From Isoptericola halotolerans (lineage in GTDB: Bacteria; Actinomycetota; Actinomycetes; Actinomycetales; Cellulomonadaceae): 64,000 nt of DNA. Each line of letters begins with the position of its first letter. Position 1 is the first letter of the stretch. Shown here in pieces: positions 1 through 64,000 of the stretch. Position numbers and translations under genes: made by a program. The stretch covers positions 806,001 to 870,000 of the forward strand of contig NZ_JABEZU010000001.1 in assembly GCF_013149785.1 (NCBI RefSeq), in the 5' to 3' direction. The notes beneath the pieces are model-generated. The model searched no databases. It was not told where the DNA came from and saw only the letters and a program-made list of their open reading frames with translations.

Positions 1-1
1 G

Positions 2-1096
2 ACCACAGAGGCCGAGCTGATCGAGGCCGTGCGCTCTGCGGACGACGCCGGGACGCCGCTGCTGGTGGTCGGTGGCGGGTCGAACCTGCTGGTCGCGGAC
101 GAGGGGTTCGACGGCGTCGTGGTGCGGGACGTGCGCCAGGGTCTGGAGGCCGACCTGGCCGACTCCTGCGGCACGGACGGGGCGTGCGGCGGCGCGAGCC
201 TGAGCCTGCCCGCGGGGCAGGACTGGGACGCCTTCGTCGCCCAGGCCGTGGCGAACGAGTGGGTCGGCGTCGAGGCGCTGTCGGGCATCCCGGGGACGAT
301 GGGCGCCGCGCCGGTGCAGAACATCGGGGCGTACGGCCAGGAGGTCTCCGGCGTCGTGGCGTCGGTGCAGACGTGGGACCGGGCGACCGGGCAGCGCAAG
401 CTGCTCACCCTGTCCGAGCTGGGGTTCGGCTACCGCACGAGCGTGCTCAAGCGGTCGATGCGTGCCGACGTGACGAGCGGCGACCTCTGGTACCCGACGC
501 CGCGCTACGTGGTGCTGCAGGTGAACCTGCAGATGCGCCTCGGGTCGCTCTCCGCGCCGGTCGCCTACGCGGAGCTCGCACGCCGCTTGGGTGTCGAGGT
601 GGGGCAGCGGGCACCCTCGGTCGAGGTGCGCGAGGCCGTCCTGGAGCTCCGGGCCGGCAAGGGCATGCTGCTCGACGGCGTCGGGGGGGCCGCCGCGCCC
701 GACCACGACCGGTGGAGCGCCGGGTCGTTCTTCACCAACCCCGTCGTGCCGGTGGAGGCGGCGGGCGGCCTGCCCGACGACGCCCCGCGCTACCCGGTGC
801 GCTCGGCGACCCCCACCACCACGACAGGGCCTGCCGTGGGTGAGATCGACCCGTCGCTGGTCAAGACGTCGGCCGCCTGGCTGATCGAGCAGGCCGGGTT
901 CACCAAGGGCTTCGGGGTGGCGGGGGAGCACTCCCCGGCCCGGCTGTCGACGCGGCACACGCTGGCGCTGACCAATCGCGGCGGAGCGACGGCGCAAGAT
1001 CTCGTGGCGCTGGCGCGGGCCGTCCGCGACGGGGTGCGCGACGAGTTCGGCATCGAGCTGGAGCCCGAGCCGGTCCTCGTCGGCCTCGCCCTCTGA
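2..1096 (+). CDS. murB: UDP-N-acetylmuramate dehydrogenase MurB, 5' end cut by window edge
   Basis: MurB reduces UDP-GlcNAc-enolpyruvate to UDP-MurNAc with NADPH and FAD, a cytoplasmic step of peptidoglycan precursor synthesis. The frame is open from base 2, upstream of the first possible GTG at 29, and the residues there fit the family N-terminus, so the true start lies outside the window. Visible motifs are the FAD-binding GGGSNLLV, the flavin-site IPGTMGAAPVQNIGAYGQE segment, and SAGSFFTNP, whose serine corresponds to the catalytic proton donor. The last conserved block (EHSPARLSTRHTLAL, then the E-P-E-P terminus) is intact. It ends against a convergent L,D-transpeptidase gene; a short hairpin separates them. 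Identification is secure from motifs; only the N-terminus is missing. Confidence 0.95.
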   Translation, partial: TTEAELIEAVRSADDAGTPLLVVGGGSNLLVADEGFDGVVVRDVRQGLEADLADSCGTDGACGGASLSLPAGQDWDAFVAQAVANEWVGVEALSGIPGTMGAAPVQNIGAYGQEVSGVVASVQTWDRATGQRKLLTLSELGFGYRTSVLKRSMRADVTSGDLWYPTPRYVVLQVNLQMRLGSLSAPVAYAELARRLGVEVGQRAPSVEVREAVLELRAGKGMLLDGVGGAAAPDHDRWSAGSFFTNPVVPVEAAGGLPDDAPRYPVRSATPTTTTGPAVGEIDPSLVKTSAAWLIEQAGFTKGFGVAGEHSPARLSTRHTLALTNRGGATAQDLVALARAVRDGVRDEFGIELEPEPVLVGLAL

Positions 1097-1115
1097 GCCC
1101 TCACCACCTGAGGGC
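1097..1115. terminator. small hairpin between convergent murB and L,D-transpeptidase genes
   Basis: A 7-bp perfect stem (GCCCTCA/TGAGGGC) with a 5-nt loop sits immediately after the murB stop, in the 41-bp gap between two convergent genes. It has no T-run, as is usual in this GC-rich genome. A role as a bidirectional terminator is inferred from position only. Confidence 0.4.
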
Positions 1116-1137
1116 CGTGGGTGCACGACGGGTGAGG

Positions 1138-2151
1138 TCAGTAGACGACGACGGTCGTGCCCTGGGGCATGCCCCAGTCGTCCCACAGCCAGTTCATCGC
1201 CGAGTTCGACACCCGGATGCAGCCGTGCGACGCGGGCCACGGTGGGATCGACGGCGACCCGTGCACGGCGATGCCCCCCGTGAAGTACTTCGGCCGGTAC
1301 ATCGCCCCGAGCTCGAGCGTCGACTCGTGCAGGTAGTCGCGCTCCATGTAGACGCTGAACGTCCCGCGCGGGGTCGTCGCCCGGTAGCTGCGACCCTTCG
1401 CCTCGAAGCTCTCGCCGTTGCCCGACGACGCGTTGAGGGTGCGCACCACCCGTCCGTCCTCCACCGCGAGCAGGAGCTGACGGTCGAGGTCGATCTCGAC
1501 GACCTTGCCCTTCGACGACTGAGGGGACGGTCGCGCGCCGTCCTTCAGGGCCTGGCGCGTCTTCGGCCCGACGACGGCGTCACGGCCCAGGCCTGCTGCC
1601 TTCTGCAGCGCCCACACCGCCTGCTGCGTCTGCGGTCCGAACGAGCCGTCGGCCTCGGGCAGGTAGTAGCCGAGCTCGATCAGGTCCTCCTGCAGCGCGC
1701 GCACCTTCGTGCCCGTGGCGCCCCGCTCGAGGTGGTCGGGCTTCTTCTTCTCGGCCTTCTCCTCGTCCACCTCGCCGGCAGAGCCCTCGGCGTCGGACTC
1801 GTCGGGCTCCTCGGCCCGCTCGTCCTCGTCCTGCGCCCCCTGCTCCTCCGGCTCCTCGGCTTCTTCGACCTCCTCGGGTTCCGTGGAGGGTTCCGCGGTC
1901 CGGGTCGGGTCAGGTGAGGCCGACGGCGACGCGTCGGCCGACGGCGTGACCGGCGGCGGGTCCGGCGGCTCCTCGGACGGCGTCGTGGTGCTGGTCGGCT
2001 CCGACGCCTCGCCCGACGGCGCGGCGGACGTGGTGGCCTGGGCCTCGCTGCCGCTGATCTCGCTCAGGGCGGCGCAGCCGGGGACGACCAGGAGAGCGAG
2101 GGCCGTCGCCGCCGCAGTGGTCCCGCGGCGCAGCGAGGTCGGGATCGTCAT
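1138..2151 (-). CDS. L,D-transpeptidase lipoprotein (peptidoglycan-binding domain + YkuD domain)
   Basis: Predicted 337-residue exported enzyme making 3-3 cross-links or anchoring proteins in peptidoglycan. The start is the ATG preceded by a GGAAAGG ribosome site; further in-frame extension upstream is antisense to the next gene and was discarded. Order: lipoprotein signal peptide ending LVVPGC (about residues 1-26); a long Ser/Thr/Pro/Glu/Asp-rich acidic linker with an EEVEEAEEPEE-type stretch; a peptidoglycan-binding repeat (TKVRALQEDLIELGYY, then FGPQTQQAVWALQ); a C-terminal YkuD domain with the catalytic motif HGSPS...SHGCIRVSN, containing the essential His, Gly and Cys. It is divergent from the phosphotransferase gene and shares with it a 42-bp palindromic control region built from TCTCAYC heptamers. 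A GATGGT -10-like hexamer lies at 2269-2274. Family assignment is firm; physiological role is inferred. Confidence 0.92.
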   Translation of the reverse strand: MTIPTSLRRGTTAAATALALLVVPGCAALSEISGSEAQATTSAAPSGEASEPTSTTTPSEEPPDPPPVTPSADASPSASPDPTRTAEPSTEPEEVEEAEEPEEQGAQDEDERAEEPDESDAEGSAGEVDEEKAEKKKPDHLERGATGTKVRALQEDLIELGYYLPEADGSFGPQTQQAVWALQKAAGLGRDAVVGPKTRQALKDGARPSPQSSKGKVVEIDLDRQLLLAVEDGRVVRTLNASSGNGESFEAKGRSYRATTPRGTFSVYMERDYLHESTLELGAMYRPKYFTGGIAVHGSPSIPPWPASHGCIRVSNSAMNWLWDDWGMPQGTTVVVY

Positions 2152-2287
2152 CGTGCGGAACCTTTCCTGGAGGGTCGCGCAGGGGCAGTGCCCGCCGTCG
2201 CGGACCCCTACCATGCCGCGAACCGGGGCGCCGGGCGAGCCGACCGCACCGTGGCCGGGCCGATCGACACCATCCCGTGACCTGAGG

Positions 2288-2329
2288 GGGTGAGAGCCGG
2301 ATGAGAGGACTCTCATCCGGCTCTCACCC
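2288..2329. promoter_or_regulatory. 42-bp near-perfect palindrome made of divergent TCTCAYC direct repeats
   Basis: The two 20-bp arms are perfectly complementary apart from the 2-nt centre. Read as half-sites, the plus strand carries TCTCATC (2311-2317) and TCTCACC (2322-2328), and the minus strand carries the mirror pair, so each divergent gene has two heptamers 11 bp apart. That period is typical of OmpR/PhoP-family response regulators. The same heptamers occur upstream of 3782 and of 6871, flanking the gene for such a regulator. I favour an operator over a terminator because it lies between divergent genes. Confidence 0.6.
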
Positions 2330-2361
2330 GCCGCACCCGTGCGCACGGTGGGGTAGGGGGC

Positions 2362-3660
2362 ATGACCGTCACGACCCCTGCACCCAGCCACGACGAGACG
2401 GCCTGGCAGGAGACGCTGACCGGCCCTGAGGCCGGCGGCCTGCTGTCGGCGGCGCTCGCGGCGGACGGTGCGGAGCTCGGCAGCTGGCAGGTCCGGGAGA
2501 TCCACGCCCGGCCGGGCGCGGAGACGACCGTCGCCTACGACGTCGTCGCTCGTCGTCGCCACGACGGAACGGAGCTGGTGGCCCACGAGCACCTCTTCGC
2601 GACCAGTGCCACGGCGCGTTCGCTCTCGGCCGCGCGGGGGGCGGCGGCGCTCGGTGACGGGGTGGTGCGCCTCGACGACGGTGAGCGGGTCGTGCACGTG
2701 TGGCGACACCCGCACGACCCGGCCCTGCCGGGCCTGGCGGCGGGCAGCGTCCCGGCAGCCGTCGAGGAGCGCCTGCGGGCCGCCGGCGCGGACGTCACGG
2801 TCAGCTCGCTGGAGACGGTGACCTACCGGCCGCTGCGCCGCGCCGTGCTGCGTGCCCGGACCGCCGGCACGGCAGACGCGGGGAGCGGCACCGTCTACGT
2901 CAAGGTGGTGCGCCCCGGCCGGACGTCGGACCTCGTGCGGCGGCACCGGCTGTTCGAGGGCACCGGCGCTCTCGCCGCCCCCGCCGTGCTCGCGGCCGAC
3001 CACGACGGCGTGGTCCTCCTCGCCGAGCTGGCAGGCCCGTCCCTCGCCGAGCACCTGGCGGCCCTCCCGGCAGAGCAGCAGGCGACCGCGCTCGACCCCG
3101 CCGAGCTGCTGCGGGTCACCGAGGCGCTGCCGACCGCAGGGGTCGAGCTGAGCCGCCGTGCGCCGTGGGCCGACCGGCTCGACCAGTACGTCACGGCGCT
3201 GACGGCCCGGCACGGCATCGACGCCTCGCGGCTGGGGCGGGTGGAGGCCCGTGTCGGGTCGGCCCTGCGGGGACGGGACCTCGGCCCGGTCGTGACGACG
3301 CACGGTGACCTGCACGCGGCGAACCTGATCCTCGCGGACGCCCGGCCCGGCCGATCGCCTCGGGTGGCCGGTGTGCTCGACGTCGACACCCTCGGTCCCG
3401 GCCACCGTGTCGACGACCTGGCGTGCGCTCTCGCCCACCTGACGGTGCTGCCCTCGCTCTCGCCGACGGCCTACGACGGCGTCCCGCGCCTGGTGGACCG
3501 GTCCCTGCGGGCCTTCGACCGCGTGGTCGACCCGGTGGTGCTGCGTGCCAGGACCGCTGCCGTGATCGTCTCGCTGGCCGTCGGTGCGCCCGACGCGGTT
3601 CTCGCCGGCCGCTGGGTCGGGCTCGCGGAGCATCTGCTGGCCCGGACGGACAGTTTCTGA
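2362..3660 (+). CDS. APH/choline-kinase-like phosphotransferase family protein
   Basis: A 432-residue cytoplasmic protein of the aminoglycoside phosphotransferase/choline kinase superfamily. The C-terminal half has the Brenner-type catalytic motif HGDLHAANLIL (His314, Asp316), followed about 25 residues later by the metal-binding block LDVDTLGPGH and then DDLACALAHL. The N-terminal lobe is divergent, with a YVKVVRPG segment that could hold the nucleotide-binding lysine. No signal peptide or membrane segment is visible. The substrate cannot be told from sequence; members act on small-molecule hydroxyls, and resistance should not be assumed. Context is envelope-linked: it shares a palindromic control region with an L,D-transpeptidase lipoprotein, so co-regulation is likely. 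The ATG at 2362 is the first good start; its upstream GGGGTAGGGGG stretch could serve as the ribosome site. Confidence 0.75.
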   Translation: MTVTTPAPSHDETAWQETLTGPEAGGLLSAALAADGAELGSWQVREIHARPGAETTVAYDVVARRRHDGTELVAHEHLFATSATARSLSAARGAAALGDGVVRLDDGERVVHVWRHPHDPALPGLAAGSVPAAVEERLRAAGADVTVSSLETVTYRPLRRAVLRARTAGTADAGSGTVYVKVVRPGRTSDLVRRHRLFEGTGALAAPAVLAADHDGVVLLAELAGPSLAEHLAALPAEQQATALDPAELLRVTEALPTAGVELSRRAPWADRLDQYVTALTARHGIDASRLGRVEARVGSALRGRDLGPVVTTHGDLHAANLILADARPGRSPRVAGVLDVDTLGPGHRVDDLACALAHLTVLPSLSPTAYDGVPRLVDRSLRAFDRVVDPVVLRARTAAVIVSLAVGAPDAVLAGRWVGLAEHLLARTDSF

Positions 3661-3666
3661 GAGTGC

Positions 3667-3695
3667 TCTCACCTCAGGCTCCTCGAGGTCTCACC
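3667..3695 (+). promoter_or_regulatory. three-heptamer array TCTCACC / GCTCCTC / TCTCACC on an 11-bp period
   Basis: Two exact TCTCACC heptamers start 22 bp apart (3667 and 3689), with a degenerate copy GCTCCTC exactly midway (3678). The array begins 7 bp after the phosphotransferase stop and lies about 90 bp upstream of the Ser/Pro-rich protein gene. Spacing and sequence match the half-sites in the 2288 palindrome and those upstream of 6871. Predicted binding site for the OmpR-type regulator encoded nearby. Confidence 0.5.
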
Positions 3696-3781
3696 CGGGC
3701 CCACGAGGCTCGAGTCGACAGGCAGCCGAAGGGCTGCACATCACGGACCGCACGGTCCACGGTACGAAGGAGCTGGAAGCC

Positions 3782-4234
3782 ATGAAGGCACGCAACGTCT
3801 GGATCGTCAGCGGAGCACTCGGAGCGGTCGCGCTCGGGACCACGGTCGCGGCGGCGCAGGCGACGTTCGACGCGCCGGCCGACGGCGTCGTCTCGTCGGC
3901 CGTCACCGTGTCGCCCGAGGGTTCGCGCGGCGAGGCCACGGCCGCCACCCAGTCCGTCTCGCCGTCGCCGGCAGCGGTGCAGAACGGTACCTCGATCACC
4001 ACGGTGACGGCCGGCTCGGTCGCCAGCGCCACCACGGCGCCGTCGACGCACACCCCGGGGTCGCCGGCCAGCCCGGTCTCGGCCATGAGCCCGGTGAGCC
4101 CGGTGTCCCCCCAGTCGGCCCAGAGCCCCCAGTCGGCCCAGAGCCCTCGGTCACCGCAGAGCCCGGCGTCGACGCCCTCCACCCCCTCGGCCCAGAGCGC
4201 CCAGTCCGCGCCCTCCGCCCCGTCGGCGGGCTGA
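3782..4234 (+). CDS. Ser/Pro/Gln-rich exported low-complexity protein
   Basis: I do not recognise a named family. The ATG at 3782 follows an AAGGAG ribosome site at good spacing, giving 150 residues. Residues 5-26 (WIVSGALGAVALGTTVAAAQA) form a Sec-type signal peptide or single anchor with a likely Ala-X-Ala cleavage site. The middle is Thr/Ala/Val/Ser-rich, and the last 55 residues are tandem S-P-x/Q-S-A-Q-S-P repeats resembling flexible wall-spanning linkers. No catalytic motif is visible. A TCTCACC heptamer array lies upstream and the gene converges on the two-component system, separated from it by a large inverted repeat. An envelope structural or sensory accessory role is an inference from this context. 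Confidence 0.7.
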   Translation: MKARNVWIVSGALGAVALGTTVAAAQATFDAPADGVVSSAVTVSPEGSRGEATAATQSVSPSPAAVQNGTSITTVTAGSVASATTAPSTHTPGSPASPVSAMSPVSPVSPQSAQSPQSAQSPRSPQSPASTPSTPSAQSAQSAPSAPSAG

Positions 4235-4257
4235 CGCAGGGCTCGCACCACCCCAGG

Positions 4258-4357
4258 GGGCGAGGACGGGAGACTCTTCACGCGGTCGTCAGACGGGAAG
4301 CGCAGGTCGCGCAGCGACCGTGAGCGCGACCGCGTGGAGAGTCTCCCGTCCTCGCCC
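4258..4357. terminator. 100-nt long inverted repeat with nested hairpin, between convergent genes
   Basis: Two 31-bp arms (4258-4288 and 4327-4357) pair completely with a single T-G wobble. The 38-nt loop itself holds a 6-bp hairpin, GGTCGC-GCA-GCGACC. It fills the gap between the convergent Ser/Pro-rich protein gene and the OmpR-type regulator, so a bidirectional terminator is the simplest reading. It is far longer than an ordinary terminator and has the same design as the element after rpoC at 29478, although the sequences differ. Confidence 0.6.
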
Positions 4358-4383
4358 GCACACCCTGCTGTCCGGGCACGGCG

Positions 4384-5040
4384 TCACGCCAGCCGGTACC
4401 CCATCCCGCGCACCGTGACGAACCGCTCGGCCCCGAGCTTGTTGCGCAGGTACCGCACGTACACGTCGACCACGTTCGAGCCGGGGTCGAAGTCGTAGCC
4501 CCACACCCGCGAGAGCAGCTGCTCGCGGCTGAGCACCTGCCCGGGGTTGCGCAGGAACGCCTCGGCGAGGGCGAACTCGCGTGCGGACAGGTCCACCTCG
4601 ACGTCGCCGGCACGGGCACGTCGCGTGCGCAGGTCCAGGCTCAGGTCGCCGTGGTCGAGGACGGTCACCTCTCCGCCGGGATCGGCCCGCAGGCGCAGCC
4701 GGATGCGGGCCAGCAGCTCCTCGAAGCGGAACGGCTTGGGCATGTAGTCGTCGGCCCCGCCCTCGAGCCCGGCGACGGTGTCCGAGACGGAGGTCCGCGC
4801 CGTGAGGATGATGACCGGCAGGGTGACCTTGGCCTCGCGGAGGCGGCGCAGCACGGTGAACCCGTCCTGGTCGGGCAGGCCGAGATCGAGCACCAGCAGG
4901 TCGAACTCGCCCGACGCCGCGAGGTCGAACGCCTCGCGGGCCGTGTCCACGGTGGTGCTGGCGTAGCCGGCGGACCGCAGCCCCTTGGCGATGAACGAGG
5001 CGATGCGGGACTCGTCCTCGGCGACGAGGATCTGGCTCAC
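4384..5040 (-). CDS. OmpR/PhoP-family response regulator
   Basis: A 218-residue DNA-binding regulator. The receiver domain (about 1-118) has the acidic pair E8/D9, phospho-acceptor Asp52 in LLVLDLGLPDQDG, and Lys102 in the MPKPF switch motif. The C-terminal winged helix (about 127-218) carries LSAREFALAEAFLRNPGQVLS and the recognition segment DVYVRYLRNKL, ending in RGMGYRLA. The GTG start overlaps the sensor kinase stop by 4 bases (GTGA), so translation is coupled. It is the third gene of an operon with a poly-Asp membrane protein and the kinase. The 11-bp-period TCTCAYC heptamers at nearby promoters are the expected type of target; that link is inferred. Confidence 0.95.
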   Translation of the reverse strand: MSQILVAEDESRIASFIAKGLRSAGYASTTVDTAREAFDLAASGEFDLLVLDLGLPDQDGFTVLRRLREAKVTLPVIILTARTSVSDTVAGLEGGADDYMPKPFRFEELLARIRLRLRADPGGEVTVLDHGDLSLDLRTRRARAGDVEVDLSAREFALAEAFLRNPGQVLSREQLLSRVWGYDFDPGSNVVDVYVRYLRNKLGAERFVTVRGMGYRLA

Positions 5041-6548
5041 GGGTGGTTCCTTCCGTCGGTCGGGAGCGTGATCGAGGGCTCAGCCGCGGGGGCCGCGGCC
5101 TCGGGGTGCACCGGCAGGTCGATGAGGAAGGTGGCGCCGCGGCCGGGGGCGGAGTCGACGGTGATCTTCCCCTGGTGGCCGGCGACGATGGCGGCGACGA
5201 TCGCCAGACCGAGCCCGGACCCTTCGCGGCGGACCTCGCCGTGGTGCCCGCGGGCGAAGCGTTCGAAGATCGCCGCGGCGTCGTCCTCGGCGATGCCGAC
5301 CCCCTCGTCGCGGACCCACAGCCGCACGCGGGTGCCGTCGTCGGAGGCGCGGGACCCGATCGCGACGGTGCTGCCGGGCTCGGAGAACTTCACGGCGTTC
5401 GCGGCGAGCTGCAGCCACGCCTGGGTGAGACGTTGCCCGTCGGCGAGGGCCGTGGTGTCGGTCCGCGCGTCGACGAGCCAGCGGCGCTCGCCGAGCGTGC
5501 GGGCCTTGTCGTGGACGTCGTCGGTGAGGCGACCGAGGTCGACGGGCGCCGGGCGGACGAAGTCGGGCTGGCCGACGGTCGCGAGGGTCACGAGGTCGTC
5601 GACGAGCCGGCGCATCCGGTCGAGCTCGTCGAGCGTGAGGTCGCGGGTCTCGGCGGCGTCGGCGGGGTCGTGCGGGTCCATGAGCTCGAGGTGTCCGCGC
5701 ACGATCGTCAAGGGGGTGCGCAGCTCGTGCCCGACGTCGTCGAGGAGGCGCCGCTGGGCCTCGAAGGACGACTCGAGCCGCCCCAGCATGCCGTTGACGG
5801 CCTGGGTGAGCCGGGTGAGGTCGTCGTTGCCGGTCTCGGGGATGCGTGCGGACAGGTCGGTGTCCCCGATCTGCTGCGCTGTCGCGGCCAGGAGGCGGAT
5901 CGGTCGCAGCAGTCGCCCGGCGACGAGCCAGCCGACCACGCCCGTGACGACGAGGGCGGCGAGGGCCACGAGCCCGTACGTGCGGAAGACGGCCTGTGTC
6001 TCGGCGTGCTCCGCCCGGCGGTCGTAGGCGAGGACGAGGGCAGCGGGTGCCTGCCCGGGATCGGAGACTGCGGCGGCCGACGTGACCGGGATGACGACGG
6101 CGCGGTAGTCGGTCGTCGCGGTGCGTACCAGGCGCAGCACCGCGTGGTCCTCGGTGACGAGGGGGGAGATCGCTCGGACGAACTCCGCGTCGCTCTCCAG
6201 GTGGACCGTGACCGACTGCTGGCTCACCAGGGGGCTCTGTCCCTCGCGCAGGCCGAGCACCCCTTCGTTCCGCGACGGGACGGTCAGCTGGATCGCGGCG
6301 ACGACGACGTCCTCGGGGGACGCGAAGGGTTCCCCGGTGGCGGGGTTCACACCGGAGTCGGCCAGTGCCTTCAGCTCACCGACGTCCTGCCGCAGGTCGG
6401 CGTCGATCCGGGTGTCGACCTGCTGGTACGCCAGCCAGTAGGCCGTGCCGCCCGCGAGGGTGAGGGCGAGCGCCGTCAGGGCGAGCAGCGCGGCGAGGAT
6501 GCGGGTGCGGACGGTGAGGCCGCGGGCCGGGTCGGCGAGGCGCGCCAT
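5037..6548 (-). CDS. membrane sensor histidine kinase (HAMP, HisKA, HATPase)
   Basis: A 503-residue sensor partner of the adjacent OmpR-type regulator. Transmembrane helices are visible at about residues 16-42 and 190-215, bracketing an extracytoplasmic region of about 150 residues rich in Asp/Glu/Val that would be the sensing part. A HAMP linker follows (LLRPIRLLAATAQQI), then the dimerisation/phospho-acceptor box DDVGHELRTPL with His274, an N-box (LAANAVKFSEPGS), G1 box (VRDEGVGIAEDD) and G2 box (GSGLGLAIVAAIV). Its ATG overlaps the stop of the upstream poly-Asp gene by one base (TGATG). The signal is unknown; envelope stress is suggested by the genes that share the putative operator. Confidence 0.95.
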   Translation of the reverse strand: MARLADPARGLTVRTRILAALLALTALALTLAGGTAYWLAYQQVDTRIDADLRQDVGELKALADSGVNPATGEPFASPEDVVVAAIQLTVPSRNEGVLGLREGQSPLVSQQSVTVHLESDAEFVRAISPLVTEDHAVLRLVRTATTDYRAVVIPVTSAAAVSDPGQAPAALVLAYDRRAEHAETQAVFRTYGLVALAALVVTGVVGWLVAGRLLRPIRLLAATAQQIGDTDLSARIPETGNDDLTRLTQAVNGMLGRLESSFEAQRRLLDDVGHELRTPLTIVRGHLELMDPHDPADAAETRDLTLDELDRMRRLVDDLVTLATVGQPDFVRPAPVDLGRLTDDVHDKARTLGERRWLVDARTDTTALADGQRLTQAWLQLAANAVKFSEPGSTVAIGSRASDDGTRVRLWVRDEGVGIAEDDAAAIFERFARGHHGEVRREGSGLGLAIVAAIVAGHQGKITVDSAPGRGATFLIDLPVHPEAAAPAAEPSITLPTDGRNHP

Positions 6549-6871
6549 CAGTCGTCCTCGTCATCGTCATCGTCATCGTCATCATCGTCATCATCGTCGT
6601 CGTCATCATCGTCGTCCCCGCTCGCGGGCGGGACGGGAGCGACCTCGCCGCCGCGGCCGTCGTCCTCGTCGTCCTCGTCGGAAGGGCTCGCGTCCGGCGA
6701 CGGCGCCTCCGAAGTCGGTGAGGGACGCGGTGCGGGCGAGACGACGACGACGTCACCGACGTCGAGGTCCTCGGGCTCGTCGACCATCGCCGCCGCCACG
6801 CCGACACCACCGAGCAGGAGCAGGAGGCCCAGGGCCACCCACGGCAGCACGCGGCGTGTCGGTCGGGTCAT
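6548..6871 (-). CDS. small membrane-anchored protein with a long poly-aspartate tail, first gene of two-component operon
   Basis: A 107-residue protein with a basic N-terminus, one strong hydrophobic helix (about residues 9-29, LPWVALGLLLLLGGVGVAAAM), an acidic DEPEDLDVGDVVVV segment, a Pro/Ser/Asp linker, and a C-terminus of 19 consecutive Asp followed by Glu-Asp-Asp. It begins the operon with the sensor kinase and regulator. The tail is encoded by a GAT/GAC trinucleotide tract likely to vary in length. I see no known domain. A polyanionic outside tail could bind divalent cations or cationic peptides near the sensor; that is inference. It is probably leaderless: a GATGAT -10 lies 6 bases before the ATG, with two TCTCATC heptamers over the -35 region. 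Confidence 0.75.
   Translation of the reverse strand: MTRPTRRVLPWVALGLLLLLGGVGVAAAMVDEPEDLDVGDVVVVSPAPRPSPTSEAPSPDASPSDEDDEDDGRGGEVAPVPPASGDDDDDDDDDDDDDDDDDDDEDD
6550..6618 (-). repeat. GAT/GAC trinucleotide microsatellite coding for poly-Asp
   Basis: A run of trinucleotides reading GAT or GAC on the minus strand encodes the poly-Asp tail. Codon alternation is irregular, which would slow but not prevent slippage. Length changes stay in frame, so the effect would be a longer or shorter acidic tail. Confidence 0.85.
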
Positions 6872-6877
6872 GCGTGG

Positions 6878-6910
6878 ATCATCCCGTGGTCCGATGAGAC
6901 GCAGATGAGA
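6878..6910 (-). promoter_or_regulatory. leaderless promoter with two TCTCATC heptamers, upstream of the two-component operon
   Basis: On the minus strand two exact TCTCATC heptamers (6910-6904 and 6899-6893) lie 11 bp apart. A GATGAT -10-like hexamer (6883-6878) ends 6 bases before the ATG at 6871. The heptamers cover the place of the -35 element, the geometry of class-II activation by OmpR-type regulators. They lie inside the 3' end of the adenosine deaminase gene. Predicted autoregulation. Confidence 0.5.
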
Positions 6911-7964
6911 GCGAGGTCGCAGCGCCGAGGTCGCCGTCGTCGTCGTCGGGCCCGGCCAGCCAGGAGTCGATGCCGGCCTGGAGGCGTCGCTGCGTGCCCT
7001 GCGAGGCGCGCGACGCCCGGACGGACGCGCGGGCGAGGTCGGCGAGCTCGGCGTCGCTGAACCCGTGCACGGTGCGCGCCGTCTCGTACTGCTCCACGAG
7101 GCGGGAGCCGAACAGCAGCGGGTCGTCGGCGCCGAGAGCGACCGTCGCCCCGGCGTCGACCAGTGCCCGCAACGGGACGTCGTGCTCGCGCTCGTAGACA
7201 CCCAGGCTCACGTTGGACGCGGGGCACACCTCGAGCGCCACCCCCGACTCCACCAGTGACCCGAGCAGTGCGGGGTCCTCCACGGACCGGACCCCGTGGC
7301 CCAACCGGTCGGGAGCCAGCGCGCCGAGCACCTCCTGGACGTGGGCGGGGCCCAGGAGCTCGCCGCCGTGGGGCACCGAGGCGAGCCCCGCCCGGCGGGC
7401 GATGCGGAAGGCGTGCGCGAACTGCTCGGTGTCCCCGCGCCGTTCGTCGTTGCTCAGACCGAAGCCGACGACCTCGCCGGGACCGTCACCGGCGTACCGG
7501 GCGGCGAGCCTGGCCAGCGTGCGGGCGTCGAGGGGGTGCCGCATGCGGGAGGCGGCCACGACGACGGCGACCTCGACACCGTGCCGGGCGCTCGCGGCCC
7601 GTGCCTCGTCCAGCACGATCTCGACCGCAGGGGTGATGCCCCCGACGAACGGCGCGTACGACGTCGGGTCCACCTGGATCTCCAGGCGTCCCGAACCTTC
7701 GGCGGCGTCGTCCGCGGCGGCCTCGTCGACCAGTCGGCGCATGTCGGCCTCGGAGCGCACGCAGTGCCGTGCCGCGTCGTACAGCCGCTGGAACCGGAAC
7801 CACCCGCGTTCGTCGGCCGGCACCCGCAGGGCGACACCGTCGGTGAGCGCGGACGGCAGCCCCATCCCGTGCTCGACGGACATCTCGCGCAGGGACGACA
7901 GTCGCAGCGAACCGGTGAAGTGCAGGTGCAGGTGGGCCTTCGGGAGCTTCGCCAGGTCACGCAT
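6879..7964 (-). CDS. add: adenosine deaminase family protein
   Basis: A 361-residue TIM-barrel amidohydrolase of the adenosine/AMP deaminase family, which hydrolyses adenosine to inosine with a metal. The N-terminal metal site KAHLHLHFTGSLR is present, though the usual H-L-D/E is H-L-H here. Further motifs are PHGGE (metal His and catalytic Glu neighbourhood), DRLGHGVRS (catalytic His) and GADDPLLFGS (metal and catalytic Asp pair). The C-terminus ends in a Ser/Thr tail overlapping the putative operator of the next operon. It lies alone between two regulatory operons on the same strand, 20 bp downstream of the NarL-type regulator stop. Family assignment is strong; the preferred base could be adenosine or a related purine, and the gene symbol is provisional. 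Confidence 0.85.
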   Translation of the reverse strand: MRDLAKLPKAHLHLHFTGSLRLSSLREMSVEHGMGLPSALTDGVALRVPADERGWFRFQRLYDAARHCVRSEADMRRLVDEAAADDAAEGSGRLEIQVDPTSYAPFVGGITPAVEIVLDEARAASARHGVEVAVVVAASRMRHPLDARTLARLAARYAGDGPGEVVGFGLSNDERRGDTEQFAHAFRIARRAGLASVPHGGELLGPAHVQEVLGALAPDRLGHGVRSVEDPALLGSLVESGVALEVCPASNVSLGVYEREHDVPLRALVDAGATVALGADDPLLFGSRLVEQYETARTVHGFSDAELADLARASVRASRASQGTQRRLQAGIDSWLAGPDDDDGDLGAATSLSSASHRTTG

Positions 7965-7983
7965 CCGCTCAGTCTGGCACCCC

Positions 7984-8610
7984 TCAGGTGAGCCAGCCGC
8001 GCCGGCGTGCCACGGCCACGGCCGCTGTGCGGTCGTCCACCCCGAGCTTGGCGAAGGCGCGCAGGAGGTGCGTCTTCACGGTCGCCTCGGCGATGAACAG
8101 CTCTCGCCCGATCGCGACGTTCGACAACCCGCGCTCCACGAGCCGCAGCACCTCGGCCTCCCGCGGGGTCGGGCGCGCCTCCGCCGTGCGGACGGACGTC
8201 ACCAGTCGCGTCGCCACCGACGGCGCCAGCACCGTCTCGCCGCGCGCCGCGGCCCGCACCCCGGCGACGAGCGTCGCCCGCGGCGTGTCCTTGAGCAGGT
8301 AGCCGGTGGCGCCGGCCTCGACCGCTCGCAGGATGTCGGCGTCCGTGTCGTAGGTGGTGAGCACGACGACGCGCGGCCCCGCGGGCGAGCCCCGGACGAT
8401 CCGATCGGTCGCGCCGACGCCGTCGAGCACGGGCATCCGCAGGTCCATGAGCACGACGTCGGGGGTGAGCTCGCGGGCCAGGGCCACCGCCTGCTCGCCG
8501 TCGGGCGCCTCCCCGACGATCTCGACGTCGGGTTCGCCGGCCAGCATCCCGACGATGCCCGAGCGGACCACGGGATGGTCGTCGGCGACGAGGACGCGGA
8601 TCGCCGTCAC
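7984..8610 (-). CDS. NarL/LuxR-family response regulator
   Basis: A 208-residue regulator: receiver domain with VLVADDHPVVRSG, phospho-acceptor Asp in VVLMDLRMP (near residue 55) and a conserved Lys in GYLLKDTP. A C-terminal LuxR-type helix-turn-helix follows (TPREAEVLRLVERGLSNVAIGRELFIAEATVKTHLLRAF in two segments). The GTG start overlaps the kinase stop by 4 bases. It ends an operon of ABC ATPase, ABC-2 permease and histidine kinase, so it probably controls that exporter in response to a compound or membrane perturbation. Confidence 0.95.
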   Translation of the reverse strand: MTAIRVLVADDHPVVRSGIVGMLAGEPDVEIVGEAPDGEQAVALARELTPDVVLMDLRMPVLDGVGATDRIVRGSPAGPRVVVLTTYDTDADILRAVEAGATGYLLKDTPRATLVAGVRAAARGETVLAPSVATRLVTSVRTAEARPTPREAEVLRLVERGLSNVAIGRELFIAEATVKTHLLRAFAKLGVDDRTAAVAVARRRGWLT

Positions 8611-9848
8611 GACGGGACCACCGGCAGCCGGACCTGGAGCCGGGTTCCCCGGGTGGGTGCCGGACCGATCTCGAGCGCACCCCCGGCCGCTGCGGCGCGC
8701 TCGCGCATACCCGTCAGCCCGAAGCCCTCGGAGAACTGCGGGGGCAGCCCCCGGCCGTCGTCCGACACCTCGAGCTCGACGCCACCGTGGGGGTGGGTGA
8801 GCCGGACCGTGACGGCGGACGCCCCGGCATGCCGACGGACGTTCGTGAGCGCCTCCTGCGCCGCGCGCAGCAGGACGACGTCGGTCGTCGGGTCGACCGC
8901 ACCGCCGTCGTCGGACGTGACGACCGGGCTCCCGACGTCGATCCGCACCGCGGTGCCCGTCTCGGCGGTGAACCGGTCCGCGAGGCGTCGCAGGGCCTCC
9001 GGCAGGGTCGAGCCCTGCAGCGGCACCGGCGCGAACGCCGCGACCAGTCCGCGTGCCTCGGCCAGGTTCTCCCTGCCGGTCGCCTCGATGAGGCCGAGCC
9101 GTTCGCGGGCGGTCGTCTCCTCGCCCCGGTCGAGCGCCGCCGAGGCGGCCTGCGCCTGCATCACGACACTCGTGAACCCCTGGGCGAGGGTGTCGTGGAT
9201 CTCGCGGGCCATGCGCTCGCGCTCGGCGGCGACCCCTGCCGAGTGGTGCGTCTGTGCGAGCTGGGCCTGCGTGGCCCGGAGCTCGCGCAACAGCTGGGCC
9301 CGCTCGTCGGAGCGTCGCATCCAGGTCGCGGTCCAGAGCCCGAGCGTCAGCGCGAAGGCGAGGGCGACGGCCATCTGCGGTGCCGCCGCGAGCAGCCCCT
9401 GCGAGGAGAACCCCGCCTCGTAGGCGAGCCCGAACGTCGTGGCCACGGCCAGCGCCACGGACGCGAGGACGGCCCGGCGGGGAGGCTCGAGCAGCATCCA
9501 GAGCTGGGTGAACGCGCCGAACAGCAGGAAGGTCGCCAGGCCGCCCTGGGACACGGCGACAGCGGTCGCGACGACGAGCACCGGCACGTAGGTCAGGGCG
9601 CGGCGCTGGTCCCGCGACCGTGCCGCCGGGGCGCCCCAGGCCGTGTAGGCGGCGAGGATGGTCGCCATCGCCCCGTAGGCGACCCACAGCTCCCGGCCCG
9701 ACTGACCGCTCAGGGGCAGGGCGACTGCGGTGAGCAGGACGATCGCGACGAAGGCGACGTCCCACCAGATCACCTGCCGGTCCCAGTCGTCGGTGTCGTC
9801 CGGCGGGTCGGCGACGAGGTCGGGAGCCTCCTGGTCAGCCGTCGTCAC
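8607..9848 (-). CDS. NarL-type sensor histidine kinase (HisKA_3)
   Basis: A 413-residue kinase from the GTG that overlaps the permease end by 14 bases; longer starts would run further into the permease and were not used. About five or six hydrophobic helices fill residues 25-175 with almost no extracytoplasmic loop, as in intramembrane-sensing kinases of the LiaS/DesK kind. The HisKA_3 box is EREIHDTLAQGFTSVV-like, with His218. A short HATPase domain carries TNVRRHAGA, VSDDGRGLP and GFGLTGMRERA. Gene order with an ABC-2 transporter suggests sensing of membrane-active compounds or lipid state. Confidence 0.93.
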   Translation of the reverse strand: MTTADQEAPDLVADPPDDTDDWDRQVIWWDVAFVAIVLLTAVALPLSGQSGRELWVAYGAMATILAAYTAWGAPAARSRDQRRALTYVPVLVVATAVAVSQGGLATFLLFGAFTQLWMLLEPPRRAVLASVALAVATTFGLAYEAGFSSQGLLAAAPQMAVALAFALTLGLWTATWMRRSDERAQLLRELRATQAQLAQTHHSAGVAAERERMAREIHDTLAQGFTSVVMQAQAASAALDRGEETTARERLGLIEATGRENLAEARGLVAAFAPVPLQGSTLPEALRRLADRFTAETGTAVRIDVGSPVVTSDDGGAVDPTTDVVLLRAAQEALTNVRRHAGASAVTVRLTHPHGGVELEVSDDGRGLPPQFSEGFGLTGMRERAAAAGGALEIGPAPTRGTRLQVRLPVVPS

Positions 9849-10692
9849 GGCGCCGCCACCGGAACGTGCGGACCCCGACCACGAGCGAGACGACCAGCCA
9901 TGCGGCCAGTACAGCAGCCGTCGCACCGTGCTGCCAGGTGCCGGCCACCTCGAGCGCCTGGGCGTCGTCGGGCAGGAAGACCGATCGCATGCCCTGCGCC
10001 ATCCACTTCAGCGGGAAGACCGAGGCCACCGTCTGCATCCAGGACGGCAGGGCGAAGAACGCGAAGAAGACCCCGGAGACGAACTGCAGCACCAGGACGA
10101 CCGGGGTGACGACGGCGGTCGCGGACCTCCCGGACCGCGGCAGCGTGGAGAACGCCACCCCGCAGACCGTGCCCGTGGCGGTGCCGAGCACGAACACCCA
10201 GGCGAACGTCGCCCACGACGAGACGTCGGCCGGCATCGGCACGTCGTAGACCGTCGCGGCGAGCACGAGCAGCAGCGACGTCTGCACCACCGTGGTGAGC
10301 AGGACGAGCCCGATCTTGCCGTAGAAGTAGCTGAGCGCCGGCAGGGGCGTCGCGCGCAGGCGTTTGAGGGTGCCGTCGTCGCGCTCGACCGCGATGGAGA
10401 TCGCCAGCGACTGGAAGCTCGTCAGCATGACGCCGGTCGCGACCATCCCCGGCAGGAAGTACTGCGCGAACGGCACGCCGTAGCCGTCTGCGCCCTGGTC
10501 CTGGCCGCTGAAGACCGTCGCGAAGATCGCCATCATGATGAGCGGGTAGGAGAAGATGAAGATCACCGCGTCGCGCTCGCGGAAGAACGCGCGCAGCTCG
10601 ATGCCCGTCCGGTCGGCCCCGAGCCGTGCGGCGGACGGCAGGCGGGGGTGGGCCGCGGTCGCCGCCCGGTTCGTAGGTGCGGTGGCGCTCAT
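9835..10692 (-). CDS. ABC-2 type transporter permease
   Basis: A 285-residue integral membrane protein with about six helices: one near residue 45 (AVIFIFSYPLIMMAIF) and the rest between 100 and 275. It has the ABC-2 pattern, with a first helix, a large loop containing a GMVATGVMLTSFQSLAISIAVERDDGTLKRLRATPLP block, and a cluster of C-terminal helices. The block ERDDGTLKRLRATP is characteristic of daunorubicin-resistance-type permeases (DrrB). The start ATG overlaps the ATPase stop (ATGA). It would form the channel for the adjacent ATPase, exporting a hydrophobic molecule or drug; substrate unknown. Confidence 0.92.
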   Translation of the reverse strand: MSATAPTNRAATAAHPRLPSAARLGADRTGIELRAFFRERDAVIFIFSYPLIMMAIFATVFSGQDQGADGYGVPFAQYFLPGMVATGVMLTSFQSLAISIAVERDDGTLKRLRATPLPALSYFYGKIGLVLLTTVVQTSLLLVLAATVYDVPMPADVSSWATFAWVFVLGTATGTVCGVAFSTLPRSGRSATAVVTPVVLVLQFVSGVFFAFFALPSWMQTVASVFPLKWMAQGMRSVFLPDDAQALEVAGTWQHGATAAVLAAWLVVSLVVGVRTFRWRRRDDG

Positions 10693-11576
10693 CGCGCGAC
10701 CTCCTCGGTGGTTGCTCCGACGAGCTCGAGGTACACGTCCTCGAGGCTCGGTCGTACGACCTGCAGCCCGGGTACCTCGCCGTCGGGTGCGGTGCTCGCA
10801 GCCAGCTCGTGGACCAGTCGCGTGGGACGGTCGGTGCGCTCGCTCCGGGTGCTGCCGTCGGCCCCGGTCCAGCGCACGACGGGGCGCCGGGCCTGCGGCC
10901 CGCCGAGCGCGTCGGGGGTGTCGAGGGCGACCAGGCGGCCGTCGCGCACGACCGCGACGCGGTCGGCGAGGTGTGCGGCCTCGTCGAGGTAGTGGGTGGT
11001 CAGCAGGATCGTCGTGCCACCGTCGCGCAGCGAGCGGACGAGCTCCCAGAACGAGCGACGGGCCTGGGGGTCGAAGCCGGTGGTCGGCTCGTCGAGGAAG
11101 AGCAGCTCGGGGCGGCCCACGATCCCGAGGGCGACGTCCAGCCGGCGACGCTGGCCGCCCGAGAGCTGGCGGGCGCGCGTGGACCCCTTCTCCCGCAGCC
11201 CGACGGCGTCGATCACCTCCTCGGGGTCCTGCCCGGCCGGGTAGAACCCGGCGAAGTGGTGCACGAGCTCGCGGACGGTCAGCTCGACCTGGTCGCGAGA
11301 GTCCTGCAGGACGACCCCGAGGCGGCTGCGCCAGGCGCGCCCGCCGGACGCCGGGTCCTGGCCGAGCACGGTGACCTCGCCCGCGTCCCGGCTGCGAAAA
11401 CCCTCGAGGATCTCGACGGTGGTCGTCTTCCCCGCTCCGTTGGGGCCGAGGACGGCGAAGATCTCGCCCTGCTCGACACGAAGGTCGAGGCCGTCGACCG
11501 CCTGCTTGGTGCCGTAGCGCTTGCGCAGGCCGAGACCCTCGATGACGGGCGCGCCCTGGCGTCGTGGTGTGTCCAT
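10689..11576 (-). CDS. ABC transporter ATP-binding protein (DrrA-like)
   Basis: A 295-residue ATPase. Walker A GPNGAGKTT (44-52), Q-loop region VVLQDSRDQ, signature LSGGQRRR, Walker B ELLFLDEPTTGFDP and switch His in LLTTHYLDEAAHLADR are all present. A C-terminal extension of about 80 residues follows the nucleotide-binding domain, as in drug-exporting ATPases of the DrrA class. First gene of the exporter/two-component operon. The ATG at 11576 has a GGGTGGG ribosome site. It lies divergent from the tRNA-Trp gene, about 180 bp away. Confidence 0.95.
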   Translation of the reverse strand: MDTPRRQGAPVIEGLGLRKRYGTKQAVDGLDLRVEQGEIFAVLGPNGAGKTTTVEILEGFRSRDAGEVTVLGQDPASGGRAWRSRLGVVLQDSRDQVELTVRELVHHFAGFYPAGQDPEEVIDAVGLREKGSTRARQLSGGQRRRLDVALGIVGRPELLFLDEPTTGFDPQARRSFWELVRSLRDGGTTILLTTHYLDEAAHLADRVAVVRDGRLVALDTPDALGGPQARRPVVRWTGADGSTRSERTDRPTRLVHELAASTAPDGEVPGLQVVRPSLEDVYLELVGATTEEVAR

Positions 11577-11656
11577 GGACCCACCCTGCTGCGGGCGTGG
11601 GTCCCGGCGGGACGACCGTCCGGTGGCACCTCGCGTCCACCGACCGGTGGACGTGG

Positions 11657-11686
11657 TTCGACCCACGGCGCCGCTTCGCGTACAGT
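11657..11686 (+). promoter_or_regulatory. probable promoter for tRNA-Trp and secE-nusG
   Basis: TTCGAC, an 18-bp spacer and TACAGT resemble a sigma70-type promoter and lie about 75 bp upstream of the tRNA. No nearer candidate was seen. Confidence 0.4.
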
Positions 11687-11759
11687 TGTCCCTCGGTGGT
11701 TGACGGCCGCCATGCTGGACCGCGCCCTCGGGCGTGAGCCTGGTCGCCGTCGGGCACGA

Positions 11760-11835
11760 AGGGTAGTGGCGCAATTGGTAGCGCAGCGGTCTCCAAAACC
11801 GCAGGTTGCAGGTTCGAGTCCTGTCTACCCTGCCA
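11760..11835 (+). tRNA. trnW: tRNA-Trp (anticodon CCA)
   Basis: A 76-nt cloverleaf including an encoded 3' CCA. Acceptor arm AGGGTAG pairs with CTACCCT, followed by discriminator G. The D-loop has the AATTGGTAG block. The anticodon loop TCTCCAAAA carries CCA. The T arm has GGTTCGAGTCC. Its place just upstream of secE-nusG is common in actinobacteria. Confidence 0.97.
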
Positions 11836-11970
11836 GCGTGATCCCCCGCGGGGCCGCGCGCAGCGGGGCCATGCGACACGTGTGACCCGGAACGCCAGGA
11901 GTCTGTGCCGTGGGTGCGTCGCCGGCAGGCGGCGTGGCTGCGGTGTGATCGCGAAACGGGGTAGGTCGAA

Positions 11971-12225
11971 GTGAGCGAGTCGCCGGCTGAGGCCGCTGGG
12001 ACGCACGACGCCGGAGCAGGCAAGGAGCGTCGCAATGTCTTTGCCCGCATCGCGCTGTTCGTCCGTCAGGTGGTGGGCGAGCTCCGCAAGGTGGTCACCC
12101 CGACCCGGTCGGAGCTGATCAACTACACGATCGTCGTGATCGTGTTCGTCACGGTGGCGATGCTGTTCGTCACCGCGCTCGACCTCGTCGTCGGCCAGGG
12201 TGCCGGCTGGCTCTTCGGGAACTGA
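11971..12225 (+). CDS. secE: preprotein translocase subunit SecE
   Basis: An 84-residue single-span subunit of the SecYEG protein-export channel. A charged N-terminus of about 25 residues is followed by the amphipathic segment [20 protein letters not shown] and one membrane helix ([23 protein letters not shown]). This is the minimal one-helix SecE of Gram-positives. The GTG start was chosen because it lies in the only frame with this organisation. The gene is followed by nusG, the conserved order. Confidence 0.95.
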
Positions 12226-12290
12226 TCCCGACCAGCTGCCGGCCCGCCCGGGTCGCAACCCACATCCGAAGTCAGAAAGCAGGTTGGTTC

Positions 12291-13097
12291 GTGTCCCAGG
12301 ATCCTCTGGAGCAGGCCGAGAACGTCGACCCCACGCAGCCCGACGCCCCCGGCGTCGAGGCTGACCTCGACGTGCCCGGGACCGAGGAGGACGCCGAGGC
12401 CGCGGCCGACGACGTCACCGACGCAGAGTCGGACGAGGACGCCGAGACCGCTGCTGACGACGTCACCGCGGAGATCGAGGACCCCGCCGAGGAGCTGAAG
12501 CGCACGCTGCGCGGACAGTTCGGCGACTGGTACGTCATCCACTCCTACGCCGGGTACGAGAACCGCGTGAAGGCCAACCTGGAGAACCGCATCCAGAGCC
12601 TGAACATGGAGGACTACATCTTCCAGGTCGAGGTCCCCATGGAGGAGGTGACCGAGATCAAGAACGCGCAGAAGAAGACCGTGCGCCGTGTCCGCATCCC
12701 CGGTTACGTCCTCGTGCGCATGGACCTCACCGACGAGTCGTGGGGCGCCGTGCGGCACACCCCGGGCGTCACGGGCTTCGTCGGCCACACCCACCAGCCC
12801 GTCCCGCTGTCGCTGGACGAGGTCTTCGGGATGCTGGCTCCGACCATGCTCGAGGAAGCGCCCGCCAAGCAGGCGACCGCCGGCGCCACCGGCGCGCAGG
12901 GCGCGTCCGCGCGTCCTTCCATCGAGGTCGACTTCGAGGTCGGCGAGTCGGTCACCGTCACGGACGGACCCTTCGACACGCTGCCCGCCACGATCTCCGA
13001 GATCAACGCCGAGGCCCAGAAGCTCAAGGTCCTCGTCACCATCTTCGGCCGGGAGACCCCGGTCGAGCTGTCGTTCAACCAGGTCGCCAAGATCTGA
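12291..13097 (+). CDS. nusG: transcription termination/antitermination factor NusG
   Basis: A 268-residue factor that binds RNA polymerase and links it to Rho or to the leading ribosome. The first 75 residues are an acidic Ala/Asp/Glu-rich extension seen in actinobacterial NusG. The NGN domain starts at [17 protein letters not shown] and runs to LDEVFGML; after an Ala/Gly-rich linker comes the KOW domain ([16 protein letters not shown], ending SFNQVAKI). The GTG start has an AGCAGG site upstream. Confidence 0.95.
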
Positions 13098-13190
13098 CCG
13101 GGGTGCCGGGTCCCCGGCGCCTCGTGAACGGCTTCATGCAACCGGGTCATCGCCCACGGCGTCGGCCCTGACACAGGAAGGGGATGCACC

Positions 13191-13622
13191 ATGCCTCCCA
13201 AGAAGAAGGTCTCCGGCCTCATCAAGCTCCAGATCCAGGCCGGGGCCGCGAACCCCGCCCCGCCGATCGGCCCCGCGCTGGGTCAGCACGGCGTGAACAT
13301 CATGGAGTTCTGCAAGGCCTACAACGCGGCCACCGAGTCGCAGCGCGGCAACGTGGTCCCGGTGGAGATCACGGTCTACGAGGACCGCTCCTTCACCTTC
13401 ATCACGAAGACCCCGCCGGCCGCGGAGCTCATCAAGAAGGCCGCCGGTGTCGCCAAGGGTTCGGCGACGCCGCACACGACCAAGGTCGCCCAGCTCACCC
13501 AGGACCAGGTCCGGGAGATCGCGGAGACCAAGATGCCGGACATCAACGCGAACGACATCGAGGCCGCGAAGAAGATCATCGCCGGCACCGCTCGTTCCAT
13601 GGGCATCACCGTCGCGGAGTGA
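13191..13622 (+). CDS. rplK: 50S ribosomal protein L11
   Basis: A 143-residue protein of the GTPase-associated centre, binding the thiostrepton loop of 23S rRNA. The N-terminal proline-rich switch [17 protein letters not shown] and [16 protein letters not shown] are typical, and the C-terminal rRNA-binding domain includes a [16 protein letters not shown]-like segment. Full length for the family. The ATG follows an AGGAAGGGGA site. It starts the L11-L1 unit. Confidence 0.97.
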
Positions 13623-13677
13623 CGGAGCGCAGGCGGAGGTAGGACGAGCACAGCGAGTCCTGCCGAAGCCGAGCGCG

Positions 13678-13713
13678 GTCGCTGCGCGACAGCAGGAACC
13701 GTCGCGCAGCGAC
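13678..13713 (+). promoter_or_regulatory. 13-bp hairpin in the rplK-rplA spacer
   Basis: GTCGCTGCGCGAC pairs perfectly with GTCGCGCAGCGAC across a 10-nt loop, in the 173-base gap between rplK and rplA. L1 is known in other bacteria to repress its own operon by binding an mRNA mimic of its rRNA site; whether this hairpin plays that part is untested. It could also be an attenuator. Confidence 0.4.
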
Positions 13714-13795
13714 ACCTCAAGACCCGGCGACAGCCGCCGGGCACGTGGGAGGGTCTGCGCAGACCCGTCGACCACGACTGCAGAAGGAGAAGCAG

Positions 13796-14503
13796 ATGGC
13801 ACAGCGCAGCAAGGCGTACCGCGCCGCCGCGGCGAAGATCGACCGCGACAACCAGTACACGCCCCTCGAGGCCGTGAAGATCGCCAAGGAGACCGCCTCC
13901 ACGAAGTCGGACGCGACCCTCGAGGTCGTCTTCCGTCTCGGCGTGGACCCGCGCAAGGCGGACCAGCTGGTCCGTGGCACGGTCAACCTGCCCCACGGCA
14001 CGGGCAAGACGGCCCGCGTGATCGTCTTCGCCAACGGTCCGAAGGCGGAGGAGGCCATCGCGGCCGGTGCCGACGAGGTCGGCGGTGACGAGCTCATCGC
14101 GAAGGTCGCCGGTGGCTACACCGACTTCGACGCGGCCGTGGCCACGCCGGACCTCATGGGCAAGGTCGGTCGTCTCGGCAAGGTCCTCGGTCCTCGTGGC
14201 CTCATGCCGAACCCGAAGACCGGCACCGTGACCATGGACGTCACCAAGGCCGTGTCCGACATCAAGGGCGGCAAGATCGAGTTCCGCGTCGACAAGCACT
14301 CGAACCTCCACTTCATCATCGGCAAGGCCTCGTTCTCCGAGGAGCAGCTGGTGGAGAACTACGGTGCCGCCCTCGACGAGGTCCTGCGGCTCAAGCCGTC
14401 GTCCTCGAAGGGCCGCTACATCACGAAGGCGACGCTCGCGACGACGTTCGGTCCGGGGATCCCCCTCGACCAGTCGCGCACCACGCGCCTGATGGAGAGC
14501 TGA
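13796..14503 (+). CDS. rplA: 50S ribosomal protein L1
   Basis: A 235-residue protein of the L1 stalk, which moves with deacyl-tRNA at the E site. The ATG at 13796 ([16 protein letters not shown]) has an AGAAGGAGAAG ribosome site at ideal spacing. Recognisable blocks are [22 protein letters not shown] and [15 protein letters not shown], the RNA-contacting signature. A strong hairpin follows the stop, ending the L11-L1 unit before the sigma/protease module. Confidence 0.97.
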
Positions 14504-14524
14504 GACAGCTTCCCGCACCACGAC

Positions 14525-14557
14525 GGCCCGGCACCCTCTCCGCGAGGGTGCCGGGCC
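14525..14557 (+). terminator. terminator after rplA
   Basis: A 14-bp perfect GC-rich stem (14525-14538 with 14544-14557) and a 5-nt loop lie 21 bases after the L1 stop. No T-run. It separates the ribosomal unit from the sigma/protease/CHAT module. Confidence 0.7.
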
Positions 14558-14761
14558 CTCGTCGTCCCTGGAGCAGATCCGTACGCGGTGTATCAGCGAG
14601 CCGCGAGCGCCCTCCCTTCCTGGTGACAGCGCTGATCGTGCGGAGGGTGAAATCTCATGGGTGGACCCGGGGCGCGCCGCGGGGCGTACCACGGCGCCCT
14701 AGGCTCGTGGCAGACCTCCGAGGCGCCCCGCGCCTCGGAGCACGAGGCCGCGCGAGGAGAG

Positions 14762-15370
14762 ATGACGAGTCCCGCTGAGACGGAGAGCCTGGGTGACCGC
14801 GCTGCGGCCGCCCTCGTCGGCTACCGCGAGGGCCACGCCGAGCTGATGAGCGAGTTCGTCCGCGAGGCGACGCCGATGCTGTGGCACACGGTGCGCGCCC
14901 AGGGTGTCCCGCGGGAGGTGGCCGACGACGTCGTGCAGCAGACCTGGGCCGCGCTCGTCGCGCACGTGGAGTCGATCACCGAGCCGCAGGCCACCCTCAA
15001 GTGGTTGCTGGTGACGGCCCGCCGTGCCGCGTGGGAGGCGGTGCGCAAGGGGCGTGCGGACGACCACCGGCGCACAGAGCTTCCGGACGACGACGCCGAC
15101 ACGGCTGCGACGCTGCCGGACACGGCGCCCGGCCCGGAGGCCGAGGTGCTGCGCGACGAGCGTGACCGGATGCTGTGGACCGCCCTGCAGCAGCTCCCGG
15201 GCCGTTGCCAGGAGCTGCTGCGTCTGGTGTCCCTCGCCGACCGTCCGGACTACCGCTCCATCTCCGCCGCGATCGGCATGCCGGTGGGGAGCATCGGCGC
15301 CACCCGGGGACGGTGCCTCGCCAAGCTGCGGGCCGTCCTCACCGAGCAGGGGGAGACCTCATGGACATGA
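14762..15370 (+). CDS. ECF-like RNA polymerase sigma factor, first gene of protease/CHAT module
   Basis: A 202-residue sigma70-family factor with only regions 2 and 4. Region 2 (about 28-95) has FVREATPMLWHTVRAQGVP, ADDVVQQTWAALV and the -10-reading block LKWLLVTARRAAWEAVRK. After an acidic linker, region 4 (about 140-195) has LPGRCQELLRLVSLADRPDYRSISAAIGMP followed by VGSIGATRGRCLAKLR, a standard helix-turn-helix. The ATG at 14762 follows GAGGAGAG. The 3' end overlaps the next start by 10 bases, so the two are coupled. Such sigma genes occur next to CHAT/protease genes in actinobacteria, from my memory of the family. Probable role: switching on this module or a stress regulon. Confidence 0.9.
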   Translation: MTSPAETESLGDRAAAALVGYREGHAELMSEFVREATPMLWHTVRAQGVPREVADDVVQQTWAALVAHVESITEPQATLKWLLVTARRAAWEAVRKGRADDHRRTELPDDDADTAATLPDTAPGPEAEVLRDERDRMLWTALQQLPGRCQELLRLVSLADRPDYRSISAAIGMPVGSIGATRGRCLAKLRAVLTEQGETSWT

Positions 15371-15861
15371 CCGACCTCGACGGCGTCGTGGGCGCCGACG
15401 ACCCGCTGGACGCCTCGGACGTCGCCCTGCTGGAGCGGGTGGCGGAGCTCAGCGGCCGGGTGGACCCCGTCCCGGAAGGGCTCGTGGAGCGGTCGCGCTT
15501 CGCCATGACGCTGGCGGGCCTGGAGTCGGAGGTGATGGAGCTCATGGTGCTCGAGGCGCCGGCCGGCACGGTGCGCAGCGATGCGCCACCCCTGGAGACC
15601 CGCACCATCACCTTCACGCACGAACGCCTCACGGTGATGATCGCCCTGTCACCCGGTGACGAGCCACGGACCGTGCGGGTCGACGGCTGGCTCGCCCCCG
15701 CAGAGACGTTGACGGTCGTGCTGCGCCGTCCGGACGGCGACCACCGCACCACCGCCGACGACGACGGCCGGTTCGTCCTGGAGAACGTCCCGCGCGGCCT
15801 GGCCAGCCTGCTCGTCGAGCAGGACGACCTCCCCATCACGACGCCCGTCATCGAGCTGTAG
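15361..15861 (+). CDS. carboxypeptidase-regulatory-like domain protein, candidate partner of the sigma factor
   Basis: A 166-residue protein without signal peptide or membrane helix. The N-terminal half is helical and acidic (DASDVALLERVAELSGRV, DPVPEGLVERSRFAMTLAGL, ESEVMELMVLE). The C-terminal 75 residues look like a beta-sandwich of the carboxypeptidase-regulatory type, with VDGWLAPAETLTVVLRRPDG, DDGRFVLENVPRGLASLLVE and a hydrophobic end. The start ATG-GAC-ATG overlaps the sigma stop and follows GGGGGAG. Position directly after a sigma gene suggests an anti-sigma or adaptor, but no zinc-binding HxxxCxxC motif is visible, so this is inference. I do not recognise a characterised homologue. 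Confidence 0.7.
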   Translation: MDMTDLDGVVGADDPLDASDVALLERVAELSGRVDPVPEGLVERSRFAMTLAGLESEVMELMVLEAPAGTVRSDAPPLETRTITFTHERLTVMIALSPGDEPRTVRVDGWLAPAETLTVVLRRPDGDHRTTADDDGRFVLENVPRGLASLLVEQDDLPITTPVIEL

Positions 15862-15919
15862 ACCCGAGCACCCTGTCTGACCTGCGGGCGCGAGCGTGCC
15901 CGACACCGAGGAGGAGCAC

Positions 15920-17662
15920 GTGAGCGAGACGACCATCTCCGACGCCGCCGGAGGCCGCCGCCCCGTGCGTCACCTGGACCCGGACCGGGTCCGCCGCAGC
16001 CCGGGCGCCTCGCGGGTCGCGGAGACCACCTACGTCGCGGACCGGCTCATCGTCCGTGGGCCGCTGCCGGCGGGTCTGCGAGGGCAGGTCGCCGAGGCGG
16101 TTCCGGCGCTCGTCGCGGGGGGCGGCAGCGCACAGGCCGGCCTGGACCCGTGGCCCGAGGACGACGAGCCGCAGACGTGGATCGACGGGGTACGACGCAT
16201 CGCCACGGAGATGGGCTACCGGGTCGTCTACGACGGCACGCTGGGAGACCTCGCGGTCGACGACGTCGACGACGAGACGTTCGGGTACGCGCTGCGCCTG
16301 GTCCCGCTGCGCGACGACGACGTCGAGGTGGACGCCTGGCAGGTCCTCGAGCGGATCGCCGGGGAGCTCGGCGAGCTGGACGCTCGCGACGACGGCGACG
16401 AGGGGGAGGAGCGGACGCCGCGCGTGGGCCTCGATCATGTGATGCGGGCGCAGCGCCACCGGTCGACGCCGATGCCCTTCGTCCCCGTCGCTCGTGCTCG
16501 CAGCACCCCCTTGCCGTACAGCGCCGTCGACGAGTACGGGCGTCCCGGGACGGGCGGGCTGACGCCTGTGCGCTATCTCGGCGGTGCACCGCGTCGTGAG
16601 CTCGCCGACGGTCCGACGCCGTGGGCGGCCGCGGACGGCACACGGAGGCCGGTCGTGGCGATCGTCGACACCGGGGTCGGGTCGCACCCGTGGTTCGGCG
16701 AGTACGACCCGCACGATCCCCAGGACAGCCCGGTCGTCGTGCGGACCGCCTCCCTCGACGGTCGGCCGGTGGGGCTGTTCCCTGTGTCCCGGTTCGACTC
16801 CGAGGACGCTGAGTTCGGCGGCCTCAGCGTCGACCCGCTGACGGGCCCTCTGGACCCGGTGGCGGGGCACGGCACCTTCATGGCCGGAGTCGTCCACCAG
16901 GTCTGCCCGGACGCGGTGCTCATGGCCGTCCGCGCCTTCGGAGGTTCGGGCGACATCCCGGAGTGGCAGGTGCTCCACACCCTGTGGAGGTTGCTGCGCT
17001 ACCACCGGCGAGGACTGGCCGGCAGGGACGGCTACCACCAGGTCGACGTGGTGGTGCTGGCGATGGGTTACTACCACGAGCAGCCGGTGGACTACGGGTA
17101 CGACGGGCCTCTGCGGCGGGTGCTGCGCGAGCTGCGCCGTGCCGGTGTCGTCGTGGTCACCGCGGCAGGGAACGACGGGACCACGAGGCCCCTGTTCCCG
17201 GCCGCGTGGGCACCTCGCCTGGAGCACCGGGAGAACGGCCCGGCCCCGGTCGACGACCACCAGCTCTCATCGACGTACCCGCCCCTCCTGGTCGCCGGGG
17301 CCACCAACCCGGACGGCACGATCGCGGTCTTCAGCAACGACGGCCCGTGGGTCACCTGCGTCCGGCCGGGGGCCGCCGTCGTCTCCACGATGCCGACGAC
17401 GCTGGACGGGCCGGAGACCCCGGAAGCCCGAGTGGCCGAGCGGCTGAGACCCGGGGTCCGGGCAACGGTCGACCCGGACGACTTCACCGGGGGGTACGCC
17501 ACATGGAGCGGGACGTCGTTCTCGGCGCCGTACCTGGCTGCCCAGATCGCCGCGGCACGTCTGGGACGGGCCCGGGCCGACGGGGATCTCGCGGCGGCGA
17601 CGTGGGATGCTGTCGCGCAGGCGACGGGCCTCGGCCCTGTCGGGAGCAGCGCGTCCGGCTAG
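15920..17662 (+). CDS. cytoplasmic S8 (subtilisin-like) serine protease
   Basis: A 580-residue protease with an intact triad: Asp250 in VVAIVDTGVGSHPW, His317 in GHGTFMAGVVH, and Ser533 in WSGTSFSAPYLAAQIAAA; the oxyanion Asn is probably in TAAGNDG. The GTG at 15920 has a GAGGAG site; an upstream GTG at 15896 lacks one. There is no signal peptide and no obvious inhibitory I9 prodomain. Instead, about 240 N-terminal residues carry an unrecognised acidic domain (YVADRLIVRGPLPAG, DDVDDETFGYALRLVPL). It therefore probably acts inside the cell. The single TAG stop lies in the same frame as the CHAT coding region that follows. Proposed role: a protease cascade with the CHAT protein under the sigma factor. 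Confidence 0.9.
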   Translation: MSETTISDAAGGRRPVRHLDPDRVRRSPGASRVAETTYVADRLIVRGPLPAGLRGQVAEAVPALVAGGGSAQAGLDPWPEDDEPQTWIDGVRRIATEMGYRVVYDGTLGDLAVDDVDDETFGYALRLVPLRDDDVEVDAWQVLERIAGELGELDARDDGDEGEERTPRVGLDHVMRAQRHRSTPMPFVPVARARSTPLPYSAVDEYGRPGTGGLTPVRYLGGAPRRELADGPTPWAAADGTRRPVVAIVDTGVGSHPWFGEYDPHDPQDSPVVVRTASLDGRPVGLFPVSRFDSEDAEFGGLSVDPLTGPLDPVAGHGTFMAGVVHQVCPDAVLMAVRAFGGSGDIPEWQVLHTLWRLLRYHRRGLAGRDGYHQVDVVVLAMGYYHEQPVDYGYDGPLRRVLRELRRAGVVVVTAAGNDGTTRPLFPAAWAPRLEHRENGPAPVDDHQLSSTYPPLLVAGATNPDGTIAVFSNDGPWVTCVRPGAAVVSTMPTTLDGPETPEARVAERLRPGVRATVDPDDFTGGYATWSGTSFSAPYLAAQIAAARLGRARADGDLAAATWDAVAQATGLGPVGSSASG

Positions 17663-17674
17663 GAGGAGGCAGGG
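17661..17674 (+). promoter_or_regulatory. Shine-Dalgarno sequence placing a non-canonical start for the CHAT gene
   Basis: AGGAGGAGG overlaps the protease TAG stop and lies 5 bases before ATC-GAC-AAG. No ATG, GTG or TTG in the right frame occurs until 17825. The placement argues for initiation at or very near ATC (17675) by termination-reinitiation. Confidence 0.55.
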
Positions 17675-20230
17675 ATCGACAAGGCGGCGTACGACGCGCG
17701 TCTCCGCGAGGCGCAAGAGCTCAACGCGGCCTCGCAGGTCCGGCGGGCCTCGCGTGCCTACCAGGCACTCCTGCGCGACGTCCTGCCGCTGGAAGCCTCG
17801 ATCCACGGCGACTGGGTCGTCGAGATGCGTGTCCGCGCACTGATCGGTGAGGCGTCGTGCGTCTACGGGCTGACCGGTGACCTGGCCGGCGCGCGGAGGC
17901 TGATCGGTGAGGCGCTCGCCGCCGCACAGGTGCCTGCGCTGGCCGCTGTCGTGCACGCCCAGGACGGGCTGCTGCTGCTGAGGTCCGGCGACGCCGTCGC
18001 GGCGGCGCGGACCTTCGACCGCGCACTGTCGACCGCCGATCCCGAGAACCATCGGGACCTTGCCGTGGTGCACATCAACCGGGGGGCCGCGGCAGGTGAG
18101 ATGGGTGATCTCGACGCGGACCTCCGCCATCACGAGCTGGCGTTGCATCACGCGCGTCGCGCCGGGCACGACCTGTATGCGGCCTTCGCGCTCTTCAACC
18201 TGGGCTTCGGGAACTACCTGCGAGGTGACATCCCCGCGGCCCTGAACCAGATGGAGGAGGCGGCCGCGCTCCAGCCCGGCGGACCTGACGGCTGGTCGGA
18301 GGTGGGCCGTGCGGCGGTCCTGCTCGATGCGGGCCTGGTCACCGACGCCGAGAAGGTGCTGGCCGGCGCGGTCGACCTGCTGACGTCCGAGGACCTGACC
18401 GGGGAGCGGGGCGACGCCGCGCTCGGCCGGGCACAGTGCGCGATCCTGCTGAGGAGGTACGACGAGGCCGTCCGGTGGGCCGACAGGTCGCGCCGCGCGT
18501 TCCTCCTGGTCAGGAACGAGGCCTGGGCGCTGCGCGCCAGCGCGGTCGGGCTCGAGGCACTGCTGGCGGCGGACCGGGACGGAAGGCCCTCCCGCCGTGC
18601 GACCCGGCGCGCTCGTCGGGAACGGTCGTTGGCGCTCGCGGGTGACGCCGAACGTCGCGGACGGGGTGCGGGCGCTGTCGTCGCGGTGACGGGCAGGCTG
18701 CTCGCCGTCGAGTGGTCCCTGCTGGCCGGGGACGTCGGTCGTGCCGGAGAGATCGCCGGGACCCTGCCTCCGCGCCTGAGCGCTGACAACCCGCTCCCGC
18801 TGCGGGTGCACCACCAGTCCGTGCTGGCGCAGGTGGCCTTCGCGCGGGCCGATCGGCGTGCCGGGCTGCGTGCCGTGCGCCGTGGGCAGGAGATCCTGGC
18901 CGACCACCGGGCGCGTGTCGGGTCGGTCGAGGCGGTGGCTGCGGCGGCGGCGCACGGTGGCCGGCTCGCACGGGTGGACGTGGAGGCAGCGCTCGCCACC
19001 GGGCGGGCCCGCGCCGTGTTCGACGCCACCGAACGAGGCCGCGCGGCGTTCGCGGGTGCGGCCCGGGTGCGTCCGCCCGACGACCCCGAGCTCGCCGACC
19101 TCCTGACCCGCGCCCGGCGAGCCGGCGAGGAGGCTCGCGAGCTGGGTGCCAGCCCGGACCCCGCCGACCGGAAGGTCGGTGCTCGGCGGGAGCTCGAGTC
19201 GCGCAAGCTCCAGGAGCGTGCCCGGCGTCGCTCCTGGCGGCTTGCCGGAGCGGGGGAGAGGATGCCGACGGCGGCGACGGCGTCGGCCGTGGTCGAGCGT
19301 CTCCGGTGCGTCGCACCCGACGCCGTGCTCGTCTCCTACCTGCTCACCGACCGCGTCACGGCTCTCCGCGTCGCGTCCGACGGCGTCCGCTCGTCCGAGC
19401 TGTGCCCCGCTCCCGAGGTGCTGGAGCTGGCCCGCCGCGTGGGTCAGGACCTCCAGGTCCTCGCGAACCGGCTCATCCCCGCGCCGTTGCGGGAGATCGC
19501 GGCGACGTCCGCCCGACGGTCTCTCGCCCGGATCGACACGCTGCTGCTGGAGCCGCTCGGCGTCGGCGGGACGCTGCACGTCGCGGCTCGGGGTGCGCTG
19601 CTGGGGATCCCCTGGGCTGCGATGCCCTCCCGGGCCGGCCACGGGACCTGGGTCAACTCGTGGGCCGACCTCGGTTCCGTCGGTCGGCCTGCGGGCGTCG
19701 ACCGGGCGGTCGTCGTCGCCGGTCCGGGACTCGTGGCCGCAGAGGAGGAGGCCCGTCTGGTGGCGGAGGTGTGGGACGACGTCCAGGTGCTCACCGGGCC
19801 GGAGGCGACCTGCGCCGCCACGACGAGGGCATGGGTCGGCGCGGGGGTGGTCCATCTCGCCGCTCACGGGACGCACGAGCCGGACAACCCGTTGTTCTCC
19901 TCCGTCCGCCTCGCGGACGGTGCCCTGTACGCGCACGAGCTGGACGGTGCGGACCTGCGAGGGGCCGTCGTCGTCCTCTCGGCGTGCGAGGTCGGACGGT
20001 CCTCGTCGCGGATCGGTGGCGAGCCGCTCGGCCTGACGAGCGTGCTGCTGCGGCTGGGCGCCCGTGCCGTCGTCGCCGCCGTCGCACCGTTGCGTGACGA
20101 CGTCGCGGCACGGGTGATGCCACGGCTGCACCGGGAGCTGCGCGACGGGGCGGACGCCGCGACCGCCCTGGCTCGTGCCGTCCGGCCCGAGCCCGAACCG
20201 GTCCCGCTGGTCTGCTTCGGTCCGCTGTGA
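17675..20230 (+). CDS. TPR-CHAT domain protease (caspase-like), apparent ATC start
   Basis: About 851 residues if started at the ATC after the Shine-Dalgarno; 801 if the first ATG (17825) is used. I prefer the longer form because the extra residues (DKAAYDARLREAQELNAASQ, SRAYQALLRDVLPLE) form the helices expected to begin the TPR array. Helical TPR-like repeats continue to about residue 480. A coiled, Arg/Glu-rich segment is followed by the C-terminal CHAT domain, a clan-CD caspase-like protease, with His731 in VVHLAAHGTHEPDNP and Cys771 in VVLSACEVGRSSS. Both dyad residues are intact. No signal peptide. It is the last gene of the sigma/protease module. CHAT proteases of known systems, such as Craspase/TPR-CHAT, cleave defined proteins to trigger immunity or death; a similar role here is inference. 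Confidence 0.85.
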   Translation: MDKAAYDARLREAQELNAASQVRRASRAYQALLRDVLPLEASIHGDWVVEMRVRALIGEASCVYGLTGDLAGARRLIGEALAAAQVPALAAVVHAQDGLLLLRSGDAVAAARTFDRALSTADPENHRDLAVVHINRGAAAGEMGDLDADLRHHELALHHARRAGHDLYAAFALFNLGFGNYLRGDIPAALNQMEEAAALQPGGPDGWSEVGRAAVLLDAGLVTDAEKVLAGAVDLLTSEDLTGERGDAALGRAQCAILLRRYDEAVRWADRSRRAFLLVRNEAWALRASAVGLEALLAADRDGRPSRRATRRARRERSLALAGDAERRGRGAGAVVAVTGRLLAVEWSLLAGDVGRAGEIAGTLPPRLSADNPLPLRVHHQSVLAQVAFARADRRAGLRAVRRGQEILADHRARVGSVEAVAAAAAHGGRLARVDVEAALATGRARAVFDATERGRAAFAGAARVRPPDDPELADLLTRARRAGEEARELGASPDPADRKVGARRELESRKLQERARRRSWRLAGAGERMPTAATASAVVERLRCVAPDAVLVSYLLTDRVTALRVASDGVRSSELCPAPEVLELARRVGQDLQVLANRLIPAPLREIAATSARRSLARIDTLLLEPLGVGGTLHVAARGALLGIPWAAMPSRAGHGTWVNSWADLGSVGRPAGVDRAVVVAGPGLVAAEEEARLVAEVWDDVQVLTGPEATCAATTRAWVGAGVVHLAAHGTHEPDNPLFSSVRLADGALYAHELDGADLRGAVVVLSACEVGRSSSRIGGEPLGLTSVLLRLGARAVVAAVAPLRDDVAARVMPRLHRELRDGADAATALARAVRPEPEPVPLVCFGPL

Positions 20231-20492
20231 CGCGCGCCTCCCTCCCCGGGGTGCCGTGACGCCGCCGTCGTCGTGTAGGGTTCTCGGGTAACCCAAGACC
20301 GCCGGTCGTCAGATACTGCCCGGAGCTTGCTCCGAACGGTTGAAGACCGAAGTCCCGCGAAGAGCGGGGTCCTGCGCAGGTGACACGACGACGATCCACA
20401 GTCCTGCTGTGAGCTCCGAGCCCCGTGCGCCTGCGCCGGGGCTCTTTCTCTTTCCCGGGGTGACCGGTGGCTCCACCACCGGAAGGATTGCC
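20231..20492 (+). promoter_or_regulatory. rplJ leader (L10-type leader RNA region) with promoter-like TAGGGT
   Basis: A 262-base non-coding stretch upstream of rplJ. A TAGGGT -10-like hexamer lies at 20276-20281, about 210 bases before the L10 start, leaving a long leader. In many bacteria L10(L12)4 binds such a leader and represses its own operon. The leader here ends in an intrinsic-terminator-like hairpin, so attenuation is plausible. Exact structure was not folded. Confidence 0.55.
20418..20455 (+). terminator. attenuator-like terminator in the rplJ leader
   Basis: GAGCCCCG pairs with CGGGGCTC (20418-20425 with 20437-20444), followed by the pyrimidine-rich tail TTTCTCTTTC. This is one of the few hairpins in the window with a T-rich tail. 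Location upstream of rplJ, within the transcript, indicates attenuation rather than the end of the preceding operon. Confidence 0.6.
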
Positions 20493-21023
20493 ATGGCGAG
20501 GCCGGACAAGGCAGCCGCCGTCGCGGAGATCGCGGACAAGTTCCGTGAGACCAACGCGGCCGTGCTGACCGAGTACCGCGGGCTCACCGTCACGCAGCTC
20601 CAGGAGCTGCGACGGTCGCTGCGCGGCAACGCAACCTACGCCGTGGTGAAGAACACGCTGACGACGATCGCGGCCAAGGAGGCGGGTGTCGAGGGTCTCG
20701 ACGCCGACCTCAAGGGCCCCTCTGCGATCGCGTTCGTGACCGGGGACCCGGTCGAGGCCGCCAAGGGCCTGCGTGACTTCGCCAAGGCGAACCCTGCACT
20801 GGTCATCAAGGGCGGTGTCCTCGACGGGAACCCGCTGACCGCTGCGGAGATCACCCAGCTCGCGGACCTCGAGTCCCGCGAGGTTCTCCTGGCCAAGGTG
20901 GCTGGTGGGCTGAAGGCCACGCTGACGCGTGCTGCCTACGCCTTCTCGGCCAAGCCTGCCCAGGTCGCCCGAGTCATCGATGCCCTGCGTCAGAAGCAGG
21001 ACTCGGAGGGCGTCGCCGCCTGA
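20493..21023 (+). CDS. rplJ: 50S ribosomal protein L10
   Basis: A 176-residue stalk base protein that carries the L7/L12 dimers. The ATG at 20493 ([17 protein letters not shown]) has a GGAAGG site. Conserved rRNA-binding part: [21 protein letters not shown] and [12 protein letters not shown]; the C-terminal helix ([15 protein letters not shown]) is the L12-docking helix. The preceding leader suggests autoregulation together with rplL. Confidence 0.97.
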
Positions 21024-21107
21024 CCTGGCGGACGCCCTGACACACAACCCCCTGCTTCTGGCGGGCCGGACGGCCCGCGAAGCGCTGATTGAAAGGAACG
21101 CCACATC

Positions 21108-21497
21108 ATGGCGAAGCTCAGCACCGACGAGCTCCTGTCCGCCTTCGAGGAGCTCACCCTCATCGAGCTCTCCGAGTTCGTGAAGGCCTTCGAGGAGAAG
21201 TTCGACGTCACCGCCGCTGCTCCGGTCGCGGTTGCTGCCGCGGGCGGCGCCGCTGGTGGCGCCGAGGCCGAGGCTGCCGAGGAGCAGTCCGAGTTCGACG
21301 TCATCCTCGAGTCGGCCGGCGACAAGAAGATCCAGGTCATCAAGGAGGTGCGCGCGCTCACGTCCCTCGGTCTCAAGGAGGCCAAGGACCTGGTCGACGG
21401 CGCGCCGAAGCCGGTCGTCGAGGGCGTCGACAAGGACGCTGCCGAGAAGGCCAAGGAGGCGCTCGAGGGCGCCGGCGCCACCGTCACCCTCAAGTGA
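21108..21497 (+). CDS. rplL: 50S ribosomal protein L7/L12
   Basis: A 129-residue stalk protein recruiting translational GTPases. N-terminal dimerisation domain ([22 protein letters not shown]), a flexible Ala/Gly hinge, and the C-terminal factor-binding domain ([21 protein letters not shown]). ATG with GAAAGGAA site; 84 bp after rplJ. A 17-bp terminator hairpin follows. Confidence 0.97.
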
Positions 21498-21559
21498 GCA
21501 CCGCGGCCTGAGCCGCACTCACGGGTGGCACCGCGACCTGCGTCGCGGCGCCTGATCCG

Positions 21560-21598
21560 CACGAAGGCCCGTCCCCTCTCCGGGGGCGGGCCTTCGTG
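21560..21598 (+). terminator. terminator after rplL
   Basis: A 17-bp stem with one T-G wobble and a 5-nt loop (CACGAAGGCCCG...CGGGCCTTCGTG), 62 bases after the L12 stop. It closes the L10-L12 unit and leaves rpoB to its own promoter. Confidence 0.8.
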
Positions 21599-21810
21599 CT
21601 GTCCGGGCCTGTCCGTGGCGAGGTCCGTTCATGGGGAAACTGTGAGGAGGCGGGGGAGTGTGAGCAAGGGCTCCGTTCTCTGCCTGGCAACCTCGCCTGT
21701 CGGGCGGTAACGTCGGTGGGTACCGTTTCTTGGGCGGCATATGGCGGCCACCGAGACAACGTCCTCACAACCGACGAAGCCGAGGACGTCTGCTCGCGCG
21801 CCCTCGCGGG

Positions 21811-21839
21811 TGGACACGTCACTCGGCTTCGGCTACGCT
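21811..21839 (+). promoter_or_regulatory. sigma70-type promoter for rpoBC
   Basis: TGGACA, a spacer of exactly 17, and TACGCT match the housekeeping consensus well. It lies about 175 bases upstream of the rpoB start. The whole gap from 21498 to 22013 (516 bases) otherwise holds only the rplL terminator; no small gene was supported. Confidence 0.6.
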
Positions 21840-22013
21840 AGCGCTTTGCGCTCGCCTGTGCCCTGACGCCCTTTCCCGCTGTCGTCGTCCCGCCCGCTGA
21901 GATCACCGTGGTCACCCTCGGTCCCCTCGCGGCGCGGCCCTTCGCCTGCGGCTCGGCGCCCCGTCGCAGCACGAGCGTACAGCGTGCCATCGAACTGCAG
22001 GGAAGGACCCCTC

Positions 22014-25526
<3,513 letters not shown>

Positions 25527-25582
25527 TCCAGCGACCGGCTGAACGACGGAACATCCGAAAAGTTTTGAGGAAGTAGGACATC

Positions 25583-29464
<3,882 letters not shown>

Positions 29465-29477
29465 TCTCGTTCGGCAC

Positions 29478-29582
29478 GGGGTAGGGGAAGACCCCCGCCG
29501 ATCCGGTCGCGTTCACGGGCGCTGCGCGCCCTCCACTTCGGGAACGCGGACGACCGGATCGACGGGGGTCTTCCCCTACCCC
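29478..29582 (+). terminator. 105-nt long inverted repeat with nested hairpins after rpoC
   Basis: Arms of 32 bases (29478-29509 and 29551-29582) pair with one C-A mismatch. Inside, CGCGTTC (29508-29514, sharing two bases with the arm) can pair with GAACGCG (29542-29548), and within that GGGCG with CGCCC. It starts 14 bases after the beta' stop. It is probably the rpoBC terminator, but the design, matching the element at 4258, is unusually elaborate. Confidence 0.6.
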
Positions 29583-29700
29583 TTTGTCGTGTCCTCGCGG
29601 AAGGGTCGCAGGGACGACGACGGCGGTGCCGGCGGTGCCTCGGTGCGGTTTCGTCAGGGCGGGGGCGACGGACGTCACAGGGCGGCCGTCGTCTCGTCCT

Positions 29701-29729
29701 TTGACCACGCTTGCTTCCGCAGGTAGCCT
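29701..29729 (+). promoter_or_regulatory. strong sigma70-type promoter for the str operon
   Basis: TTGACC, a 17-bp spacer and TAGCCT lie about 285 bases upstream of rpsL. The 549-base gap from 29465 to 30013 otherwise holds the rpoC inverted repeat and an untranslated leader; several overlapping short frames there show no protein-like character. Confidence 0.65.
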
Positions 29730-30013
29730 AGGAAGCCGTGCCCGTGCCGTCGCGCCGTGCATCCGTCAGTACTCCGGGACCTGTGTCCGGGAACTGTGCG
29801 GAGGCGCCGTTGATGCGTGCACGAGCATCCCGGGGTGACCGCTCGACCCGTTCCGTCAGGACGGGGAGCGGACCCGGGCCATCGAGCCGGTGGTAAGTGG
29901 CGTTGCGGTCCGTGAGGATCGCGGGTGCTGCCTGCGATCGGCACGCACAAGCCAGACAGACCACCGTCGAGGGCCACGAGGCCCTCGTGAGCTCGAGAGA
30001 CGACGGAGACGTA

Positions 30014-30388
30014 GTGCCTACGATCCAGCAGCTCGTCCGCAAGGGCCGGACCTCCAAGGCCGGGAAGTCGAAGACCCCGGCCCTCAAGGGTTCCCCCCAG
30101 CGGCGCGGCGTGTGCACCCGTGTGTACACCACCACCCCCAAGAAGCCGAACTCGGCGCTCCGTAAGGTCGCGCGTGTGAAGCTCTCCTCCGGCATCGAGG
30201 TCACGGCCTACATCCCCGGTGTCGGCCACAACCTCCAGGAGCACTCGATCGTGCTCGTGCGCGGAGGCCGTGTGAAGGACCTTCCCGGCGTCCGCTACAA
30301 GATCGTGCGCGGCGCGCTCGACACCCAGGGTGTCAAGGGCCGTCAGCAGGCGCGTTCCCGGTACGGCGCGAAGAAGGAGAAGGCCTGA
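30014..30388 (+). CDS. rpsL: 30S ribosomal protein S12
   Basis: A 124-residue decoding-centre protein. GTG start ([11 protein letters not shown]) with GGAGAC upstream; longer frames reaching 29897 lack homology. The streptomycin-relevant lysines are both present, in [13 protein letters not shown] and [12 protein letters not shown], so the protein appears wild type. First gene of the str operon, and its last base overlaps the rpsG ATG. Confidence 0.97.
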
Positions 30389-30858
30389 TGCCTCGTAAGG
30401 GTCCGGCCCCCAAGCGGCCGCTCATCGTCGACCCCGTCTACGGGTCGCCCGTCGTGACGCAGCTGATCAACAAGGTCCTGCTCGACGGCAAGAAGTCCAC
30501 CGCGGAGTCCATCGTCTACGGCGCCCTCGAGGGTGTCCGCGACAAGACGGACCAGGACCCGGTCGTCGTGCTCAAGCGCGCGCTGGAGAACATCCGCCCG
30601 GCGCTCGAGGTCCGCTCCCGCCGTGTCGGTGGAGCGACCTACCAGGTGCCGGTCGAGGTCCGTCCGTCGCGCTCGACGACGCTCGCGCTGCGCTGGCTCA
30701 CCGACTTCTCGCGCGCTCGCCGCGAGAAGACGATGACCGAGCGTCTGATGAACGAGATCCTCGACGCCTCGAACGGCCTCGGTGCCGCGGTCAAGCGTCG
30801 CGAGGACATGCACAAGATGGCCGAGTCCAACAAGGCCTTCGCGCACTACCGCTGGTGA
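30388..30858 (+). CDS. rpsG: 30S ribosomal protein S7
   Basis: A 156-residue primary assembly protein of the 30S head. Visible blocks are [12 protein letters not shown], the rRNA-binding [16 protein letters not shown] and C-terminal [10 protein letters not shown]-like end ([10 protein letters not shown]). The ATG shares its first base with the S12 stop. In other bacteria S7 represses the str operon; no control was tested here. Confidence 0.97.
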
Positions 30859-30972
30859 TGCGCACGGACGACCTCGGGAGCATCCCGGGGTCGTCCGCGG
30901 ATCCGGAGCCGGCCGGAGGCCGGGTCTCCGGCACCGGTTCCCGACGTCCCACTACCCGAGGGGTAAGACACC

Positions 30973-33075
<2,103 letters not shown>

Positions 33076-33201
33076 GTCCCCACAGGTCGAACACCTGCAC
33101 AACCATCAACCTGTAGGAAACCGCAACGCCCCGAGGGTTAGGCTTGATCGGCCGACACTCGCAACGTTCGGAACATCTACCCAAGTCCCAGGAGGACCCC
33201 A

Positions 33202-34398
<1,197 letters not shown>

Positions 34399-34448
34399 TC
34401 TGCTGATCGCTCGATGATCCTGGGGAGCTGAGCTCCACCGGTTCTCTG

Positions 34449-34486
34449 CCCGAGGCCCGGACCCCTTGGTGGGACCGGGCCTCGGG
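34449..34486 (+). terminator. terminator after tuf
   Basis: A 12-bp perfect stem CCCGAGGCCCGG/CCGGGCCTCGGG lies about 50 bases after the EF-Tu stop. It ends the str operon before the S10 promoter region. Confidence 0.75.
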
Positions 34487-34512
34487 TGCGTCCGGGGTCA
34501 CACCCGGACGAC

Positions 34513-34542
34513 TTGGCCTCTTGCACCCTCGTGTGGCAAGAT
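34513..34542 (+). promoter_or_regulatory. candidate promoter for the S10 operon
   Basis: TTGGCC, an 18-bp spacer and CAAGAT, about 325 bases upstream of rpsJ. The gap from 34399 to 34866 (468 bases) contains the tuf terminator, this promoter and a structured leader; no gene was supported. Confidence 0.4.
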
Positions 34543-34643
34543 GGTCAAGTTGCCTGTCACGGGCGCGTTCTTTCTCGTGTCGAACAGTGTGTAGCACCGC
34601 GGTGCACGTCACGGCCTCTGGCTGGGACGGCGCCTGGAGCGGA

Positions 34644-34700
34644 CCCCTCCTTCGAGGGGCTCGTGGGGATGCCTGCTGTCGATACGCGGAACGCCCCACG
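34644..34700 (+). promoter_or_regulatory. paired hairpins in the rpsJ leader
   Basis: A tight 6-bp hairpin CCCCTC-CTTC-GAGGGG is followed at once by a larger stem CGTGGGG/CCCCACG (34662-34668 with 34694-34700). S10 operon leaders are L4-binding control elements in E. coli; whether this unrelated-looking structure does the same is unknown. Confidence 0.35.
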
Positions 34701-34866
34701 AGACACATGTCTCGACAGGCTGGACATACGTCGTGGTCCGCGCAGCGGTCCACAATCAACGGCCCCGACGCCGAACAGGCGTGCGCTCGAACATGTCGCA
34801 CTATGCGACACGCCCGAGCGCGGGGGTCGGACAGTAGCGGTTCGAGAGAGAGAGTCAGACGACGCC

Positions 34867-35175
34867 ATGGCGGGACAGAAGATCCGCATCCGGCTCAAGT
34901 CCTACGACCACGAGGTCATCGACAGCTCGGCGCGCAAGATCGTCGACACGGTGACGCGCGCTGGTGCGACGGTCGTGGGTCCGGTGCCGCTGCCGACGGA
35001 GAAGAACGTCTTCACCGTCATCCGGTCGCCTCACAAGTACAAGGACAGCCGTGAGCACTTCGAGATGCGCACGCACAAGCGCCTGATCGACATCATCGAT
35101 CCCACGCCGAAGGCGGTCGACTCGCTCATGCGCATCGACCTGCCGGCTGACGTGAACATCGAGATCAAGCTCTGA
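34867..35175 (+). CDS. rpsJ: 30S ribosomal protein S10
   Basis: A 102-residue protein of the 30S head and, as NusE, part of antitermination complexes. [19 protein letters not shown] and the loop [20 protein letters not shown] are typical. The ATG at 34867 is the family start; longer upstream frames are leader. First gene of the S10 operon, 11 bases before rplC. Confidence 0.97.
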
Positions 35176-35186
35176 GGCTGGAGATC

Positions 35187-35840
35187 ATGACCAACCAGCA
35201 GAAGAACATGACCGCGGTGCTCGGCACCAAGCTCGGCATGACGCAGACCTGGGACGACGCGGGCAAGCTCGTTCCCGTCACCGTCGTCGCCGTTCCCACC
35301 AACGTGGTGACGCAGGTCCGTGCCGCGGACTCGGACGGCTACGCGGCCGTCCAGCTCGCCGCCGGCCAGATCGACCCGCGCAAGGTCACGAAGCCGCTCA
35401 AGGGCCACTTCGAGAAGGCCGGCGTCACGCCGCGTCGTCACGTCGTCGAGGTCCGTACCGACGACGCCGGCGAGTACTCGACCGGCCAGGAGATCACCGC
35501 CGAGGCCTTCGAGGCCGGGGCCGTGGTCGACGTCGTCGGCACCACCAAGGGCAAGGGCACCGCCGGTGTGATGAAGCGTCACGGCTTCTCCGGCGTCGGC
35601 GCCTCGCACGGTGCGCACCGCAACCACCGCAAGCCGGGTTCGATCGGCGGCGCCTCCACGCCCTCGCGCGTGTTCAAGGGCATGCGGATGGCCGGTCGCA
35701 TGGGCCACGCCCGCAAGACCGTCCAGAACCTGACCGTCCACGCGGTCGACGCGGAGAAGGGCCTGCTGCTCGTCAAGGGCGCGGTCCCGGGTCCCAAGGG
35801 CGGCATCGTCCTCGTCCGTACCGCCGCGAAGGGAGCCTGA
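35187..35840 (+). CDS. rplC: 50S ribosomal protein L3
   Basis: A 217-residue assembly-initiator protein reaching the peptidyl transferase centre. [19 protein letters not shown] and the extended loop around [20 protein letters not shown] are diagnostic. ATG with GGCTGGAG upstream; six bases before rplD. Confidence 0.97.
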
Positions 35841-35845
35841 GACAG

Positions 35846-36559
35846 ATGGCCAACCTGAACGTCGACGTGCTCGACGCCACCGGTAAGAAGGCCGGCACCG
35901 CCGAGCTTCCTGCCGAGGTCTTCGACGTCGTCACGAACGTCCCGCTGATCCACCAGGTGGTCGTCGCCCAGCGCGCTGCGGCGCGCCAGGGCACCGCGTC
36001 CACCAAGACGCGCGGCGAGGTTCGCGGCGGCGGTCGCAAGCCGTACAAGCAGAAGGGCACCGGCCGCGCCCGTCAGGGTTCGACCCGCGCCCCGCAGTTC
36101 GCCGGCGGTGGCACCGTCCACGGCCCGCAGCCGCGCAAGTACGACCAGCGCACCCCGAAGAAGATGAAGGCGGCCGCCCTGCGCGGTGCGCTCTCGGACC
36201 GGGCTCGTGCGGGCCGCGTGCACGTGGTGTCGGGCTTCGGCGTCGACGGCGTGCCGTCGACCAAGACCGCGCTCAGCACGCTCGCCACGCTCAGCGACCG
36301 CCGGCACGTGCTGGTCGTCACGGAGCGCACCGACGAGCTGACCATCAAGTCGCTCCGCAACGTCGAGCAGGTCCACCTGCTCACCGCGGACCAGCTCAAC
36401 ACCTACGACGTGCTCGTCTCCGACGACATCGTCTTCACGCAGGGCGCGCTCGACGCGTTCCTGGCGGGCCCGGCCACGGGCAAGCCGGTGAAGGCCGTCG
36501 CCACGGAGAGCGACGTCGAGGCCGAGGCCGCGACGACCACCGAGGAGGCCACCAAGTGA
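35846..36559 (+). CDS. rplD: 50S ribosomal protein L4
   Basis: A 237-residue protein lining the exit tunnel. The tunnel loop [20 protein letters not shown] and [20 protein letters not shown] is present. A C-terminal Ala/Thr/Glu-rich extension goes beyond the usual ~205 residues. In E. coli L4 represses its own operon; here the rpsJ leader would be the target to examine. Its stop overlaps the rplW start (GTGA). Confidence 0.97.
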
Positions 36560-36858
36560 CCGCCGTGACGAAGGACCCGCGCGACATCCTGATCGCGCCG
36601 GTCGTCTCCGAGAAGTCCTACAACCTCCTCGACGAGGGCAAGTACACCTTCGTCGTGGACCCGGACGCCAACAAGACCGAGATCAAGATCGCGGTCGAGC
36701 AGGTCTTCGGTGTGAAGGTCGCCTCGGTGAACACGATCAACCGCAAGGGCAAGACGCGTCGCACGCGTTACGGCCTGGGCAAGCGCAAGGACACGAAGCG
36801 TGCGATCGTCACCCTCCGCGAGGGTTCGATCGACATCTTCGGCGGTCCGGTCGGCTGA
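36556..36858 (+). CDS. rplW: 50S ribosomal protein L23
   Basis: A 100-residue protein at the tunnel exit, docking site for trigger factor and [22 protein letters not shown] and the RNA-binding [18 protein letters not shown] segment are visible. GTG start within the rplD stop indicates coupling. Confidence 0.97.
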
Positions 36859-36889
36859 GCCGGACGAGAGCAGATCGAGGACAACTTCC

Positions 36890-37726
36890 ATGGGAATCCG
36901 TAAGCACAAGCCGACGACGCCCGGCCGCCGAGGCTCGAGCGTTGCCGACTTCGTCGAGATCACGCGCTCCGCGCCGGAGAAGTCGCTGGTTCGTCCGCTG
37001 TCGAAGACTGGCGGCCGCAACAACTCCGGTCGGATCACCACCCGCCACAAGGGTGGTGGCCACAAGCGCGCCTACCGAGTGATCGACTTCCGTCGTCACG
37101 ACAAGGACGGCGTGCCGGCCAAGGTCGCGCACATCGAGTACGACCCGAACCGCACGGCGCGCATCGCGCTGCTGCACTACGCCGACGGCACGAAGCGTTA
37201 CATTGTGGCGCCGAACAAGCTGAAGCAGGGCGACACGGTCGAGGCCGGTCCCGGTGCCGACATCAAGCCCGGCAACAACCTTCCGCTGCGCAACATCCCC
37301 ACGGGTACGGTCATCCACGCTGTCGAGCTCCGGCCCGGCGGCGGCGCGAAGATCGCCCGTTCAGCGGGGGCATCCGTGCAGCTCGTCGCGAAGGACGGTC
37401 CCTACGCCCAGCTGCGTATGCCGTCCGGCGAGATCCGGAACGTCGACCTCCGCTGCCGCGGGACCGTCGGCGAGGTCGGGAACGCCGAGCAGTCGAACAT
37501 CAACTGGGGCAAGGCCGGCCGCAACCGCTGGAAGGGCATCCGCCCGACCGTGCGTGGTGTCGTCATGAACCCGGTCGACCACCCGCACGGTGGTGGTGAG
37601 GGCAAGACCTCCGGTGGCCGTCACCCGGTCAGCCCGTGGGGCCAGCCCGAGGGCCGGACCCGCCGCCCGAACAAGTCGAGCGACCGGATGATCGTCCGCC
37701 GTCGCCGTACCGGCAAGAAGCGCTGA
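36890..37726 (+). CDS. rplB: 50S ribosomal protein L2
   Basis: A 278-residue protein close to the peptidyl transferase centre. The ATG ([20 protein letters not shown]) gives the family N-terminus; a longer frame starting inside rplW was rejected. The functionally key segment [18 protein letters not shown], with its conserved His, is intact. Confidence 0.97.
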
Positions 37727-37740
37727 TAGGAGCCTGACAG

Positions 37741-38022
37741 ATGCCTCGTAGCCTGAAGAAGGGCCCCTTCGTCGACGACCACCTTCAGAAGAAGGTGGAC
37801 GCGCAGAACGAGAAGGGGACCAAGAACGTCATCAAGACCTGGTCCCGCCGGTCGGTCATCACGCCCGACTTCCTCGGTCACACCTTCGCCGTGCACGACG
37901 GGCGGAAGCACACCCCGGTCTTCGTGACCGAGGCCATGGTGGGCCACAAGCTCGGCGAGTTCGCTCCCACGCGGACCTTCCGCGGCCACGTGAAGGACGA
38001 CCGGAAGGGCCGCCGCCGCTGA
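37741..38022 (+). CDS. rpsS: 30S ribosomal protein S19
   Basis: A 93-residue 30S head protein contacting S13. [19 protein letters not shown] and [20 protein letters not shown] are typical. Fifteen bases after rplB with a GATAGGAG site. Confidence 0.97.
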
Positions 38023-38065
38023 GCGGCGCGCCCCTGTCGGTCTGAGAAAAGGAAGCAGGACAGCA

Positions 38066-38434
38066 ATGGAAGCCAAGGCGCAGGCGCGGTTCGTCCGTGT
38101 CACGCCCCAGAAGGCCCGGCGCGTCGTGGACCTCATCCGTGGCAAGCAGGCCGTCGAGGCCGTCGCGGTGCTGAAGTTCGCGCCGCAGGCCGCGAGCGAG
38201 CCGGTCCGCAAGGTCGTCGAGTCCGCTGTGGCGAATGCCCGGGTCAAGGCCGACCGCGCGAGCGAGCGCTTCGACGAGACCGAGTACGTGGTCTCCGAGG
38301 TGTACGTGGACGAGGGGCCGACGCTCAAGCGGTTCCGTCCGCGGGCGCAGGGGCGTGCGAGCCAGATCCTCAAGCGCACCAGCCACATCACCGTGGTCGT
38401 CGCACCGCGTGAGCAGAAGGAAGGGGCCCGATAG
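38066..38434 (+). CDS. rplV: 50S ribosomal protein L22
   Basis: A 122-residue tunnel protein. [20 protein letters not shown] and the beta-hairpin tip region [20 protein letters not shown] identify it; no insertion in the macrolide-relevant hairpin is visible. Its last base is the first base of the rpsC GTG. Confidence 0.97.
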
Positions 38435-39285
38435 TGGGGCAGAAGATTCACCCGCACGGGTACCGCCTCGGCATCACCACCGACCACCGGTCGCGCTGGT
38501 TCGCCGACAGCACCAAGCCCGGTCAGCGGTACCGCGACTACGTCCGCGAGGACGTCGAGATCCGCAAGCTCATGAGCACGGGTCTCGAGCGTGCCGGCAT
38601 CGCCAAGGTCGAGATCGAGCGCACCCGCGACCGTGTCCGCGTGGACATCCACACGGCGCGTCCGGGCATCGTCATCGGCCGCCGTGGCGCTGAGGCGGAC
38701 CGCATCCGTGGTGAGCTCGAGAAGCTCACGGGCAAGCAGGTCCAGCTCAACATCCTCGAGGTCAAGAACGCCGAGATCGACGCGCAGCTCGTCGCGCAGG
38801 GCATCGCCGAGCAGCTGGCGAGCCGCGTCTCCTTCCGTCGCGCCATGCGCAAGGGCATCCAGTCCGCGCAGCGTGCCGGTGCCAAGGGGATCCGTGTGCA
38901 GGTCGCCGGTCGTCTCGGCGGCGCCGAGATGAGCCGGTCGGAGTTCTACCGCGAAGGCCGTGTGCCGCTGCACACCCTGCGCGCGAACATCGACTACGGC
39001 TTCTTCGAGGCCCGCACGACCTTCGGCCGCATCGGTGTGAAGGTCTGGATCTACAAGGGCGACATGACCGAGAAGGAGTTCGCCGCGCAGCAGGCCGCCG
39101 CCGGTCCGCGCCAGGGCCGCGGCGGAGCCCGCGGTGGCGAGCGCCGTGGCGGTCCTCGCCGCAACGACCGCAACGAGCGTCCGTCGCAGCCGAAGCAGCA
39201 GTCCGCTGCCGAGGCACCCGCCGCGTCCGACGCGCCGGCCCCGGCCGACCAGGCCGCGGCCCCCGAGTCCGGAACGGAGGCCTGA
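38434..39285 (+). CDS. rpsC: 30S ribosomal protein S3 with long C-terminal extension
   Basis: A 283-residue mRNA-entry protein with helicase activity. The KH domain is clear ([20 protein letters not shown]). The conserved core ends near residue 215 ([11 protein letters not shown]-like, here [17 protein letters not shown]). A further ~65-residue tail follows, first Arg/Gly-rich, then Ala/Pro/Gln-rich and acidic, longer than in E. coli (233 residues) and known to vary among actinobacteria. GTG start coupled to rplV by one base. Confidence 0.97.
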
Positions 39286-39288
39286 GTC

Positions 39289-39708
39289 ATGCTGATCCCG
39301 CGCAGACTCAAGCACCGCAAGCAGCACCACCCGAAGCGCTCCGGCATGGCCAAGGGTGGCACCACGATCTCGTTCGGCGACTACGGCATCCAGGCTCTCG
39401 AGCCCGCCTACGTCACCAACCGTCAGATCGAGGCTGCTCGTATCGCGATGACCCGCCACATCAAGCGTGGCGGCAAGGTCTGGATCAACATCTACCCGGA
39501 CCGTCCGCTCACCAAGAAGCCTGCCGAGACCCGCATGGGTTCCGGTAAGGGTTCGCCCGAGTGGTGGGTCGCCAACGTCAAGCCCGGCCGCATCGTCTTC
39601 GAGCTGGCCGGTGTCCCTGAGGAGCTTGCTCGCGAGGCGCTTCGCCGCGCGATGCACAAGCTCCCGATGAAGTGCCGTTTCGTGGTGCGCGAAGGTGGTG
39701 CGAACTGA
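39289..39708 (+). CDS. rplP: 50S ribosomal protein L16
   Basis: A 139-residue protein binding tRNA elbow regions between A and P sites. [40 protein letters not shown] and [14 protein letters not shown] are diagnostic. Three bases after rpsC; its stop shares a base with the rpmC ATG. Confidence 0.97.
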
Positions 39709-39947
39709 TGGCTATCGGTACCCAGGGTCTTGCCCTGGCCGACCTCGACGGCTTCGACGACGAGACTCTCGTCGCCAAGGTCAAGGAGCAGAAGCAGGAG
39801 CTCTTCAACCTGCGCTTCCAGGCCGCCACCGGCCAGCTCGAGTCGCACGGCCGCCTCAAGGCGGTCAAGCGTGACATCGCGCGGATCTACACGGTCCTGC
39901 GTGAGCGCGAGCTCGGCATCCGTACGGCCCCGAGCGTGAGTGAGTGA
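39708..39947 (+). CDS. rpmC: 50S ribosomal protein L29
   Basis: A 79-residue two-helix protein at the tunnel exit. The signature [20 protein letters not shown] is present. The ATG at 39708 is coupled to rplP; an upstream in-frame start inside rplP is not needed. Confidence 0.96.
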
Positions 39948-39954
39948 GGCTTTG

Positions 39955-40239
39955 ATGAGCGAGAACACCGAGACGGTGACCACCGAGGAGCGGGCGAGCC
40001 GCAAGGTGCGCCGCGGCTACGTCGTCAGCGACAAGATGGACAAGACCATCGTCGTCGAGGTCGAGGACCGTGTGAAGCACCCGCTCTACGGCAAGGTCAT
40101 GCGCCGTACCAACAAGGTCAAGGTGCACGACGAGCAGAACACCGCCGGTATCGGCGACCTGGTCGTCATCATGGAGACCCGCCCGCTGTCCGCGACCAAG
40201 CGGTGGCGTCTGGTGGAGCTCCTCGAGAAGGCCAAGTAA
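39955..40239 (+). CDS. rpsQ: 30S ribosomal protein S17
   Basis: A 94-residue OB-fold 16S rRNA-binding protein. [20 protein letters not shown] and the [20 protein letters not shown] block identify it. I chose the ATG at 39955, which has GTGAGGC upstream, over a GTG 15 bases earlier. Last gene of the S10 part; a hairpin lies before rplN. Confidence 0.96.
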
Positions 40240-40252
40240 GACAGTCCTTCCC

Positions 40253-40295
40253 GGTGGGGACGCGGTGTGACACACGTATGCGTCGGGTCCCCACC
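40253..40295 (+). promoter_or_regulatory. hairpin between rpsQ and rplN at the S10/spc boundary
   Basis: GGTGGGGAC pairs with GTCCCCACC (9 bp) across a 25-nt loop containing GTGTGACACAC, itself able to pair. The gap is 133 bases, the longest between rpsJ and rplO. It may be an attenuator or processing site between the S10 and spc parts. Confidence 0.4.
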
Positions 40296-40372
40296 ACAGC
40301 AACTATCCGTTCGGCAAGGCTCGCCCGGGAGATCCTGGGCAGAGAACCGGCTCGACGACAGGAGATCAATCA

Positions 40373-40741
40373 ATGATCCAGCAGGAGTCGCGACTGCGGG
40401 TCGCCGACAACACGGGTGCCAAGGAGATTCTCTGCATCCGTGTTCTCGGTGGATCCGGCCGTCGCTACGCCGGTATCGGCGACACCATCGTCGCCACCGT
40501 CAAGGACGCGATCCCGGGCGGCAACGTGAAGAAGGGCGATGTGGTCAAGGCCGTCATCGTCCGGACCGTCAAGGAGCGCCGTCGTCCCGACGGTTCCTAC
40601 ATCAAGTTCGACGAGAACGCCGCCGTCATCCTCAAGACCGACGGCGAGCCGCGCGGTACGCGCATCTTCGGCCCGGTCGGTCGCGAGCTGCGCGACAAGC
40701 GGTTCATGAAGATCATCTCGTTGGCCCCGGAGGTGCTCTGA
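40373..40741 (+). CDS. rplN: 50S ribosomal protein L14
   Basis: A 122-residue protein at the subunit interface. [20 protein letters not shown] and the signature [20 protein letters not shown] are present. ATG with ACAGGAGAT site. First gene of the spc part. Confidence 0.97.
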
Positions 40742-40743
40742 CC

Positions 40744-41085
40744 ATGGCGAAGATCAAGAAGGGCGACCAGGTCCAGGTGATCTCTGGTCGCGACAAGGGC
40801 CTGACGGGCCGCGTGCTCGAGGTGCTCACCGACAGCGACCGCATCGTCGTCGAGGGCGTCCAGCGCGTGACCAAGCACGTGAAGGCCGGCCAGACGTCGC
40901 GTGGCACCCGCACGGGTGGCATCGAGACCGTCGAGGCGCCGATCCACGTCTCCAACGTGATGCTGGTCGACCCCGAGAGCAAGAAGCCGACCCGCGTCGG
41001 GTTCCGCCTCGAGGAGGTCGAGCAGGACGGTCGCACCCGTACGGTGCGCGTCCGCTACGCCAAGCGCTCCGGGAAGGACATCTGA
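40744..41085 (+). CDS. rplX: 50S ribosomal protein L24
   Basis: A 113-residue assembly-initiator with a KOW motif ([20 protein letters not shown]). The ATG two bases after the rplN stop gives the family start. Its last base overlaps the rplE ATG. Confidence 0.97.
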
Positions 41086-41657
41086 TGACCGAGACGACTC
41101 TCGAGGCCAAGGTCCAGCCGCGCCTCAAGCAGAAGTACCGCGAGGAGATCCTTGCCGCGCTCCAGGAGGAGTTCGGTCACTCGAACCTCCACCAGGTCGC
41201 CGGCCTGACGAAGATCGTCGTCAACATGGGTGTCGGTGACGCGGCGAAGGACTCGAAGCTGATCGAGGGCGCGATCCGCGACCTCACGGCGATCACGGGC
41301 CAGAAGCCGCAGATCAACCGTGCGAAGAAGTCCATCGCGCAGTTCAAGCTGCGCGAGGGCATGCCGATCGGTGCGCACGTCACGTTGCGCGGCGACCGCA
41401 TGTGGGAGTTCCTCGACCGTCTGCTGTCGATCGCGCTGCCGCGTATCCGCGACTTCCGTGGTCTGAGCCCGAAGCAGTTCGACGGGCACGGCAACTACAC
41501 GTTCGGTCTCACGGAGCAGTCGATGTTCCACGAGATCGACCAGGACAAGATCGACCGGGTCCGCGGCATGGACATCACGGTCGTGACCACGGCGACGACC
41601 GACGACGAGGGCCGCTCCCTGCTGCGCCGTCTCGGTTTCCCCTTCAAGGAGAACTGA
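41085..41657 (+). CDS. rplE: 50S ribosomal protein L5
   Basis: A 190-residue 5S rRNA-binding protein at the central protuberance. [20 protein letters not shown] and the block [20 protein letters not shown] followed by [14 protein letters not shown] are typical. The start codon shares a base with the rplX stop. Confidence 0.97.
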
Positions 41658-41658
41658 C

Positions 41659-41844
41659 ATGGCGAAGAAGGCCCTGATCAACAAGGCGAACGCCAAGCCG
41701 AAGTTCGCCGTGCGCGCCTACACCCGGTGCCAGCGGTGCGGTCGTCCGCACTCGGTCTACCGCAAGTTCGGCCTGTGCCGGATCTGCCTGCGGGAGATGG
41801 CCCACCGTGGTGAGCTCCCCGGCGTCACCAAGAGCAGCTGGTAA
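41659..41844 (+). CDS. rpsN: 30S ribosomal protein S14 type Z (zinc-binding)
   Basis: A 61-residue short S14 with four cysteines in CQRCGRPH and CRICLREM, which coordinate zinc. One base separates it from rplE. Many bacteria keep a zinc-free paralogue for zinc starvation; none is in this window. Confidence 0.97.
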
Positions 41845-41861
41845 ATCAACTACGCCGTAGG

Positions 41862-41893
41862 TCCGTGCGGCGCTCCTCGGAGCGCCGCACGGA
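41862..41893 (+). promoter_or_regulatory. 15-bp perfect hairpin in the rpsN-rpsH gap
   Basis: Two 15-base arms (41862-41876 and 41879-41893) with only two bases between them (a loop of about six once the terminal pairs open), in a 79-base gap inside the spc operon. There is no T-run. Being just upstream of rpsH it could be an S8 target for translational control (S8 represses spc in E. coli), an attenuator, or a processing site. Confidence 0.5.
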
Positions 41894-41923
41894 TACCCCG
41901 GCGAGGAAGGGCTGGAGCCCGAT

Positions 41924-42322
41924 ATGACTATGACCGACCCGATCGCAGACATGCTGACACGTCTGCGTAACGCGAACTCGGCGCACCACGACACGGTCAC
42001 GATGCCGTTCTCGAAGCTGAAGTCGCGGATCGCGGACATCCTGCAGGCCGAGGGTTACATCACCGGCTGGACCGTCGAGGACGCGAAGGTGGGCAAGGAC
42101 CTCACCATCAACCTCAAGTACGGCCCGAGCCGCGAGCGCGCCCTGACGGGCGTGCGCCGTGTCTCGAAGCCCGGCCTGCGCGTGTACGCGAAGTCCACCA
42201 ATCTGCCCAAGGTCCTCGGCGGCCTCGGCGTGGCCATCCTGTCCACCTCGTCCGGGCTCCTGACCGACCGTCAGGCCCAGGACAAGGGCGTGGGCGGCGA
42301 AGTCCTCGCCTACGTCTGGTAA
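41924..42322 (+). CDS. rpsH: 30S ribosomal protein S8
   Basis: A 132-residue 16S-binding protein. [20 protein letters not shown] and the C-terminal [20 protein letters not shown] are typical. Two ATGs lie two codons apart; both are compatible. In E. coli S8 is the spc operon repressor, relevant to the hairpin just upstream. Confidence 0.97.
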
Positions 42323-42341
42323 TCGGAAAGGAGAGACGCCA

Positions 42342-42878
42342 ATGTCTCGAATCGGCAAGCTCCCCGTTCCGGTCCCGGCCGGCGTGGACGTCACCATCAG
42401 CGGAGCGCTCGTGACTGTGAAGGGCCCCAAGGGGTCCCTCGAGCACACGGTGCCCGCACCCATCACCGTCGAGCAGGAGGACGGCAGCCTGAAGGTCGCC
42501 CGTCCCGACGAAGAGCGTTCGTCCCGTGCCCTGCACGGGCTCACCCGCACCCTGCTCGCCAACATGATCACCGGCGTGACCCAGGGCTACGAGAAGAAGC
42601 TCGAGATCGTCGGCACCGGCTACCGCGTGGCGGCCAAGGGCAAGGGCCTCGAGTTCGCCCTCGGCTTCTCGCACCCGGTGGAGGTCGCCGCTCCCGAGGG
42701 CATCACCTTCACGGTCGAGAGCCCGACGAAGTTCTCGGTGGCCGGCATCGACAAGCAGCAGGTGGGCGAGGTCTCGGCGAACATCCGCAAGATCCGCAAG
42801 CCCGAGCCCTACAAGGGCAAGGGCGTGCGCTACGCCGACGAGGTCGTCCGTCGCAAGGTCGGAAAGGCTGGTAAGTGA
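42342..42878 (+). CDS. rplF: 50S ribosomal protein L6
   Basis: A 178-residue protein next to the sarcin-ricin loop. [20 protein letters not shown] at the start and [19 protein letters not shown] near the end are diagnostic. ATG with AAAGGAGAG. The stop overlaps the rplR ATG. Confidence 0.97.
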
Positions 42879-43249
42879 TGGCTCTCAAGGTTCTGGGCAA
42901 GGGCAAGAGCGTCGCTCGTCAGCGCCGTCACCTTCGCCTGCGCAAGAAGATCAAGGGCACTGCAGCGCGTCCGCGCCTCGTCGTGACCCGTTCGTCCCGT
43001 CACATGGTGGCCCAGGTCGTCGACGACACCGTCGGCCGCACCGTGGTCTCCGCCTCGACGCTCGAGGCCGACCTTCGCGCCTCGAACGACGACAAGACCG
43101 CCAAGGCGCGCAAGGTCGGCGAGCTCGTCGCCGAGCGAGCGAAGGCTGCCGGGATCGACGCCGTGGTCTTCGACCGCGGCGGCAACAAGTACCACGGTCG
43201 GGTGGCTGCGGTCGCCGACGGCGCCCGCGAAGGCGGTCTGGCGCTGTGA
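42878..43249 (+). CDS. rplR: 50S ribosomal protein L18
   Basis: A 123-residue 5S rRNA-binding protein. [20 protein letters not shown] and the ending [20 protein letters not shown]-like block identify it. The ATG at 42878, not the GTG three bases earlier, fits the family start and the rplF stop overlap. Confidence 0.97.
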
Positions 43250-43286
43250 TGACGACCACTTTCGCACGGAAGATGAGGATCCTCTG

Positions 43287-43952
43287 ATGGCTGCAGGGCA
43301 GCGCAACACCGGCGCCCCCCAGGGCGCCAACGAGTCCAAGAACGACGGTCGTCGCTCCAACCGGCGCGACGACCGCCGCAACAACCCCCGCGAGGACAAG
43401 AACGCCTTCGTCGAGCGCGTGGTCACGATCAACCGCGTCTCCAAGGTCGTCAAGGGTGGTCGTCGCTTCAGCTTCACCGCCCTGGTGGTCGTGGGCGACG
43501 CCGACGGGACCGTCGGCGTCGGCTACGGCAAGGCCAAGGAGGTTCCCTCGGCGATCGCCAAGGGTGTCGAGGAGGCGAAGAAGAACTTCTTCCGCGTTCC
43601 CCGCATCCAGGGCACCATCCCGCACCCCATCCAGGGTGAGGAAGCGGCCGGCGTCGTGTTCCTGCGGCCCGCCTCCCCGGGTACCGGTGTGATCGCCGGT
43701 GGTCCGGTGCGTGCCGTGCTGGAGTGCGCCGGGATCCACGACGTGCTGAGCAAGTCCCTCGGCTCGTCGAACGCGATCAACATCGTCCACGCCACCGTGG
43801 CGGCCCTCAAGGGCCTCGAGGAGCCGGCCGCCGTGGCCGCTCGTCGCGGTCTCCCGCTCGAGCACGTGGCCCCGGCCTCGCTCCTGCGGGCGCAGGCCGC
43901 CGGTCTTGCCGCCAAGGGCGACAAGAAGACCGACGAGAAGGTGGGTGCGTGA
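43287..43952 (+). CDS. rpsE: 30S ribosomal protein S5
   Basis: A 221-residue decoding-fidelity protein. After a hydrophilic Asn/Arg-rich N-terminal extension of about 40 residues comes the dsRNA-binding-like domain ([20 protein letters not shown]), then [17 protein letters not shown] and the C-terminal ATVAALKGL block. Start ATG with GATGAGGAT. Coupled to rpmD. Confidence 0.97.
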
Positions 43953-44134
43953 TGGCTCGCCTGAAGGTCACCCAGGTCAAGTCCGCCATCGGCGGCAAGC
44001 AGAACCAGCGTGACACGCTGCGGACCCTCGGCCTCAAGCGGATCGGCGACACCGCCGTGAAGGAGGACCGCCCGGAGATTCGTGGCATGGTCACCACGGT
44101 GGCGCACCTCGTCACCGTCGAGGAGGTCGAGTGA
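43952..44134 (+). CDS. rpmD: 50S ribosomal protein L30
   Basis: A 60-residue protein. [20 protein letters not shown] and [20 protein letters not shown] are typical. The ATG shares the last base of the rpsE stop. A longer reading upstream within rpsE was rejected. Confidence 0.96.
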
Positions 44135-44613
44135 GCATGGCCGACAGCACCGAGAAGAACGCGGCGCCGTCCCAGCCGCTGAAGGTCCACCACCTGCGTC
44201 CGGCTCCCGGCGCCAAGAAGGCCAAGACCCGTGTGGGTCGTGGTGAGGCGTCGAAGGGCAAGACGGCGGGTCGCGGTACCAAGGGGACGAAGGCTCGATA
44301 CCAGGTTCCGGCAGGTTTCGAGGGTGGGCAGGTTCCCCTGCACATGCGCCTGCCGAAGCTCCGCGGGTTCAAGAACCCGTTCCGTGTCGAGTTCCAGGTC
44401 GTGAACCTGGACAAGCTCGCCGCGCTGTACCCGAGCGGTGGCTCCGTCACCGTCGAGGACCTCGTCGCCAAGGGCGCGGTCCGCTCCGGTCAGCCGGTGA
44501 AGGTGCTCGGGACGGGTGAGATCACCGTCAAGCTGGAGATCGCGGTCGACGCGATCTCGGCGTCCGCCAAGGAGAAGATCCTGGCGGCCGGTGGCTCCGT
44601 CTCGGAGGACTGA
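44131..44613 (+). CDS. rplO: 50S ribosomal protein L15
   Basis: A 160-residue protein. [20 protein letters not shown] and [20 protein letters not shown] followed by [14 protein letters not shown] are diagnostic. I chose the GTG overlapping the rpmD stop, which has GGAGG at good spacing; an ATG six bases later is the alternative. Last gene of the spc ribosomal run before a terminator. Confidence 0.96.
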
Positions 44614-44623
44614 GAGCTGACGA

Positions 44624-44655
44624 AGGGCCGGCGGCGCACCTGCGCTGCCGGCCCT
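44624..44655 (+). terminator. terminator after rplO
   Basis: AGGGCCGGC...GCCGGCCCT, extended inward by GGCGC/GCGCT pairs, 11 bases after the stop. The gap to secY (44614-44954, 341 bases) also contains a TAGAAT -10-like hexamer at 44773-44778 with no convincing -35; no gene was seen in it. Confidence 0.75.
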
Positions 44656-44954
44656 CCGTGCTGTCCCGGACGGGGTGACGACCGTCTCGGGAACGTCTGT
44701 CGGGAGGACCGACTTCGGGCGATCTGCTAGTTTCGTTCGACGCACGTGGCCCAGGTCACGTCCCGAGGCACGTAGAATCCGTCACGGTCCGCACTGCACG
44801 CGGCGTACGCGGCGTGTGCAGCGTTCGTCGGGTGACCGGCCGGGCCACGACCGAGTCGGTGCGTCGACGCCGCGGTTCCGACCGCGGCAGTGCGTGCCAC
44901 ACCTCGCCGGACCCCGGCGACACGACACCCCGCCGCGGCGGGTCAGGAGGATAG

Positions 44955-46253
44955 GTGCTCAGCGCATTCGGCCGGGCTTTCCGGACACCGGACCTGCGGC
45001 GCAAGCTGCTGTTCACGATCGCCATCATGGCGCTCTTCCGCGTGGGGTCTTTCATCCCGACCCCGGGCGTCGACTACGGCAACGTGCAGCAGTGCGTGGC
45101 GACCCTCGAGGGCGAGACCTCGCTGCTCGGGCTGGTCAACACGTTCAGCGGTGGCGCGCTCCTGCAGCTGTCGGTCTTCGCCCTCGGCATCATGCCGTAC
45201 ATCACGGCGAGCATCATCACCCAGCTGCTGCGTGTGGTGATCCCTCGCTTCGAGGCGCTCCACAAGGAAGGCCAGTCCGGCCAGGCCAAGCTGACGCAGT
45301 ACACGCGCTACCTCACGATCGCGCTGGCGATCCTGCAGTCGACGACGATCGTCACCACGGCTCGCACCGGGCTGCTGTTCCCGGGCTGCGGGCTCGACGT
45401 GGTCGTCAACGACAGCTTCGTGACGGCTGCTCTGATGGTCGTGACGATGACGGCGGGGACCGGTCTGGTCATGTGGATGGGCGAGCTCATCACCGAGCGC
45501 GGCATCGGCAACGGTATGTCGCTGCTGATCTTCACCTCGATCGTGGCCAGCTTCCCCACGGCCCTGTGGTCGATCGCCGGCGGCGCCAACGGGCCGCTGA
45601 ACTTCATCATCATGATCCTGGTGATCGTCCTGGTCATCGGGATGGTCGTCTACGTCGAGCAGTCGCAGCGCCGGATCCCGGTGCAGTACGCCAAGCGCAT
45701 GGTCGGCCGCCGGATGTACGGCGGGACGAGCACCTACATCCCGATCAAGATCAACATGTCGGGCGTCATCCCGGTCATCTTCGCGGCGTCGATCCTCGCG
45801 ATCCCCGCGCTGCTCGCCCAGTTCGGTGACCAGACCGCCGACTGGGTGATCTGGATCTCCAACAACATCGCTCAGCAGGACCAGGCGCTGTACATCGCCT
45901 TGTACGTCCTGATGATCATCTTCTTCGCCTTCTTCTACACGTCGATCACGTTCAACCCGGACGAGGTCGCGGACAACATGAAGAAGTACGGGGGCTTCAT
46001 CCCCGGTATCCGTGCCGGCCGTCCCACGGCCGAGTACCTGGACTTCGTGATCACCCGCATCACGTCGGCAGGTGCGCTCTATCTCGCCATCGTCGCGCTC
46101 ATCCCGACGCTGGTGCTGGTCTTCCTGGGAGCTGCGACGAACATCCCGTTCGGCGGTACGTCGATCCTCATCATCGTCGGCGTCGGCCTCGAGTTCGTGA
46201 AGCAGGTCAACTCCCAGCTGCAGCAGCGACACTACGAAGGGTTCCTCCGTTGA
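44955..46253 (+). CDS. secY: preprotein translocase subunit SecY
   Basis: A 432-residue channel of the Sec translocon with ten membrane helices visible as regular hydrophobic stretches. The N-terminal MLSAFGRAFRTPDLRRKLLF, plug-domain region FSGGALLQLSVFALGIMPYI and cytosolic loop around GMVVYVEQSQRRIPVQYAKR are characteristic. GTG start with GGAGGAT. Its stop overlaps the nearest possible start of adk (TTGA). Confidence 0.97.
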   Translation: MLSAFGRAFRTPDLRRKLLFTIAIMALFRVGSFIPTPGVDYGNVQQCVATLEGETSLLGLVNTFSGGALLQLSVFALGIMPYITASIITQLLRVVIPRFEALHKEGQSGQAKLTQYTRYLTIALAILQSTTIVTTARTGLLFPGCGLDVVVNDSFVTAALMVVTMTAGTGLVMWMGELITERGIGNGMSLLIFTSIVASFPTALWSIAGGANGPLNFIIMILVIVLVIGMVVYVEQSQRRIPVQYAKRMVGRRMYGGTSTYIPIKINMSGVIPVIFAASILAIPALLAQFGDQTADWVIWISNNIAQQDQALYIALYVLMIIFFAFFYTSITFNPDEVADNMKKYGGFIPGIRAGRPTAEYLDFVITRITSAGALYLAIVALIPTLVLVFLGAATNIPFGGTSILIIVGVGLEFVKQVNSQLQQRHYEGFLR

Positions 46254-46891
46254 CCGAGACGAACACCCCGACCACCCGCCGCGAGCTCCACGGCGCCCCG
46301 AGCGACGAAGGGCGAGTGACGCGACTGGTGATCATGGGCCCGCAGGGCGCCGGCAAGGGCACCCAGGCGGCGCGGCTCGCCGAGGTCTTCGGCATCCCCG
46401 CGATCTCGACCGGGGACATCTTCCGTGCGAACATCGCCGGCGGTACCGAGCTGGGCCGCCTCGCCCAGGAGTACTCCTCGAAGGGTGAGCTCGTCCCGGA
46501 CGAGGTCACGGACTCGATGGTTCGCGACCGGCTCGCCGAGGAGGATGTCCACGGCGGGTTCCTGCTGGACGGCTACCCGCGCAACGCGCACCAGGTCGAG
46601 GCGTTGGACGGCATCCTGTCCGACCTGGGCTGGGAGCTGGACGGCGTCATCGAGCTGACGGCGGACCGTGACGAGCTGCTCGGGCGCATCGCCAAGCGTG
46701 CGGAGGTCGAGGGGCGTGAGGACGACACCCCGGCCGCGATCGCGCGTCGTCTGGACATCTACGACGCCGAGACGGCACCGCTGACCGCCGCGTACGCGGA
46801 GCGGGGCATCCTTGCCCAGGTCGACGGCATCGGGGAGATCTCCGAGGTCACGGACCGCATCGTGACCGCGCTCGCGCAGCAGCTCGGCTGA
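46250..46891 (+). CDS. adk: adenylate kinase (short type)
   Basis: Catalyses AMP + ATP to 2 ADP. P-loop GPQGAGKGTQ, AMP-binding STGDIFRANI and GFLLDGYPRN are intact. The LID is the short form without a zinc-binding insert (GREDDTPAAIARRLDIYDAE), as in actinobacteria. From the TTG overlapping the secY stop it is 213 residues, but the first 22 (to DEGRVTRLVIMG) have no family counterpart. A GTG at 46316 would give 191 residues with the usual N-terminus and is a serious alternative start. Confidence 0.94.
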   Translation: MTETNTPTTRRELHGAPSDEGRVTRLVIMGPQGAGKGTQAARLAEVFGIPAISTGDIFRANIAGGTELGRLAQEYSSKGELVPDEVTDSMVRDRLAEEDVHGGFLLDGYPRNAHQVEALDGILSDLGWELDGVIELTADRDELLGRIAKRAEVEGREDDTPAAIARRLDIYDAETAPLTAAYAERGILAQVDGIGEISEVTDRIVTALAQQLG

Positions 46892-46898
46892 GCTGGCG

Positions 46899-47768
46899 TT
46901 GTTCCGCTCGCACCCACGGATCGAGCTCAAGAGCCTCGACCAGATGCGCCTCATGCGACGCGCGGGGCTGGTCGTGGCAGACACGCTCGCCGCGGTGCGG
47001 GCGGCCGCGCGTCCGGGCTGCACCACGAGCGACCTCGACGCGGTCGCGGCCCGGTCGATCGACGCCGCCGGTGCCGTTCCCTCGTTCCTGGGCTACCAGG
47101 GCTTCCCGGCGACGATCTGCACGTCGGTGAACGAGGAGATCGTCCACGGCATCCCGGGTCGGCGCGTGCTGGCCCCGGGGGACGTCGTCTCGGTCGACTG
47201 CGGTGCCGTCGTCGAGGGCTGGCACGGCGACTCGGCGATCACCTTCGTCCTCGGCGAGGACGGCGCGACGGACCTCGAAGACCCGGCCGGCGACGTCGAC
47301 CAGGCTGACCTGGGACTGGTTCGCGCGACCCGTACGGCCATGTGGGCGGGTATCGCGGCGCTGGCGGACGGCCGCAGGGTCGGCGACGTGGGCGTGGCCG
47401 TCGAGGCGTCGGTGGAAGTGTCCGCCGACCTCCTGGGTCACGGGTACGGGATCGTCGAGGAGTACACGGGCCACGGCATCGGCACCCAGATGCACCAGCC
47501 GCCCGACGTCGTCAACTTTGCTGCCGGCGACCGGGGGCCCCGGTTGAGGCCGGGCATGTGCCTGGCGGTCGAGCCGATGGTCACGCTCGGATCGGCGACG
47601 ACCGCGGTCCTCGACGACGGCTGGACGGTGGTGACGGCCGACGGGTCCCGCGCTGCGCACTGGGAGCACACGGTCGCTCTCCTCGACGGCGGGGTCGCCG
47701 TGCTGACGGCTCAGGACCTCGGCGCGGCCGGCCTGGAGCTGTTCGGCGTCCGGCCCGTCGGGTTGTGA
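46899..47768 (+). CDS. map: methionine aminopeptidase type I
   Basis: A 289-residue metalloprotease removing N-terminal Met. The metal ligands are visible: Asp in VVSVDCGAVVEGW, Asp in HGDSAITF, His in GHGIGTQMHQPP, Glu in LAVEPMV and Glu in WEHTVAL; the substrate His is in EIVHGIPG. TTG start (FRSHPRIELKSLDQMRLMRR) gives the expected N-terminus. Seven bases after adk. Confidence 0.95.
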   Translation: MFRSHPRIELKSLDQMRLMRRAGLVVADTLAAVRAAARPGCTTSDLDAVAARSIDAAGAVPSFLGYQGFPATICTSVNEEIVHGIPGRRVLAPGDVVSVDCGAVVEGWHGDSAITFVLGEDGATDLEDPAGDVDQADLGLVRATRTAMWAGIAALADGRRVGDVGVAVEASVEVSADLLGHGYGIVEEYTGHGIGTQMHQPPDVVNFAAGDRGPRLRPGMCLAVEPMVTLGSATTAVLDDGWTVVTADGSRAAHWEHTVALLDGGVAVLTAQDLGAAGLELFGVRPVGL

Positions 47769-47780
47769 CCGACGTCAAGG

Positions 47781-47808
47781 TTGCTCTTCGGACTTCATGG
47801 CGTAGGAT
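47781..47808 (+). promoter_or_regulatory. candidate promoter for the infA-rpoA operon
   Basis: TTGCTC, a 16-bp spacer and TAGGAT, just after the map stop and about 195 bases upstream of infA. Confidence 0.5.
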
Positions 47809-48002
47809 GGTCTGTCGGGTGTAGTCCGTTCGTGCGTGCCCGTCCCGAGCTCGTGGAGTCTCCGCTGAGCAGAGGATGTCGGCCTGGCTAGCGGAAGCAC
47901 GCGATCCACGTTCCCGACGTCCTGTCCTGGTGCCGCCACGGACGGTCGGGGGGCGCGTGGCAGCAGTCCGTCGAGAGACACAGACGAGAGTTAGCGGAGG
48001 AC

Positions 48003-48224
48003 ATGGCAAAGAAGGACGGTGTCATCGAGATCGAGGGCAGCGTGATCGAGGCTCTGCCGAACGCGATGTTCCGCGTGGAGCTGGCCAACGGTCACAAGGT
48101 TCTCGCGCACATCTCGGGCAAGATGCGGCAGCACTACATCCGGATCCTTCCCGAGGACCGGGTCGTGGTGGAGCTCAGCCCGTACGACCTGTCCCGTGGC
48201 CGGATCGTCTACCGCTACAAGTAG
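48003..48224 (+). CDS. infA: translation initiation factor IF-1
   Basis: A 73-residue OB-fold factor blocking the A site during initiation. [20 protein letters not shown] and [20 protein letters not shown] are diagnostic; length is exact for the family. ATG with AGCGGAGG. Confidence 0.97.
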
Positions 48225-48306
48225 TCGTCATCCCCCCACCCGATCTACATCGCCGCCTGCGCGGCCGGCCTCACGGCTCGGCCAGGGAGGCGGCGGAGGA
48301 ACACTG

Positions 48307-48420
48307 ATGAAGGTCAAGCCGAGCGTCAAGAAGATCTGCGACAAGTGCAAGGTGATCCGCCGGCACGGTCGCGTCATGGTGATCTGCGACAACCTGCGCC
48401 ACAAGCAGCGCCAGGGCTGA
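48307..48420 (+). CDS. rpmJ: 50S ribosomal protein L36 (zinc-binding)
   Basis: A 37-residue protein with [15 protein letters not shown] and the downstream Cys and His ([10 protein letters not shown]) of the zinc-binding type. ATG with GGAGGAAC. Too short to be obvious but certain by motif. Confidence 0.97.
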
Positions 48421-48600
48421 TCGCAGCAGCATGACTCCGTGGCCCGTCCTCCGGGGCGAGCCGCGCACAGCGCACCAGCACGAACCCGACCGTCCCTCCC
48501 GGGCGGCGGGGGAACCTCCGGTCCAGAGGCCGGGGCCCGCGGACCGCGGGAGGCAGGTGCGGCAGACCTCTGGAGAGCAGTACAAGGAGCCGGAAGGCAC

Positions 48601-48975
48601 ATGGCACGTCTTGTCGGCGTCGACCTCCCCCGCGAAAAGCGGATCGTGGTCGCGCTCACCTACATCTACGGCGTCGGTCGTACGCGCGCCGAGCAGGCCG
48701 TCGCGGCGACGGGGGTCTCCCCGGACGCACGCGTGAAGGAGCTCGGCGACGCCGAGCTCGTCGCGCTGCGCGACTACCTCGAGGGGAACTTCCAGCTCGA
48801 GGGTGATCTCCGTCGCGAGGTCGCCGCCGACATCCGCCGCAAGGTGGAGATCGGTACCTACCAGGGTCTGCGTCACCGTCGCGGACTGCCGGTGCGCGGT
48901 CAGCGCACCAAGACCAACGCGCGTACCCGCAAGGGCAAGAAGCGCACCGTCGCGGGCAAGAAGAAGGCCCGCTGA
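48601..48975 (+). CDS. rpsM: 30S ribosomal protein S13
   Basis: A 124-residue 30S head protein contacting P-site t[23 protein letters not shown], then [20 protein letters not shown] and a basic KGKKR tail. ATG with AAGGAGCCGGAAGG upstream. The 180-base gap after rpmJ holds no gene. Confidence 0.97.
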
Positions 48976-49046
48976 CGTCAGCAGTCCGTGGAGCGGCCTG
49001 ACCGCCGCCCCGGTCCGACGACCTCAGACCAGGAGTATTTGCACAT

Positions 49047-49451
49047 ATGCCTCCCAAGACTCGCGCAGGTGCTGCGCGCAAGCCCCGCCGCAAGGACAAG
49101 AAGAACGTCCCGCTCGGCCAGGCGCACATCAAGAGCACGTTCAACAACACGATCGTCTCGATCACCGACCCGTCGGGCGCCGTCATCTCGTGGGCGTCCG
49201 CCGGCCACGTCGGCTTCAAGGGCTCCCGCAAGTCCACGCCGTACGCCGCGCAGCTCGCTGCCGAGTCGGCCGCTCGCCGCGCGCAGGAGCACGGCGTCAA
49301 GAAGGTCGACGTCTTCGTCAAGGGCCCGGGTTCCGGTCGCGAGACCGCCATCCGCTCCCTGCAGGCGACCGGCCTCGAGGTCGGCTCGATCCAGGACGTG
49401 ACGCCCCAGGCGCACAACGGCTGCCGCCCCCCCAAGCGTCGCCGCGTCTGA
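49047..49451 (+). CDS. rpsK: 30S ribosomal protein S11
   Basis: A 134-residue platform protein. [20 protein letters not shown] and [20 protein letters not shown] and the ending [12 protein letters not shown] are typical. ATG with CAGGAG. In mycobacteria rpsD follows here; it is absent in this operon. Confidence 0.97.
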
Positions 49452-49630
49452 CCGTCTGATCGCCGGCCGCACCCGGGTGCGGCGTGGGAGTGCCGAGAGG
49501 CGGCTCCCGCGCCTCGCCCGGGCCGACCGGCAACCTGCCCGGACGGGTGGACCGAGTCCCGTCCGGGACCGCGCCAGACCGCGGATCGTGATGCGTCATA
49601 TAGCGGACGCACACTGAAAGGACCAACACA

Positions 49631-50647
49631 GTGCTCATCGCACAGCGCCCCACCCTGACCGAAGAGGTCATCTCGGAGTACCGTTCGCGCTTCTCCATCG
49701 AGCCGCTCGAGCCTGGCTTCGGCTACACGCTCGGCAACTCGCTGCGTCGCACGCTGCTGTCGTCCATCCCGGGCGCAGCGGTCACCTCCATCCGCATCGA
49801 CGGTGTGCTCCACGAGTTCACCACCGTGCCGGGTGTCAAGGAGGACGTCACCGAGATCATCCTCAACATCAAGAACCTCGTCGTCTCCTCGGAGAACGAC
49901 GAGCCGGTCGTGATGTACCTGCGCAAGCAGGGTGCCGGTGCGGCGACCGCGGCGGACATCGTGCCGCCCGCGGGTGTCGAGGTGCACAACCCCGACCTGC
50001 ACATCGCCACGCTCAACGACGAGGGCAAGCTCGAGATCGAGCTCACCGTCGAGCGTGGACGTGGCTATGTGTCCGCCGCGCAGAACAAGGCGTTGGACGC
50101 CGAGATCGGTCGGATCCCCGTGGACTCGATCTACTCGCCCGTCCTGAAGGTCACCTACAAGGTCGAGGCCACCCGTGTCGAGCAGCGCACGGACTTCGAC
50201 AAGCTGATCGTCGACGTCGAGACCAAGCAGGCCATCGCACCGCGTGACGCGCTCGCGTCGGCCGGCAAGACGCTCGTCGAGCTGTTCGGCCTCGCCCGGG
50301 AGCTCAACGTCGAGGCCGAGGGCATCGAGATCGGACCGTCGCCGACGGACACCGCGCTCGCCGCGGACCTGGCGCTGCCGATCGAGGAGCTCAACCTCAC
50401 CATCCGGTCGTACAACTGCCTCAAGCGCGAGGGCATCCACCAGGTCGGTGAGCTGGTCGCGCGCAGCGAGGCGGACCTGCTCGACATCCGCAACTTCGGT
50501 GCCAAGTCGATCAACGAGGTCAAGGAAAAGCTCGCGGAGCTGGGTCTCGCCCTCAAGGACTCGCCTCTCGACTTCGACCCCTCCGGCGCGCAGTACTTCA
50601 GCGGCGGGGACGACGAGACCTCGTACACCGACGAGCAGTCGTACTGA
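49631..50647 (+). CDS. rpoA: RNA polymerase alpha subunit
   Basis: A 338-residue dimerising platform subunit. The N-terminal domain begins [20 protein letters not shown] and contains [19 protein letters not shown], the dimer/beta contact. The C-terminal domain (about 245-305) has [20 protein letters not shown] with the DNA- and activator-binding 265 region. An acidic tail follows. GTG start with GAAAGGA. Confidence 0.97.
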
Positions 50648-50723
50648 CGCACCGCGCCCGCAGCGGCCCCGCTCGACATGACGGGGCCGCGCGACGCGGT
50701 ACCACCCTCAAGGAGAACCAGAA

Positions 50724-51242
50724 ATGCCTACCCCCACCAAGGGTCCGCGGCTCGGTGGCAGCCCGGCTCACGAGCGCCTGATCCTCGCGAACCTCGCGAC
50801 GGCGCTCTTCGAGCACGGCCGTATCACCACGACCGAGACGAAGGCCAAGCGTCTGCGTCCGACCGCCGAGCGTCTCATCACGCTCGCCAAGCGTGGCGAC
50901 CTGCACGCCCGGCGTCGGGTGCTGACGGTCGTGCGCGACAAGTCCGTCGTGCACACCCTGTTCACCGAGATCGCCCCGGCCATGGCCGAGCGCAACGGTG
51001 GCTACACCCGCATCACGAAGGTCGGTAACCGCAAGGGCGACAACGCGCCGATGGCGGTCATCGAGCTCGTGACGGAGCCGGTCAGCCCGAAGCAGGCCGT
51101 CGTGGCCGAGGCCACCAAGGCCGCCGAGAAGTCGGCGAAGGCCGAGACGGCGGAGAAGCCGGCCGAGGAGGCGCCCGCCGCCGAGTCGCCGGTCGAGGCC
51201 GCCGAGTCCGAGGCCCCGGCCGAGGAGAAGAAGGAGGACTGA
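50724..51242 (+). CDS. rplQ: 50S ribosomal protein L17 with acidic Ala/Glu tail
   Basis: A 172-residue tunnel-exit protein. [20 protein letters not shown] and [20 protein letters not shown] identify it; the conserved domain ends near residue 120. The remaining ~50 residues are an Ala/Glu/Lys/Pro repeat tail, common in actinobacteria but absent from E. coli L17. ATG with AAGGAGAA. A 17-bp terminator follows. Confidence 0.97.
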
Positions 51243-51263
51243 GTCCTCTCTTCTGCCAGTCTC

Positions 51264-51301
51264 CGAAGGCCCCGCACCACACCAGTGGTGCGGGGCCTTC
51301 G
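51264..51301 (+). terminator. terminator after rplQ
   Basis: A 17-bp perfect stem (51264-51280 with 51285-51301) and 4-nt loop, 21 bases after the stop. It ends the infA-rplQ operon. Confidence 0.85.
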
Positions 51302-51321
51302 CCGTCCCTACCGTGGGTGCC

Positions 51322-52065
51322 ATGCTCCCCGTCGTCCTGGTCCACGGCTCCCGGACGTCACGGACGATGTGGCGGCGCCAGCTCGAGGTGCTGCAGGCCG
51401 CCGGGATCCCGGCGATCGCTCCCGACCTGCCCGGGCACGGAGCGCGGCGTGACGAGAGGTTCGGCCTCGACACCGCCGTCGGGGCGGTGCACGACGCCGT
51501 CGCGGACGTCGGTGGTCGGGCACTGGTCGTCGGGCTCTCACTGGGCGGGTATGTCGCGATCGAGCATCGAGCGCGGTTCCCTGGGCAGTGTGCGGGCCTG
51601 GTCGCCGCCTCGTGCTGCACGAGCCCGACCACGCCGCTGCGGGCGGGCTGGTTGACGATCGCGCGCTGGATCGAGCGGTGGCCCGACTCCGGGGCGCGGC
51701 TCAACGAGACCCTGGTTCGGGGGCTGCTGGACGCCGAGGCCGGCCGCGACCTGGCGGCCGGAGGCTTCGCGCTCGAGGTCATGGTCGACGTCCTGCAGGA
51801 GGTCGAGCGCGTCGACGTGCGCCGTTCGCTCGCAGTGACGGACAGCCCGGTCCGGCTCGTCAACGGTCAGTGGGACCACTTCCGGGGTCAGGAGCGGTCG
51901 ATGGTCGCCGCGGCGCGTGCGGGTGGGGCGGACGCGCGTCTCGTCGTCGTCCCGCGCGCGCGACACCTCGTCAGCCTGGACCGTCCGGTCGCCTTCAGCC
52001 GTGCCGTGCTGGAGGCCCATGCCGCGGTGGCGCCCCACGACACCCGTCCGGCGGCCGGTGCGTAG
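51322..52065 (+). CDS. alpha/beta-fold hydrolase
   Basis: A 247-residue enzyme with the alpha/beta-hydrolase layout: N-terminal strand LPVVLVHGSRTSRTMWRRQL (oxyanion HG), nucleophile Ser in GLSLGGYVAI, and a C-terminal His in RARHLVSLDRPVAFS. An Asp between them (VNGQWDHFRG) is a candidate for the third triad member. Substrate cannot be inferred. There is no ribosome site; a TACCGT -10-like hexamer ends 7 bases before the ATG, suggesting a leaderless mRNA. A GTG nine bases upstream is an alternative start. It converges with the ROK kinase gene four bases away. Confidence 0.85.
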   Translation: MLPVVLVHGSRTSRTMWRRQLEVLQAAGIPAIAPDLPGHGARRDERFGLDTAVGAVHDAVADVGGRALVVGLSLGGYVAIEHRARFPGQCAGLVAASCCTSPTTPLRAGWLTIARWIERWPDSGARLNETLVRGLLDAEAGRDLAAGGFALEVMVDVLQEVERVDVRRSLAVTDSPVRLVNGQWDHFRGQERSMVAAARAGGADARLVVVPRARHLVSLDRPVAFSRAVLEAHAAVAPHDTRPAAGA

Positions 52066-52069
52066 CGCC

Positions 52070-52816
52070 TCAGCCGGCGAACAGGTCCCATGCGCGTGCT
52101 CCGCCGACCAGCGCCGCCGCGTTCGGGACGACGACGACGTCGTCACCCAGCCGTGCGAGCGCCGACGGCGTGATGCGGCGTGCGTTGCCCCCACCCAGGT
52201 AGAGCCGGTCCCACCAGAAGACGGGACGCAGCCCCTCGACGACGGACACGACCCGCCGGGACCACAGGCCGTCGCCGAGGCGGCGTCGTTCAGGCTCCCC
52301 GACGTAGGCGTCGTAGGTGGTGCCGCGACGGACCGGTGCCCGGGACCACTCCAGGTGCGGGGCGAGCCGGCCGCCGTCGAACAACGCCGATCCCAGGCCG
52401 GTACCGAGGGTGAGGACGAGCTCGACACCGGACGACGCGACGACGCCGGCGCCATGGATCTCCGCGTCGTTGAGCACGAGCGCGGGCACGCCGAGTCGAT
52501 CGACCAGCGCGGCCCGGACGTCGAAGCTGCGCCAGGCCGTCACGAGCTCGGGCACGACCCGGGTGCGCGGCCCCGCGCGGGTCACGTAGTGGGGCGTGTG
52601 CACCACGACGCCGTGACGCACCATCCCCGGCATGCCGAGCGTCACCCTGTCGGCGGGCGGTAGCCCGGCCGCGATGTCGGCGACGGTGTCCACGAGCAGG
52701 GTGGGCGGGAGCGGGTACGGCGTCGGGACACGGACCGGCGGCGAGTGGGCGGTACCTGCCGCGTCGAGGACGTTCGCCTTGATGCCGCCACCGCCGCAGT
52801 CCACCGCCAGGGTCAT
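52070..52816 (-). CDS. ROK-family kinase, polyphosphate-glucokinase-like
   Basis: A 248-residue sugar-kinase-fold protein. The phosphate-binding start TLAVDCGGGGIKANVLD, the catalytic Asp in VLNDAEIHGAG, and ELVLTLGTGLGSALFDGG match the polyphosphate/ATP glucokinase branch. After that, canonical members have an E-L-G-H motif holding the sugar; here the corresponding place reads HLEWSRAPV, so the substrate may differ or activity may be altered. No ROK zinc motif is seen. I chose the ATG at 52816; a GTG 15 bases upstream is possible. It is divergent from truA, 40 bp apart. Confidence 0.75.
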   Translation of the reverse strand: MTLAVDCGGGGIKANVLDAAGTAHSPPVRVPTPYPLPPTLLVDTVADIAAGLPPADRVTLGMPGMVRHGVVVHTPHYVTRAGPRTRVVPELVTAWRSFDVRAALVDRLGVPALVLNDAEIHGAGVVASSGVELVLTLGTGLGSALFDGGRLAPHLEWSRAPVRRGTTYDAYVGEPERRRLGDGLWSRRVVSVVEGLRPVFWWDRLYLGGGNARRITPSALARLGDDVVVVPNAAALVGGARAWDLFAG

Positions 52817-52856
52817 GAGATCGGCCACCACTCCATCATCCGGTCAGAATGGTGCC

Positions 52857-53771
52857 GTGAGCACCACGACACCCTCGGACCCCTCGGGCAGGGTTCCCGG
52901 CAGCCTGCGGGTCCGCCTCGACCTGGCCTACGCCGGGACACACTTCGCCGGGTGGGCCGCCCAGCCCGGCCTGCGGACCGTCCAGGGCGTCCTGGAGGAG
53001 GCTCTGACGACGATCGTGCGGGCCGAGCCGCTCGGCCTCGCCAGACCCCGGCTGACCGTGGCCGGCCGGACGGACGCCGGCGTGCACGCCCGGGGGCAGG
53101 TGGCGCACGTCGACCTCCCGGTCGAACGGTGGGAGGCGATGCCCGGTCGGTCGGGCCGGACCCCGGGCCGGGCACTGGTCGACCGGCTGTCCGGGCTGCT
53201 GCCGCCCGACGTCGTCGTCCATCGTGCGAGCCGTGCGCCGGCGGGGTTCGACGCGCGCTTCTCCGCGACGGCTCGGACGTACCGGTACCGGATCGCCGAC
53301 CAGCACGAGCTGCGCGATCCCTTGCGGCGGGAGGGAGTGCTGTGGCACCGCCGCGAGCTCGACGTGGCGGCCATGCAGGCTGCCGCGCAACCGCTGCTCG
53401 GGCTGCACGACTTCGCGGCCTACTGCAAGCCTCGCGAGGGGGCCACGACGATCCGCGAGCTGACCAGGTTCGACTGGTCGAGGCCGGACGCCGGAGCTGA
53501 CGCGGGGCTGGTGGTCGCGGTGGTCGAGGCGGACGCGTTCTGCCACTCCATGGTGCGGGCGCTGGTCGGCACGTCGCTCGCGGTGGGGGAGGGGCGGCGC
53601 GACCGGGAGGACCAGGCGCTCGTCCTGGCCGGGAGGGACCGCGCGGCCGCGGCCGCGGTCGCGCCGGCGCAGGGGCTCACGCTCGAGCGGGTGGACTATC
53701 CGCCGGACGAGGAGCTGGGGGAGCGAGCGGCGCGCATCCGGGCGCGACGCTCGCCCGACGAGCTGAGGTAG
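52857..53771 (+). CDS. truA: tRNA pseudouridine synthase A
   Basis: Makes pseudouridine at positions 38-40 of the tRNA anticodon arm. 304 residues from the GTG at 52857. RLDLAYAGTHFAGWAAQPGL, catalytic Asp73 in GRTDAGVHARGQVAH, and ARTYRYRI are typical. An Arg/Ala/Gly insertion (PGRSGRTPGRALVDRL) is normal in actinobacteria. The longer in-frame reading over the ROK gene was rejected. A CAGAAT -10 ends 6 bases before the GTG, so the mRNA is probably leaderless. Confidence 0.95.
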   Translation: MSTTTPSDPSGRVPGSLRVRLDLAYAGTHFAGWAAQPGLRTVQGVLEEALTTIVRAEPLGLARPRLTVAGRTDAGVHARGQVAHVDLPVERWEAMPGRSGRTPGRALVDRLSGLLPPDVVVHRASRAPAGFDARFSATARTYRYRIADQHELRDPLRREGVLWHRRELDVAAMQAAAQPLLGLHDFAAYCKPREGATTIRELTRFDWSRPDAGADAGLVVAVVEADAFCHSMVRALVGTSLAVGEGRRDREDQALVLAGRDRAAAAAVAPAQGLTLERVDYPPDEELGERAARIRARRSPDELR

Positions 53772-53792
53772 CTCACGGCGACGGTGAGCGTC

Positions 53793-53965
53793 TCGCCGCG
53801 AGCCTGCGCTGTGCTGCGGGCGCCGGCCTCGTCCCTCGGCCGCCACCCTGCGCGACGCTCCGGCTCACGGCTCGGTGCCGGTGGTCGCCGCGAGCCTGCG
53901 CTGTGCTGCGGGCGCCGGCCTCGTCCCTCGGCCGCCACCCTGCGCGACGCTCCGGCTCACGGCTC
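53793..53965. repeat. two perfect 81-bp direct repeats (53793-53873 and 53885-53965)
   Basis: Two identical 81-bp units are separated by 11 bp (period 92). They fill the gap between the convergent truA and DUF5709 genes, and the second copy covers the last codons and stop of the DUF5709 gene. This looks like a recent tandem duplication of the 3' end region. Neither copy encodes an independent protein. Confidence 0.9.
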
Positions 53966-54370
53966 CTGGACCCAGTGGACGGCGGCCTCTTCCGCCGTGG
54001 CACCTGCGCCGTCGATCCCCGCGTCGGCCCCGTACACGTCGTTGTCCCGTGCCCCGTCCGCACCCGGGTCGGCGTCGCCGTCGGCGACGAGACGTCCGGC
54101 CCGCGAGGTGTCGGCCCGGCTCAGCGGGTCGCGGTCCCACGACTCCGGCTCCTCCTGCGCGAGACGCTGGTCGAGGGGCTCCCCGTGGGACTCCTCCCAC
54201 TGCGTCTCGCCCCAGTGGTTCTGCCGTGGGCGGTCCGGTGGTGAGTAGCCCTCGTCGAGGAAGTCGCGTGTCCCGCGGTCCAGCAGCGTGTCCTCGGTGG
54301 GCAGCTGGTTGCCGTCGCCCTCGGTCCCGAGCTCCGGGTCCGGGCGTGTCCCTGGCGTGTCTTCCGTCAT
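53957..54370 (-). CDS. DUF5709 domain protein
   Basis: A 137-residue acidic, soluble protein without signal peptide. The core DRGTRDFLDEGYSPPDRPRQ followed by NHWGETQWEESHGEPLDQRL and AQEEPESWD matches the actinobacterial DUF5709 family as I remember it; function is unknown. It continues with RAGRLVADGDADPGADGARD and ends EEAAVHWVQEP. The ATG at 54370 has GGAG at 5 bases; an upstream extension is unlikely. The stop lies inside the 81-bp repeat. Confidence 0.8.
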   Translation of the reverse strand: MTEDTPGTRPDPELGTEGDGNQLPTEDTLLDRGTRDFLDEGYSPPDRPRQNHWGETQWEESHGEPLDQRLAQEEPESWDRDPLSRADTSRAGRLVADGDADPGADGARDNDVYGADAGIDGAGATAEEAAVHWVQEP

Positions 54371-54454
54371 AGACTCCACGGTGCACCGCGAGCGCCGGGC
54401 GCGCAGCCCGGGACGGGACGTGAGCATCGCGACGTCGCGGTGACGCACGTCGCT

Positions 54455-54484
54455 TTGACCGCCGCGACGGCGTACCGCTAGACT
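54455..54484 (+). promoter_or_regulatory. promoter for rplM-rpsI
   Basis: TTGACC, an 18-bp spacer and TAGACT match the housekeeping consensus. It lies 160 bases before rplM, leaving a leader in which no clear regulatory hairpin was recognised. Confidence 0.65.
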
Positions 54485-54644
54485 GACCAGTCGTTGTGCT
54501 ATGCCCCGGCGTCCCGCACTGTCCACGTTCCCACCGTCGGACAGTGCAAGGCCAGGACGCCGACCGGGGCCCCGCGTACAACATCTGACTCATCGGGCGC
54601 CGCTTCTCGCCCGACGACACCGACCACGAAAAAGGTTACGAACC

Positions 54645-55094
54645 GTGCGTACGTACACCCCGAAGCCCGGCGACATCCAGCGCGACTGGCACGTCGTCGA
54701 CGCGACCGACGTCGTCCTGGGCCGCCTGGCCAGCCAGGTCGCCACCCTCCTGCGCGGGAAGCACAAGCCGACCTTCGCGCCGCACGTCGACGGTGGTGAC
54801 TTCGTCATCGTCATCAACGCGGACAAGGTCGCCCTCTCCGGCAACAAGCGCGAGGACAAGCTCGCCTACCGCCACTCCGGCTACCCGGGCGGCCTCCGTT
54901 CCGTCAAGTACGGCGACCTCCTCGAGAACAAGCCCGAGGAAGCCGTGGAGAAGGCCGTGCGCGGCATGCTCCCCAAGAACACGCTCGGGCGCGAGCAGAT
55001 CAAGAAGCTCAAGGTCTACCGCGGTGCGGAGCACCCGCACGCGGCCCAGACGCCCCAGCCGTTCGAGATCACCCAGCTTTCGCAGCAGGCCTGA
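54645..55094 (+). CDS. rplM: 50S ribosomal protein L13
   Basis: A 149-residue assembly-initiator protein. [40 protein letters not shown] and [20 protein letters not shown] are diagnostic. GTG start with AAAAAGG upstream; longer readings in the leader were rejected. Conserved pair with rpsI. Confidence 0.97.
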
Positions 55095-55126
55095 GCCGCT
55101 GCCCGATGCCGAGCGAAGGAAACACC

Positions 55127-55615
55127 GTGGCTGACACCACCGTCGACACCGAGCTGGACGAGAACACGCCCAGCAGCTACACCACCGAGACCGCGGCCCC
55201 CGTGGCCAACGGCGGTCAGTCCATCACTGCCCCGGGCCAGGCCCTGGGTCGCCGCAAGGAGGCCGTGGCGCGCGTGCGCCTCGTCCCCGGCACCGGCCAG
55301 TGGAAGATCAACGGTCGCACCCTCGAGGACTACTTCCCGAACAAGGTGCACCAGCAGCTGGTCAACGACCCGCTGAAGCTCGTCGAGGTCGAGGGGCGTT
55401 TCGACGTCATCGCCCGCATCACCGGCGGGGGCCCCTCGGGCCAGGCCGGTGCGCTGCGACTGGGCATCTCGCGTGCCCTCAACGCGATCGACCAGGACGC
55501 GAACCGCGCCGCCCTGAAGAAGGCCGGCTTCCTCACCCGCGACCCGCGTGCGGTGGAGAGCAAGAAGGCCGGTCTCAAGAAGGCCCGCAAGGCTCCGCAG
55601 TACTCGAAGCGCTGA
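55127..55615 (+). CDS. rpsI: 30S ribosomal protein S9
   Basis: A 162-residue protein whose C-terminal Arg/Lys contacts P-site tRNA. The core begins [40 protein letters not shown] and the ending [10 protein letters not shown] are typical. About 40 acidic/Thr-rich N-terminal residues form an actinobacterial extension. I chose the GTG with GAAGGA over an upstream ATG. Confidence 0.97.
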
Positions 55616-55631
55616 CCTGTCGCTTCCGCGC

Positions 55632-55662
55632 ACGGCCCCGTCGGTCTCTCCGGCGGGGCCGT
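55632..55662 (+). terminator. terminator after rpsI
   Basis: ACGGCCCCG pairs with CGGGGCCGT, extended by three inner pairs, 16 bases after the stop. Confidence 0.75.
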
Positions 55663-55723
55663 CCGCATGTCCGGACGCACTACGATCGTCCGAGCGCCCA
55701 CCCCTCCGAGAGGATCAGAACCG

Positions 55724-57085
55724 ATGGCACGACTCTTCGGCACCGATGGTGTCCGTGGCCTGGCCAACCGTGACGTGACGGTCGAGCTCGCGCTCGACCT
55801 CGGCAGCGCCGCCGCGCACGTGCTGGGTTCGCGCACCGTGCCAGGGCACCGGCCCAAGGCGGTCGTCGGACGGGACCCCCGTGCGTCGGGCGAGTTCCTG
55901 TCGGCTGCGGTCTCGGCAGGTCTGGCGGCTTCCGGCGTCGACGTCGTGGACCTCGGTGTCGTCCCCACGCCGGCGCTGGCCTACCTCGTGAGCGCGATGC
56001 ACGCCGACCTCGGGGTCATGGTGTCCGCCTCGCACAACGCCATGCCGGACAACGGCATCAAGTTCTTCGCCCGGGGCGGCCTGAAGCTCGACGACAGCGT
56101 CGAGGACGAGATCGAGGCCGCGCTCGGCAACGGCTGGGAGCGCCCGATCGGTGCCGAGGTCGGGCGCATGCGCGTCGACACGGGCATCGCGGCCGAGCAG
56201 TACGTCGAGCACCTGACCGCGAGCATCGGCACGACGCCGGACCACCGGCCGCTGGAGGGCCTGCGCATCGCGGTGGACGCCGCCAACGGGGCGGCGAGCC
56301 AGGTCGGGCCGGACGCCCTGCGCGCGGCGGGTGCCGACGTCGTCGTCATCAACGCCAGCCCCGACGGGCGCAACATCAACGAGAAGGCCGGGTCCACGCA
56401 CCCCGAGCAGCTCCAGGCCGTCGTGGTGGCGGCGGAGGCGGACTTCGGTGTGGCGTTCGACGGGGACGCCGACCGCTGCCTGGCCGTGGACCACGGGGGC
56501 GTCCTCGTGGACGGCGACCAGATCCTCGGGATCCTCGCCAAGTCCATGAAGGACGACGAGCGGCTCCCGGGGGACACGCTCGTCGTGACCGTGATGAGCA
56601 ACCTCGGCCTGCTGCTCGCCATGAAGGACGCAGGGATCAGCACCGTCCAGACGGGCGTCGGTGACCGGTACGTGCTGGAGGAGATGCGGGCGCACGGCTA
56701 CGGCCTCGGCGGCGAGCAGTCCGGTCACATCATCCTCGCCGAGCACGCCACGACGGGCGACGGCGTCCTCACCGCGCTCCACCTCGCCGCCCGCATCCAG
56801 GCGACCGGCCAGCGGCTCGCCGACCTCGCGACCGAGATCCCCCGGCTGCCGCAGACGCTCGTCAACGTCAAGGGCGTCGACAAGGCGCGCGCCTCCACCG
56901 ACGAGGACCTCCTGGCCGCCGTCGCGAGCGCCGAGTCGCTGCTGGGTGAGACCGGCCGCGTGCTGCTGCGCCCGTCGGGCACCGAGCCGGTCGTGCGGGT
57001 CATGGTCGAGGCCGCGACCCAGACGCAGGCGGAGGGCGTCGCGGAGACGCTCGCCGCCGTCGTGCGCGAGCGCCTCGGTCTGTGA
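55724..57085 (+). CDS. glmM: phosphoglucosamine mutase
   Basis: Interconverts glucosamine-6-P and glucosamine-1-P toward UDP-GlcNAc. 453 residues. [20 protein letters not shown], phosphoserine Ser103 in [13 protein letters not shown], metal loop AFDGDADRC, sugar-binding GGEQSGHI, and phosphate-binding [12 protein letters not shown] are intact. ATG with GAGAGGAT. glmM so close to rplM-rpsI is a conserved actinobacterial order. It works one step after GlmS, encoded 4 kb away. Confidence 0.97.
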
Positions 57086-57774
57086 ACCACTGGGGCGGTG
57101 ACCCGGTGCCGGCGCTGGTGGAGGCGGTGGGCGACCTGCTCGACGTCGCGTACGCCCACCCCGAGACACCGGGGGTCCTGCCGATCGTGCAGGCCGGGGA
57201 CCCGGTCCTGCGCAGGCCCGCCACGGCCTACGACGGCCAGCTCGGCGACCTGCTCCCGCGGCTGCTGGACGCCATGCGTCGCACGATGCACGCCGCACCC
57301 GGGGTCGGGCTCGCCGCCCCGCAGATCGGCATCGGGCTGGCCCTGGCCGTCTGCGAGGACGCCGGCATGCCCGGGGACGAGCGGGACCGAGAGCCGTTGC
57401 CGTACCGCGTGCTGGTCAACCCTGGCTACGCACCTGTCGACGACGACGGCGCGCCGGTACCGCCGTCCAGCACCGCGGGGTCGGTCGCCTTCTACGAGGG
57501 CTGCCTGTCCGTGGACGGGTGGCAGGCCGTCGTCGCGCGACCGCGCCGTGTCCGGCTGTGGTGCCAGGACGAGACCGGCGCACCGGTCGACGAGGTCCTG
57601 CGCGGGTGGCCGGCACGCATCGTGCAGCACGAGACCGACCACCTCCACGGTGAGCTGTACCTCGACCACGCCGAGCTCCGCTCGCTCACCTCCCACGCGA
57701 ACCTCGCGCGCCACTGGTCCGCGTCCCCCGACCCGGCCCCCGCCGCCGAGGCGCTCGGATTCACCCTGCCGTGA
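57082..57774 (+). CDS. def: peptide deformylase
   Basis: Removes the formyl group from nascent N-terminal Met. 230 residues, with an N-terminal extension of about 40 over the usual ~180. The three motifs are present: [16 protein letters not shown] (metal Cys) and [11 protein letters not shown] (metal His pair and catalytic Glu). GTG start overlaps the glmM stop by 4 bases. Confidence 0.94.
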
Positions 57775-57965
57775 GCGCCCCCGACGCCACCTGCGGGCGG
57801 CGCTGGACAGATGCTGTGAAGCCGGCGTGAACGTTCGTCGCTCAGGGCCGGACCGGGGGGATCCCTGATGTTCGCACCGCCGCGGCGCCTCTACGCTGGT
57901 ACCCGCGGCACCGGATGGTGCCGTCGCCGCCGCCGGACCGTACCGGCTGACGAACGAGGGACCGC

Positions 57966-58673
57966 GTGCCGGGAATCACCGCGATGCTGAGCCAGGTGGA
58001 GGCCTGGATCCTCGAGATCGCCGCATCCGTGTGGATCTACCCCGCGATGTTCGCCTCGGCGTTCATCGACGGGTTCTTCCCCCCGGTCCCCAGCGAGTCC
58101 GTGCTCGTCACCCTCGTCATCTCGGCCCAGGCCACCGGCGTGCCGTGGCTGTGGTTGATCATCCCGATCGCCGCGGTCGGGGCCTGGCTGGGGGACCAGA
58201 CCGCCTACTTCCTGGGACGCCGCTACGGCACCGAGCGCCTCCTGGCGATGCGGAGCAGACGCGGACGCAAGACCGTCTCGTGGGCACGACGCGCGCTGGC
58301 TCGTCGCGGCGCCGTCTTCATCATCGCGGCGCGGTACGTCCCTGTCGGCCGGGTGGCGGTCAACATGACGGCCGGCGCCCTCGGCTACCCGCAGCGACGC
58401 TTCATGGCGTTCTCCGGTGTCGCCGCCGTGCTCTGGGCCGGGTACTCGACGCTCATCGGGATCGCGGCCGCCGAGGTGCTCGGGCACGACCCGCTGCTCG
58501 CGATGGTCGTCGGCGTGGTCGGCGGTGGTGTCCTCGGCCTCCTCGTGGACCGCGTCGTCCAGGTCTTCACCCCCCGCGAGGAGGTCCTGGAGGAGATGCG
58601 CCACCAGGTCCCCGTCGGGGTGGCGGCCGCGGACCGGCCTGCCGACGACGGCGAGCCCTCAGAGCTTGCGTAG
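57966..58673 (+). CDS. DedA-family membrane protein
   Basis: A 235-residue integral membrane protein of the DedA/SNARE-associated family, linked in other bacteria to lipid-carrier and envelope homeostasis. [20 protein letters not shown] is the family hallmark; [13 protein letters not shown], the basic stretch and [20 protein letters not shown] follow, with the conserved Arg needed for function. Helices at about 20-45, 55-80, 135-165 and 175-200. The GTG start has GAGGG upstream. The 3' end overlaps the coaA end by 15 bases, tail to tail. Confidence 0.9.
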
Positions 58674-59678
58674 GCGGACCCGCTGGACCGAGTGGTCCGA
58701 GCCCTTCGTCAGCACGAGGGTGGCGCGTCCCCGGGTGGGCAGCACGTTCTGCTCGAGGTTGGGGGCGTTGATCGACTCCCAGATGCTCAGCGCCCGCTGC
58801 GTCGCCTCCGCGTCGGACAGGTCGGCGTAGCGGCGGAAGTACGACTCCGGCCGGCTGAAGGCGGTGCGGCGCAGCTTGAGGAACCGGTCGACGTACCACT
58901 GGCGGATGTTGCGCGTGCGGGCGTCGACGTAGATCGAGAAGTCGAAGAAGTCGCTCACGGCCACCGTCGGGTCGGTGGCCGAGGTGGGACGAGCGGGCTG
59001 CAGCACGTTGAGCCCCTCGACGATGAGGACGTCCGGGCGGTGCACCACCGCCTCCTGGTCCGGCACGATGTCGTAGACCACGTGCGAGTACACCGGGGCG
59101 TAGACCTCCGGGTGACCGGCCTTGACCCGGGACAGGAAGCGCACGAGCGCCCTGCGGTCGTACGACTCCGGGAAGCCCTTGCGGTCCAGCAGGCCCCGTC
59201 GTTCCAGCTCGGCGTTCGGGTAGAGGAAACCGTCGGTCGTGATCAGCTCGACGTGCGGGGTCTCGGGCCAACGCGCCATCATCTCCCGCAGCACGCGCGC
59301 CGTGGTCGACTTGCCGACCGCCACGGACCCGGCGACACCGATCACGTACGGCGTGCGGGGCGGCTCCTCGCCGAGGAACGTCGACGTCGCCTGGTGCAGC
59401 CCGGCCGTCGCCGTGACGTACAGGTTGAGCAGCCGCGACAGCGGTCGGTAGATCGCGTCGACCTCGGCCAGGTCGATCGGGTCGCCGAGGCCCCGCAGCC
59501 GCGCGACGTCGTCGTCGGTGAGCGGCAGGGGCGTCTGCTCGGACAGTCCGCTCCACGCCGGCCGGTCGAAGTCGACGTAGGGCGAGGCCGGCGCGAGCCG
59601 GGGCAGGTGCTCCGACAACGGAGGGAGCGACGGTGGCTCGCCGTTCGCAGGAACGGGTGCCGTGGGCGAGGAGGTCAC
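58659..59678 (-). CDS. coaA: pantothenate kinase type I
   Basis: First step of coenzyme A synthesis, ATP-dependent and feedback inhibited by CoA. 339 residues from the GTG. P-loop [12 protein letters not shown] (114-125), then [28 protein letters not shown] and the YSHVVYDIV segment of the CoaA family. The C-terminus ends [16 protein letters not shown] -10 element (59690-59685 on the minus strand) ends 6 bases before the GTG, as in truA, suggesting a leaderless mRNA. It is divergent from glmS. Confidence 0.94.
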
Positions 59679-59791
59679 CGGTCGATTCTGCCCGAGGTCC
59701 CCACCGGCGACGCAAACCACCGATCGACGACCTCCGTGGCGGCGTCGTCCAGCGCAGGTCCGGTGCACCCGGCGTGGGTAGACTCCCGCGC

Positions 59792-61696
59792 ATGTGTGGC
59801 ATCGTCGGATATGCGGGCCCGGGGACCGGGCGCCGCACGGAGCAGGACGTCGATCTCGGCCCGGGGCCGTCGCAGCGGCCGCTCGAGGTGGTGATCGAAG
59901 GGCTGCGACGGCTCGAGTACCGCGGCTACGACTCCGCGGGCGTCGCGCTCGTCGGGCCGGACACCGAGGATGTCGCCTTCGCCAAGAAGGCGGGCAAGCT
60001 CGTGAACCTGCGGACCGAGCTCGCCGACCGTTCGCTGCCCGCCGCGACGGCCGCCGTCGGGCACACGCGGTGGGCCACCCACGGCGGGCCCACCGACGGC
60101 AACGCGCACCCGCACCTGGCCGACGCCGGCCGCCTCGCCGTCATCCACAACGGCATCATCGAGAACTACAGCGAGCTGCGCCGCACGCTCGCTGCCGAGG
60201 GTGCGACGTTCCGCTCGGAGACGGACACCGAGGTCGCCGCCCACCTGCTGGCCCGTGAGTACCGTGCGGCCGGCGACCTCACGGCGGCGATGGTCGCCAC
60301 CGCCGGTCACCTGCGCGGCACGTTCACCCTGCTGGCCGTGCACGCCGACGCGCCCGACACCGTGGTCGGCGCGCGGCACGACTCGCCGCTCGTGGTCGGG
60401 CTGGGCGAGGGGGAGAACTTCCTCGGGTCCGACGTCGCGGCGTTCGTCGCGCAGACGAAGGAGGCCATGGAGCTCGGGCAGGACCAGGTCGTCACCATCA
60501 CGCCGACGTCGGTGTCGGTGGTCGACTTCGAGGGCCGACCCGCCGAGGGCAAGCGGTTCACCGTCGACTGGGACGCCGCCGCGGCCGAGAAGGGTGGCTT
60601 CGAGTCCTTCATGGACAAGGAGATCCACGACCAGCCGCAGGCGGTGGCCGACACGCTGCGGGGTCGGACCGACGCGGACGGGCGCATCGTCCTGGACGAC
60701 CTGCGCATCGACGAGGCGGTGCTGCGCTCCGTCGACAAGATCATCGTCATCGCCTGCGGGACCGCCGCCTACGCCGGGCACGTGGCCAAGTACGCCATCG
60801 AGCACTGGTGCCGCATCCCGGTGGAGGTGGAGCTCGCGCACGAGTTCCGCTACCGGGACCCGATCGTGGACGCCCAGACGCTCGTCGTGGCGATCTCCCA
60901 GTCCGGCGAGACCATGGACACCCTCATGGCCGTCCGGCACGCCCGCGAGCAGGGCGCCAAGGTCCTCGCCGTCGTCAACACCAACGGCTCGACGATCCCG
61001 CGCGAGTCGGACGCCGTGCTCTACACCCACGCCGGTCCCGAGATCGCGGTGGCCTCGACCAAGGCGTTCCTGGCGCAGATCACCGCGGCCTACGTGCTCG
61101 GCCTGTACCTGGCCCAGCTGCGGGGCAACAAGTTCCCCGACGAGATCGCGACGACACTCGACGAGCTGCGGGACATGGCGCGCAAGGTGCAGACCGTCAT
61201 CGAGCGTGGGGAGTACGTCCGCGCCACCGCACGGTCCATGAAGGACGCCGACAAGGTGCTCTTCCTCGGCCGGCACGTCGGGTACCCCGTGGCGATGGAG
61301 GGCGCGCTCAAGCTCAAGGAGCTCGCGTACATCCACGCCGAGGGGTTTGCCGCCGGTGAGCTCAAGCACGGGCCGATCGCCCTGATCGACGACGGGCAGC
61401 CGGTGTTCGTCGTCGTCCCGTCGCCGCGGGGGCGCGACCAGCTCCACTCCAAGGTGGTCTCCAACATCCAGGAGATCCGGGCGCGGGGGGCACGCACGCT
61501 GGTCATCGCGGAGGACGGCGACGACGACGTCCGGCCCTACGCCGACGAGATCTTCTGGATCCCGAAGGCTCCGACGCTGCTGCAGCCGCTGCTCGCCGTC
61601 GTCCCGCTGCAGATCTTCGCGATGGCGCTCGCCACGGCCAAGGGCCTGGATGTCGACCAGCCCCGCAACCTCGCCAAGTCCGTCACCGTCGAGTAG
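59792..61696 (+). CDS. glmS: glutamine-fructose-6-phosphate aminotransferase (isomerizing)
   Basis: Makes glucosamine-6-P from fructose-6-P and glutamine, the first committed step to UDP-GlcNAc. 634 residues. N-terminal glutaminase begins MCGIVGYAG with catalytic Cys2 (after Met removal Cys1), then [18 protein letters not shown]. Two SIS domains follow ([50 protein letters not shown]) and the end LAKSVTVE is canonical. About 15 extra residues (around [20 protein letters not shown]) sit between the first strand and [21 protein letters not shown] ends 7 bases before the ATG; no ribosome site, so probably leaderless. No glmS ribozyme is visible. Confidence 0.97.
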
Positions 61697-61710
61697 CCCT
61701 CCCGTGGTGC

Positions 61711-61766
61711 CGAGCATTCGATGGCGGCCCGTCCGGTCGATCGGACGGGCCGCCATCGCATGCTCG
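61711..61766. repeat. palindromic repeat family, copy 1 (after glmS)
   Basis: A 25-bp arm (61711-61735) pairs with 61742-61766, with one mismatch and a 6-nt centre. The inner sequence CGATGGCGGCCCGTCCG is shared with copy 3 and, in altered form, copy 2. It begins 14 bases after the glmS stop, so it may end that transcript. Confidence 0.8.
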
Positions 61767-61792
61767 ACCGTCCTCAGGGCATGATCGGCACC

Positions 61793-61924
61793 ATGAGCGA
61801 GTCGAAGAACGGTGCGCAGGCAGCCCCGGCGACGTTGGCCGGACTGGCCGACGAGCTCGAGCGCAAGTGGTTCCGCTGGCGGCACCTCGCCGAACCGCAG
61901 GACGAGGCCGGGGTGCGCCGATGA
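61793..61924 (+). CDS. small 43-residue protein overlapping acpS
   Basis: Unrecognised. [20 protein letters not shown], then [20 protein letters not shown] and VRR. The second half is a charged helix with Trp residues, and the gene overlaps the acpS start by 4 bases (ATGA), a sign of a real coupled gene. No ribosome site; function unknown. Confidence 0.5.
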
Positions 61925-62271
61925 TCATCGGGGTGGGGATCGACGTCGTCGACGTCGAGCGGTTCATGGCCACGCTGGAGCGCACGCCGCGGCTGCGCGA
62001 GAAGCTCTTCACCGTCGAGGAGCGTGACCTGCCCGCCTCGTCGCTCGCCGCGCGGTTCGCTGCGAAGGAGGCCATCGCCAAGGCTCTCGGTGCTCCGGGG
62101 ACCATGCACTGGCACGATGCGACCGTGCATCGGGTGGTCGGCGGTCCGCCTGAGGTGGAGCTGCGGGGCACGGTGCAGGCACGGGCCGACGAGCTGGGTG
62201 TGCGGCACTGGCACCTGTCGATCTCCCACGACGCGGGGATCTCCTCGGCCATGGTGATCGCCGAGGGCTGA
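61921..62271 (+). CDS. acpS: holo-[acyl-carrier-protein] synthase
   Basis: Transfers 4'-phosphopantetheine from CoA to ACP. 116 residues. Mg2+-binding Asp in [12 protein letters not shown] and Glu in [14 protein letters not shown] are present; the C-terminus [17 protein letters not shown] is typical. ATG overlaps the upstream small ORF. Uses CoA from the pathway begun by coaA, encoded 2 kb away. Confidence 0.95.
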
Positions 62272-62283
62272 CCCCCTTGGCGC

Positions 62284-62339
62284 CGAGCATGCGGTGACGG
62301 CCCGTCCGCGGTGGCAGACGGGCCGTCACCGCATGCTCG
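62284..62339. repeat. palindromic repeat family, copy 2 (after acpS)
   Basis: A perfect 23-bp arm pair (62284-62306 and 62317-62339) with a 10-nt loop CGCGGTGGCA. It shares CGAGCATGCG and GGCCCGTC with copy 1, and its loop with copy 3 (CGCGGAGGCA). Located 13 bases after the acpS stop. A half-copy GGCATGCTCGGC follows at about 62351. Confidence 0.85.
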
Positions 62340-62391
62340 ACGGTTGCCGGGGCATGCTCGGCGGAGGAGCAGGGTCCACGGGCGGCGGCGG

Positions 62392-63333
62392 TCAGGATCT
62401 CAGCGCGCGCCGCACCGTCCCGGCGATCGAGCCGAGGTCGCGCGACGTGAACCTCAGCAGGTCCACCGCCCCGGTGCCGGTGAGGAGATTCTGCCGGCGG
62501 CGGTCGGCAAAGAGCGCCGTGGGTGAACCGTGGACGTCGAGACCGTCCATCTCCACGACGAGCCACCGACCGCCGGCGCGCCACCAGGCCATGTCGCCGC
62601 GCGCCACGACCCGGCCCGAGCCGTCGACCAGGGGCAGCTGGAGCATCGTCGGTGGCACACCGGCCTCGATGCACTCCCACCGGGCGAACGACTCCAGGGG
62701 CGACTCGGCCCGGGCGTCCGCCTCGCTCCACAGCACATGACGGCTCGCCACACCTCGGCGGCCACGGGCGTGCTCGTGCGACCGCAGCAGGGACGCCCGG
62801 GACACGGCCCCGGTCCGCAGTGCAGCGTCCAGCACGGCGAGGCCGTAGCGGTGCGGCAGCTCGGGCACCGACTGGGCGAGGGCCCACTCGACGCTCACCG
62901 CCCGGCAGCCGGGCATCTCGACGACCACCATGCCGTCGTCGAACTGGCGCAGGGAGACTCCTTCGCGGTTCCGTCGGTTCACCGCACCCGGCAGGGCAGC
63001 CTCGGCCGGGATGGTCCGGGGGAGCCCGGCGATCCCGTGCAGCGCGAGGGCGCAGCGGCCGACGGCGACCGCGTCCGGTCCGAAGGTGAGCATCGCGAGC
63101 CAGGCCGATCGCCGTCGTCGGGCATCGAGGTCCGACGCCGGTGGTGCCGCGTCGCGGACCTCGTAGACCTGGCGGGCCACACGGCGCCAGCGACATCGTG
63201 CCACCAGCCCGCGGACGTCCTTGTCGCTCAGCCCGAGCTCTCGGCACTGGTCGAGAGCGACCAGGCCCGACTGGTGCAGTGCCAGCCGGTGCAGCGCCGA
63301 GGGCGTCTCTGCTCGTGGATGCATGGCCTGCAT
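62392..63333 (-). CDS. AbiEi-like/DUF559-like protein (winged helix + Vsr-type endonuclease fold)
   Basis: A 313-residue protein. The N-terminus resembles the AbiEi-type winged helix (LHQSGLVALDQCRELGLSDK, then DVRGLVARCRWRRVARQVYE). The C-terminal ~110 residues resemble DUF559/Vsr-like nuclease folds: ESPLESFARWECIEAGVPPT, GDMAWW, LVVEMDGLDVHG and DRRRQNLLTGTGAVDLLRFT, with a plausible D...E-x-D active-site pattern. Such genes are abundant in actinobacteria, often annotated as type IV toxin-antitoxin antitoxin domain proteins. No AbiEii toxin gene lies beside it, so it is probably an orphan. Two ATGs 9 bases apart (63333, 63324) are possible starts. Confidence 0.7.
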   Translation of the reverse strand: MQAMHPRAETPSALHRLALHQSGLVALDQCRELGLSDKDVRGLVARCRWRRVARQVYEVRDAAPPASDLDARRRRSAWLAMLTFGPDAVAVGRCALALHGIAGLPRTIPAEAALPGAVNRRNREGVSLRQFDDGMVVVEMPGCRAVSVEWALAQSVPELPHRYGLAVLDAALRTGAVSRASLLRSHEHARGRRGVASRHVLWSEADARAESPLESFARWECIEAGVPPTMLQLPLVDGSGRVVARGDMAWWRAGGRWLVVEMDGLDVHGSPTALFADRRRQNLLTGTGAVDLLRFTSRDLGSIAGTVRRALRS

Positions 63334-63448
63334 CCCAGCAGCCGGGCTCGGGGGGCGGGCACCGGTGTGGCGGTTCTGTGGACGGAGGTCCATGGTGGGC
63401 GGCCTCGTTCCGCCGGACCGTGTGCTCGCCGACCATACCCTACGGCCC

Positions 63449-63508
63449 GCCGACCATGCGATGGCGGCCCGTCCGCGGAGGCAGACGGGCCGCCATCGCA
63501 TGGTCGGC
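63449..63508. repeat. palindromic repeat family, copy 3 (between convergent-side genes)
   Basis: A perfect 25-bp arm pair (63449-63473 and 63484-63508) with loop CGCGGAGGCA. Core GCGATGGCGGCCCGTC is identical to copy 1 and the loop nearly to copy 2; the outer part is GCCGACCAT instead of CGAGCAT. A half-arm GCCGACCAT also occurs 20 bp upstream. Confidence 0.85.
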
Positions 63509-63536
63509 GCAGCAGGAGGAGAGAGAGGAGGAGGGG

Positions 63537-64000
63537 TCAGTCCTGGAGCTCGGGGATCACCTGCCGCTGGAACAGCTCGATCTGGTCGCGGTCCCGGGCG
63601 GCGTCGGCGAAGTACGTGATCGCGTAGGTCATGCCCAGCGACCTCATCTCCGTGAGCTTCTCGACGATCTGCTCCGGTGTCCCGACCATGAGCCCGTGGC
63701 GCCACAGCGAGCTCTCACGGTGTCCCTTGTCACCGGGCGCGTACCGGGCGAAGTGGTCGTCGATCCACGCGAGCTTGTCGTCGATCGCTGCCTGGTTCTC
63801 GCCGATCACCACGTTGTAGTTGGCCGAGCGGGTGATCTCGCCGAAGTCCCGCCCGACGTCGCGGCAGTGCTCCTCGAGGATCCTCGACCTGTGCGCGAAC
63901 TCCTCCGGGCTGCCCGAGAAGTTCGTGTACTGCGCGTGCTGCGCGGCGATGCGCAGGGTCTTCTTCTCGCCGCCGCCCGCGATCCACAGCGGGATGCTCG
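63537..64000 (-). CDS. LLM-class F420-dependent oxidoreductase, C-terminal part (truncated by window)
   Basis: The frame is open through the window end; about 153 C-terminal residues are visible. The segment SIPLWIAGGGEKKTLRIAAQ and NFSGSPEEFAHRSRILEEHC, then GTPEQIVEKLTEMRSLGMTY, match the luciferase-like monooxygenase family, especially F420-dependent members of actinobacteria. Cofactor and substrate cannot be settled from this part. It ends IPELQD. Confidence 0.85.
   Translation of the reverse strand, partial: SIPLWIAGGGEKKTLRIAAQHAQYTNFSGSPEEFAHRSRILEEHCRDVGRDFGEITRSANYNVVIGENQAAIDDKLAWIDDHFARYAPGDKGHRESSLWRHGLMVGTPEQIVEKLTEMRSLGMTYAITYFADAARDRDQIELFQRQVIPELQD

Follow-up and report, generated by a model that had tools for sequence, protein, structure and literature searches.

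A sigma factor, a 166-residue partner, and two proteases form a conserved gene module in Isoptericola halotolerans and related actinobacteria: a candidate proteolytic switch

A four-gene locus between ribosomal genes

The window analyzed here, a 64,000-nucleotide stretch of contig NZ_JABEZU010000001.1 of Isoptericola halotolerans, harbors four tightly spaced genes on the + strand that encode an ECF-type sigma factor of 202 aa (14762..15370), a soluble partner of 166 aa (15361..15861), an intracellular S8 subtilase of 580 aa (15920..17662), and a TPR-CHAT protease of 851 aa (17675..20230). The flanking genes, recognized by their translations, are presumably rplK and rplA on one side and rplJ, rplL, and rpoB on the other, and relatives of these genes also border the module at loci L003 to L006. 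The original prediction of four overlapping or tightly spaced genes on one strand between rplKA and rplJL was borne out by the translations and family assignments. Because the 3.97-Mb genome contains only three subtilase and two CHAT matches and the combination recurs across genera, the module appears to be more than a chance assembly; the other CHAT gene found in it (C3) lies in 16 kb (L144) without a match to any module profile.

The sigma factor matches TIGR02937 above the cut-off (65.1 bits, residues 29-191) and Pfam Sigma70_r2 barely so (24.8 bits against 24), with a weak region 4 match below the cut-off (14.1 bits), and its predicted content of sigma2 and sigma4 domains only is that of an ECF (sigma70 group IV) factor. 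Its gene overlaps that of the partner by 10 bases. The partner, delineated by its ORF, a profile search, and a predicted structure, gave a subthreshold CarboxypepD_reg match (20.4 versus 32.3 bits), and no anti-sigma domain was found among Pfam and NCBIfam matches up to E 1. Its low-confidence model (pLDDT 67.7) predicts two N-terminal helices followed by a beta sandwich, for which a fold search returned weak matches, many of them Ig-like and none reaching E 0.001. We read the partner as a candidate cytosolic sigma regulator and a probable protease substrate.

The subtilase scored 59.6 bits against Pfam Peptidase_S8 (cut-off 21.8), and this match, together with a predicted triad of D250, H317, and S533, assigns it to peptidase family S8. 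In the TPR-CHAT protein, a CHAT domain (92 bits) with a His-Cys dyad (H731/C771) is fused to TPR repeats, the matches to which fall just under the cut-off in an N-terminal part that is all-helical in the model. As anticipated, the catalytic residues are conserved: in two counts, the Asp-His-Ser triad is invariant wherever the domain is present (35/35 and 31/31), and the dyad is found at 35 of 37 and 34 of 34 loci, the two exceptions (L047 and L061) being contigs that end before the CHAT domain. The proteases had been described as devoid of signal peptides; indeed, none of the four proteins contains a hydrophobic segment resembling a signal peptide or membrane anchor.

The TPR-CHAT frame contains no ATG, GTG, or TTG between the subtilase stop codon and ATG 17825, which is an alternative start. 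Homology to two relatives, however, extends back to ATC 17675, after the Shine-Dalgarno-like GGAGGAGG, and over codons 2-50 synonymous changes outnumber non-synonymous ones, so the probable start of the gene is an AUC codon at 17675. In the window and in L003, the subtilase and CHAT genes share a frame across one TAG; a fusion of both by stop-codon readthrough was rejected because L005 has the two genes in different frames and L004 contains an additional stop between them.

Upstream of the sigma gene, a GC-rich inverted repeat 3' of rplA (14521..14564, + strand), kept in three Isoptericola relatives, is probably the rplKA terminator that sets the module apart from the ribosomal operon. The GGAGGGTGAAATCTCATGGG element (14642..14661, +), found with at most three mismatches in 6 of 18 genomes of the genus, may provide a ribosome site and an alternative in-frame sigma start at ATG 14657. 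A TAGGCT hexamer near the sigma gene (14700..14705, +), a putative housekeeping-like -10 element picked out by eye, has similar-looking counterparts in relatives. A scan of seven loci with Rfam returned no RNA family match, and the window only a tRNA.

Distribution and inheritance of the module

Our analyses indicate that the four genes travel together. Matches to the partner were present in 74 of 394 genomes of the class, and around it, at 40 class loci (the top 33 other genomes by rank and 7 lower-ranked ones of the 74, one locus per genome), an ECF-type sigma gene adjoined it at 40/40, with a TPR-CHAT gene nearby at 33/40 and a subtilase gene at 32/40; the families are not scattered, in keeping with the co-occurrence expected from the original prediction. 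Within the family, the module was found in 64 of 101 genomes, lying behind rplKA at all 19 sampled loci and ahead of rplJ at 17 of them, and 10 of 15 relatives without the module have an empty site. The idea that an old resident splits a normally conserved ribosomal neighborhood is borne out by both this common position and the empty sites. It should be kept in mind that the family and genus sets include close relatives, and some loci represent one species via two collections, so that the counts are not independent.

The distance matrices of the sigma factor and the partner are the best correlated (0.86, 28 loci), followed by those of the subtilase and the CHAT protein (0.76). Subtilase distances correlate less with the sigma factor (0.36) or the partner (0.40), and the correlation of the sigma factor with rplA is higher (0.57). 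The subtilase is replaced by a trypsin-like protease at three family loci. Because sigma and partner genes are kept without either protease gene within the fetched stretch in some genomes (L052, L063, L066, L068, and L069), the partner cannot be solely a protease substrate.

Plasmid searches gave a single match with the partner, on an 11.85-Mb Nonomuraea replicon and none on a plasmid-sized record, and three with the sigma factor, namely the same Nonomuraea record and two weaker ones on Streptomyces plasmids. An origin from a mobile element was rejected on these searches, and inheritance of the module appears to be mostly vertical and chromosomal.

A conserved motif upstream of the four genes

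A bipartite promoter-like motif, TGTATCA-N16-CTCY, lies upstream of the module across the class at a fixed spacing and is represented in the window by GTATCA-N16-CTCC (14590..14615, +), a candidate sigma-dependent autoregulatory promoter located by motif searches. At spacing 16, there were 31 family and 39 class matches; no other spacing between 8 and 25 gave more than 7 and 9, respectively. In the 900 bp preceding a module gene, the motif occurs at 30 of 35 family and 28 of 41 class loci (the strict form being absent from this interval at the other 5 and 13, respectively), whereas in the same interval the controls gave, for family and class, 0 and 1 matches (reversed), 0 and 0 (complemented), 0 and 0 (spacing 14), and 1 and 4 (spacing 19). 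The trypsin-like substitute for the subtilase is also preceded by the motif. In another genus, each of eight genomes contained one match to a pattern derived from four of these same eight, situated before the sigma-partner pair in seven; in the eighth, the contig ends, and the partner match is on a different contig. The motif in front of the module is a new observation here, and no report of it was found in a search of open-access literature.

Strict forms of the motif are nearly confined to the module genome-wide: 15 of 17 matches in 15 genomes are at the module, compared with 8 matches for the reversed pattern, and 3 genomes have none. With a looser motif, 25 of 41 matches in the genus lie away from the module, compared with 9 for the reversed pattern. 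Among 17 non-module loci (15 of these 25 and both strict ones), a crude gene prediction placed 11 matches inside a gene and 6 outside, 3 of the latter 47-163 bases before different genes; no recurrent target was seen among the 17, and a 105-aa protein behind a downstream motif (L058 and L065) had no Pfam match. A sigma regulon wider than its own operon is possible on this evidence.

Promoters of ECF factors consist of two short elements separated by a spacing in the size range of this motif. The transcriptional control by a dedicated sigma factor proposed in the original prediction gains strong support from the conserved promoter-like motif ahead of the module, and we infer that this sigma factor recognizes the motif. 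It could instead bind another regulator.

A candidate autoregulated proteolytic switch

We see about an even chance that the module is a cytosolic, autoregulated, and self-amplifying proteolytic switch. The ECF-type sigma factor would be restrained by, or would work with, the co-translated partner. Detection of a signal, either by the TPR region of the TPR-CHAT protein or by the subtilase, would cause the partner (or the other protease) to be cleaved and thereby free the sigma factor, which would transcribe chiefly its own operon from TGTATCA-N16-CTCY, so that both proteases rise in a positive feedback loop. The linkage, the invariant catalytic residues, the motif and the near confinement of its strict forms, and the replacement of the subtilase are read from sequence; the partner's dual role as sigma inhibitor and substrate and the consequences for the cell are what we infer, and the stress or infection trigger of the original prediction is conjecture. 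Points against the switch are the loci lacking the strict motif, the looser matches elsewhere, the sigma-partner pairs without proteases, the low subtilase correlations, and the partner's low-confidence model and lack of a sequence match to a named anti-sigma family or Csx30 chain.

Parts of this circuit have parallels. In type III-E CRISPR systems, the TPR-CHAT protease Csx29 cuts Csx30, a protein that inhibits an ECF sigma factor (PMC10028731). The module resembles this Craspase output arm (Csx29, Csx30, and CASP-sigma) in combining a TPR-CHAT protein, an ECF-type sigma factor, and a possible protease-sensitive inhibitor, and its TPR-CHAT protein is weakly similar to Csx29 chains in sequence (E 0.003) and in fold. 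On the other hand, that protein scores 19.1 bits against the Csx29 family NF041237 (cut-off 300) and shares the fold class only, and no Cas gene was found among the four module genes with Pfam, NCBIfam, and PADLOC. The partner, at 166 aa, had no Csx30 match among PDB sequences (E up to 10), a library that may lack Csx30 chains, whereas Csx30 has at least 565 residues according to PMC10028731. Unlike the Craspase arm, the module adds a second, serine protease and carries a candidate sigma site before its own operon. By analogy, it may work like a Craspase output arm without CRISPR rather than be a demonstrated member of that family.

In the predicted EACC2 systems described in PMC8195603, genes for proteases of the caspase superfamily likewise neighbor an ECF sigma factor and a TPR protein, but there, as far as the accessible text goes, the TPR protein (DUF1822) has a gene of its own, the caspase carries EACC2 and variable C-terminal domains as fusions, and neither a subtilase nor such a partner is named. 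Separase, in which a CHAT-related protease domain likewise comes after an alpha-solenoid, occupies ranks 2-4 of the PDB fold matches, at low TM-scores (0.2-0.4) and with a model that is poor near the CHAT active site; the module protein is bacterial, smaller, and encoded with a sigma factor. Finally, ECF sigma/anti-sigma pairs governed by regulated proteolysis, such as those of RseA and RsiW (mentioned in PMC10028731), have a co-transcribed partner and involve proteases, whereas here the partner and proteases are predicted to be soluble and the partner has no recognized anti-sigma domain.

A somewhat unlikely alternative is that the sigma-partner pair itself is the sensor, the Ig-like partner binding a ligand and releasing the sigma factor, with the proteases as an induced output, for example for clearing damaged or foreign proteins. 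Pairs that have the motif but no proteases nearby would suit it, as would the position of the motif ahead of the protease genes, but TPR-CHAT proteins elsewhere (Csx29 and separase) are regulated site-specific proteases, which fits signaling better than bulk clearance. An anti-phage or cell-suicide system, in which infection would switch on the TPR-CHAT protease to destroy essential proteins jointly with the subtilase, is unlikely, although CHAT/caspase-like proteases do occur in defense and in predicted conflict systems, of which some also contain ECF sigma and TPR genes (PMC8195603). The infection role had been part of the original prediction and finds no support in the spread of the module at one chromosomal site in the family, a divergence that tracks rplA, or the lack of a partner match on any plasmid-sized record; mostly vertical, chromosomal inheritance disfavors a mobile defense cassette, and PADLOC gave only weak generic matches for the module genes (subtilase 3.7e-5, BovA 4e-4, and DpdI 0.003) and no catalogued anti-phage system. 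That the motif serves an unrelated transcription factor, the sigma factor having another regulon, is very improbable: the link between motif and sigma factor is drawn from sequence and no report of the motif was found in the open-access literature search, but its two elements and rigid spacing match ECF promoters in size, this sigma gene is present at every examined locus, and unsystematic annotation of the neighbors brought up no further regulator gene next to the module.

Returning to the autoregulated switch, no description of the four-gene module was found among the open-access literature matches listed. To our knowledge, a link between a sigma factor and a protease of the caspase superfamily exists in few cases, and the best studied is bound to CRISPR. 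It is possible, if doubtful, that the module represents a widespread, undescribed actinobacterial circuit for irreversible commitment, in which an ECF sigma factor with practically one target, its own operon, drives a burst of two cytosolic proteases, a Craspase logic without CRISPR and perhaps an example of the sort of unit that was recruited as the type III-E output arm. Such a circuit would get a name, its entries presumably being scattered as 'CHAT', 'S8', 'sigma-70', or hypothetical proteins. If this is a common, mostly vertically inherited system, the shared motif would offer a direct reporter assay for what activates TPR-CHAT proteases, with the partner as a candidate natural substrate, and the fixed site behind rplKA in one family raises the testable question of a coupling to translation.

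Position, distribution and inheritance of the four genes

Reading of the window sequence, together with family searches, bears out the original prediction in placing four genes at 14762-20230 on the forward strand: an ECF-type sigma gene, a gene for a 166-residue partner that it overlaps by 10 bases, then an S8 subtilase gene and finally a TPR-CHAT protease gene. An inverted repeat 3' of rplA is probably the end of the rplKA transcript, so the module is probably transcribed separately. The partner was found in 64 of 101 Cellulomonadaceae genomes (17 of 25 genera). In every one of the 19 loci sampled from the family's other genera, the module comes after rplA, with rplJ behind it in 17 and none in the remaining 2.7-2.8 kb of the other two (L150 and L151). 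Within Isoptericola, CHAT is present in 17 of 18 genomes and rplJ lies close to it in 16 of those 17, the exception (L087) being a shorter stretch. Among 15 module-less family genomes searched, the rplA-rplJ gap measures 335-794 bases in 10; in the other five, the roughly 1.5 kb retrieved contained no rplA match. Across 28 loci, protein distances of all module members correlate with those of rplA (0.28-0.57), and for most pairs within the module the correlation is higher: 0.86 for sigma and partner, 0.76 for subtilase and CHAT, 0.72 for partner and CHAT, and 0.64 for sigma and CHAT; the subtilase is less closely tied to the partner (0.40) and to sigma (0.36). The family-wide position and these correlations point to a long-resident unit inherited mostly vertically. 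Chitinase-like genes, identified by eye, lie between rplA and the module in L145 (3942-5237, reverse strand) and L147 (8661-10112, forward strand); thus, the ribosomal gap has acquired other genes as well. The window's genome also has a second CHAT-domain gene (G000:C3, in loci L002 and L144) with no other module genes nearby.

Across Actinomycetes, a partner profile built from five sequences matched in 74 of 394 genomes, the window's own counted. In a sample of 40 such loci, one per genome, searched with our own profiles, the sigma gene adjoins the partner in all 40, TPR-CHAT is present in 33, the subtilase in 32 (31 by our profile and L051 by Pfam), and both proteases together in 32. Gene order and strand differ between these loci, which lends the conserved linkage more weight, and queries with nusG, rplK, rplA, rplJ, rplL, and rpoB matched none of the 40. 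Among the eight loci without a subtilase, L042 and L059 are short contigs (9.8 and 10.2 kb); L073 has CHAT and no subtilase by our profile; and L052, L063, L066, L068, and L069 hold sigma and partner alone, with no subtilase or CHAT match within 15 kb, implying a wider sigma-partner family. One genome (L050, 8236-12364) shows an insertion of about 4 kb with opposite-strand genes between subtilase and CHAT.

A promoter-like motif at fixed spacing

Upstream of the sigma gene, the loci share TGTATCA with CTCY at a constant distance behind it (in the window, GTATCA-N16-CTCC at 14590-14615). When GTATCA-N(x)-CTCY was counted for x = 8 to 25, x = 16 gave 31 matches in the family set (30 of 35 loci) and 39 in the class set (29 of 41 loci), against at most 7 and 9 at any other spacing, where the next-highest peaks are probably fed by repeats such as CTCCCTC. 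The motif lies within 900 bp upstream of a module gene, on the same strand, in 30 of 35 family and 28 of 41 class loci; in the same interval, the reversed pattern occurred in 0 and 1, the complemented pattern and spacing 14 in none of either set, and spacing 19 in 1 and 4. A scan of 15 genomes for the strict form, TGTATCAG-N15-CTCY, gave 17 hits. Fifteen of these lie at the module, and three genomes have none; the reversed control gave 8 hits. A looser form gave 41 matches in 18 Isoptericola genomes (16 at the module, 25 elsewhere; reversed pattern, 9), and of 17 non-module loci examined, 11 fall within predicted genes and 6 do not. In a genus where only the sigma-partner pair was seen, a pattern derived from four of the eight tested genomes matched once per genome in all eight, with sigma and partner genes downstream in seven; in the eighth (G217), only about 0.6 kb of contig follows the match, and a different contig carries the partner match. 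The motif is also present at four of the five protease-less class loci (all except L052). The simplest reading of these sequence patterns is autoregulation by the adjacent sigma factor, with a small regulon; a few additional targets are possible.

A second motif copy sits 19-23 bases past the CHAT reading frame in L044 (4383-), L045 (9140+), L046 (4171-), L048 (3742-), L049 (10872+), and L060 (3556-), and about 55 past it in L050 (14840+). Short hairpins follow it, as does a strong hairpin resembling a terminator; no conserved reading frame was seen in those seven loci and Rfam gave no match, making a sigma-dependent small RNA a candidate. Folding at six loci gave z of -0.4 to -3.2 against mononucleotide shuffles, with GGGG runs above the shuffled mean in five. 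At the same place, L058 (3915-4235, reverse) and L065 (3579-3897, reverse) have a conserved 105-residue frame directly behind the motif, to which Pfam gives no match.

Start codons and catalytic residues

Between the subtilase stop and 17825, the TPR-CHAT frame of the window holds no ATG, GTG, or TTG. Similarity to L003 and L005 sets in at an ATC (window 17675; L003 9753; L005 9751), preceded in all three species by a G-rich, Shine-Dalgarno-like stretch (L003 has GGGGGC, the other two GGAGG), and relatives L004, L081, and L082 have GTG near the corresponding start. Codons 2-50 look translated, since non-synonymous changes are fewer than synonymous ones (pN 0.09-0.17 versus pS 0.28-0.52 in three pairs). 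Apparently, these three Isoptericola-type genomes use a rare AUC start. Upstream of the sigma gene, a conserved GGAGGGTGAAATCTCATGGG (14642-14661) combines a Shine-Dalgarno-like site with an in-frame ATG (14657), from which a longer sigma form with a poorly conserved N-terminus may arise.

The subtilase Asp, His, and Ser are conserved in 35 of 35 and 31 of 31 sequences of two sets, and the CHAT His and Cys in 35 of 37 and 34 of 34, the two exceptions (L047 and L061) being gaps where contig ends cut the gene. Three family loci (L158, L159, and L160) have no match to the subtilase profile; there, a divergently oriented gene next to sigma codes for a protease of trypsin-like (NAL1-like) type that contains GGDSGS. 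Its Trypsin_2 matches, present in all three, score 18.9-23.3 bits, below the Pfam cut-off of 27.6, and a motif copy is directed at the gene in each (8203+, 6579-, and 6595-, respectively). Because this protease replaces the subtilase, a second protease seems required, its fold not.

A possible proteolytic switch

The partner is predicted, at low confidence, to fold into two helices and a beta sandwich. The TPR-CHAT model (17675-20230) has a fold like separase and Csx29, with low TM-scores and poor modeling around the active site; the transmembrane anti-sigma factor DdvA also appears among its fold matches (ranks 6 and 11), perhaps due only to shared helical repeats. In type III-E CRISPR (Craspase), Csx30, an inhibitor of CASP-sigma, is cleaved by Csx29, as outlined in PMC10028731. 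A similar logic may operate here: the sigma factor, whose main target would be its own operon, its soluble, co-translated partner, and the two proteases, both intact and cytosolic, together suggest a positive-feedback switch, with the TPR part or the subtilase as putative sensor. That the partner is instead a ligand sensor releasing sigma, the proteases being simply induced output, is less likely; this reading still stands because sigma-partner pairs without nearby proteases show that the partner has a function independent of them. The module might instead serve in defence, though with lower probability.

Searches of an open-access literature library gave no description of this module. Its parts belong to known families, and the principle of a caspase-like protease coupled to an ECF sigma factor has precedents; the module is therefore a variation on a known principle.
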